From Nitrospirota bacterium (GTDB lineage Bacteria > Nitrospirota > Leptospirillia > Leptospirillales > Leptospirillaceae): DNA of 38,157 bases. This document shows, piece after piece, positions 1-38,157 of this stretch (positions are counted from its first letter, which is position 1; every line of letters starts with the position of its first letter). Below the pieces are notes generated by a model that did not search any database, was not told where the DNA came from, and saw only the letters and a program-made list of their open reading frames with translations. The stretch is from the NCBI GenBank assembly GCA_027366615.1, contig DAHXNG010000077.1, forward strand, positions 1 to 38,157, in the 5' to 3' direction. The position numbers and the translations under genes are program-made.

Positions 1-11
1 TGGAGGCCTCC

Positions 12-668
12 ATGCCCGATCTTCTTCGCTCTGCCCCCCATCTTCTTCGGAAGCTCCGCCCTCTCTCCCTCTCGGTCGCGCTTCTTCTGGGTGCCCCCGG
101 CATTCTCCCCGGAGCCCACGCCGGCACGGCCCAGGCCAACACCACCCGGCAGAAGGTTCTCTTCGTGACAGAGAGGGGCTCGGCGGAGAAGATCCTTCCC
201 CTGAACTTCGCCCCGGACCGGCGCCTCCATTACAACAAGTTCTGGATGGACATCACCAGGGAAAAGCCCTACGTTGACTCGAAGGGCCGCAGGATTGTCA
301 TTCCCTCCACAAAGACCTTCCGCGGGATCCACGAAATCACCGTCCGCTTCTGGCATCCCCGGGGAGAGCCGAACCTCCTCGACGCCATCGTCGTAAAGGC
401 CTACGACAAAAAGGGGCATCTTGTGAAGCACGGAGCCTTCGACCGTGGAGTCTTCGTCATTCTCCTCTCGAACAGCCTCTTCGGCGGGAACTTTGTCCGC
501 TTCGACGGGATCGGCCACTACGTTCCCGGAGACAAGTCCCTCTACGTAAAGGTAAAAGTACGGAAGACCCATCAGGTCGCGATCCTTCCCTTCGCCGACT
601 TCATCAACGACTTTACCCGCCAGATCAACACTCAGCCCGTCGTCTCCTGGGCCGTCAAACGTCCATGA
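12..668 (+). CDS. Exported protein of unknown function
   Basis: I do not recognise this 218-residue protein. The N-terminus is basic, then a hydrophobic stretch (about residues 17-35) ends in an AHA-G type signal peptidase I site near residue 37, so the product is probably periplasmic. The mature part is rich in beta-forming residues with aromatic segments such as RLHYNKFWMDI and FVRFDGIGHYVPGD, and has no Cys or enzyme motif I can name. The ATG lies 5 bases after TGGAGG at the window edge, which supports this start, although an upstream gene in the same operon cannot be excluded. The stop codon lies inside the first unit of a 17-bp tandem repeat. No link to the downstream polyamine genes is evident, since a 520-bp gap separates them. 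Confidence 0.75.
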   Translation: MPDLLRSAPHLLRKLRPLSLSVALLLGAPGILPGAHAGTAQANTTRQKVLFVTERGSAEKILPLNFAPDRRLHYNKFWMDITREKPYVDSKGRRIVIPSTKTFRGIHEITVRFWHPRGEPNLLDAIVVKAYDKKGHLVKHGAFDRGVFVILLSNSLFGGNFVRFDGIGHYVPGDKSLYVKVKVRKTHQVAILPFADFINDFTRQINTQPVVSWAVKRP

Positions 669-711
669 CGTTCCGGCGTCCATGACGTTCCGGCGCCCAT
701 GACTTTCCGGG
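661..711. repeat. Three tandem 17-bp repeats
   Basis: Two identical 17-bp units (661-677 and 678-694, GTCCATGACGTTCCGGC) are followed by a third unit (695-711) with three differences. The first unit overlaps the last codons and stop of the upstream exported-protein gene. No hairpin or T-tract is formed, so it is not an obvious terminator. Confidence 0.85.
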
Positions 712-806
712 GCCGGCCTCCGGCTCCGGATCCCTCCACGGGGGAAGAAAATCCTCACCTTTCCTCCATCATATAACTATTCACAGTATAAAGATAAAAA
801 TATTGC

Positions 807-834
807 TTGCAATCCCTGAAAAAACGTGTATATT
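807..834 (+). promoter_or_regulatory. Candidate sigma-70 promoter P1 of the polyamine operon
   Basis: The sequence has a -35-like TTGCAA (807-812), a 16-bp spacer and a -10 TATATT (829-834) inside the only AT-rich patch of the 520-bp gap before speD. A transcript from here would have a leader of about 350 nt. Confidence 0.45.
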
Positions 835-845
835 CTGACCGATTG

Positions 846-875
846 TTGACCGGGGACTGCCTCCGCCACGACAAT
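846..875 (+). promoter_or_regulatory. Candidate second promoter P2 upstream of speD
   Basis: TTGACC (846-851), an 18-bp spacer and GACAAT (870-875) resemble a sigma-70 promoter just downstream of P1. The -35 matches 5 of 6 consensus bases, but the -10 lacks the initial T. Confidence 0.3.
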
Positions 876-940
876 GGAATCACGGCGGAACCAAGGTCCC
901 CGTCCAGCCGGTCGAATTCTCTCTGACAAGGGACCAATTT

Positions 941-991
941 CTATCCGGCTCTATCCGGGATCTATCCGGGATCTGTCCGGCTTTTGTCCGG
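941..991. repeat. Five helically phased CTATCCGG-like repeats in the speD leader
   Basis: Copies of an octamer CTATCCGG start at 941, 951 and 962, with variants CTGTCCGG at 973 and TTGTCCGG at 984. The period is 10-11 bp, one DNA helical turn, so all copies face the same side of the helix. The period is not a multiple of three, which argues against a coding origin. Confidence 0.85.
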
Positions 992-1125
992 AGATCCAGT
1001 CGGCTTCCCCTGCATCAAAGGAGCTTCGTCGTGACTGCACCCAAGCCTCTTCCGGCCGGGAATGCCAGAACGGCCTTCCACCCGGGGAGAAAAGAACGCC
1101 GTCTTCCATCCATGACCGATCCCGG

Positions 1126-1148
1126 CCTTTGGCATGTCTGGCCAAAGG
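1126..1148 (+). promoter_or_regulatory. Perfect 8-bp hairpin in the speD leader
   Basis: CCTTTGGC (1126-1133) and GCCAAAGG (1141-1148) pair perfectly around a 7-nt loop, ending 41 nt before the speD start. No T-tract follows, so it is not a simple terminator. It could be a regulatory or stabilising structure, but nothing in the sequence proves a role. Confidence 0.4.
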
Positions 1149-1189
1149 GCTTCGGGTTGACCTAACGACCTCACGACAGGGGGTGCCGA

Positions 1190-1669
1190 GTGCACGCTTT
1201 GGGAACACAGCTTCTCGTCGAACTGAAAGACTGCCAGTCCGACTCCCTTTCCGATCCCGTTTTCGTCAGAAACGCCATGCTTGAAGCCGCCCGGGCGGCC
1301 AAAGCCACTATTGTCGACGACAAGTTCCACCACTTCAGCCCCTTTGGGGTAAGCGGGGTCGTCGTGATCGCCGAATCCCACCTTGCCATCCATACCTGGC
1401 CCGAATACCGCTATGCCGCGGTTGACGTCTTCACCTGCGGAGACACCCTCAAACCCGAGGTGGCGGCGATTTATCTCGCCCGCGCCTTCCGCTCCCAAAA
1501 TCCGAGCATCCACGAGATCAAGCGGGGCATCATCGGGATCACCAACGAAAAGATCGCGCACAAGATCGAGGGGGAGACCGGAGAGGTCCTCTCCGACGAC
1601 CGGCCCGACCATCAGGGGAAAGGAATCGAATCGGATGAGCCAAGCGAGAGCCTCCAAGTGGTATATTGA
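1190..1669 (+). CDS. speD: S-adenosylmethionine decarboxylase proenzyme (class 1b)
   Basis: The enzyme decarboxylates S-adenosylmethionine to give the aminopropyl donor for polyamine synthesis. The proenzyme cleaves itself between Glu62 and Ser63 in the motif ESHLAIHTWPE, and Ser63 becomes the pyruvoyl cofactor. His68 and Cys83 (VFTCGDT) are the other expected catalytic residues, and their numbering coincides with the well-studied Thermotoga maritima enzyme as I recall it. The start is GTG, six bases after an AGGGGG ribosome-binding site. The protein has 159 residues, about 30 more than the usual 120-130, because of an acidic C-terminal tail (GEVLSDDRPDHQGKG onward) that overlaps the start of the next gene by 35 bp. 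The tail may be partly a by-product of that overlap. Translation is probably coupled to the aminopropyltransferase gene. Confidence 0.95.
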   Translation: MHALGTQLLVELKDCQSDSLSDPVFVRNAMLEAARAAKATIVDDKFHHFSPFGVSGVVVIAESHLAIHTWPEYRYAAVDVFTCGDTLKPEVAAIYLARAFRSQNPSIHEIKRGIIGITNEKIAHKIEGETGEVLSDDRPDHQGKGIESDEPSESLQVVY

Positions 1670-2555
1670 GTATGCGGCGCCGTCGCTAGGCCACATGCAC
1701 GGAATCGACGGCATCCTCGTCTCCCGCCAGACCCAGTTCCAGAAGGTCGACATCCTGAAGACGAACATCTACGGGAAGGCTTTGGCCCTTGACGAGAAGA
1801 TGCAGTCGACCCAGGAAGACGAGTTTATCTACCACGAAGCCCTGGTCCATCCTGCCATGATCGCCCATCCGGCGCCCCGGTCGGTCTTTATCGTCGGCGG
1901 CGGCGAAGGTGCGACCCTCCGGGAGGCGTTGCGCCACCCGACTGTCGAGCGGGCTGTCATGGTCGACATCGACGATCAGGTCATCTCCCTGTCCAAGGAG
2001 CACCTTCCCGAATGGCATCAGGGAGCCTTCGACGATCCCAGGGCGGAGGTCATCTCCACCGACGCCCGGAAGTACCTCGAGGAGTCGAAGGAGATCTTCG
2101 ACGTCATCATCACCGACCTCTCGGAGCCGGTGGAGGAAGGTCCCGCCTATCTCCTCTACACCCGGGAGTTTTACAGGATCGCGTGCGAGCACCTCTCCCC
2201 TGGCGGAACGATCTCGGTTCAGGCTGGCTCCGCTGCCCATCCCTTCCTGCTGGCCTTTTCCGCCGTCTACCAGACCATGCGGACCGCCTTCCCGACAGTT
2301 CGAGGATTTTCGGTCAATATTCCCTCCTTCGGACTTCCCTGGGGCTTCACCCTGGCGTCGAAGGGGGTCGATCCCCTCGCGATGAGCCGCGAGGTCGTCG
2401 ACCGCGTTCTGGCCGAACGGGGTCTCACCGATCTCCGATTCTACGATGGCCTCGCCCATCAGGGAATTTTCGGCCTTCCCCGGCACATCCGAAAGGGTCT
2501 CGACAGCGCCAACCTCATTATTGAGGACAACCATCCCATCTTCACCTACCACTAG
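1635..2555 (+). CDS. speE: Polyamine aminopropyltransferase, ACL5-like (spermidine or thermospermine synthase family)
   Basis: The protein (306 residues) moves an aminopropyl group from decarboxylated SAM to an amine acceptor. The N-terminal beta domain runs to about residue 60. The Rossmann domain shows GGGEG (88-92), the acidic VDIDDQV (110-116), TDARKYL (142-148) and ITDLSEPVEEGPAYLLYTREFY-type catalytic loop starting near 159. Canonical spermidine synthases have a DSTDP-like motif at that point, while DLxxPVExGPxYxLYT is typical of the ACL5/thermospermine branch, as is the later VNIPSFGLPWGF segment. The acceptor (putrescine, agmatine or spermidine) is therefore open. The ATG at 1635 was chosen because the beta domain begins directly after it. 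It lies inside the end of speD and 16 bp separate its stop from the decarboxylase ATG. Confidence 0.93.
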   Translation: MSQARASKWYIEYAAPSLGHMHGIDGILVSRQTQFQKVDILKTNIYGKALALDEKMQSTQEDEFIYHEALVHPAMIAHPAPRSVFIVGGGEGATLREALRHPTVERAVMVDIDDQVISLSKEHLPEWHQGAFDDPRAEVISTDARKYLEESKEIFDVIITDLSEPVEEGPAYLLYTREFYRIACEHLSPGGTISVQAGSAAHPFLLAFSAVYQTMRTAFPTVRGFSVNIPSFGLPWGFTLASKGVDPLAMSREVVDRVLAERGLTDLRFYDGLAHQGIFGLPRHIRKGLDSANLIIEDNHPIFTYH

Positions 2556-2571
2556 GCGACCCGACCCCTTC

Positions 2572-4029
2572 ATGGATCAGAGCAAAACCCCTCTTTTCGA
2601 CGCGATGGTCTCCCTTGCCGAAAGCCGGAAGGTCTCCTTCCACACCCCCGGCCACAAGAGCGGCAAGGGGATCTCCACGCGGTTTCGCAAGTTCGTCGGC
2701 CCCCGCGTCTTCTCCATCGACCTCACCTGCCTCGACGAGGTCGACTCCCTCCAGAAGCCCCGGGGGGTGATCAAGGAGTCCCAGGAGCTGGCCGCCGCTA
2801 TCTACGGAGCTGACCAGTCCTACTTCCTCGTCAACGGAACCTCCGGAGGGAACCAGGCCATGATCGTGGCCACCCTCTCCCCCGGCGAGCCGGTCCTCGT
2901 GACGCGCAACGTCCACAAGTCCGTCATATCGGGAATGATCATGACCGGCTGCCACCCGGTCTTCATCCCCTTCCGGGCGGGCCACAACGCCTCCTTCCCT
3001 CTGAACTACGGAACGGCGGACATTCTCTCAAGCCTTGAGGCCCACCCCGATATTCGGACCCTCTATCTCACCTCTCCCAATTACTACGGGGTGACCGTAG
3101 ATCTTGTGCGCGTCGCCGAGGCCGCCCATCAAAGAGGCGTCCGGGTCCTCGTCGACGAGGCCCACGGCCCCCATCTCCACTTCCATCCCGAGCTCCCTCA
3201 CTCGGCCATGGCCGCCGGGATCGACCTGGCCGTCCAGTCCACACACAAGATCATCGGCGGCATGACCCAGGCCTCCATGCTCCACGCCCGGGCCGAACGA
3301 ATCGACATCCCTCGACTTTCGAGCGTGCTGCGCTACCTGCAGACGACCAGCCCCTCCTATATCCTGATGGCCTCCCTCGACCTCGCCCGCATGCAGATGG
3401 CGACCGAGGGGGTCAAGCTCTTGGGGCGTGCCCTCGAGCTCGCCCGGTGGGCACGGATCCGGATCCGTGAGATCCCGGGGCTCAAGTGCGCCAACCGGAC
3501 CGAGATCCACACGCTCTCATCCGGAGAGAACGACCTCGACGAGACCAAGCTCACGATCGATGTCCGGGGGTGGGGGGTGACCGGCTATCAGGTCTCCCAG
3601 CGTTTGAATCTCGAGTTCGGCATCCAGGTCGAGATGGCCGACATCGACCACGTGCTCGTCATCGTCAGTATCGGCGACCACCGGGGAGATCTCGAACGAC
3701 TTGTCTCCGCCCTCCGGGCCCTCTCGACCGAGAACCGCACCGTCTCGCACAGGACTCCGGTCCCCTCGATGGTCTTCTTCGACAACCTTCTCAGGATGAC
3801 GCCCCGGGACGCCTTCTTTTCCCCCCACGAAACACTTCCCCTCGAGGCCTCCTCCGGCCGGATCGCCGCCGATATCGTCACAGTCTACCCTCCGGGAGTT
3901 CCCCTGCTTCTTCCCGGCGAGGAGATCACGGCCCCCGTCATCGAGACACTCTCCCGGTTCCGGGAGTCGGGCGCCACGATGGACGGCCTCGACATGACCA
4001 ACCGCCTGATCACCGTCGTTCGGGAGTAG
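2572..4029 (+). CDS. speA: PLP-dependent Arg/Lys/Orn decarboxylase (SpeA-like, fold type I)
   Basis: This 485-residue enzyme belongs to the Orn/Lys/Arg decarboxylase major family, in the short form resembling Bacillus SpeA. It starts with the family pattern SFHTPGHKSGKG (22-33), then FLVNGTSGGNQAM (85-97), the cofactor-contacting VDEAHGPHLHFHP (194-206), and the Schiff-base Lys226 in STHKIIGG. The C-terminal domain carries the typical TVYPPGVPLLLPGE segment. Clustering with speD and an aminopropyltransferase favours arginine decarboxylation to agmatine, although ornithine or lysine cannot be excluded from motifs. No agmatinase, agmatine deiminase or carbamoylputrescine gene is in the window. 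The ATG at 2572 gives the family's usual N-terminus, but there is no clear Shine-Dalgarno, so translation may depend on the upstream gene. Confidence 0.9.
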   Translation: MDQSKTPLFDAMVSLAESRKVSFHTPGHKSGKGISTRFRKFVGPRVFSIDLTCLDEVDSLQKPRGVIKESQELAAAIYGADQSYFLVNGTSGGNQAMIVATLSPGEPVLVTRNVHKSVISGMIMTGCHPVFIPFRAGHNASFPLNYGTADILSSLEAHPDIRTLYLTSPNYYGVTVDLVRVAEAAHQRGVRVLVDEAHGPHLHFHPELPHSAMAAGIDLAVQSTHKIIGGMTQASMLHARAERIDIPRLSSVLRYLQTTSPSYILMASLDLARMQMATEGVKLLGRALELARWARIRIREIPGLKCANRTEIHTLSSGENDLDETKLTIDVRGWGVTGYQVSQRLNLEFGIQVEMADIDHVLVIVSIGDHRGDLERLVSALRALSTENRTVSHRTPVPSMVFFDNLLRMTPRDAFFSPHETLPLEASSGRIAADIVTVYPPGVPLLLPGEEITAPVIETLSRFRESGATMDGLDMTNRLITVVRE

Positions 4030-4062
4030 CCTCCGCTTCGTCCTTATTTTTTCGCTCTCCCG

Positions 4063-4092
4063 TTGCAGATCCCGTCCCGCCGGGGGACAATA
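4063..4092 (+). promoter_or_regulatory. Weak candidate promoter before the UPF0182 gene
   Basis: TTGCAG (4063-4068), an 18-bp spacer and ACAATA (4087-4092) lie in the 109-bp gap upstream of the UPF0182 gene. The match is modest and readthrough from the polyamine operon is equally possible. Confidence 0.25.
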
Positions 4093-4138
4093 AAAGAATG
4101 ATCTCTTCGTCCCGTCCCTTTTCCGAGGAGCCCCTCCC

Positions 4139-6886
4139 ATGAAAACCCGATGGCCTCTCGCGGCCCTCGCCCTTGTCACGGCACTCTATTTCGGAGGGCA
4201 GTCCCTTCTCGACCTCTGGGCCCGCGTTCTCTGGTTTTCATCAAACCACCAGACAGCGGTCTATCTCACCCTCCTTGAGATCCGGGGCGATATTCTTGCC
4301 GGGGCATTTCTCCTCTTCTTCCTCGTTCTGGCCCTTTCCCTGCGCCCCCTCCTTAATAGCGTCACGGGGGTGGTTCTCGGACGAAGGATCCCGGATGGTC
4401 CCGCCCCCCTCGTTCTCGAGCCCGGGACACTCCGACGGACTGCCAACGCCGGGATCCTCGTCCTCTCCTTTCTTCTCGCACTTCCCTTCTCCGGCACGGG
4501 CAACGCCCTCCGGATTCTCGCCGCCATCAACGCCCCGGCGACTCCCGAGAGCGATCCCATCCTGCACCTTCCGGTGGGGTTTTATCTCTTTCACCTCCCC
4601 GTCTACGAGGAGATATCCTCCCTCCTTCTCGATGCCTTCCTGGTCTCGCTTGTCATCGCCGGCCTTCTCGGAACCCTCTCACGAAAACTCGCACTCATCG
4701 AGAACCGGATCTGGATCGACCCCGTCCTGCGAGTGATCCTTCTTCGCCTCCTCTCCGGAGTCTCCGCCGTGCTCTCCCTTGAAGCCCTCCTCGCGCGCAC
4801 ACGGACACTTCTCTCCACCCACCCGGGATTTTCGGGGGTCTCCTACGTCGACCTCCACGCCAGGATCCCTGCGGCAACTCTCCTGTCCGTCCTGCTCGCC
4901 CTTCTTGCTCTCGCGCTCATCATAGAAAGCTTCCGGCCCCGCCTCATTCTCTCAAAGGTTCTGGGCGGACTGGCAGGGGTCGTCTTTGTCGGGGGGCTGA
5001 TCATTCTTCCCTGGGGCCTCTCCCGCTTCGTGGTGCTCCCCAACCAGTTCAATCAGGAGCGCCCCTTCATCACCCACAACATCGACTTCACCCGCAAGGC
5101 CTTCCGAATCGACAAAAGCCGCTCCGAACGGATCGCAACCCTGTCGGACCTCACTCCCGGCGATCTCGAGGGGAACCTGCCGACTATCCGGAACATCCGA
5201 CTCTGGGATCATCGTCCCATGCTGACGACCGTCCGCCAGCTCCAGCAGATCCGGACATACTACACATTCCCCATTCTGGCACCCGACCGCTACACGCTCG
5301 ACGGCGCGCTTCGACAGGTCCTGGTGGCACCCCGGGAGATCTCCTACCCGAACCTTCCGAGCCCCAACTGGATCAATGTCCACCTGACCTACACCCATGG
5401 CCACGGGCTTATCATGTCTCCCGTCAATCGCGTCACCCCCGAAGGGCTCCCGGAGTTCTGGCTCCGGAATATCCCGCCCCAGGCCTCCGTTCCCCTCACC
5501 CTGTCGCACTCGCGGATTTACTATGGCGACCAGCCGGCCCCCTACGTCATCGTCAATACCCGGATCCCCGAGTTCGACTACCCGAAGGGCCGCCAGAACA
5601 TCTCCAACCACTACGATGCCACCGGAGGGATCCGGCTCTCGGGCCCCCTCCGTCGACTCCTCTATTCCTACGAGTACGGAACCTTCAAAATCTTTCTCTC
5701 AACGGCCGTCACCCCCCAAAGCCGCATCCTCGTCCACCGGAACATCTTCGATATCGTTCACCGGCTTGCGCCCTTTCTCTCACTCGATCCCGACGTGGTG
5801 CCGATCATTGGCCCCGGAGGAAAGCTCCTCTGGATGATGGACGCCTACACCACGTCCAGCGACTATCCCTACTCCACCGAGATCCCGGTCTCGGAAGGAT
5901 TCTTCCACCCGGGACGGATCTTCCGGGGAGGCCACAGACAGGCTCTGGCCTCCTGGAAAGGGGCAATCAACTACATCCGGAATCCCGTCAAGGTCCTGAT
6001 CGACCCGAAGACGGGACAGGCCCGATTCTATGTGACCGACCCCACCGACCCCCTTCTTGCCGCCTACCAGAAGAGCTTCCCCACGCTCTTTTCCCCCGCA
6101 TCCCAGATCCCGGCGGAGGTTCTCTCTCACCTCCGGTTCCCTCCAGCACTCTTCTCCCTCCAGGCCAGCATTCTGGCCGCCTATCACATGACCGACCCTC
6201 AGGTCTTCTTTAACCGGGAAGACCTCTGGTCGATCGCCACCCGAAATGACAGACCGCTCTCTCCCTACTACATGGTCATGCGGCTTCCGGGCGAGAGCCG
6301 GGAGGAGTATGTCATGATGCTCCCCTACACTCCGGCCCACCGCGACAATCTGTCGGCCTGGCTTGTGGGGCGTTCCGACCCGGCACACCTCGGGGATCTC
6401 CGGATCTACCGCTCCCCCAAGGAGCGGCTCGTCTATGGCCCAAACCAGATCGAAGCCAGAATCGACCAGCGGGGCCCCATCTCGAAACAGCTGACCCTCT
6501 GGAACCAGCAAGGCTCCCATGTAGTGAGAGGAACTCTCCTGATCATCCCCATCGCCAACTCCCTCCTCTACGTGGAGCCCCTCTACCTGGCGGCCACAAG
6601 TCCGGGAGCCCTTCCGGAGCTTCGTCGGGTCATCGTCTCAATGGGAGACCGGGTCGTCATGAGAAAGACTCTCGACAGGGCCCTCGCCGCGCTTTTCTCG
6701 GGCACACCTCCTCCCTCACCCGGGAAGACGGCCTACTCTGCAGAAAAGGGATCGACAGGCTCGAAGATCTCGCATCTTCGGGAGCTCGGACGGGAGGCGG
6801 AGGAGGCCATGCGCCGCGGAGACCTGTCTCTTTTCGGAGACCGGGTCCAGAAGATCTTGCAGGCCCTCAGAACAGCGCGTCCATAG
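4139..6886 (+). CDS. UPF0182 family integral membrane protein
   Basis: This 915-residue protein has the two-part layout of the UPF0182 (COG1615) family. The first ~290 residues hold about seven hydrophobic segments (for example ILVLSFLLALPFSG and VVFVGGLIILPWGLSRF), and a large, probably extracytoplasmic region follows. Signature segments are PNQFNQERPFITHNIDFTR (about 301-319) and NIRLWDHRPMLTTVRQLQQI (about 349-368), with a charged helical C-terminus. The family's biochemical role is unknown, so I give no function. GAGGAG eight bases upstream supports the ATG. It lies 109 bp after the decarboxylase gene on the same strand and could be a separate unit. Convergent recN follows after about 280 bp. 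Confidence 0.92.
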   Translation: MKTRWPLAALALVTALYFGGQSLLDLWARVLWFSSNHQTAVYLTLLEIRGDILAGAFLLFFLVLALSLRPLLNSVTGVVLGRRIPDGPAPLVLEPGTLRRTANAGILVLSFLLALPFSGTGNALRILAAINAPATPESDPILHLPVGFYLFHLPVYEEISSLLLDAFLVSLVIAGLLGTLSRKLALIENRIWIDPVLRVILLRLLSGVSAVLSLEALLARTRTLLSTHPGFSGVSYVDLHARIPAATLLSVLLALLALALIIESFRPRLILSKVLGGLAGVVFVGGLIILPWGLSRFVVLPNQFNQERPFITHNIDFTRKAFRIDKSRSERIATLSDLTPGDLEGNLPTIRNIRLWDHRPMLTTVRQLQQIRTYYTFPILAPDRYTLDGALRQVLVAPREISYPNLPSPNWINVHLTYTHGHGLIMSPVNRVTPEGLPEFWLRNIPPQASVPLTLSHSRIYYGDQPAPYVIVNTRIPEFDYPKGRQNISNHYDATGGIRLSGPLRRLLYSYEYGTFKIFLSTAVTPQSRILVHRNIFDIVHRLAPFLSLDPDVVPIIGPGGKLLWMMDAYTTSSDYPYSTEIPVSEGFFHPGRIFRGGHRQALASWKGAINYIRNPVKVLIDPKTGQARFYVTDPTDPLLAAYQKSFPTLFSPASQIPAEVLSHLRFPPALFSLQASILAAYHMTDPQVFFNREDLWSIATRNDRPLSPYYMVMRLPGESREEYVMMLPYTPAHRDNLSAWLVGRSDPAHLGDLRIYRSPKERLVYGPNQIEARIDQRGPISKQLTLWNQQGSHVVRGTLLIIPIANSLLYVEPLYLAATSPGALPELRRVIVSMGDRVVMRKTLDRALAALFSGTPPPSPGKTAYSAEKGSTGSKISHLRELGREAEEAMRRGDLSLFGDRVQKILQALRTARP

Positions 6887-7168
6887 CCGGATCCCTCCGG
6901 AGGAAGACCGGGGGGAACGGGATTTTCCTGCCTGAATTGGGACGATTGGGATCGATCAGACGCCGCAACAAGAGGTCGAAGGAATAAGAAGTGGTCAGGA
7001 CTTTCCTAAAGAAGGGCGGGCCTTTGAAAACCTTTAGAGGGGATCAAAGCCAATCCGGGAGATCCGCTTGAGGGGAAGGAAGAGTGTGGTCTGGTCAACA
7101 GGCAAGCCAGCGACATAAAAGAGAGAAGAGACAGGACCTCGCGCATCACACAGGAGAACGGAGAGATG
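6887..7168. other. Gap between convergent genes with no supported gene
   Basis: This 282-bp stretch separates the converging UPF0182 and recN genes. It contains only a small CCGGA/TCCGG hairpin (6887-6900) directly after the UPF0182 stop, and no convincing T-tract terminator, RNA gene or ORF with family features. Confidence 0.6.
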
Positions 7169-8821
7169 TCAGGAGTGGGCGAGAAGGTCCCGGGCGATCG
7201 AAAGCGCGGAGGGAGAAATCCCCTCCCCGCCGAGCATACGGGCAATCTCCCGCACCCGATCCTCTCCGGCAATGGGAAAGGCCCGGGAGGTGGTCTCTCC
7301 TTTTTCCGTAACCTTCTCAACTATGACGTGGTGGTCTCCCTTGCGGGCCACCTGATGAAGATGGGTAATGGAGACGACCTGACGGGAGCGGCCGATTCCC
7401 CGAAGAAGGTCTCCGAGGACCTCGCCCACCTCGCCACCGATGCCGGAGTCGATCTCGTCGAAGATAAGTGTGGGGACGGTATCCCGAATTGCCAGCACAC
7501 TCGTGATGGCCAAAAGGACCCGGGAGGTCTCGCCGCCTGAGGCGACCTCTCCCAGCGGCTTCTCCGGCATGCCGGGGTTGGCCGAAAAGAGAAACTCAAC
7601 TCGCTCGGGCCCCCCGGAGCCGCCCAGATCCCCCAAAAAGGGCTGAAAGCCCACGGTGAAGGAGGGCTGATCGATCCTGAGCGCCCGGAGAACCTCCTTG
7701 ACCTTTTCGGAAAAGGAGCGGGCAGCCTCCCGACGTTTTTTTGAGAGTTCCCCCCCAGTTTTTTTCAAGTCCTCCTCAAGAACGCCAAGCTCTTGGTCGA
7801 AAAGGGCCAGCTCCTGGTCGATCGCCTCCGGATCCTCTTTTGCCCCCTCATCGAAAGTCCCCGAAAGCTCCTCCGGACGGACGTGGTACTTCTGGGCCAG
7901 ACGACGGTAGAGAGAAAAGCGGCTCTCGAGGGTCGCAAGCTCCCCCGGATCCATCTCGAGCCCCTCCTGGTAGTGGCGAAGCTCTCCGGAGAGATCCTTG
8001 AGGATCTCCACCGCCTCGCCCAGTCGCTCCCGAATTGGCAAAACGGCCGAATCGAGCGACCCAAGGCGGTCGATCGATCCGGAAATCCGGCCAAGGAGCG
8101 TCAGGACGCTCCCTTCGTCGTCGACTAGCATCTGGAGGGATCGGTCGGCGGAAAGAAGGATCTCCTGAATGTTCAGCTGGGCCGTGAGCCTCGACGAGAT
8201 CTCCTCGAACTCCCCCGGCCGTCCGGCAAGAAGCAGGGCATCCTCCTGCCGTTCGCGAAGCTCAGAGAGAGTTCGATCGATCGCGGCCTTGCGCTCGAGG
8301 ATCTCGAGGCGCTCGCGACGCCTTGACTGGATCTCCCGCCTCTTTTGATCGTAGTCGGAGGCCAGAGACAAGGTCCCGGCGAACTCGTCGAGAAACTGAC
8401 GATGGTTGTCCCCGCCGGTCATGCGAAGGCTCTCTCCCTGTCCGACAAGGTCGAAAAGAAGGACGACAAGGACGGAGAGTTGGGATGTGGAGACCGACTG
8501 TCCATTGACAGTCTGACGGATGCGGCCGTTTGGGGAGATAACCCGGCGGATAACGATATCGTCGTCGGGGGAGAGGATCTCCGAGAGGGTCTCGGGAACG
8601 GAAGAGGAGAGCGGTGTGAAGACCGCTTCGATAACGGCCTCGGAACTCCCGGGACGAACTGAGAGGTTACGGGGCTTCCGGCCGGCAATCAGGGAAAGGG
8701 CATCGACAAGAAGGGACTTACCGGCTCCGGTCTCCCCGGTAATGACGGTCAGTCCCCTGTCGAAAGAGAGGGATATTTCGTGGATGGTGGCAAAGGACGC
8801 CACCCGAAGATGGGAAAGCAC
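7169..8821 (-). CDS. recN: DNA repair protein RecN (SMC-like ATPase)
   Basis: RecN is an SMC-like ATPase that acts at DNA double-strand breaks with RecA. The 550-residue protein has a Walker A motif GETGAGKS (29-36) near its N-terminus, a long charged coiled-coil middle (about 150-370) and a C-terminal ATPase half with the ABC signature VASGGETSR, Walker B TLIFDEIDSGIGG and the switch STHLHQVA-like ITHLHQVA. The length is normal for the family. The GTG start was chosen because it places LSHLRVASFATIHEISL at the N-terminus, matching the family. It sits only 5 bp after the trxA stop, so recN is probably read from the trxA transcript. No LexA box could be recognised nearby. Confidence 0.95.
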   Translation of the reverse strand: MLSHLRVASFATIHEISLSFDRGLTVITGETGAGKSLLVDALSLIAGRKPRNLSVRPGSSEAVIEAVFTPLSSSVPETLSEILSPDDDIVIRRVISPNGRIRQTVNGQSVSTSQLSVLVVLLFDLVGQGESLRMTGGDNHRQFLDEFAGTLSLASDYDQKRREIQSRRRERLEILERKAAIDRTLSELRERQEDALLLAGRPGEFEEISSRLTAQLNIQEILLSADRSLQMLVDDEGSVLTLLGRISGSIDRLGSLDSAVLPIRERLGEAVEILKDLSGELRHYQEGLEMDPGELATLESRFSLYRRLAQKYHVRPEELSGTFDEGAKEDPEAIDQELALFDQELGVLEEDLKKTGGELSKKRREAARSFSEKVKEVLRALRIDQPSFTVGFQPFLGDLGGSGGPERVEFLFSANPGMPEKPLGEVASGGETSRVLLAITSVLAIRDTVPTLIFDEIDSGIGGEVGEVLGDLLRGIGRSRQVVSITHLHQVARKGDHHVIVEKVTEKGETTSRAFPIAGEDRVREIARMLGGEGISPSALSIARDLLAHS

Positions 8822-8826
8822 CCGGG

Positions 8827-9159
8827 TCAGGCCGCCAGGATTTCTTCGATCTTGTCCTTGAACGTCTTCTTGCTCTGGGCCCCGACGAGCTTGCTCACGA
8901 TCTTGCCGTCCTTGAAGAAGATCAGCGTGGGGATCCCCATCACCTGGTAACGGACGGCAATCTCCTGATTGTCGTCGGTGTTGAGCTTCAGAAAGGAGAC
9001 CCGTCCCTTGTACTCCTCGGCCAGCTCGTCGACGATGGGCGCCACCGTCCGGCAGGGTCCGCACCAGGGGGCCCAAAAGTCCACCATAACAAGGCCCTTC
9101 GATTCAAGAATCTTCTTGTCCCACTCCGCAGTCGAAATTTCCGCGACATTTGCGCTCAT
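8827..9159 (-). CDS. trxA: Thioredoxin
   Basis: This is a standard 110-residue cytoplasmic thioredoxin, the dithiol electron donor for reductases such as ribonucleotide reductase. The redox site is WCGPC (Cys33, Cys36) and the cis-proline is in [10 protein letters not shown] (Pro77). AAGGAG at 9167-9172 on the plus-strand numbering gives a good ribosome-binding site for the ATG. It is the first gene of an apparent trxA-recN unit, with a candidate promoter about 110 bp upstream. Confidence 0.97.
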
Positions 9160-9262
9160 TCACACGCTCCTTCTTCTTGGTTGAAAAACCAGCGAGAGAC
9201 TCTGGGTGCCTCGCTCGCATCTGGTTCCCGATGGGTCTTCCATTGGGCTCTCGCATTCTTTT

Positions 9263-9292
9263 ATTCTACACGATCCGTCGCCTCGAGGAAAA
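9263..9292 (-). promoter_or_regulatory. Candidate trxA promoter
   Basis: On the minus strand a -10 TAGAAT (9268-9263) follows a weak -35 TTTTCC (9292-9287) with an 18-bp spacer. It lies in the only AT-rich part of the gap between the groEL terminator and trxA. Confidence 0.35.
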
Positions 9293-9334
9293 GGCACCGG
9301 ACGAAGCGGTCTTTCAAAACAGCACGCTCCCATG

Positions 9335-9370
9335 AAAAAAAAAGGGGGGCCCGAAAGCCCCCCCCTTTTT
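9335..9370 (-). terminator. Rho-independent terminator of groEL
   Basis: A G-run/C-run hairpin with a short CCGAAA-like loop (about 9344-9365) is followed on the minus strand by nine Ts (9343-9335). A five-base T tract on the other side means it could also stop plus-strand transcription. It starts about 16 bp after the groEL stop. Confidence 0.9.
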
Positions 9371-9385
9371 GAATCGGGAAATCTT

Positions 9386-11014
<1,629 letters not shown>

Positions 11015-11091
11015 ATGTCTATCCTCCTGAATGAATGTCTGCTGTTATCTTCGGGATTCCCGCGGCGATCTCTAAAATCGATCGACCGGAT

Positions 11092-11367
11092 TTACTTGGA
11101 GAAAACGCCCAGAATATCCTCTTCCCGAAGGATGAGGTAGTCGGTGCCTTCCATCGAGATCTTGGATCCAGAGTACTTGTCGAAAAGGATGGTGTCGCCC
11201 TTCTTGAGGGACTTCACATCGTCACCGATCTCTTCGACCTTTCCCTTCTGGGGCTTTTCCTTGGCGGCATCCGGGATGTAGAGACCACCCTGGGTCTTCT
11301 CGACCTCCTCGGCATAGCTCACAAAAACGCGATCTTTCAAGGGCTTAAATTTCATGCATACCTCCAC
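11092..11367 (-). CDS. groES: Co-chaperonin GroES (10 kDa)
   Basis: GroES is the heptameric lid of GroEL. The 91-residue protein begins MKFKPLKDRVFVSYAEE and contains the mobile-loop region EEVEKTQGGLYIPDAAKEKP and the GDTILFDKYSG strand. GGAGG precedes the ATG at a normal distance. It is the first gene of the groES-groEL operon, with a good sigma-70 promoter and two CIRCE-like operators directly upstream. Confidence 0.97.
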   Translation of the reverse strand: MEVCMKFKPLKDRVFVSYAEEVEKTQGGLYIPDAAKEKPQKGKVEEIGDDVKSLKKGDTILFDKYSGSKISMEGTDYLILREEDILGVFSK

Positions 11368-11391
11368 TGTGTTTGGGGTTGATCCGGAGTT

Positions 11392-11418
11392 TTAGCACTC
11401 GCACGATCTGAGTGATAA
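11392..11418 (-). promoter_or_regulatory. CIRCE operator (promoter-proximal), HrcA binding site
   Basis: The plus strand reads TTAGCACTC (11392-11400), nine bases, then GAGTGATAA (11410-11418). This is the CIRCE consensus TTAGCACTC-N9-GAGTGCTAA with one mismatch. It starts one base after the -10 element, covering the likely transcription start, as expected for repression by HrcA. hrcA itself is not in the window. Confidence 0.93.
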
Positions 11419-11419
11419 G

Positions 11420-11448
11420 AGCATAGCAGAGGTGGAGGTGGTTGGCAA
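11420..11448 (-). promoter_or_regulatory. groESL promoter
   Basis: On the minus strand, -35 TTGCCA (11448-11443), a 17-bp spacer and -10 TATGCT (11425-11420) form a good sigma-70 promoter, with transcription expected to start near 11413 inside the proximal CIRCE element. The -35 lies inside the degenerate half of the distal CIRCE-like element. Confidence 0.75.
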
Positions 11449-11468
11449 GCCCCCCCCGAGAGTGCTAA
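11442..11468 (-). promoter_or_regulatory. Second, half-degenerate CIRCE-like element over the -35
   Basis: GAGTGCTAA (11460-11468) is a perfect CIRCE half-site. With exactly nine bases between, the other half TTGGCAAGC (11442-11450) matches the consensus at 6 of 9 positions. The element starts exactly 50 bp from the proximal CIRCE. The deviating half contains the -35 hexamer of the groESL promoter. Confidence 0.6.
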
Positions 11469-11480
11469 CGAAAAGACAGG

Positions 11481-11502
11481 AAATAAGTAAATATACTTAT
11501 TT
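11481..11502. repeat. AT-rich 9-4-9 palindrome upstream of groESL
   Basis: AAATAAGTA (11481-11489) and TACTTATTT (11494-11502) are perfect inverted repeats around AATA, in an AT-rich island of a GC-rich genome. It lies about 35 bp upstream of the groESL -35 and could be an UP-like element, a regulator site, or part of the preceding gene's 3' end. Confidence 0.55.
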
Positions 11503-11515
11503 TAAAAATAGATAT

Positions 11516-11538
11516 GGGACAGGCACAAAGCCTGTCCC
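11516..11538 (-). terminator. Hairpin after ctp, probable terminator
   Basis: GGGACAGGC (11516-11524) and GCCTGTCCC (11530-11538) form a perfect 9-bp stem with a 5-nt loop, 18 bp after the ctp stop. The minus-strand sequence that follows is AT-rich with a run of Ts a few bases later (ATATCTATTTTT), so termination is plausible but not textbook. Confidence 0.6.
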
Positions 11539-11555
11539 AAGAGAGGAAGGGGAAA

Positions 11556-12878
11556 TCAGTGTCCGATACGACCCTTGATGAGAGAGAGTGCCGAAACGAG
11601 CTGGGTGTCGTTCTTTCCTGAAGGAATAGGATAGAGGAGATGCTTCTGGATATTTCCGGCAGGAATGACGATGCGCTGCTCCTTGCCGTCGGGGTTGAGA
11701 AAGTGATGTTTGAGATCAACCTCTCGGGGCACCTCCACCGCACGGCTCCCCTTGGGAACTCTCTCCTTGACGATCCTGTCGGGCGTGATTCCGTAGTCCT
11801 GGATAGATCGCCCGGAGGGAGTAAAGTAGCGCGCGGTCGTCAGCCTCAGGGCCGATCCGTCAAAAAGGGGCAGAATGGTCTGCACCGACCCCTTCCCAAA
11901 GGTCTGCGTCCCGAGAACGGTGGCCCGGTGATAGTCCTGGAGGGCCCCGGAGACGATCTCGGCGGCAGAAGCCGTCTCAGTGTTCACCAGAATGACGATC
12001 GGAATCCGGGGAAAGGCGTTTCCTCCGTGGGAGCGGAAGGCCCGCTCCTGTCGTCGCCCCTTCATGGAGACGACGGTCTTTCCGTCGGGAATAAACAGGG
12101 AGGAGACATCGACGGCGCTTGTCAGAAGCCCTCCGGGGTTATTCCGAAGATCGATGACAAGACCCCGCATCCCCCGGCGGTCCAGCGACTTCAGGGTCAG
12201 GTCAAGATCCCGGGCGGTGTTTTCAGAAAATTCCCGGACAAGGACATACCCGATGTGGTCGTTCAGCATTCGGGACTTTACCGTATGGATCTTGATGATT
12301 TCCCGTTCCAGATCGAAGTCCCGTGCCCGGAAGACCCCCTTCCGGAAGATCGTCAGGACAACGTGCGTTCCCGGCTTTCCCCGCATCTTCCGGACCGCCT
12401 TGGCAAGGCCCAGCGTCGCGGTTCCCATCCCATCGACCCGAGTGATCTCGTCTCCGCTCTTGATCCCCGCCCGGAATGCCGGCGAACCGTCAATGGGAGC
12501 CTGAACCAGGATGCGGTTCCCGGAGGTGGTGATCTTGATTCCGACACCCCCGAAGCGTCCCTGGGTATTGATTTCAAGGTCATGGTATTCCTGGGGGGTC
12601 ATATATTCGGAGTGGGGATCTAGGGAGGCGACCATGCCCCGGATCGCGCTGTCGAGAACAGGGCGGGCCGGAATGCGGTCGACATAGTCATTCTGAATCA
12701 GCGCATAGACCATGGAGAAGATCTTGAGGCTCTTGTCGGTGCCTCCGTCGGCAAGAACGGCATGGCCCACCCCGCCCACGAGGATCCCCACCAGCAATAG
12801 GAGAATGATATTTCCTGTTTTCATCATGACATTCCAAGAAGTACGTTTGGGACCCTTGCCAAAACCAAAAAGACGCAT
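11556..12878 (-). CDS. ctpA: Carboxyl-terminal processing protease (S41 family, Ctp/Prc)
   Basis: This 440-residue serine protease trims or degrades periplasmic proteins from their C-termini. An N-terminal membrane segment (NIILLLLVGILVGGVG, about 23-38) anchors or exports it. A PDZ domain follows (about 105-185, GRFGGVGIKI to the GDEITRVDG loop), then the S41 core with DLRNNPGG (243-250). The Ser/Lys dyad is Ser304 in NTETASAAEI and Lys329 in TFGKGS. The ATG at 12878 has TGAGGA seven bases upstream, while a TTG three bases earlier is less likely. It lies 219 bp downstream of the envC-like gene on the same strand, and both products work in the cell envelope. groES follows after a hairpin. Confidence 0.95.
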   Translation of the reverse strand: MRLFGFGKGPKRTSWNVMMKTGNIILLLLVGILVGGVGHAVLADGGTDKSLKIFSMVYALIQNDYVDRIPARPVLDSAIRGMVASLDPHSEYMTPQEYHDLEINTQGRFGGVGIKITTSGNRILVQAPIDGSPAFRAGIKSGDEITRVDGMGTATLGLAKAVRKMRGKPGTHVVLTIFRKGVFRARDFDLEREIIKIHTVKSRMLNDHIGYVLVREFSENTARDLDLTLKSLDRRGMRGLVIDLRNNPGGLLTSAVDVSSLFIPDGKTVVSMKGRRQERAFRSHGGNAFPRIPIVILVNTETASAAEIVSGALQDYHRATVLGTQTFGKGSVQTILPLFDGSALRLTTARYFTPSGRSIQDYGITPDRIVKERVPKGSRAVEVPREVDLKHHFLNPDGKEQRIVIPAGNIQKHLLYPIPSGKNDTQLVSALSLIKGRIGH

Positions 12879-13097
12879 CAATAGTCCTCAGTCACGACCC
12901 GGCATCTCCGGACGAATTTTGAAATTTTCACACCCTGAACCCGAATACAGGCCCGCCTAAGAAAGACTATCATTCATCCTCGCGTATTACAAGGGCAATT
13001 CTAACCCGAACCTCAATACAGCCTGTCATGAAGGAGGCGGTCTTTGAATACCCCTCATGTGAGTGACGCCCGGTGAGATCTTGCGGGGTAAGACACT

Positions 13098-14303
13098 CTA
13101 CCTTCCAAGAAAGCGCATTGGACTCAACGGGTGTCCCCTTCTCGTCACACCGAAGAAGAGCGTCGAGCGGCCCTTTGTGCCTCCACGGCCGACCGTCCCG
13201 AGGACCTTTCCGGCAAGAATGCGCTGGCCTTCCCGGGCATAGATCCGGTCAAGATGTCCATAGAGCGTATAGAGATGGTTGCCGTGCGAAAGAATGACCA
13301 GACGGCCGTAACCCGAGTAATCTCTGGCAAAAAGGACCTTTCCGGACCAGGCGGCCTTTACCTGCTGACCGATCGAGGCGGCGATGTCGATACCGTCATG
13401 AAAGGTCCCGTAGCGTTCAACAACCTCTCCCCGAATGGGCCAGATAAACCGGCTCTTCCCGAGAACAGGCGGATGTTTGTAGATCTCCCTCCGCCCCAGA
13501 ATCCGTCGACGGTGCTCGAGACGAACGATCAGGGCCATGAGCTCCCGGCGGCGTTTGAGTATGGTCTTGTTGTCGGCGTGGATCGACCCTTCCTTTTTCT
13601 TGAGGCGGGCGATTTCCTCCCGGATGTGCGCCATCTTCCTCGTAAGACCCGCCTCCTCTGCCTGCTGGCTCCGAAGGAGGGAGACCTCCCTGTTGCGAAG
13701 CGTCCGAAGCTGATCCCGACTCCCTTCAAGGTGATGCTCCTTGTGTCGGTAGCCGTGAACTAGGTCCGAAAGACGATGGGTCTGGTCGGAAAGCAGATAG
13801 GAGTGGACGACCCCCTCGGGAACGATGTCTACACCGTCAATCCGCGAAAGCGCCTGCTCCGCTTTACGCGAAAGGAGCACGCTCTCAAGGGAGCCCTTCT
13901 CCCGGAGGTCGGCGGCAACGACCGTGTCGAGATGTCCGATTGCCCTCTCTACACGTCTGATGGCCTGCCTGTCCTTGATCTCCCGGATCTGGAGACGCTC
14001 GATCTTCAGGTTAAACTCCTCTGCCCGAACCCGAAGGGAAAGGATCCTGCTCCGAAGCTTGTGTCGCCGACCCCTGACTTTCGCAATGCGGCGCTTGTTG
14101 TCTAGGAGGCGGCGCTTGAGAGACTCCATCTCCTTTTGACGCTTCGAGAGCTGCCGGTCGACGGAGGCTTCGTCTGCTCGTGCCCTGTCTATGATGGGGG
14201 TAAAAAAGAAAATGATGAGAATAAAGAAAGACGGAAGAAGAAATGAAATCGTCCGAAGCCTTTCGATCCGACAAGTGCGGAGAGCGGCGGAACCGTCCGT
14301 CAC
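13098..14303 (-). CDS. EnvC-like murein hydrolase activator (coiled coil plus degenerate LytM/M23 domain)
   Basis: The 401-residue protein has a signal peptide (hydrophobic 19-36, cleavage near ARA-DE at 43), a long charged coiled coil (about 45-270) and a C-terminal LytM/M23 domain (about 287-401). Active M23 peptidases bind zinc with HxxxD and a final HxH. Here His302, Asp306 (HDGID) and His350 (LYGHL) remain, but the HLHFE position reads TLFFGV (381-386), so a zinc ligand is missing. That is the state of EnvC, which activates amidases rather than cutting peptidoglycan. Its GTG start overlaps the stop of the FtsX-like gene by 4 bases (GTGA). In well-studied bacteria FtsEX recruits and controls EnvC, which supports this reading. 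Confidence 0.87.
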   Translation of the reverse strand: MTDGSAALRTCRIERLRTISFLLPSFFILIIFFFTPIIDRARADEASVDRQLSKRQKEMESLKRRLLDNKRRIAKVRGRRHKLRSRILSLRVRAEEFNLKIERLQIREIKDRQAIRRVERAIGHLDTVVAADLREKGSLESVLLSRKAEQALSRIDGVDIVPEGVVHSYLLSDQTHRLSDLVHGYRHKEHHLEGSRDQLRTLRNREVSLLRSQQAEEAGLTRKMAHIREEIARLKKKEGSIHADNKTILKRRRELMALIVRLEHRRRILGRREIYKHPPVLGKSRFIWPIRGEVVERYGTFHDGIDIAASIGQQVKAAWSGKVLFARDYSGYGRLVILSHGNHLYTLYGHLDRIYAREGQRILAGKVLGTVGRGGTKGRSTLFFGVTRRGHPLSPMRFLGR

Positions 14304-15304
14304 GAAGGCCTGTCTCCGGGGGTTTCTCGAGGAAAGGAAAGTGGTGCGTAAAGAATCCCCCCGATAAAGCCCGATCCAACGGCTCCTGCCAAAAAGAGAA
14401 GCCAGAGCCGCCCCCCGACCGGCAGCATCCCCGGGAAGGCCGCGAAGGGAGAGACCTCCTCCGGGAAAAGAACACCTTTGAGGGACCAGGACAGAAGAAG
14501 GACGATCATGGCCGAAACTCCCCCGAAGAGCGCCGCAGAGATGGGGCGGGGAAGTGGAAGGGGCCTATGTGTCGGGGTTGAAGAGGGTGCGTCGCCCGGG
14601 ACAACGGACTCCTGACTGAAAAGTGGCGTTCGTCTCCCCCCTCCCGCTCCCTCATCCGGGCGCGAAAGCTCCCCCAGCAAGGACACAAGCCGCGCACCCG
14701 TGGCACCCCAGTAGAGTGAGAGGGGGACTCCGAAGAGAATCAGAAGAAGAATGAGTGCGCGATGGATCTTGATCGACAGGGCCAGAAGGGCATCGACCCT
14801 CCCGACCCAGTCCGGACTGTAGACTACGTCCTGGATGCGGGCATCGTTATGGACCACCTGGCTGATCGAGCGAACCATCTCGGAGATGAGCACGGGGTGG
14901 CCGTCATTTTTTGTCCCGGGAACGAGGAGGACCGAGAGGATCCGCTTCCGGGTACGACGCTCTGATGGCCCCTCACCCGAAGCGACAGGCATCGGAGAGA
15001 CGTTGCCTGTACCCACGATTTTCTCGAGTGTTGCCTTGAGCCCCTCCTCCTCCTTTTGTGGAGGCGGCTGGTCAAAGACGATCAGAAGATGCGCCGAAGA
15101 GGCCTCACGATTCCGCATCGCCTCAAGAAAAGTGGCGGTGGACAGGGTCCAGAAGAAAAAAAGAAGAAGAAATGAGGAGAAGAGGAGATGGGAGAGTATT
15201 CGAAACCAGGAATGAATCGGAGAAGGCTTTCGAGAAAACACCGTTCCCCCCGAGGAGTCGGAGGAACTCTGGTCAGGAAGGGGAAGCTTAGAATCGGAGA
15301 TCAT
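14300..15304 (-). CDS. ftsX: FtsX-like division permease, divergent
   Basis: The 334-residue protein has a cytoplasmic N-terminus, a first membrane helix (FSSFLLLFFFWTLSTATFL), an external domain of about 130 residues ending in VVYSPDWVGRVDALLAL, then three more membrane helices. That four-helix layout and the YxxxWVxR segment fit FtsX. The cytoplasmic loop after helix 2 lacks the usual REIEIMKLVGA-like motif that contacts FtsE and carries instead a Gly/Pro/Ser-rich insertion of about 60 residues. No ftsE gene precedes it; rnhB is there instead. The ATG at 15304 follows the rnhB stop by 5 bases, and a TTG overlapping that stop (15313) is an alternative. It is translationally coupled to the EnvC-like gene, the main support for the name. 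Confidence 0.7.
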   Translation of the reverse strand: MISDSKLPLPDQSSSDSSGGTVFSRKPSPIHSWFRILSHLLFSSFLLLFFFWTLSTATFLEAMRNREASSAHLLIVFDQPPPQKEEEGLKATLEKIVGTGNVSPMPVASGEGPSERRTRKRILSVLLVPGTKNDGHPVLISEMVRSISQVVHNDARIQDVVYSPDWVGRVDALLALSIKIHRALILLLILFGVPLSLYWGATGARLVSLLGELSRPDEGAGGGRRTPLFSQESVVPGDAPSSTPTHRPLPLPRPISAALFGGVSAMIVLLLSWSLKGVLFPEEVSPFAAFPGMLPVGGRLWLLFLAGAVGSGFIGGILYAPLSFPRETPGDRPS

Positions 15305-15309
15305 AGGTG

Positions 15310-16041
15310 TCAAGCCTGTACGGAGAGTTTCCGGCAGAAAAGTGGACGATGGTGCGGAGAGAGCCCCAGACGAAGGATGGCCGACCGATGATCCTCCGTT
15401 CCGTACCCCTTGTGCTTCGAAAACAGATAACCGGGAAAGAGGGCATCAAGTTCGCCCATATAGCCATCCCGGGCCACCTTCGCGACAATTGAGGCCGCCG
15501 CCACGGAAAGTATCTTCCGGTCCCCTCCTATTACAGGGATTTGACGGGTTGAAATCTCTGGAACCCTGTCCCGGCCATCCACCGCCAGAAAAAGAGACGG
15601 ATCATCGGAAAGATGTGGCGGAATCAAGTGAAACGCCCGACTCATGGCAAGAAATGTCGCACCTCTGACATTTTTACAGTTGACCTCGTCAACTGTGGCC
15701 CACCCCAGGGAGACATGAAGGGCCTCCTGGCGAATCAGCCCGGCCAGGAATGTTCTTTTTGCAGGCGACAGACTTTTCGAATCCGCGATCCCTGTCCGGA
15801 AAAGACGGGAGACGGGGGGCTCAAAAATGACACAGGCGGCAACCACTGGCCCGGCAAGAGCCCCGCGCCCGACCTCGTCGATTCCCGCAACAAGGCAGGG
15901 CGCCCCGTCCTCCCGAAGAAAAGAATCCTCCCAGGAGCCATCTGGACGAGAGGGGGCAGACGAAGAGCTATTCTTCGTGCTTGACCTCTTTAAGGCGTGC
16001 CGCCTTCCCCTTCTTGTCGCGAAGGAAGTAAAGCTTGGCAC
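15310..16041 (-). CDS. rnhB: Ribonuclease HII
   Basis: RNase HII cuts the RNA strand of RNA-DNA hybrids and single ribonucleotides in DNA. The active-site segment is [15 protein letters not shown] (near residue 52), with further conserved parts [22 protein letters not shown] and HKGYGT. The core is complete. The only usual in-frame start before the core is a GTG at 16041, which overlaps the rplS gene by 74 bp and lacks a clear Shine-Dalgarno; it gives a 50-residue basic, Ser-rich leader of low complexity. The true start could be a rare codon further down. It lies between rplS and the FtsX-like gene, a common neighbourhood with rplS-trmD. Confidence 0.93.
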
Positions 16042-16318
16042 GGCGGACGCGGCCGGAACGAACCCGGTCGATCTTGATCACCTGGGGGGAATGAACCGGG
16101 AAGGTCCTCTCAACCCCGATGCCAAAAGAGATCTTGCGGACAGTCAGCATCTCCCGGGTCCCGCCTCCGCGCATTCCGATCACAACGCCTTCGAAGACCT
16201 GAATACGTTCCTTTTCGCCTTCGACAACCTTGCTGTGCACCCTTACCGTATCTCCCACATCGACCTTCGGAGTGGTTTCCTTCATGAACAACTGTTCGAC
16301 CTGATCAAGAACCTGCAT
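15968..16318 (-). CDS. rplS: 50S ribosomal protein L19
   Basis: L19 sits at the 30S-50S interface. The 116-residue protein shows [20 protein letters not shown], the [12 protein letters not shown] strand-loop and a C-terminus [20 protein letters not shown], all standard for the family. The ATG at 16318 was chosen over longer reading because GAGGTG lies five bases upstream and the family begins near here. It follows trmD by 37 bp in the classical rpsP-rimM-trmD-rplS order. Confidence 0.97.
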
Positions 16319-16355
16319 CGTGCACCTCGCTTGCATCATCAAAAGACGACTGTGG

Positions 16356-17084
16356 TTAACCGGAAATCCCCGATTGGCCATTTCCAAGATCGGGCCTTAT
16401 TTCCTGCTGCTTTTTCCGGGAGAGTTCCTCCCGAAAAGTTCTGATAGCTTCATGGTTCCCCGAAAGAAGAATGGGGGGAACATCCTGTCCCCGAAAGCTG
16501 CGGGGGCGGGTATACTGCGGAAAGTCAAAGGATCCGTTCGTAAAGGTCTCGTTCTGTGGGGAGTCCGCATTGGAGAGGACCCCCGGGACAAGCCTCACCA
16601 CCGCATCGACCATGAGGGCGCTGGGGATCTCTCCCCCGGAGAGAACGTAGTCCCCGCAAGACCACTCTTCCAGCGGGTAGGACTCCAGAACCCGCTGGTC
16701 GATCCCTTCGTAATGACCACAGAGAAACAGAAGAGGACGGGACTCGATCGACCAGGTCTCCGCGACATTCTGGATAAAGACCCGCCCCTGGGGTGAGGGA
16801 AAGACAAGTCTCGGGGACTCTCCCCCTGCGAGGGCTTCTAGCTCACCGATCGCGGCGTCAAGCGCCTCGGAGATCGGCTCGGGCTTCAGAACCATTCCCC
16901 CTCCCCCGCCGTAGGGATAGTCGTCGACGGAGTGATAGGAGCCGATTCCAAAGGCCCGGAGGTCCCAGATATGGTACTCGACAATCCCCTTCTGTCTTGC
17001 CCTGTCGGGGATGCTCGTCCCCAGCATGTTCCGGAGCATTTCGGGAAAGAGAGTGATTACCCCGATGTGCCGACAATGCTCCAA
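16356..17084 (-). CDS. trmD: tRNA (guanine-37-N1)-methyltransferase TrmD
   Basis: TrmD methylates G37 next to the anticodon, preventing +1 frameshifts. The 242-residue SPOUT enzyme begins with [12 protein letters not shown] and has the knotted SAM site built from [28 protein letters not shown] and [25 protein letters not shown] start at 17084 is preferred because GGGAGGT lies about nine bases upstream and it gives the family's N-terminus. It overlaps the rimM end by 28 bp, so the two are probably coupled. Confidence 0.95.
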
Positions 17085-17605
17085 AGGACGGTGACCTCCC
17101 CCTTCTCTCTGTCGATCTCCGGAACAAGAGGTTGGACGAAGGGGCAAAGAACCTCTTGCCCTCCTTGGGTCTGGATCGACAAAAGATCCTGTCCGGACCT
17201 GTCGTAGTACCCGGCGACCGTCCCTACCCTCTGTCCAGTCTCGACATCAAGTACGGCAAAGCCTACGAGATCGTCGAGCCTCTCGGCATCGGATTCCTCG
17301 GGAACCCAGTCGTCCTCTCCCTCCCATAAGATCTCCCATCCGGCGATTTCCCGGAGGGCTTCAGGGGAGTCGATTCCCGCCCATTTGACTAGAAGGACAC
17401 CCGATTGGTCACGGGCATCTTCGAGGACCAGAGAGCGGCTCTTCGACGGCGCCCCCTTTAAAAAACGGGAGGAGGCGCGCAGAAGAAAAGTCTCTCCGAT
17501 ATCTCCCAGAAAGCGGGCGGGATTGTCCGAGAGGAGCTGAACCCGACCGTACCCCCGGACCCCGAACGAGCGTCCGACCCGGCCGACAAGAAGCGGCTCA
17601 CTCAC
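17057..17605 (-). CDS. rimM: 16S rRNA processing protein RimM
   Basis: RimM helps maturation of the 30S head and binds S19. The 182-residue protein has the N-terminal barrel (LLVGRVGRSFGVRGYGRVQLL), a linker with VKWAGIDSPEALREIAGWEI, and a C-terminal PRC barrel (DLVGFAVLDVETGQRVGTV, ending PFVQPLVPEID). The GTG start follows AAGGACC at a normal distance. It lies 33 bp after rpsP and overlaps trmD. Confidence 0.95.
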   Translation of the reverse strand: MSEPLLVGRVGRSFGVRGYGRVQLLSDNPARFLGDIGETFLLRASSRFLKGAPSKSRSLVLEDARDQSGVLLVKWAGIDSPEALREIAGWEILWEGEDDWVPEESDAERLDDLVGFAVLDVETGQRVGTVAGYYDRSGQDLLSIQTQGGQEVLCPFVQPLVPEIDREKGEVTVLWSIVGTSG

Positions 17606-17638
17606 GAAAGGTCCTTACCGAAAAATCTCCCCCGTCCG

Positions 17639-17884
17639 TCAGACGGCGGAGGCGGCCCGCTTGATCAGGCGTGCAACCGTGTCGGTCGGGACAGCCCCTT
17701 TGGCAACCCAGCTGTCGACCTTTTCCTTGTTGATGCGAAGCTCCCCGTCAGACTGCTGAGGCGCATAGGTTCCGACCACCTCGATAAAACGTCCGTCCCT
17801 CGGCATCCGGGAATCGGCGACAACGATTCTGTAGACCGGCATCTTCTTTCTTCCATGCCGTGCGAGTCTGATATGAACTGCCAT
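17639..17884 (-). CDS. rpsP: 30S ribosomal protein S16
   Basis: The 81-residue protein is a standard S16: [39 protein letters not shown] and the Trp-containing C-terminal helix. GGTGGAGAG precedes the ATG. It follows ffh by 51 bp, in which a small CCCGCA/TGCGGG hairpin without T-tract lies. Confidence 0.98.
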
Positions 17885-17935
17885 GATCTCTCCACCTTTC
17901 CTCCCGCATTGTTGCGGGGGTGATACCTGTGATTG

Positions 17936-19270
17936 TCAGAACGGGAACATCGATCGAAGCGACCGGTTCCCCTTGGACTTGAGCGCCGTCTTCATCATTC
18001 GGCGGGCCTGCTCGAACTGGCGCAATAGCTGGTTGACCTGCTGCACGCTTGTCCCGGAGCCTTGGGCGATTCTCTTTCTGCGCCCTCCGTCTATAAGGTC
18101 GGGTTCGGCCCGCTCCTTTTTTGTCATCGAGAAGATCATCGCCTCGACACGCTTGAGTTCGGACTCCATCACGCTCATGTCGACCTTAGACTTGAGTGCG
18201 GCAGCTCCAGGAATCATTCCCATCAGATCATCGATGGACCCAATCTTCTTCATCCCCTGGATCTGCTGGAGGAAGTCATTGAGATCCATCTTGTTGTTGC
18301 CCATCTTCCGGGCAAGCGTCTCCGCCTGCTCCTGGGAAACGACATCCTTGGCCTTCTCGATCAGGGTCTGAATATCGCCCATCCCGATGATCCGCGAGGC
18401 CATGCGGTCCGGAAAGAAAGCTTCAAGCCGATCAAGCTTCTCGCCCATCCCGACAAACTTGATAGGCTTTTTGAGAATATGACGAATCGAGAGGATCGCT
18501 CCGCCCCGGGTATCGCCGTCGAGCTTGGTGAAGACGACCCCGTCCACCCCAATTTCCCGGTCGAATGTCGAGGCGACCGTAACGGATTCCTGCCCCTGCA
18601 TGGCATCGACGACAAGGAGTGACTCCTTGGGGGAGTAGAGGCGCCGAAGCTCCTTGAGCTCCTCCATCAGAGCCGCATCGACGGTCAGACGGCCGGCAGT
18701 ATCGACGATGACGATCTCGTACATCCCCTCGATCACCCGTCTCCTGACGAGAGGATGGAGCTCGGAGGGGCGCGTCATTCCCTCGGGAGGCGTCACGACG
18801 GGAACGCCAATCTGCTCGCCCAGAATCCTCAGCTGGTCGACTGCGGCAAGGCGGGCCAGGTCGCTTGCGACTAAGAGAACTCGCCGGTTCTGGCTTTTGA
18901 AATGAAGTGCCAGCTTGGCGGCGGTCGTCGTCTTTCCCGATCCCTGAAGCCCCATCATGAAAATGACGGTGGGGGGCTTCGACGCCAGGGCTATCGTCGC
19001 ACGATGGTCCCCCAGGATATGCACCATCTCCTGGTAGACCTCGGTAATGACCTGCTGTGAACCGGTCAGCCCCGAGGCCTGGGCCTGTCCGATAAGCTTC
19101 GCCGTTAGCGCCTCGGTAAAGGATTTCACCACATCGAGGTTGACGTCCGCCTCGAGGAGTGCCACACGAATTTCCTGAAGTGTCTCCTCAACGAGCTGGG
19201 GGGACAAGCCCCCGCGTCCGGTAAGTTTCTTGAAGATCCCATCGAGACGCCCAGTCAAACTCTCAAACAT
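17936..19270 (-). CDS. ffh: Signal recognition particle protein Ffh (SRP54)
   Basis: Ffh binds 4.5S RNA and signal sequences and delivers ribosomes to FtsY at the membrane. The 444-residue protein has the N domain (1-90), the G domain with GLQGSGKTTTAAKLA (107-121), DTAGR and TKLDGDTRGG, and the M domain from about 300, with the RNA-binding GSGTSVQQVNQLLRQFEQA near the C-terminus. The M domain carries repeated Met pairs such as DLMGMIPG and ARRMMKT. It starts 6 bp after the IHF/HU gene stop and is followed by rpsP, as in many bacteria. Confidence 0.97.
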   Translation of the reverse strand: MFESLTGRLDGIFKKLTGRGGLSPQLVEETLQEIRVALLEADVNLDVVKSFTEALTAKLIGQAQASGLTGSQQVITEVYQEMVHILGDHRATIALASKPPTVIFMMGLQGSGKTTTAAKLALHFKSQNRRVLLVASDLARLAAVDQLRILGEQIGVPVVTPPEGMTRPSELHPLVRRRVIEGMYEIVIVDTAGRLTVDAALMEELKELRRLYSPKESLLVVDAMQGQESVTVASTFDREIGVDGVVFTKLDGDTRGGAILSIRHILKKPIKFVGMGEKLDRLEAFFPDRMASRIIGMGDIQTLIEKAKDVVSQEQAETLARKMGNNKMDLNDFLQQIQGMKKIGSIDDLMGMIPGAAALKSKVDMSVMESELKRVEAMIFSMTKKERAEPDLIDGGRRKRIAQGSGTSVQQVNQLLRQFEQARRMMKTALKSKGNRSLRSMFPF

Positions 19271-19276
19271 CGAGGA

Positions 19277-19567
19277 TTACTCTCCGGGCTTCGACTTGAG
19301 CGTTGCCTTCAGGATGCGGCTCTGCTTGAAATACGGCACCTTCTTCGGGCCCACAACAACAGAAGTTCCGGTCCGGGGGTTTCTCGCCTTGCGCGTTGCC
19401 CGGGTCCGCACCCGAAGAACACCGAAATCGCGAAGCTCGACGGTATCGCCCGATGACAACCCTTCCTTCATCGACTCGAGAAAGAGATCGATCATGATGC
19501 GTGCATCTTCCCGACGAATCCCGGGAAACTGTCTTGCCAATCTTTGAACGAGCTCACCCTTGGTCAT
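19277..19567 (-). CDS. HU/IHF family DNA-bending protein (IHF-beta-like)
   Basis: The 96-residue protein has the HU/IHF fold: two N-terminal helices (TKGELVQRLARQFPGIRRED), strand region TVELRDFGVLRV and the DNA-inserting arm with the conserved proline in ARNPRTGTSVVV, ending VPYFKQSRILK. The MTKxELVxRLA start and VPYFK end resemble the beta subunit of integration host factor more than HU. Usual RGFGSF and GRNPRTG read RDFGVL and ARNPRTG. It lies 40 bp after sppA and 6 bp before ffh. Whether it pairs with an alpha subunit cannot be told here. Confidence 0.93.
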   Translation of the reverse strand: MTKGELVQRLARQFPGIRREDARIMIDLFLESMKEGLSSGDTVELRDFGVLRVRTRATRKARNPRTGTSVVVGPKKVPYFKQSRILKATLKSKPGE

Positions 19568-19607
19568 TGATCCTCAACACTCCTTCCCGAGTCTGTATGA
19601 AATTCGC

Positions 19608-20498
19608 CTACCGGACGCCCGCATATTCCGGAAGGACCGACCAAAATCCAAACGACTGCTTTCCTAGAGCCTCCCAGAGGTGACCAATCTGGGAGGAGAC
19701 CATCCGGTCAAAAAAGGTCTTTTCCGGAAAGCGTCTTATCTCTGGCTTTCCGGATATATGGGCCATTTTGGCAGCCACATCCACGGCATCCTCATAATCG
19801 CCCAGCGCATCCACGAGGTGATTTCCCACGGCCGAGGCACCCGTAAAGACGCGCCCATCCGCCAGCGGCTCGAGAGTGGCGACAGACAAATGACGTCCCT
19901 TCGCGACGTCCCGGATAAACTGCCGATGCATCTCGTCTAGGACCGTTTGAAGATAAGCCTTTTCCTCGGTCGTCATGGGACGAAATGGAGATCCCGCATC
20001 CTTGAGCGCTCCGCTCTTCATGACCTCGCTCTGTATCCCGACCTTCTTCATGAGCTCCTCGAACTGGGCAAGCTCCATGATGACCCCGATACTCCCTGTC
20101 AGTGATCCGGAAGAGGCGAGGATTCGGTCGCAGGCCGAAGCGATGTAGTAGGCGCCGGAGGCTCCGACCGTCCCGATCGAGGCCACGACGGGCTTCCCGC
20201 TCTTTCTGGCCTTCAGGACCTCTTCGTAGATATCCTGGGAAGGGACGACCGCCCCCCCGGGACTATTGATCCGGAGAAGGATGGCCTTGACCTTCGGATC
20301 ACGCGCCAGCGCACGAATCTGGTGGATCGCCTTGCGGGAGGAAAGAATGACCCCCGAGATACGGACAACTCCGATCTCGGCGCCTCCGACAATGGGAACG
20401 GACCGGCTAAAAAAAGCCGCGCCACGCCCAAGGACAAAGAGAACCCCCAGAACTATTACAATAACAAAAAGGCTTCGGGAAATCTTCCTGAAAAACAT
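19608..20498 (-). CDS. sppA: Signal peptide peptidase SppA (short 36K type)
   Basis: SppA cleaves leftover signal peptides in the membrane. The 296-residue form has one N-terminal membrane helix (SLFVIVIVLGVLFVLG, about 9-24) and one S49 protease domain. The catalytic Ser114 lies in GTVGASGAYYIAS and the Lys166 in SGALKDAGSPFR. Conserved RINSPGGAVVPSQDIYEE (76-93) is present. The ATG at 20498 was chosen because the helix begins just after; a TTG at 20510 has no better ribosome-binding site. A strong terminator ends only 16 bp upstream, so its transcription depends on readthrough or an undetected start. Confidence 0.94.
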   Translation of the reverse strand: MFFRKISRSLFVIVIVLGVLFVLGRGAAFFSRSVPIVGGAEIGVVRISGVILSSRKAIHQIRALARDPKVKAILLRINSPGGAVVPSQDIYEEVLKARKSGKPVVASIGTVGASGAYYIASACDRILASSGSLTGSIGVIMELAQFEELMKKVGIQSEVMKSGALKDAGSPFRPMTTEEKAYLQTVLDEMHRQFIRDVAKGRHLSVATLEPLADGRVFTGASAVGNHLVDALGDYEDAVDVAAKMAHISGKPEIRRFPEKTFFDRMVSSQIGHLWEALGKQSFGFWSVLPEYAGVR

Positions 20499-20514
20499 TC
20501 GGCATCCCAAAATG

Positions 20515-20549
20515 AAAAAAGAGGGAGAGGGAGGTCTCCCCCCCTCTCC
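20515..20549 (-). terminator. Rho-independent terminator after rpsA
   Basis: On the minus strand GGAGAGGG (20549-20542) pairs with CCCTCTCC (20531-20524), followed by CTC and six Ts (20520-20515). It lies about 70 bp after the rpsA stop and 16 bp before the sppA start. Confidence 0.8.
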
Positions 20550-20617
20550 AAACGACCGAACTTATCCGAAAGCGGACTCGAATCAGAGCCGAAGCAGAAA
20601 AGCCGGACTCGAAAAAA

Positions 20618-22252
20618 CTAGGCGCCGTCCTCCGCACCCTTGACCGACAGGCCGATCTTTCTCTCGCCCTTGTCGACCTTCACGATGCGCACAGGAAGCT
20701 CCGTTCCGACAGCAAAGAGCTGGTCGAGGCGCTCCCCGTTCGGGAGGTCCACCTCGCTTACATGAACCAGACCCTCCACCCCGTCGGCGATCTCGACAAA
20801 GAAGCCGAAATCCATGACCTTCGTCACCTTGCCCCGCATCGACTGCCCGACGAGGAAGCGCTCGGGAATATCGGTTTCCCAGGGGTCGGAGGCCATCTGC
20901 TTGTAGCCGAGGGAGAGACGCTGACGTTCCTTTTCAATCTTCAGGACAATGGCCTCGACCTTCTGCCCCTTCTTGAACATCTCGGAAGGATGCCGGACGT
21001 GGCGGGTCCAGGAGAGATCCGAAATATGGATCAGTCCGTCGATCCCTTCATCGAGCCCCACAAAAACACCAAAATCCGTCAGGCTCTTGACCTTCCCGGA
21101 GACAATCGTCCCGATGGGATAGCGATCCTCGACCAGATCCCAGGGGTTAGGACCAAGCTGCTTGAGACCCAGAGAGATCTTCCGGTTCTTCTCGTCGATC
21201 TTCAGAACCTTCGCCTCGACGGTATCCCCGACATTCATGATCTTGCTGGGGTGCTTGACCTCGTGGTTCCAGCTCATCTCGGTGATGTGCATAAGCCCCT
21301 CAACACCGGGCTCGATCTCGAGAAACGCGCCGTAGTCGGTGATCGAGACGACCCTGGCCGGAACCTTCGAGCCTTCGGGATAACGAGAGGCCACGGTGCT
21401 CCAGGGATCGCTCTTGAGCTGCTTGAGACCAAGTGAGACCCGACCGGTCTCCTTGTCGTGCTTCAGAACCATCACATTGATCTTGTCCCCGACAGCCATG
21501 AGGTTCTGCGGGCTCGACACCCGGCCCCACGACATGTCGGTGATATGAAGAAGTCCGTCGACGCCACCGAGATCGATAAAGGCTCCGTAGTCGGTGATGT
21601 TCTTGACGATTCCCTCGAGAACCTCGCCTTCCTTGAGAGACTCCATGGTGAGCTTCTTCCGGCGGTCGCGCCACTCTTCGAGAAGAACACGGCGAGAAAC
21701 AATGATGTTTCCGCGCTTCTTGTTCATCTTGATGATGCGAACCTGGATGGTCTGCCCCACAAGCCGGTCCATATCGCGAACCGGGCGAAGGTCGATCTGG
21801 GATCCCGGAAGGAAGGCCTTGAGACCGATATCGACGGTCATGCCGCCCTTGATCCGGCTGATGACCTTGCCCTCGAGAACCTCGCCCTTTTCGGAAAGCT
21901 CCTCGAGAGAGTCCCACACCTTCATCCGGTCAGCCTTCTCCTTGGAAAGGACAAGGTTACCCAGAGAGTCTTCCCGTTCCTCAAGGTAGACACTGATGCG
22001 ATCTCCGACCTTCAGTCCGGAGACCTCCTCATCGGAGAACTCGGCCTTGGCGATGTGCCCTTCGGACTTGTAGCCGATGTCGACTACGACCTCAGTCGAG
22101 TAGACGGCGATGACCGTCCCGTCCACAACCGCGCCCTCTTCAAAATTCTGAAGAGTTTCGGAGTAGAGCAGGTCCATCTCGTCGCGACTAAGATTCTCGT
22201 CTAGGTCCACGACAGCTTCTTCTTTAAGATTGTTTTGGTTTGAAAGTGACAT
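20618..22252 (-). CDS. rpsA: 30S ribosomal protein S1
   Basis: S1 binds mRNA leaders and helps initiation. The 544-residue protein contains six S1 (OB-fold) repeats, visible as recurring patterns such as VVDIGYKSEGHIAKAEF, GAFIDLGGVDGLLHITDMSW, GAFLEIEPGVEGLMHITEMSW and GVFVGLDEGIDGLIHISDLSW. Repeats 3-5 carry the KVLKID-K-RKISLGLKQL type ends. The ATG at 22252 is preceded by AGGAGG at 10 bases. A near-consensus -10 lies about 55 bp upstream. It is followed by a terminator and then the sppA-ffh-rpsP run. Confidence 0.97.
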   Translation of the reverse strand: MSLSNQNNLKEEAVVDLDENLSRDEMDLLYSETLQNFEEGAVVDGTVIAVYSTEVVVDIGYKSEGHIAKAEFSDEEVSGLKVGDRISVYLEEREDSLGNLVLSKEKADRMKVWDSLEELSEKGEVLEGKVISRIKGGMTVDIGLKAFLPGSQIDLRPVRDMDRLVGQTIQVRIIKMNKKRGNIIVSRRVLLEEWRDRRKKLTMESLKEGEVLEGIVKNITDYGAFIDLGGVDGLLHITDMSWGRVSSPQNLMAVGDKINVMVLKHDKETGRVSLGLKQLKSDPWSTVASRYPEGSKVPARVVSITDYGAFLEIEPGVEGLMHITEMSWNHEVKHPSKIMNVGDTVEAKVLKIDEKNRKISLGLKQLGPNPWDLVEDRYPIGTIVSGKVKSLTDFGVFVGLDEGIDGLIHISDLSWTRHVRHPSEMFKKGQKVEAIVLKIEKERQRLSLGYKQMASDPWETDIPERFLVGQSMRGKVTKVMDFGFFVEIADGVEGLVHVSEVDLPNGERLDQLFAVGTELPVRIVKVDKGERKIGLSVKGAEDGA

Positions 22253-22305
22253 GCGCGTAGATCCTCCTGTTGCCCACACCGTTTCCTACGGTACGGAATC
22301 TTTTT

Positions 22306-22334
22306 ATTGTAACGCGATTATGATGGAAAGGAAA
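22306..22334 (-). promoter_or_regulatory. rpsA promoter
   Basis: On the minus strand a consensus-like -10 TACAAT (22311-22306) follows a weak -35 TTTCCT (22334-22329) with a 17-bp spacer. The leader to the ATG would be about 47 nt and includes a small ACCGT/ACGGT hairpin. Confidence 0.55.
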
Positions 22335-22701
22335 GCCCTTTTGTCCCTCCGCCTCCCTGACTTTGCATGTGAGGTTTTAACGGCACAAGAACTCCAGAAA
22401 GTCCAGGAACTACGTACTCCGGAAGGCTCTCGACTTCTCGGGCGGAGCTTCCCCTTTGCGGGTCCGATCACAATATCGAAAGGAGGAAGAGCAGGAGGTC
22501 ATCCCGCCGATTGCCCTCGAGCATTTCCCTCGAAGACAGGCCTTACGTGGACATCGATTGGCTCGATCTTTCACCTGGAATGAGCCAGATCCCGGGAGGG
22601 GCCAAGCTTCAATCCTACCCCGGGGAAGCTTATGGGCAGAGCCAAGAGCCGAAAACGCCGTCTGAAGACATCATTGGAGTCTGGCCGAGAAATCTTGCCA
22701 G
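22335..22701. other. Gap of about 370 bp with no supported gene
   Basis: Short plus-strand reading frames exist here in all three frames, but none has a good ribosome-binding site, family motif or typical codon pattern over its length. A 7-bp hairpin AAGCTTC/GAAGCTT (22604-22631) is present. The stretch may be a decayed gene or simply spacer between rpsA and the TPR lipoprotein gene. Confidence 0.5.
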
Positions 22702-23448
22702 TCAGGTGCGTAAAGACTCCCCCCTATTGGCGGCCGGCAACTTCGGAGGAGGGGACATTTTCCGAATGAGCCCCGGAGAGGAGTGCGGGCGCCCCAGAAC
22801 CTTGCCCGGATCGGAGAGAAGGTGCCTGAGAGTCCGCGCGAGACCGGCCGAAGGGTTTAGTGCAAGGGCCGAGCGAAAGTTCGATGCCGCGTCCTCAGGC
22901 TTCCCTATCCGGTAGTGAACGATGCCAAGGTAGGTCAGGATGAGAGGGTTCCCGGGATGGCGCTCCTGGGCTTCGTGCAGATAGATATGGGCCTCTCCGT
23001 AGTTTGCGCGATCGATATCGATCTTCCCCATGAGGGTTCGGAAGCCGTTGGGCCACCGGTCGCGAACGATGATCCGGGAGGCGTCCTTGTAGGCCGCTTT
23101 GGCATGGCCCAGGGAAAGTTCAATACGGGCCAGATTCATAAGAAAGAGAGGGTTCCCGGGATCCCGGGAAAGTGCGAGATCGAGGAGGCTCTTCGCCTCT
23201 GCCTTCTTCCCCGTTTTCCAGAGAACCACTGCAAGGTTGTTTATAAGTGCGACATCGCCGGGAGATTCGGCAAGCGCCTCCCGGTCAAGACGAAGAGCCG
23301 TCGGAAGATCCCCTGCCAGAAGGGCCCGATGGGCCCTCATGGCGAGCCTGTCCGAAGGCGTGGGCACTCCTCCCTCCGCACAGGAGGAAAGAAGGCTCGC
23401 CGCCACCAGGAAAAGTCCCGCTTGCCATCTTTTCCCCAGCGCTTTCAC
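22702..23448 (-). CDS. TPR-repeat lipoprotein
   Basis: The 248-residue protein begins with a lipoprotein signal peptide: basic MKALGKRWQ, a hydrophobic stretch and lipobox LLSSC with Cys23. The rest is a chain of about four to five tetratricopeptide repeats, for example RLDREALAESPGDVALINNLAVV and LDLALSRDPGNPLFLMNLARIEL-like units. TPR lipoproteins act as protein-binding scaffolds, for example in pilus assembly or envelope machines; the partner is unknown here. The second of two adjacent GTG codons was chosen because GAGGGGG lies seven bases upstream. It is divergent from the methyltransferase gene. Confidence 0.88.
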   Translation of the reverse strand: MKALGKRWQAGLFLVAASLLSSCAEGGVPTPSDRLAMRAHRALLAGDLPTALRLDREALAESPGDVALINNLAVVLWKTGKKAEAKSLLDLALSRDPGNPLFLMNLARIELSLGHAKAAYKDASRIIVRDRWPNGFRTLMGKIDIDRANYGEAHIYLHEAQERHPGNPLILTYLGIVHYRIGKPEDAASNFRSALALNPSAGLARTLRHLLSDPGKVLGRPHSSPGLIRKMSPPPKLPAANRGESLRT

Positions 23449-23517
23449 CACTCCCCCTCTTCCTGATAGGATGACCCAGTTTTCCAATGTCGAATCAACT
23501 CCCGGGAGATCCCTGCC

Positions 23518-24279
23518 ATGTCCGTCCCGCCCCTCCCCCGTGCCCCCCAACCATGGAACGCGCTCGCAGAGAGAGCCTATCGGCTCCGGGTGCCGCTTCT
23601 GGCGACTCCCTTCCTTATAGCCATGATCGAGAACGCCCGCCATCCCCACCCCCTCTGGGAAGGGGCCTACCGGATTGCGGCTGGCTCCGCCCCCATTGGC
23701 CCACTTTCAAGGCATATCCTGATGCTTCCGGCCCTTTGCCTCTATGCGGCAGCTCTGACCATAAGGCTTTCGGCCTCGGCAAGCCTGGGCTCCCGGACCG
23801 TCTGGTCCGGGGCGCCCGTCGCCAACAGGATCGAGACCGGAGGACTTTTCGGGGTCGTTCGCCACCCGCTCTACCTGGGATCGGCCGGCCTCATAGTCGC
23901 CCTTTCGATGATTTCGTCCCCCGAAGGAGCGGGCGCGCTTCTGATCCTGGACCTTCCCCTTCTCGCCCTCTTCGCCCGGCACGAGGAGGCGCTCCTGTCG
24001 AGGTCTCTTCCAGAATTCGAAGACTACAAAAAGAGCGTTCCCGCATTCTGGCCCCGCCGGCCGCTTCCCGACAAGATCTTTGCGCGGGCCCTCCGGCCGC
24101 TTGACCGTCGCGGGGGAGCGGCCCTCAAGTCGGAGGCGGCCAACGTCTCCCTTTTAGGAGGCTTTCTCGCCTTCTGGATCACGCCCGACATCAAAGTATT
24201 CTGGACGGCGGCGGGGCTTTCTTTCCTGATCGCCCTCACCGCCCCGCACTGGTGGAAAAAGACGGGAGACGCTCCGTGA
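23518..24279 (+). CDS. Membrane-bound isoprenylcysteine/phospholipid methyltransferase-like protein
   Basis: The 253-residue protein has several hydrophobic segments and the ICMT/PEMT family signature: GGLFGVVRHPLYLGS (about 117-131) followed by a Leu-rich helix and the pair HEEALLSRSLPEFEDYKKSVPAFWP (about 154-178, where Glu and Tyr contact SAM and the headgroup). These enzymes use S-adenosylmethionine to methylate lipids or other membrane molecules; the substrate here cannot be told. A C-terminal pair of hydrophobic helices extends beyond the usual family end. GGGAG lies about 10 bases before the ATG. The stop overlaps the next gene's GTG by 4 bases (GTGA), so the two are coupled. Confidence 0.8.
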   Translation: MSVPPLPRAPQPWNALAERAYRLRVPLLATPFLIAMIENARHPHPLWEGAYRIAAGSAPIGPLSRHILMLPALCLYAAALTIRLSASASLGSRTVWSGAPVANRIETGGLFGVVRHPLYLGSAGLIVALSMISSPEGAGALLILDLPLLALFARHEEALLSRSLPEFEDYKKSVPAFWPRRPLPDKIFARALRPLDRRGGAALKSEAANVSLLGGFLAFWITPDIKVFWTAAGLSFLIALTAPHWWKKTGDAP

Positions 24280-25100
24280 ACAGACTCGTCACCTTTACAT
24301 CCGACTTCGGACGACAGGACTCCTACGTCGCCAGTGTCAAGACGCGCATTCTCGCCGGAGCTCCGGAAACCATGATAGTCGACGTGACCCACGACGTCCG
24401 GGCCTTCACCCCGGTTCTGGCCCTGCCCCCCCTCATCGAGATCATGCAGGTCGCCCCTCCCGGTACGATCCACCTTGTGGTGGTCGACCCAGGCGTAGGG
24501 AGCGAGAGGAGAGCCCTGGCGGGAGAGGGGCGGGGGTATTTCTTCGTCCTGCCGGACAACGGCCTTCCCGCCCGGCTCTCGGAGTGGTTTGATGAGATCC
24601 GGTTCTACCATCTCGACCACCCCGAGCTCTTTGGCGGACGGGCCACTGCCACCTTCCAGGGTAGGGATCTCTTTGCCCCGGCTGTAGCCGCCCTGGCCAC
24701 GGGAAAGGCCACCCCGAAAGAGCTCGGCCCCCTCGTCCCGACGGGGTCGCTCCTGCCGGAGGAGGGGCTCGGACCGGCAGAGGCGGACCGGCTCCTTATC
24801 TGGAATACCGATCGCTTCGGAAACCTCCTCCTCGAGTTTTTCGCGACGCTCCCGCCGGAGGATGTTCGGGTCGTCCATCGGGGACGGCGTATTCCCTATG
24901 TTTCCCGATACCAGGAGGTCGCCCGGGGAGAGCTGGGCTGCCTCATCAACAGCACCGGGTGGCTTGAGATCTTCTGCCGGGAGGGAGACGCCTCAAAGAA
25001 AACGGGACTCGGCGTGATGGACCGGGTGGCGGGAGAAATCGAAGGAGGATCGGGGAGGAAGCTACGATTCTCCGGTCGGGGAGATTCGCCGACTCAGTGA
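24276..25100 (+). CDS. SAM hydroxide adenosyltransferase family protein (DUF62)
   Basis: The family hydrolyses S-adenosylmethionine to adenosine and methionine and is related to fluorinase and chlorinase. The 274-residue protein has VTFTSDFGRQDSYVASVK (5-22), GTIHLVVVDPGVGSERRA (63-80), PDNG (93-96) and TFQGRDLFAP (126-135). The reported catalytic triad is Asp-Arg-His. Asp71 and Arg78 are present with the expected spacing of seven, but the His of the usual FHGRD motif is Gln128 here. The GTG start follows GGGAG at eight bases and overlaps the methyltransferase stop. The 3' end overlaps the convergent lipoprotein gene by 7 bp. Confidence 0.9.
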   Translation: MNRLVTFTSDFGRQDSYVASVKTRILAGAPETMIVDVTHDVRAFTPVLALPPLIEIMQVAPPGTIHLVVVDPGVGSERRALAGEGRGYFFVLPDNGLPARLSEWFDEIRFYHLDHPELFGGRATATFQGRDLFAPAVAALATGKATPKELGPLVPTGSLLPEEGLGPAEADRLLIWNTDRFGNLLLEFFATLPPEDVRVVHRGRRIPYVSRYQEVARGELGCLINSTGWLEIFCREGDASKKTGLGVMDRVAGEIEGGSGRKLRFSGRGDSPTQ

Positions 25101-25501
25101 TCCTTTCTCAGCTTGTAGGGAAAATTGTCGTAATAATAGTCGGGGGGCAGGTTCTGGAGCAGGTCGGGAATTTTGTCTCCCTCGATGGCCTCCCAGGGGC
25201 CCTTCAGATCTTCCGACCGGTACCATTGATCCTGATAGTACTGGTAGTAGACCCCGTCCCGCAGATAGAGGGGACGGCTTGATGTCAGGAAGATATAGAG
25301 GTTTGTCCGGGGAAGAAGGACCGGGGTCGACTGCCCCTCAAAACGGATCGGGGTAGGCTGGTCGTCCACCGACACCGCCCCCTCCCCGGGAGCATTCGAG
25401 GCACATCCTGCTCCAACGAGAAGTGCTGCGGACAGCATGAAAGGAATCGCCCATCCCTTGACTCCCCCCCCGATTCTTCCTAGAATGGCCTTCGTGTCCA
25501 C
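25094..25501 (-). CDS. Small Tyr-rich lipoprotein of unknown function
   Basis: The 135-residue protein has a signal peptide with a hydrophobic stretch (about 17-31) and a weak lipobox VGAGC with Cys33, so it is probably a lipoprotein. The C-terminal half is rich in Tyr and Trp: LYLRDGVYYQYYQDQWYRS (about 78-96), then DLKGPWEAI. Such GVYYxYxxxxWYxSxxxxGPW patterns occur in exported proteins of unknown function. The GTG start follows AGGAGGGAGG. It is 69 bp downstream of the Fur-family gene and likely the last gene of the RND-lipoprotein-Fur unit. Confidence 0.8.
   Translation of the reverse strand: MDTKAILGRIGGGVKGWAIPFMLSAALLVGAGCASNAPGEGAVSVDDQPTPIRFEGQSTPVLLPRTNLYIFLTSSRPLYLRDGVYYQYYQDQWYRSEDLKGPWEAIEGDKIPDLLQNLPPDYYYDNFPYKLRKDH
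25458..25486 (+). promoter_or_regulatory. Near-consensus sigma-70 promoter, antisense to the Tyr-rich lipoprotein gene
   Basis: TTGACT (25458-25463), exactly 17 bp, then TAGAAT (25481-25486) on the plus strand. It is one of the best promoter-like matches seen in the window. Transcription would start near 25493, at the GTG of a small hydrophobic ORF, and would run antisense into the 3' end of the Fur-family gene. Confidence 0.5.
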
Positions 25502-25619
25502 AAACCCTCCCTCCTATCTGAAGCCTGTTCTTCTCATCGTGGCCCTGCTCCTTCTTCTGGGTGCCGGGCTCTATCTTGCCTCGAGCGAGCTCCCCACCTT
25601 CAAGCCTCTGGGTCCCTGA
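25494..25619 (+). CDS. Possible leaderless small membrane protein
   Basis: A 41-codon frame from GTG encodes a polar N-terminus (STNPPSYLKP), a strongly hydrophobic helix (VLLIVALLLLLGAGLYLA) and a short tail, as in one-helix small membrane proteins. There is no Shine-Dalgarno; instead the GTG lies where transcription from the TTGACT-N17-TAGAAT promoter should start, suggesting leaderless translation. An in-frame ATG at 25485 overlaps the -10 and could not be used from this promoter. The frame overlaps antisense the first codons of the Tyr-rich lipoprotein gene and the last 49 bp of the Fur-family gene, whose tail there is beyond the conserved domain. A chance hydrophobic frame or an antisense RNA is the alternative. 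Confidence 0.35.
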   Translation: MSTNPPSYLKPVLLIVALLLLLGAGLYLASSELPTFKPLGP

Positions 25620-26068
25620 CCCCTCGCTCCCGGAGCGGCCTCCCGTTTCGAGCGGCAGGCAGAGCAGATTCCCTCGATGTCGAACCGATGCACCGCCTCA
25701 GAGTACCCTTCCCGCCTTACCCTCTCGTCGATCACCGCCTCCAGAGGACAGAAATCGATGTGTCGGACCTCTCCGCAAACCCGGCAGACCAGGTGGTGGT
25801 GGTGGCCGGCCATCCCCACGATATAGCCATCCTCCCCCTCCTCCCGGTGCATCCGCTCGAGAACGCCGAGACGCAGGAACAGGTCGATGGTCCGGAACAG
25901 GGTCGCCCGGCCAAGATCAGGATGAGTTTCCTCCATGCGCCGCTGAAGATCCGCGACGGAAAAGATCCCGGAAAAATGGACAAGCTCCGCCACAATGGCG
26001 GAACGCTGTGGCGTCAGCCGAACACCATGGTGCTCGATGGCCCGACGCATCTCTTCAAGCGTATACAC
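25571..26068 (-). CDS. Fur-family metal-dependent repressor
   Basis: The 165-residue regulator has the winged-helix DNA-binding part (GVRLTPQRSAIVAELV, then LGRATLFRTIDLFLRLGVL) and the metal-binding dimer domain with HHHHLVCRVCGEVRHIDF (89-106). Two CxxC pairs (Cys95/98 and Cys135/138) should form the structural zinc site. Motifs do not settle between Fur, PerR and Zur. About 25 residues after the last CxxC are unlike the family. GTG start with GGAT upstream. It lies 39 bp downstream of the RND-linked lipoprotein gene, so it may regulate that unit; a 7-1-7 palindrome upstream of the RND gene is a candidate operator. Confidence 0.9.
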   Translation of the reverse strand: MYTLEEMRRAIEHHGVRLTPQRSAIVAELVHFSGIFSVADLQRRMEETHPDLGRATLFRTIDLFLRLGVLERMHREEGEDGYIVGMAGHHHHLVCRVCGEVRHIDFCPLEAVIDERVRREGYSEAVHRFDIEGICSACRSKREAAPGARGQGPRGLKVGSSLEAR

Positions 26069-26107
26069 GGAGATCCTTTCGTGCCGATGTCCGGAAGATG
26101 AGAGGGA

Positions 26108-26743
26108 TCAACGGTCGACCAAGAGAAACGAGAAGACCTTAAGGGGACTCTGGGGATCGAGGAGCTTTTGGATGAAGTCCCCGAGGAATGTGAACTCGTT
26201 GACAACCTTGGGAGTTCCGGGCGCGACCGTCAGAATGAGAAGAGGATCGGTGCAGCCGTTGACGTAATTTCCGATCCCTATGCCCTTTTGGCTGTCGACC
26301 GCCACGGGAGAGAGCGTTCGCAGGAAGCGGTCAAGGTCGGGGTGAAAGTAGAACCTCCGGTCGATCCTGTTGTTCCAGTCCGTTCCCTTGACCTCAACCG
26401 ACTGAACATACCCGTTTTCCCGTCCAATGAAGCGGACGATCACGTTGCGGTATCGGGAAGGCAACTTCACGACGCGGTTATGTTCACAGTGGATTACATA
26501 TGGGTGATCCGCATCGAGCCGGATTGTATAGGGAAGCTCGTAGGGAAGGGCCTTCCTGTTGTAGAAGGGATTGATGGCCCGCACGATGATCCCGTTGGAG
26601 CTGGCGTCGGGTGTCAGTCCAGCCGAATTAAGGGTCGGATGAGGGTGGTTGAATGTGCACCCTCCAAGAATTCCCATCAAAAGAATCGCTCCGAAAAGGA
26701 GCCCCATCGCCCCCGTCCGTCCGATCCGCTTCTCAAGTCCCAT
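26108..26743 (-). CDS. Lipoprotein of unknown function coupled to an RND pump gene
   Basis: I do not recognise this 211-residue protein. It has a lipoprotein signal peptide ending in LGGC (Cys29). The mature part contains ELPYTIRLDADHPYVIHCEH, a basic strand region (RYRNVIVRFIGRENG) and a C-terminus ending KVFSFLLVDR. It carries three further features of note: a second Cys in IHCEH, one in VNGCTDP, and no repeat or enzyme motif. The ATG at 26743 has AGGAGG seven bases upstream and lies 11 bp inside the end of the RND gene, so the two are co-translated. A periplasmic accessory role for the pump is a guess from position only. Confidence 0.8.
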   Translation of the reverse strand: MGLEKRIGRTGAMGLLFGAILLMGILGGCTFNHPHPTLNSAGLTPDASSNGIIVRAINPFYNRKALPYELPYTIRLDADHPYVIHCEHNRVVKLPSRYRNVIVRFIGRENGYVQSVEVKGTDWNNRIDRRFYFHPDLDRFLRTLSPVAVDSQKGIGIGNYVNGCTDPLLILTVAPGTPKVVNEFTFLGDFIQKLLDPQSPLKVFSFLLVDR

Positions 26744-29700
26744 GACGTTCCTCCTCCTTATGTATCCTCGGTTCCTCAACTTGTCCCCATCTTTCGGACA
26801 GGAGTACGACCCTGGCATAGACGACGGGCACCAGGAAAAGCGTAAAGATCATCGACGACAGAAGCCCCCCGATCACGACGACCGCCATCGACTCTCGGAT
26901 TCGGCCGCCGGCACCGAGACCCACGGCCATGGGGAGCATTCCGAAGACCATGGCAAGGGTCGTCATGGCAATGGGGCGAAGCCTGATCCTGGCCGAAAGT
27001 CTCGCCGCCTCCCGCGGGTCCTTTCCCAGCCGCCGCTGCCGGTTGGCGTGATCCACTAGAAGAATAGCATTCTTTGTCACCAATCCAAACAGAATGATGA
27101 GGCCGATAGCCCCCATCATATTGACCGAGATTCCGGAAATCCAGAGCCCCAGCACCGCCCCGATAACCCCGAAGGGAATCGAGACCATGATCACAAGCGG
27201 AAGGAGAAGGCTCCCGAAGAGGAGGGCAAGGATCAGGAAGACACCCGCCACGGAGACGAGGACCGCCGTCAGGATCTGTCCCTTTGCATCCCGGAGAACA
27301 TCGGCATTGCCCACATATCGAAGGCGATAGGCCGGGGGGAGAGACTTCCGGGCCCACCGGTCGACCGAGTCCATCGTCGCTCCCAGGGAGAGCGGCGGAA
27401 GAATCTGGGCAGAGACGGTAAGGGAGGGACTCCGGTCATCGCGGTTTTCCCTCAGGCTCGCCGTCTCACGTCGAAGTGCTGCCACCGAAGAAAGAGGAAC
27501 GGTCCGGCCGGGAGTGACGGGAAAGGGAAGCTGGCCCACCTTCCTCATGGAGAGAGCATCGGAGGGCGACAGGAGGACCCGGAGAGGTCGGAGCCCCGAG
27601 GCGGTCTCAACCATTCCGGCCGGGGCCCCCTCTGTCAAGGTCGAAAGCCAGGCAGCCAGACGTCCTGGCGTGAGAAAAAAGCGCGCCATGGCCTCCGGAG
27701 TCGGCTGCACGACAATCCGGGATCCTGCCCCCCCCGAGGAGGTCCGCACATCCCGCATCCCGGGAATGGCGGCGAGTGTTGCGACGAGATCCTCCCCCAG
27801 CCGATCGAGGACCTTTGAATCCGGACCGAGAAGAAAGCACTGAAAGGGCGGTGTCTCACCTGTCCCCCCCAAGGGGCCCGCCCGGCCGATGGAACCCGAG
27901 ACCCCGGGGGTCGCCACAAGAATCTTCCGGGTCCGCTCCATCTCCCGGGTGTCCGAGACGGTGCGGCGGGAGAGGTCGACCAACGTGACATAGAGAAAGC
28001 CCTCCGACGGAGGCGTTCCCTCTCTTCCCCCGGCCCTGGCCAGGACAGAGCGCACCCCCGAAAGCCCCCGGACCTTCCCGGCAATCGCCTCAAGAATCCG
28101 GTCGGTTCTTTCGAGGCTGGGAGAGCCGGAGACCCGGAGGTGAACGAGGAAGCTTCCCCGGTCCTCCTCCGGAATCAGGTTCCAGGGAAGCCGCTTTGCC
28201 AGAAGAAGCGACCCGGAAAGCAGAAGCAGGGATCCCAGGATCAGGAGGAGGGGGCGGTCCATGGCAACCTCAAGCCCCCGTTCATAGAGGTCTCCCACCC
28301 GGCGTCCGAACCGGACGATCGCCGGAAAGGGGCGGGGATCGTCGGAGCCGCCCCGCCTCCGGGAGCGTCCGGCCAGGACCGGCGTGACTGTCAGAGAGAT
28401 AAGGAGGGAGGCCAGAACGGCAATAGAGACGGTCCAGCCGAACTCCCGAAAAAACTCGCCCAGAACTCCGTGCATCATGGCCATGGGAGCAAAGACGGCC
28501 ACGACGGAGAGCGTGGTGGCGACTACCGCCCGCACGATTTCTCCCACCCCGGAGCGGGCGGCATCGGAGAGCGTCTCCCCCATCGATCGGTGGCGGTTGA
28601 TGCTCTCGAGAACAACGATCGCGTCGTCGATGAGAATGCCTACGACAAGAGAGAGCGCCAGCATCGTCAGGGTATTGAGGGTGAATCCGAAGAGGTGGAC
28701 AAGGGGGAAAACGGCCAGGATGGAGGCGGGTATTGCCACAGCCGCCACGGCAGTCTCGCGGAGGTTGCCCAAAAAGACAAGGATCGAAAGAACCGCAAGG
28801 AGGCCTCCCAGGACAAGGGTCTCGAGGAGTTCGCGGTTGTTTTTTGCGATCTCGATGGAGCGGTCCATGCGAACGGCGGCCGGGATCCCCTTCAAGACCG
28901 GAAGGCCGGGAGCACCGGGGCGGGTCAGTGCCGCCAGACGAAGGCGAATCCGGGAGGAGAGGGCGACAAGATTGGCTCCCGAAGCCGCAAAGACGCGAAG
29001 CGCAATGGCCGGCTTCCCGTCGAAGCGAAAAAGGTCGGCCATTTGCCGGGGGCCGGTGGAGATGGTGGCGATCGATGAGAGGGGAACGCTGTGTCCCGAC
29101 GGAAGGGGAACGGAGAGAGCGCCCAGATTGGGGCGGGCCAGAGGGATTCCCCGGACCTCAAGCGCCGTCGACTGTCTGTCGTCTGCGACCTGTCCTGCCG
29201 GATAGTCCCGACCCCGCTCCCGGAGCCACAGGGCAAGCTTCGGAATCGAGATCCCCTCCTTTTTCAGGGTCTCGGCGGTCAGGGTGAGGCGTACCTCTTC
29301 TTCAGGAGGCCACAGAGCCTCGATCTTCCCGACCCCGGAAAGCCTTTCGAGAGCCGGAACAAGGGTCGATGCGACATAGGCGGCCGACGGATCCCCGACC
29401 CGTTCGGGAAAAAGGATCCACAAAAGGGGCTGGCGCGTCGGGTTCTCCCGTTTGACCCAAACCGAGGAGACCGACTTCGGGAAGGAGGCCCGGAGATGTC
29501 TCACCACCCGTCCCACGCGGGCCCGGGTATCCGAGGAAAGCTCCGTATCCTTGAAGACCGCCGTCACGACCGCCCCCCCCGAGACAACGGTCGACTGGAC
29601 ATGCAGAATCCCCGGAAGGGCCGAGATCTCTGCCTCAAGCGGTACGACGATTCTTTTCGTGATGCCGTCGGGAGACTCGCCCGGATCGATGACCGTGACG

Positions 29701-29858
29701 CCCACGAGGGGAAAGCGCACCCGGGGAAAGAGGTCCACCCCCATCTGAAGGTAGGAGAACACACCGGCGACAATCGTCCCGAGGAGCAGGAGAAGGGTCA
29801 GGGACGGGTGGCCGAGAGCCAGATCGGTCAGGGAGAGAGTCTTCTTCTTTTCGGGCAA
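26733..29858 (-). CDS. RND-family efflux pump (AcrB-like inner-membrane transporter)
   Basis: The 1041-residue protein is a full-length RND transporter: twelve membrane helices, with two large periplasmic loops after helices 1 and 7. It begins with HPSLTLLLLLGTIVAGVFSY and FPRVRFPLVGV, typical of the HAE/AcrB branch. Helix 4 carries the proton-relay pair in VVGILIDDAIVVLESINRH, and helix 10 region shows GLVTKNAILLVDHANR. Drugs, lipids or metals are possible substrates; the charged helix-4 motif of heavy-metal CusA pumps is not apparent. No membrane-fusion or outer-membrane partner gene is adjacent. TTG start, supported by GAGGA six bases upstream. An unknown lipoprotein gene overlaps its end and a Fur-family gene follows. 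Confidence 0.93.
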   Translation of the reverse strand: MPEKKKTLSLTDLALGHPSLTLLLLLGTIVAGVFSYLQMGVDLFPRVRFPLVGVTVIDPGESPDGITKRIVVPLEAEISALPGILHVQSTVVSGGAVVTAVFKDTELSSDTRARVGRVVRHLRASFPKSVSSVWVKRENPTRQPLLWILFPERVGDPSAAYVASTLVPALERLSGVGKIEALWPPEEEVRLTLTAETLKKEGISIPKLALWLRERGRDYPAGQVADDRQSTALEVRGIPLARPNLGALSVPLPSGHSVPLSSIATISTGPRQMADLFRFDGKPAIALRVFAASGANLVALSSRIRLRLAALTRPGAPGLPVLKGIPAAVRMDRSIEIAKNNRELLETLVLGGLLAVLSILVFLGNLRETAVAAVAIPASILAVFPLVHLFGFTLNTLTMLALSLVVGILIDDAIVVLESINRHRSMGETLSDAARSGVGEIVRAVVATTLSVVAVFAPMAMMHGVLGEFFREFGWTVSIAVLASLLISLTVTPVLAGRSRRRGGSDDPRPFPAIVRFGRRVGDLYERGLEVAMDRPLLLILGSLLLLSGSLLLAKRLPWNLIPEEDRGSFLVHLRVSGSPSLERTDRILEAIAGKVRGLSGVRSVLARAGGREGTPPSEGFLYVTLVDLSRRTVSDTREMERTRKILVATPGVSGSIGRAGPLGGTGETPPFQCFLLGPDSKVLDRLGEDLVATLAAIPGMRDVRTSSGGAGSRIVVQPTPEAMARFFLTPGRLAAWLSTLTEGAPAGMVETASGLRPLRVLLSPSDALSMRKVGQLPFPVTPGRTVPLSSVAALRRETASLRENRDDRSPSLTVSAQILPPLSLGATMDSVDRWARKSLPPAYRLRYVGNADVLRDAKGQILTAVLVSVAGVFLILALLFGSLLLPLVIMVSIPFGVIGAVLGLWISGISVNMMGAIGLIILFGLVTKNAILLVDHANRQRRLGKDPREAARLSARIRLRPIAMTTLAMVFGMLPMAVGLGAGGRIRESMAVVVIGGLLSSMIFTLFLVPVVYARVVLLSERWGQVEEPRIHKEEERHGT

Positions 29859-29969
29859 ACCGCGTCCTCGATCGATCAGATGAAAGAAGGCCTGAGCGGA
29901 ATAAGACGCCTTGTCCGCCGTCCATTTTTTGGGGATCAGGCTATTGAGCCTACCCGAAGAGCCCGGGGG

Positions 29970-29999
29970 ATGACAAGTGGAGGGCTCCGGTCCTAGAAT
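29970..29999 (+). promoter_or_regulatory. Candidate promoter of the thioredoxin-fold lipoprotein gene
   Basis: ATGACA (29970-29975), an 18-bp spacer and TAGAAT (29994-29999). The -10 forms the left arm of the 7-1-7 palindrome, so a protein bound there would block this promoter. Confidence 0.45.
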
Positions 30000-30008
30000 A
30001 TTATTCTA
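29994..30008. promoter_or_regulatory. Perfect 7-1-7 palindrome, candidate operator
   Basis: TAGAATA (29994-30000), T, TATTCTA (30002-30008) is a perfect 15-bp palindrome in the 227-bp gap between the divergent RND and thioredoxin-fold lipoprotein genes. The 7-1-7 layout and AT-rich arms are like Fur/PerR boxes, although the arm sequence is not the classical one. On the minus strand a TTGACT hexamer (30015-30010) abuts it. Confidence 0.5.
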
Positions 30009-30085
30009 AAGTCAAAGCGCCGCGGAACCTCGCAGGGTCAAAAAACGACCGGGGTGCCGACCGTATTCATCAAAATGGAGACCGC

Positions 30086-30613
30086 ATGCAGGCCCTTTCC
30101 CTCCCTTCCGGAAGCTTCGTCCGGAGCCTTGCCCTGAGCCTTTTTGCCGCCGGATCCCTTTTCGCCCTCTCGGGGTGCGACTGGTTCCTCTCCTTTCCCA
30201 AGGAGGGAACCCGGGCCCCCATCAGCCACAATCCCGTCCTGGCCGTCGGGGAACGCTTCGGCGACATCTGCACGATGAATGTGCCCGACCATCTTCACCG
30301 CGAGAGCTTCTCCCATGCCATCTACCACCACCGGCCCATCCTTGTCTTCTTCGGGGCCCCGATCCACTGTACCCCCTGCGTCCACGAGGATCGGGTCGTC
30401 CAGGGGCTCCAGGGAACCTATAACCGGGATATGGCCTTCATCCACATAGACGACTACGAAGACTCCGAGCAAAAGACGGTCCGGGAATGGCGGGTCCACG
30501 GAGAGCCCTGGGTCGCGGTGATCGACGGGGAGGGCGTTATCCGCCACGTGATTCCGGGGGACGCCAACTACTATTCTCTCAACAGGATGGTCAAGGAAAT
30601 CCTTCACCAATAA
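30086..30613 (+). CDS. Thioredoxin-fold lipoprotein
   Basis: The 175-residue protein has a lipoprotein signal peptide with lipobox ALSGC (Cys31). The mature domain has the thioredoxin layout: strand ILVFFGAPIHCTPC with the redox pair Cys95-Thr-Pro-Cys98, a following helix, strand MAFIHIDDYED, and a cis-proline segment GEPWVAVIDGEG. It is probably an envelope thiol-disulfide protein. TGGAG five bases upstream supports the ATG. It is divergent from the RND gene, across a shared palindrome, and ends 43 bp before the convergent CCA-enzyme gene. Confidence 0.85.
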   Translation: MQALSLPSGSFVRSLALSLFAAGSLFALSGCDWFLSFPKEGTRAPISHNPVLAVGERFGDICTMNVPDHLHRESFSHAIYHHRPILVFFGAPIHCTPCVHEDRVVQGLQGTYNRDMAFIHIDDYEDSEQKTVREWRVHGEPWVAVIDGEGVIRHVIPGDANYYSLNRMVKEILHQ

Positions 30614-30656
30614 ATGCTGGCAGGGGAGATACTGCGGGAGAAAGAGGCCCGGTCCC

Positions 30657-32009
30657 TTACCCCGAAAACCTCTGATCAAGCCAGATCACCGCATCGGAGA
30701 AGCTGGCGAGCGCTCCTGTCCGCTGTTCCCACCGGATCTCTTCGAGGACACCCTTTCTCTCCTTTGGAGAAATACCGGGATACCGGAGAAGGACCTCTCC
30801 TCCCACGAGCGGAGGGGCAAAGCGCCCGCGAACAAGATAGTCCTCCCAGAGAGCCCTCTCCTCCCCCCGGCACCGGAGCAGCGAAAGAAGAACCTTTCCG
30901 GTCTCCATCCGGTCGGCCAATGCCAGCATCCTCCCCGGATCCCCTCCCGAGCGGCGCCTGAGTCCCGGATAGCCCCCTCCCCCCGGCCAGGAGGCGGGTG
31001 AGAAAAGCGTCTCCGAAAGTCTGTCGACAAGTCGGGATCCGACCCCGAGAGCCTGGACCGACCGCTCGAATCTCTCTTTTTGAAGGCCAAAGAAGAGCCC
31101 AAGATAGAACATCTCCCGATCGGCGTCGGCCAGCGAGGACTCTTTTCTGGCCGCCTCCCGGAGCGATCGCCGCACCGCCCTCCAGCGCTCGAGCCTCATT
31201 TTCCGGCCCGGAGTGAGGGTCACAAGCCCTCTCTCCGTAAGACTCGACACCGCCCCCGAAGAAAAAAGGGACTCAAGGGCGGCAAGGGGATCGGGTTCGG
31301 AAAGAAGTCGCGAAAACTCCGCCCCGACCCTGGCCGGACCAACCTCCCGCCAAAGATCCGGGAGAGAAAGATCCTCCTTGAGCGCCTTGAGAAGGGGAGC
31401 ACGAGAGGAAAGTCCCAATCGGGTGGAGAGCCGGGCCCAGCGAAAGATCCGGGTGGGATCCTCCCTGAAAGCATTCGGACGGAGGAGGGAGATCGTGCGC
31501 TGCTTGAGGTCTGAGGCGCCCCCGAACGGGTCGAGAAGCCGGTCGAAGGACCTCCGGGCGGGGTTCCACCTGAGGTAGAGGGCATTCATGGGGAAGTCGC
31601 GCCGCGCGGCATCCTCATCAAAGCTTCCCGGAAAGACCCGCGGCAACCTCCCGTCCTTTTCGTAGATCTCCCGGCGAAATCCGGCCAGATCCACACGGAG
31701 GCTCTCCGCCCCATCAAAACACTCGATCCGGGCAGTGAGGAAGTCCCGTTCGACGCGAAGCGTCCCCGGAAGAGCCCGGGCCACCGCCTCCACCCACGGG
31801 AAGAATCCCCGGTCGCAGACAAGATCGATCTCCCGCTCAAGGTTTCCCCCCTGAGCGACGCCCTCATCTCCCGCAGACCCGGCGAGGATCCGGTCGCGGA
31901 CCCATCCCCCCACGACATAGACATGTCCTCCCTCCGGGGGAGGGATTCGCTCGAGAATCTTCCTCCATCTCTCCCCCGGCTCGATGCCCTCCGGCTCTTC
32001 CCCCCGCAT
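30657..32009 (-). CDS. cca: CCA tRNA nucleotidyltransferase / poly(A) polymerase family protein
   Basis: This class II nucleotidyltransferase adds CCA to tRNA ends or tails RNA. The 450-residue protein has YVVGGWVRDRILAG (about 30-43), the acidic metal-binding EIDLV (ExD) after a loop lengthened by a Gly/Glu-rich insertion, RRDFPMNALYLRW, DPFGGASDLKQRTI and REDPTRIFRWARLSTRLGL, all family landmarks. No C-terminal HD domain is visible. CCA-adding and poly(A)-adding members are not separable from these motifs alone. The ATG at 32009 follows AGGAGGT. It is divergent from the TPR gene and convergent with the thioredoxin-fold lipoprotein gene. Confidence 0.87.
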   Translation of the reverse strand: MRGEEPEGIEPGERWRKILERIPPPEGGHVYVVGGWVRDRILAGSAGDEGVAQGGNLEREIDLVCDRGFFPWVEAVARALPGTLRVERDFLTARIECFDGAESLRVDLAGFRREIYEKDGRLPRVFPGSFDEDAARRDFPMNALYLRWNPARRSFDRLLDPFGGASDLKQRTISLLRPNAFREDPTRIFRWARLSTRLGLSSRAPLLKALKEDLSLPDLWREVGPARVGAEFSRLLSEPDPLAALESLFSSGAVSSLTERGLVTLTPGRKMRLERWRAVRRSLREAARKESSLADADREMFYLGLFFGLQKERFERSVQALGVGSRLVDRLSETLFSPASWPGGGGYPGLRRRSGGDPGRMLALADRMETGKVLLSLLRCRGEERALWEDYLVRGRFAPPLVGGEVLLRYPGISPKERKGVLEEIRWEQRTGALASFSDAVIWLDQRFSG

Positions 32010-32138
32010 TCGACCTCCTCCGCACCGTCCGGGGCGCGGTTGTGATACCATGGTCAAAAAATCCTCCCTCGCCCCGGCTCCCCCGGGCAGGGATCTGCCG
32101 CACACGAGCATAGCCTCACGAGCATGGAAGGATGCCGC

Positions 32139-33809
32139 ATGACCCCACCCGCCTCCGTCGGACCCGCAGGAGAGCTGATCCGGAAAGGACGCTTTCCGGA
32201 GGCCCTTGAGCTCCTCGACCGGGAGGAGCCCGAGCGGGGCCGGGATTCGGGGGTCGAAACCCTTCGGGGGATGGCCCAGGAGGGACTTGGCCTTCTCGGG
32301 CCCGCAGAAGAGTCGTACTGGAAGGCGGTCGCCTCCGAAAGCAACCGGAGCCCCCTCCCCTTTCTCCTTCTGGGACTTCTCAAGGACCGGACCGATGATC
32401 GAAAAAAGGCGCTCTGGGTCCTCGATGAAGGACTCCGCCTCTTTCCCGGGGACCCCGACCTTTTAAGGGAGGCCGGAATCCTCCACGGACTGGAGGGGCG
32501 CTGGCCCCGGGCCCTTCCGTTGATCCTCGAGGCTCACCGGCGGTCTCCCTCCTCCCCCGAAAACATCCTGGCACTGGCCTCGGCCGTCGACACCCTCGAG
32601 ATCATTGACCTCTACGCCACGATGAACAGAAACCTCGAGCTCCTGCTTTCAGCAAATCCCGACAATCCAGACATCCAGGACTGGTACGGGCGAAGCCTCG
32701 AGAGGATCGAAAAATCCTCCCAGGCTCTCAAGTTCTTCAGAAAACTCCTGAGAAAAACTCCCCGGAGCCGCCGGCTCATGCGCCATGTGGCACGGCTTGC
32801 CGCCAACGTCAACGAGTTTGGACGCTCGCTCGATACCTTCCGGCTCCTGATGGAGGAGGAAGGGGAGACCTGCGAGCTTTGCCTTCTCATGGCCGAGACC
32901 CACAAAATGGCAGGTAAGCCCCTGGCGGCACTTCCCTTTGCGCGGCGGGCCCTGGCCATCGCCCCGGAAAGGGGCGAAGCCCGCCTTCTCCTGGGGCAGA
33001 TCCTGATCGACACCGGAGATGCTGAAAAGGCCGGAGACGCCCTCTCCGGCATCGACTCTTCCGCCGCCCACTACCAGCTCGGGGAGCTCTGGCTTCGGAA
33101 GAAACGGCCGGAAATGGCCGCAGCGGCCCTTCACCGGGGATTTCTCATCCGGCCTGATCCCTACTACATCCCGGAGCTTCTGAAACTTCTGGCAGAATTC
33201 GAGGAGACGTTCACCTTTCTCGAAACCCTCGCCTTTGTCCGGATCCTCTTCCCGGAGACCCCGGTCTCGGGACGACTTCTGGGGAGGGTAGCAGACCGCC
33301 TCCAGCAAGGAGAACAAAGGGAGTCGGACGACGCCCATCGGCTTGCCACAGAGGGCCTCGCGCGAGCCTTTCTCCCCAGGGAGGATCGACTGGCCGCCTA
33401 TCGATCACTCGAACAGGCGGTCACGGTAGACCCGCTGAGCGAAGTCCCCTACTGGGTCCTGGCGATGATCGACGAAGACCGGAAGGACTGGAAGGCGGCT
33501 CTCGGCTGGTACGAACGGATCCTCTCCTCCACCCGGGAGCCCGTCACCCTCCTTCACCGGATCGCGGAAAACCGCCACAACCTCGACCCGACCACCGACC
33601 TTCTCCCCCTGGCGGAGACCTTTTCCGGGATCTACGGACCGCGTCCGGGATTCACCCGCGTCCTCTTCGAGGTCGCCTCCCGAAGCCCCGAGAAGACGAA
33701 GGCTCTCAGGATCCTTGAGGCCGGCATGGAAGCCTTCCCGCAGGATCCCTCCCTCTTTGCCCTTTACCGAAGCCTCGAGCCCGAGCGCTGGAGACGGCTC
33801 TTCGCGTAG
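32139..33809 (+). CDS. TPR-repeat protein, cytoplasmic
   Basis: The 556-residue protein has no signal peptide and is mostly tetratricopeptide-like helix pairs, for example LPFARRALAIAPERGEARLL followed by LGQILIDTGDAEKAGDAL, and AYRSLEQAVTVDPLSEVPYW. The ATG at 32139 was chosen over 32124 because AAGGA lies seven bases upstream. A two-cysteine CELC segment (about residue 246) stands out. It is probably a protein-interaction scaffold; the partner is unknown. It is convergent with ppx, with a 14-bp gap. Confidence 0.85.
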   Translation: MTPPASVGPAGELIRKGRFPEALELLDREEPERGRDSGVETLRGMAQEGLGLLGPAEESYWKAVASESNRSPLPFLLLGLLKDRTDDRKKALWVLDEGLRLFPGDPDLLREAGILHGLEGRWPRALPLILEAHRRSPSSPENILALASAVDTLEIIDLYATMNRNLELLLSANPDNPDIQDWYGRSLERIEKSSQALKFFRKLLRKTPRSRRLMRHVARLAANVNEFGRSLDTFRLLMEEEGETCELCLLMAETHKMAGKPLAALPFARRALAIAPERGEARLLLGQILIDTGDAEKAGDALSGIDSSAAHYQLGELWLRKKRPEMAAAALHRGFLIRPDPYYIPELLKLLAEFEETFTFLETLAFVRILFPETPVSGRLLGRVADRLQQGEQRESDDAHRLATEGLARAFLPREDRLAAYRSLEQAVTVDPLSEVPYWVLAMIDEDRKDWKAALGWYERILSSTREPVTLLHRIAENRHNLDPTTDLLPLAETFSGIYGPRPGFTRVLFEVASRSPEKTKALRILEAGMEAFPQDPSLFALYRSLEPERWRRLFA

Positions 33810-33823
33810 CTCTTTGGGTCCCT

Positions 33824-34780
33824 TCAGGAAAGACCCGCCTCATCGCCCGCCAGGTCCATGACGACCCCTTCCCGGAGCCCGTAGGCCGAGACCAGAAGCT
33901 CCGACTGCCGGAGAAAGTCTAAAAGTGAGAGAAGAATCACCGTCCCCGACAGGATGATGTCCTCCCGCCCCCGCTCAAGGCCGGGAAGGGAGAGACGCTC
34001 CCGCGCGGGGATCTCCCTGAGCCGGGAAAAGAGCGCATCGATCTCGGCCCGGGAAAGTTTCTGGCCGTGCACTCCCGCCGGATCGTAGCGGGCCATTCCC
34101 CGGACTAAGGCCAGGATTGTCGTCACCGAACCGGCCGTTCCGACGAGCCTGGCCCCCGAGGCCAGATAGGGGGAGAGGATCCCCACCGGCTCCCTGAACC
34201 GCTCCGAGAGGTAGCGCCGAACTGCAGAGAACTCCGCCTCCGTGGGAGGATCGGTCCGGAGCCATCCCTCGGTGAGCGTCACCACCCCCACCTCCACGGA
34301 AAAGGCCTTCCAGAAATCCCGCGGACTCTCCCCGACGATCAGCTCGCTCGAACCGCCTCCGATGTCGACGACCAGAAAGGGCCCCCGGACCCCCTCGAGC
34401 CCCTGGAGCGCTCCCCGATAGGTAAGGGCGGCCTCCTCCTCTCCGGGGATCACCCGAACGCTCACCCCTGCCTCCCGCAGGAACCGGTCGAGGACCTCAG
34501 AGCGATTGGCGGCCTGACGGAGCGCCGAGGTGCCGATATAGCTGATGCGGTCGGGGGCGTAGGACCGGATACGCTCCCCGAACTCGGCGAGGACGGTCAC
34601 CGTCCGGTCCACCGCCGCCCGGGCGATCGATCGGGTGGCGGCAAGCCCCTCCCCCAGACGGGTAATCCGGCCGTCCTGATAAAGGACATTCTCGATCCGC
34701 CGGCCCGTCGCCTCTGCCACCATGAGCCGGACAGAGTTCGTTCCGATATCGACGACCGCGACCTTGCGCGTTCCCTTCAT
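33824..34780 (-). CDS. ppx: Exopolyphosphatase / pppGpp phosphatase (Ppx/GppA, short form)
   Basis: The enzyme degrades polyphosphate or pppGpp. The 318-residue protein is the short two-domain ASKHA form, without the C-terminal HD domain of E. coli Ppx/GppA. It has VAVVDIGTNSVRLMVAE (7-23), a phosphate-contacting YIGTSALRQAANR, VIPGEEEA and the second glycine loop VVDIGGGSSELIVG. The ATG follows AAGG and overlaps the stop of the upstream coiled-coil gene by 4 bases (ATGA), so the two are coupled. Which of the two substrates is used cannot be told from motifs. Confidence 0.93.
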   Translation of the reverse strand: MKGTRKVAVVDIGTNSVRLMVAEATGRRIENVLYQDGRITRLGEGLAATRSIARAAVDRTVTVLAEFGERIRSYAPDRISYIGTSALRQAANRSEVLDRFLREAGVSVRVIPGEEEAALTYRGALQGLEGVRGPFLVVDIGGGSSELIVGESPRDFWKAFSVEVGVVTLTEGWLRTDPPTEAEFSAVRRYLSERFREPVGILSPYLASGARLVGTAGSVTTILALVRGMARYDPAGVHGQKLSRAEIDALFSRLREIPARERLSLPGLERGREDIILSGTVILLSLLDFLRQSELLVSAYGLREGVVMDLAGDEAGLS

Positions 34781-35109
34781 TCGCCTTCCTTCCTGTTTTT
34801 CTGGCCCCGCACCTCGCCCTGGGCCACCGCTTCGGCAAGCTTCCGCTCCTCCTCAAGGCGAAGGATGTCTGTCCGGAGAAGGTCCAGCAGGACCAGGTCT
34901 CCCTCATCGAGAGGCTCCGGCTGGAGCCTCGCATAGAGAAACTCCCCCAGATCGCGCGTGGTCTTCTCGATTTCAAGATCGAGAAGGCGCCTTCGGATCC
35001 CCCCCCGAAACCGGTGGTCGAGGCGAAGAAGGGCCGTGCCGCGCCGCATCAGGGAGACGCCAAACCGCCTCATCCCCCGGGAGAGCCCCCGGGAATACCG
35101 ACTCTTCAC
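34777..35109 (-). CDS. Small charged coiled-coil protein of unknown function
   Basis: I do not recognise this 110-residue protein. It begins with a basic Arg-rich part (KSRYSRGLSRGMRRFGVSL) and continues with amphipathic helices rich in Leu, Glu and Arg (IRRRLLDLEIEKTTRDLG, then LRTDILRLEEERKLAEAV), so it should be helical and may form a coiled coil. The GTG start at 35109 was chosen because AGGAGGGAGT lies just upstream. It starts 8 bp after the recG stop and overlaps ppx by 4 bases, so all three are likely one operon. Confidence 0.75.
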   Translation of the reverse strand: MKSRYSRGLSRGMRRFGVSLMRRGTALLRLDHRFRGGIRRRLLDLEIEKTTRDLGEFLYARLQPEPLDEGDLVLLDLLRTDILRLEEERKLAEAVAQGEVRGQKNRKEGE

Positions 35110-35117
35110 ACTCCCTC

Positions 35118-37292
35118 CTATCGGATTGACAGCCACACGTCCACCTCCCGGTATCGGACCCGGAGAAACTCCTCGAGCCCGGTCTGCTCCCAGGCCGCCG
35201 CCATTCTCCCCCCGGAGGACTCCACATAGTTCCCTGCCAGGGTCCGGGCCAGGATCAGCGCCTCGCGGTCCCGGACAAGATCGGCCACAACGAACATCGG
35301 AAGCCCCGACTGGCGAACCCCCATGAACTCCCCCGGACCCCGCATCCGGAGATCCTCCTCCGCCACATGGAAGCCGTCGGAATACTCAACTAGGACCTCG
35401 AGCCTCTTTCGCCCCTCCTCGCCGATCGCCCCCCCCGGCACGAGGTAGAAGGTCCCGGGAAGCCCCCCGCGCCCGATCCGCCCCCGGAGCTGATGGAGCT
35501 GGGCTAAGCCGAAGCGCTCGGCATTCTCGACCACCATGACCGAGGCCCGGGGAATGTCGACCCCCACCTCGATCACCGTCGTCGCGACGAGAATGGCGAT
35601 CTCGCCCCCCCGGAACGCCTCCATGACCTGCTCCTTCTCGGCCCCCTCCATCCGTCCGGTCAGGAGACCCACCCGAACCTCCGGGAAGAGCGCCGAGAGG
35701 GCGGCGTGCGACTCGAGGGCATTTTTGGCGTCGACCTTCTCCGACTCCTCGATCAACGGCAGGACGACGAAGACCTGTTCCGATCGGGCCAGGACCGGCC
35801 CCAGCGTCTTCCGCCAAAACCCCTCGTCGGCCTTTTTGACGATGCGCGTCACGACGGGCTTGCGCCCCGGCGGAAGCTCGTCAAGAAGGGAGATCTCGAG
35901 ATCGCCGTAATAGGAGAGGGCCAGAGAGCGGGGAATGGGGGTCGCCGTCATCACGAGAATATCGGGATTTTGCGCCTTCGACCAGAGGGCTCGCCGCTGG
36001 GCGACGCCGAACTTGTGCTGCTCGTCGATAACAACCAGCCCCAGCCGCGAAAAGATCACCCCCTCCTCGAGAATGGCATGGGTCCCCACCACCACCCGGT
36101 GGGTGCCATCGGCGATCCCCGCAAGAAAGCGCCGCCGGTCCACCCCCCGGACCGAGTGCGACAGAAGAACCGGGGCACACCCCACCGCAGGAAAGGCCTC
36201 AAAAAGGCTCGAAAGCGTCCGGGCATGCTGCTGGGCCAGGATCTCCGTCGGCGCCAGAAAGGCCGTCTGACAACCCTCCCGGAGCGCCTGAAGCATCGCA
36301 TAGGCGGCGACGAGCGTCTTCCCCGACCCCACGTCTCCCAGAAGAAAACGGTTCATCGGATGGCCCTTCGAGAAGTCCTCCGAGATCTCCCGGCAAGCCC
36401 GGCGTTGCGCCCCGGTCAGAACGAAGGGAGCCCCCCGCTCGAATGGCTCGAGCGGATCCTCCGCCTGGGGGGAGGGATCCCACGAACGGCCGGAACGATG
36501 GACGCTTTGCCTCCGGAGCATCATGAGATACTCGAGAAGGAAAAACTCTTCGAAGACAATCCGGCCGCGGGGAGGATAGTCCGGCAAAAGAAGCTCCTCC
36601 ATGGGACGGTCCCCGTCCCGGGGGAAGTGCATCTCCACGATCGCCGGAAACCACTCCATGAGGCCGGCCTCTCGCCGGACCGACTCGGGAAGGGGGTCAA
36701 AGCTCTCCCCCCAGAGGGAGCGCAGGACATCGCCCACAACCCGCCGAAAGACCCCCGTCGACAGCCCCTCCTCCTCCCGGTAGACCGGAACGATCCGTCC
36801 GATATGGTAGGATTTTTTAAGCCCCTGGTCGGGATCGATGAGCTCCACCACGGGCGAGCGCAGGACCAGGCTCCGGGAGTAGGAGGAGTACTCCACCTTG
36901 CCGAAAAAGAAGGCCTGGGAGCCTTCCGGAAGATGCTTGAGAAGGTATTCCTGGCCAAACCAGACGACGGGAATCTCCCCCGTGGAGTCGAAGACGGTCG
37001 CCTCCACAAGGGGGGCCTTGAGCTTGGGAACCACCTTCTTCCGGATCGTCCGGACGGTGGCGACAAAGCCCTGCTCCTTTCCTTCGCACAGATCCCCAAT
37101 CGAGAGGCGGACGCGCCGGTCCTCGTACCGGAAAGGAAAGGTGTAGAGAAGGTCCAGGACGGTCGAGATGCCCCGCCGGGCAAGTCGGGCCTGTCGTCTC
37201 GGCCCGATCGAGGGGAAGCTCGAAAGGCCGGCAGTCAGCTTGAGGCGGGGAAAGGGAGTCGCAGTCAAGACCTTCTCTCTATCTGTGGACAC
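35118..37292 (-). CDS. recG: ATP-dependent DNA helicase RecG
   Basis: RecG reverses stalled replication forks and branch-migrates Holliday junctions. The 724-residue protein has an N-terminal part with the SIGPRRQARLARRGI segment, the wedge/OB domain (FRYEDRRVRLSIGDL onward), and the SF2 motor: motif I LGDVGSGKTLVAAYA, Ia FLAPTEILAQQHA, II DEQHKFG, III TATPIPRSLALS, and V-VI ATTVIEVGVDIPRAS and LHQLRGRIGRG. The TRG-like C-terminus follows. The GTG at 37292 has no clear Shine-Dalgarno; a TTG ten codons later is an alternative. It is divergent from rpmB. Confidence 0.95.
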   Translation of the reverse strand: MSTDREKVLTATPFPRLKLTAGLSSFPSIGPRRQARLARRGISTVLDLLYTFPFRYEDRRVRLSIGDLCEGKEQGFVATVRTIRKKVVPKLKAPLVEATVFDSTGEIPVVWFGQEYLLKHLPEGSQAFFFGKVEYSSYSRSLVLRSPVVELIDPDQGLKKSYHIGRIVPVYREEEGLSTGVFRRVVGDVLRSLWGESFDPLPESVRREAGLMEWFPAIVEMHFPRDGDRPMEELLLPDYPPRGRIVFEEFFLLEYLMMLRRQSVHRSGRSWDPSPQAEDPLEPFERGAPFVLTGAQRRACREISEDFSKGHPMNRFLLGDVGSGKTLVAAYAMLQALREGCQTAFLAPTEILAQQHARTLSSLFEAFPAVGCAPVLLSHSVRGVDRRRFLAGIADGTHRVVVGTHAILEEGVIFSRLGLVVIDEQHKFGVAQRRALWSKAQNPDILVMTATPIPRSLALSYYGDLEISLLDELPPGRKPVVTRIVKKADEGFWRKTLGPVLARSEQVFVVLPLIEESEKVDAKNALESHAALSALFPEVRVGLLTGRMEGAEKEQVMEAFRGGEIAILVATTVIEVGVDIPRASVMVVENAERFGLAQLHQLRGRIGRGGLPGTFYLVPGGAIGEEGRKRLEVLVEYSDGFHVAEEDLRMRGPGEFMGVRQSGLPMFVVADLVRDREALILARTLAGNYVESSGGRMAAAWEQTGLEEFLRVRYREVDVWLSIR

Positions 37293-37437
37293 ATGTCGAG
37301 CCGGAGGCCGGCGGATTTTTTTCGGGGGGCCAGGATTGAAGGGCCAGACCCCCTCCCGAGCTCTCCATCATACGTCAGACCATGGAAAAATGGCACCCCC
37401 GAAAATCCCTCTCCCGCCCTCGGGGGCAAAACGAGGA

Positions 37438-37467
37438 TTGCATTCGACATCAAAAATGGAGTAGAAT
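37438..37467 (+). promoter_or_regulatory. rpmB promoter
   Basis: TTGCAT (37438-37443), 18 bp, then TAGAAT (37462-37467) in an AT-rich patch. The leader to the ATG would be about 36 nt. Confidence 0.55.
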
Positions 37468-37509
37468 TCAAAGAATTTTTCGATTGAACGACTTACACGG
37501 GAGCTTATC

Positions 37510-37701
37510 ATGGCAGCAAACTGTTTTGTGTGCGGGAAGACAAAGGCTGTCGGAAACCAGATCAGCCATTCTCACCGCGTCTCCAAGCGGGTCTTCAAGC
37601 CCAATCTTCAGACGGTCCGTGCCCTTGTCGAGGGCCAGCCCCGCCGTATCCGCGTTTGCACCCGGTGCATCCGGAGCGGGAAGGTCCAGAAAGCCATCTG
37701 A
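37510..37701 (+). CDS. rpmB: 50S ribosomal protein L28 (C+ zinc form)
   Basis: The 63-residue protein is L28 with both zinc-ribbon pairs: Cys5/Cys8 (NCFVCGK) and Cys50/Cys53 (VCTRCIRSG). The middle has the family's SHSHRVSKRVFKPNLQTVR. The C+ form needs zinc, and many bacteria carry a C- paralogue under Zur control; only this copy is in the window. GGGAG seven bases before the ATG. It is a single-gene unit with its own promoter and terminator. Confidence 0.97.
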   Translation: MAANCFVCGKTKAVGNQISHSHRVSKRVFKPNLQTVRALVEGQPRRIRVCTRCIRSGKVQKAI

Positions 37702-37707
37702 TCCCCC

Positions 37708-37763
37708 ACGGGAGATCCGGACGCGGATAAACGCCTCCGGGATCTCCCGTTTCTATTCTTTCC
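37708..37763 (+). terminator. Rho-independent terminator of rpmB
   Basis: ACGGGAGATCC (37708-37718) pairs perfectly with GGATCTCCCGT (37740-37750); the 21-nt loop contains a further GCG/CGC pairing. The T-rich TTTCTATTCTTT follows. It starts 7 bp after the rpmB stop. Confidence 0.8.
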
Positions 37764-37869
37764 CCATTCCTCCCGCAACAACATCCTATGTTTCTGTAGG
37801 CTCTGATAAACTCCACAGAGACTGCCCCTTTACCGCCTTCTCTCTCCGACTCTGTGAAGACTCCTCTCC

Positions 37870-38157
37870 CTAAAGATGCTCCCCGGAGCCCAGATAGGCC
37901 ACGACATCGACCTCGAGGTTCGCTCCCCGGGGCAGCTCCCGGACGCCGACCGTCACCCGGGCGGGGTAGGGTTCGGAAAAAAAAGAAGCGCACGCCGCGT
38001 TGACAGTCTGGAAGGCGGCCATATCGGTCAGGTAGAGCGTCACCTTGACCACGTGGGCGGGCGTGGCCCCGGCCATGGAGAGCATCCGTCCCAGCCGCTC
38101 GAAGACGAGCCGGGCCTCTGCATCGACACCCCCCGGGACAAGCGTTCCGTCCTCCAT
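37870..38157 (-). CDS. ridA: RidA (YjgF/YER057c) family protein, 5' part cut by the window end
   Basis: RidA proteins hydrolyse reactive enamine/imine intermediates from PLP enzymes. The visible 95 residues are the C-terminal three quarters of the domain: a helix with VFERLGRMLSMAGATPAHVVK, TLYLTDMAAFQTVNAACASFF, and PARVTVGVRELPRG with the substrate-binding Arg, then ANLEVDVVAYL. The family's N-terminal third (SxxAPxAxGPYSQA type) is missing because the window ends; the ATG at the edge is internal, so the real start lies outside. It converges on rpmB. Confidence 0.9.
   Translation of the reverse strand: MEDGTLVPGGVDAEARLVFERLGRMLSMAGATPAHVVKVTLYLTDMAAFQTVNAACASFFSEPYPARVTVGVRELPRGANLEVDVVAYLGSGEHL

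What the first reader, a model, noticed from the sequence alone, without database searches (positions are those of the whole stretch)
25458..25619. Near-consensus promoter feeding a possible leaderless one-helix membrane protein antisense to two genes
TTGACT-N17-TAGAAT is among the best promoters in the window and predicts a start at or beside the GTG of a 41-codon frame with a clean transmembrane helix. The frame overlaps the 5' end of a lipoprotein gene and the non-conserved 3' tail of a Fur-family gene on the other strand. It may be a hidden small protein, an antisense RNA regulating fur/lipoprotein, or both.
Basis: partly seen in the sequence, partly recalled or inferred. Interest (0 to 1): 0.55.

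Follow-up and report, generated by a model that had tools for sequence, protein, structure and literature searches.

The report
Conserved leaderless small membrane protein gene
A tiny gene hidden on the opposite strand between two ordinary genes appears to encode a 41-residue membrane protein that has been kept, together with its own promoter placed so that the message would begin at the start codon, across a family of bacteria.

Summary
TTGACT-N17-TAGAAT-N7-GTG lies at 25458-25496 and opens a 41-codon frame (25494-25619, + strand). The same frame, between the same fur-family and lipoprotein genes, is in 18 of 21 held genomes of the family (4 of 5 genera); one of the 3 misses is a contig break. 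In all 18 the order is exactly TTGAC[AT]-N17-TA[AG]AAT-N7-[AG]TG, with no Shine-Dalgarno sequence. The promoter hexamers are 98-100% conserved inside DNA that is only 55-60% conserved. The protein has 41-42 residues in every genome, one predicted transmembrane helix and the tail LPxFxxxGP. Substitutions favour synonymous sites in this frame. The Fur stop codon wanders from +40 to +129, so Fur does not explain the conservation.

Best explanation: a gene for a single-pass inner-membrane micro-protein, expressed as a leaderless mRNA. The start point, translation and function are inferred, not shown. The anatomy (opposite-strand gene inside an apparent fur-lipoprotein operon, covering the lipoprotein's ribosome site) also fits a noncontiguous operon, untested. 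The protein has no match above cut-off in Pfam or NCBIfam and none in the PDB. Its parts are of known kinds; the protein family and its doubly overlapped, leaderless arrangement look new.

The parts
25458..25463 (+). -35 hexamer TTGACT of the small gene's promoter
   Evidence: TTGAC invariant in 18 of 18 genomes, flanks about 60% conserved
25464..25480 (+). 17-base promoter spacer; variable sequence, fixed length
   Evidence: length 17 in 18 of 18, mean column identity 59%
25481..25486 (+). -10 hexamer TAGAAT
   Evidence: TA[AG]AAT in 18 of 18; mean column identity 98%
25487..25493 (+). 7-base gap to the start codon; predicted transcription start at or next to 25494
   Evidence: length 7 in 18 of 18, sequence 55% conserved; start point itself not measured
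25494..25619 (+). 41-codon gene for a single-pass membrane protein (with stop codon)
   Evidence: found in 18 of 21 family genomes; pN/pS 0.43 over codons 2-41, 0.28 over codons 27-41; helix 9-31 in the AlphaFold2 model, mean pLDDT 82
25094..25501 (-). lipoprotein gene (135 aa); its start codon overlaps the small gene's 5' end, and its signal-peptide codons contain the promoter
   Evidence: orthologues in all 18; I6, L7, V14, K15 invariant where the promoter hexamers lie
25505..25515 (-). purine-rich AGGAGGGAGGG, ribosome site of the lipoprotein gene; complementary to codons 4-8 of the small gene
   Evidence: sequence; SD-like core found upstream of the lipoprotein start in 13 of 18 genomes
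25571..26068 (-). Fur-family regulator gene; its variable tail overlaps the small gene's 3' end by 49 bases
   Evidence: Pfam FUR E 1.3e-23; stop position varies from +40 to +129 relative to the small start in 18 genomes
26108..26818 (-). second lipoprotein-like gene upstream of fur in the conserved block (start codon uncertain)
   Evidence: tblastn matches beside the small gene in 6 of 6 loci examined, 4 genera

Best explanation
It is a real protein-coding gene. A sigma-70-type promoter inside the lipoprotein's signal-peptide codons fires on the + strand and starts RNA at, or within a base or two of, the GTG/ATG. The ribosome then initiates on this leaderless message and makes a 41-42 residue protein. 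The protein sits in the inner membrane as one helix (residues about 9-31), with the basic N-terminus inside and the conserved 10-residue tail (LP-x-F-xxx-GP) outside. The likeliest job is a small accessory subunit or modulator that docks by its helix and periplasmic tail onto a larger envelope complex, possibly one encoded by the neighbouring block (RND efflux pump, two lipoproteins). Shown here: conservation, frame, promoter-start geometry, predicted helix. Inferred: transcription start, translation, membrane orientation, partner and function. The confidence given is for the leaderless protein gene; for the accessory-subunit role alone I would say 0.3.
For: Frame in 18 of 21 family genomes, 4 of 5 genera; 41 residues in 16 and 42 in 2, no break. 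pN/pS over 16 equal-length genomes: 0.43 (codons 2-41), 0.41 (10-26), 0.28 (27-41), with no stop in 16 of 16; the four frames that do not share its wobble positions give 1.11-2.00 over codons 2-41. The protein is kept where Fur does not reach: overlap is -3 in G009, 4 in G012 and G017. Promoter TTGAC / TA[AG]AAT 100% / 98% conserved against 55-60% around it; spacer always 17, gap always 7. No SD core upstream in 18 of 18. The same arrangement gives 37 hits in 5 family genomes against 1 for the backwards pattern; 24 of the 30 loci read open a frame of 40 codons or more, 5 of them this gene, others including CbiX, ArsR-type, AAA and BrnT genes. Helix 9-31, mean pLDDT 82; hydropathy maximum 2.5-2.8 in 18 of 18. 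A -10 box about 10-12 bp upstream of the start is used as the sign of leaderless genes (PMC3160421, passages); D. radiodurans -10 motifs lie about 6-7 bp upstream of the ORF (PMC12340547, passages).
Against: No RNA or protein data for any of these genomes. The TTG of the -35 box is in frame and open to the start in 18 of 18, so a longer product starting upstream is not formally excluded. GTG is much less efficient than AUG as a leaderless start in E. coli (PMC9031893, passages). The antisense frame in Fur's phase also has a low pN/pS (0.49) because its wobble positions coincide, although it is broken by stops in 16 of 16. The pN/pS of codons 2-9 is only 0.77. The 18 genomes are related, so counts are not independent events. 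Nothing specific supports the proposed partner beyond shared location and shared absence in genus g2.
Confidence: 0.82

Rival explanations
1. Bifunctional RNA in a noncontiguous operon (an addition to, rather than a replacement of, the best explanation): the small gene is a protein gene AND its mRNA is antisense to an internal untranslated stretch of a fur-lipoprotein transcript, masking the lipoprotein's ribosome site or inviting RNase III and polymerase collision, so the two sides regulate each other.
For: The small gene lies on the opposite strand between fur and lipoprotein in all 18 genomes. No sigma-70-like promoter (9 of 12 or better) within about 420 bases upstream of the lipoprotein in 17 of 18, and no intrinsic terminator between fur end and lipoprotein start in 17 of 18, as expected if the lipoprotein is read from fur. 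The S. aureus menE-menC-MW1733-ytkD case has the same layout (PMC7154746, passages).
Against: Read-through from fur was not tested; consensus scans miss other promoters. No conserved RNA structure of note. Overlap may be forced by gene packing and needs no function.
Confidence: 0.35
2. Translation starts upstream (TTG in the -35 box or ATG 25437), giving a longer protein, and the apparent promoter is coding sequence.
For: The frame is open upstream of the -35 box in all 18 as far as the TTG; the in-frame TTG is present in 18 of 18.
Against: The 12 codons between have diverged except where they spell the hexamers, and there the wobble bases are frozen as well. ATG 25437 is not a conserved start position (only codon offsets -12, -3 and 0 have a start codon in 4 or more genomes). 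In-frame stops occur further upstream at 5 places in the 18.
Confidence: 0.06
3. Purely non-coding antisense RNA; the open frame is a by-product of Fur-tail and lipoprotein codon bias.
For: Frames opposite genes in GC-rich DNA are often open; part of the frame lies opposite Fur codons.
Against: Fur's stop wanders over 90 bases while the small frame stays 41-42 codons; G009 has no overlap yet keeps the protein. Synonymous-site bias in the + frame. Consensus RNA structure only -2.6 kcal/mol over 126 columns; no Rfam match.
Confidence: 0.03
4. The promoter serves something else downstream and the frame is a chance hydrophobic ORF.
For: No terminator was found after the frame in 18 of 18, so the transcript may run on.
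Against: The next gene (fur) is on the other strand, so no recognised + strand gene nearby needs the promoter; the 7-base spacing to the start in 18 of 18 and protein conservation down to 46% identity are not chance.
Confidence: 0.02

Closest known systems
Leaderless ('TA-led', -10-adjacent) bacterial genes, e.g. Deinococcus-Thermus and Actinobacteria (PMC3160421, PMC12340547, PMC9031893; passages read)
   Same: -10 hexamer directly upstream of the start codon at a fixed short distance; no Shine-Dalgarno; GTG or ATG start
   Different: Here a full -35 box with a 17-base spacer is kept in every genome, whereas most Deinococcus -10-motif genes are reported to lack a classical -35 region; the clade is Nitrospirota, a word not found in those two survey texts
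Bacterial small single-helix membrane proteins (YohP, AcrZ, CydX, KdpF; names recalled; CydX and YohP papers also seen in the listing)
   Same: Under 50 residues, one predicted helix, no enzyme domain
   Different: No match above cut-off in Pfam or NCBIfam, none credible in the PDB; the conserved motif lies in the predicted outside tail; found only in one family
Noncontiguous operon of S. aureus, menE-menC-MW1733-ytkD (PMC7154746, passages read)
   Same: Opposite-strand gene sits between two genes that appear to form an operon, overlapping their shared transcript
   Different: Co-transcription not tested here; this gene is very short, leaderless, and overlaps coding sequence at both ends
Antiparallel overlapping genes such as laoB of E. 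coli O157:H7 (PMC5810103, search listing only)
   Same: Protein gene overlapping another gene on the opposite strand
   Different: Overlap is only at the two ends here, and the gene is conserved across 4 genera

Membership tests
Leaderless mRNA gene | -10 box placed so that transcription starts at the start codon | tested here: met
   TA[AG]AAT-N7-[AG]TG in 18 of 18
Leaderless mRNA gene | no Shine-Dalgarno sequence upstream | tested here: met
   none of six SD cores upstream in 18 of 18
Leaderless mRNA gene | mapped 5' end at the start codon | not testable with these tools
   no transcript data held
Small single-pass membrane protein | under 50 residues and under protein-level selection | tested here: met
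   41-42 residues in 18 of 18; pN/pS 0.43 over 16 of them
Small single-pass membrane protein | one transmembrane helix | tested here: met
   predicted only: hydropathy 2.5-2.8 in 18 of 18, helix 9-31
Small single-pass membrane protein | protein detected in the membrane | not testable with these tools
   needs proteomics or tagging
Noncontiguous operon | opposite-strand gene between genes of one operon | tested here: inconclusive
   position met in 18 of 18; operon status only suggested by absent promoter and absent terminator, each in 17 of 18
Noncontiguous operon | reciprocal regulation of the two transcripts | not testable with these tools
   needs expression data
TatA/B/E (PF02416) | match above the curated cut-off | tested here: not met
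   L014 protein 13.5 bits against cut-off 21; window protein no match
CydX (cytochrome bd subunit) | sequence match and linkage to cydAB | tested here: inconclusive
   no family match, but whether a CydX model is in those libraries was not checked; neighbours are fur, lipoproteins and an RND pump; CydX is reported from two Leptospirillum species in a cydABX context (PMC4325964, passages), not compared here

The most novel reading that the evidence does not exclude
A gene born by overprinting: in an ancestor of this family a promoter arose inside a lipoprotein's signal-peptide codons, turned the short gap between fur and the lipoprotein into a leaderless message for a membrane peptide, and the whole has been kept as a two-way device. 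The peptide works in the envelope while its mRNA pairs with the lipoprotein's ribosome site and the fur tail, coupling regulator and lipoprotein levels. The promoter has in turn frozen part of the lipoprotein's own sequence (invariant I-L and V-K opposite the hexamers).
Probability: 0.2. Interest if true: 0.75.

Novelty: new member of a known kind. Interest (0 to 1): 0.52.

Why it matters
It is a clear, testable case of a family-wide micro-protein gene of the sort that annotation tends to miss: short, GTG start, no ribosome site, overlapping genes at both ends. It also indicates that leaderless promoter-start units recur in this lineage, for which the searches made listed no map of transcription starts, and it shows promoter constraint visibly dictating residues of an overlapping protein. 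If the antisense coupling is real, it would be a noncontiguous operon kept over several genera.

Tried and rejected
Known family for the 41-mer: Pfam, NCBIfam and PHROGs gave nothing above cut-off or convincing (weak TatA, LPXTG-anchor and phrog_13825 helix matches rejected); the PDB profile search gave one match, E 0.87, an odorant receptor, rejected. Relatives outside the family: 395 phylum genomes gave matches at E 4e-4 to 0.01 in 21 further genomes, most of them short helix stretches inside longer frames, not taken as homologues (the few in short frames, such as two in G258, were not followed up). Structural RNA: rejected. tRNAs at other leaderless-like sites: none in the 8 loci scanned. 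Genus g2 (G014, G018): small gene, lipoprotein and second lipoprotein all undetected, so it gives no empty-site comparison. G007: the contig ends inside the lipoprotein gene, so its miss is not an absence.

Script faults seen and corrected: the printed lipoprotein segment for L014, L037, L038 and L040 was a stale value, and the lipoprotein frame was picked wrongly for L001, L002, L003 and L041; hold the correct ones. In one search the frame filter missed L003, L005 and L006; one search recovered them. Rows left out: L040 and L041 (one codon longer) were left out; alignments A1 and A3 hold 14 of the 18 sequences; 7 of the 37 hits were not fetched as loci and so not read.

Full report
What is there. 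In the window (contig C19 of a 1.38 Mb draft genome) the + strand reads TTGACT at 25458, a 17-base spacer, TAGAAT at 25481-25486, seven bases, and GTG at 25494, which opens 41 codons ending in TGA at 25619. On the - strand a lipoprotein gene starts at 25501 and a Fur-family gene (Pfam FUR, E 1.3e-23) ends at 25571. The frame therefore bridges the gap between the two, overlaps the lipoprotein's first codons by 8 bases and the Fur tail by 49. As a promoter match alone the site is unremarkable: 5 sites in the 20 kb scanned against 2.6 expected.

Conservation. A DNA search of 61 genomes found the region in 14. A profile of those 14 proteins (A1) found the gene in 18 of 21 genomes of the family: 13 of 14 in the window's genus, all 3 of genus g3, and the single members of g4 and g5, but neither of the two of g2. 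The one miss in the window's genus, G007, is a contig that ends inside the lipoprotein gene. Of 395 genomes drawn from the phylum, only those same 18 have a strong match; 21 more have weak matches (E 4e-4 to 0.01), most of them helix stretches of longer frames. The lipoprotein, in contrast, has matches in 67 of 395, so the small gene looks younger than its neighbour. G015 is a single 2,559,538-base contig, which I recall as the size of Leptospirillum ferrooxidans C2-3; on that recall the family is Leptospirillaceae, acidophilic iron oxidisers. Five loci from the named collection are titled Nitrospirae metagenome bins.

Protein or not. The product is 41 residues in 16 genomes and 42 in 2. Over the 16 equal-length genomes pN/pS is 0.43 in this frame (0.77 for codons 2-9, 0.41 for 10-26, 0.28 for 27-41), with no stop in any. 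The antisense frame in Fur's phase, which shares the wobble positions, scores 0.49 but has stops in 16 of 16; the other four frames score 1.11-2.00. Fur is not the cause: its stop lies anywhere from +40 to +129 after the small start, giving overlaps from 86 to -3 bases, and in G009, where there is no overlap, the protein is kept. Weak selection on codons 2-9 is understandable because in the window's genus these bases are also the lipoprotein's ribosome site: an SD-like core stands there in 13 of 18 genomes, and in none of the 5 outside the genus, where the lipoprotein start that I chose overlaps the small gene's ATG itself.

Promoter and start. All 18 genomes read TTGAC[AT]-N17-TA[AG]AAT-N7-[AG]TG. 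The columns of TTGAC are 100% conserved and those of the -10 box 98%, against 59% for the spacer, 55% for the seven-base gap and 60% upstream. The bases are fixed across codon boundaries and at wobble positions of both overlapping frames. On the other strand they force the lipoprotein's residues I6-L7 and V14-K15, which are invariant in an otherwise variable signal peptide. The start position is GTG in 13 and ATG in 5, and no SD core precedes it in 18 of 18. With a -10 box seven bases away, transcription would begin on the start codon or a base or so before it. The TTG of the -35 box happens to be in frame; I judge it a promoter element because the codons after it have diverged.

A leaderless habit. 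The pattern TTGACN-N15..17-TANAAT-N5..9-[AG]TG has 37 hits in five family genomes against 1 for the backwards pattern. Of the 30 hits fetched as loci, 24 open a frame of at least 40 codons, 5 of them this small gene. Ten of the other proteins were scanned; nine match Pfam families, including CbiX, an ArsR-type regulator, AAA_14/DUF4143 ATPases, an IF-2B-family enzyme, BrnT and Gp49; the MraZ one (L066) seems to have a better start at an internal ATG and may not be leaderless. So the arrangement is recurrent in this lineage. Leaderless genes with a -10 box near the start are a known bacterial class (PMC3160421, PMC12340547, PMC9031893; passages read). A search for 'leaderless' with 'Leptospirillum' returned two papers, listing only; a broader search listed no paper with Leptospirillum, and one search listed an expression study of L. 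ferriphilum (PMC9053815, listing only). None of the listings is a map of transcription starts in this group.

How it probably works. The helix is predicted with confidence (residues 9-31; hydropathy 2.5-2.8 in all 18). Basic residues before the helix suggest N-inside, C-outside (inference). The most conserved part is the helix end and the outside tail, G-L-Y-x-x-S-x-x-L-P-x-F-x-x-x-G-P, which suggests a docking surface. fur and the lipoprotein flank the gene in all 18, and the RND pump and second lipoprotein were found further upstream of fur in the 6 of 6 loci examined, one or more from each of 4 genera. The small gene and both lipoproteins are undetected in both members of genus g2 (both genomes incomplete). 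An accessory role in an envelope complex of this block is my best guess, not a result.

Antisense role. No sigma-70-like promoter was found in the 420 bases upstream of the lipoprotein in 17 of 18 genomes, nor an intrinsic terminator after fur in 17 of 18. If the lipoprotein is read from fur, the small mRNA is fully antisense to that transcript and covers the lipoprotein's ribosome site, which is the layout of a noncontiguous operon (PMC7154746, passages). RNA folding of the alignment is weak (-2.6 kcal/mol; 4 of 12 predicted pairs show changes on both sides) and Rfam has no match, so if there is regulation it would be by plain pairing or polymerase collision.

Verdict. Observation confirmed, interpretation supported. 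The gene is, on comparative evidence, a conserved leaderless micro-protein gene; the protein family has no convincing match in the libraries searched. Whether public annotations already list it could not be checked with these tools.

Noticed in passing
G000, G002, G012, G015, G017 (loci L044-L073): Near-consensus promoter ending 5-9 bases before a start codon recurs: 37 hits in 5 genomes against 1 in the backwards control, including CbiX, ArsR-type, AAA_14/DUF4143, BrnT and Gp49 genes. Leaderless expression seems to be a habit of this family.
   Followed up: partly
window 25458-25486, - strand (lipoprotein residues 6-7 and 14-15): The lipoprotein's invariant I-L and V-K lie exactly opposite the -10 and -35 boxes of the small gene: a promoter dictating residues of an overlapping protein.
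   Followed up: yes
L014, L037, L038, L040, L041: In the genera other than the window's, the likeliest lipoprotein start and the small gene's ATG overlap head to head as CATG.
   Followed up: partly
window 25097-25501 (-): The lipoprotein (no Pfam or NCBIfam match) belongs to a family with matches in 67 of 395 phylum genomes and conserved PLY..G.Y.Q and GPW motifs.
   Followed up: no
window 25571-26068 (-): Fur-family stop positions differ by up to 89 bases between relatives: the C-terminal tail drifts freely.
   Followed up: no
G014 and G018 (genus g2): The small gene and both lipoproteins of the block are undetected in both members of this genus, 87% and 64% complete; loss, replacement or assembly gaps.
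   Followed up: no
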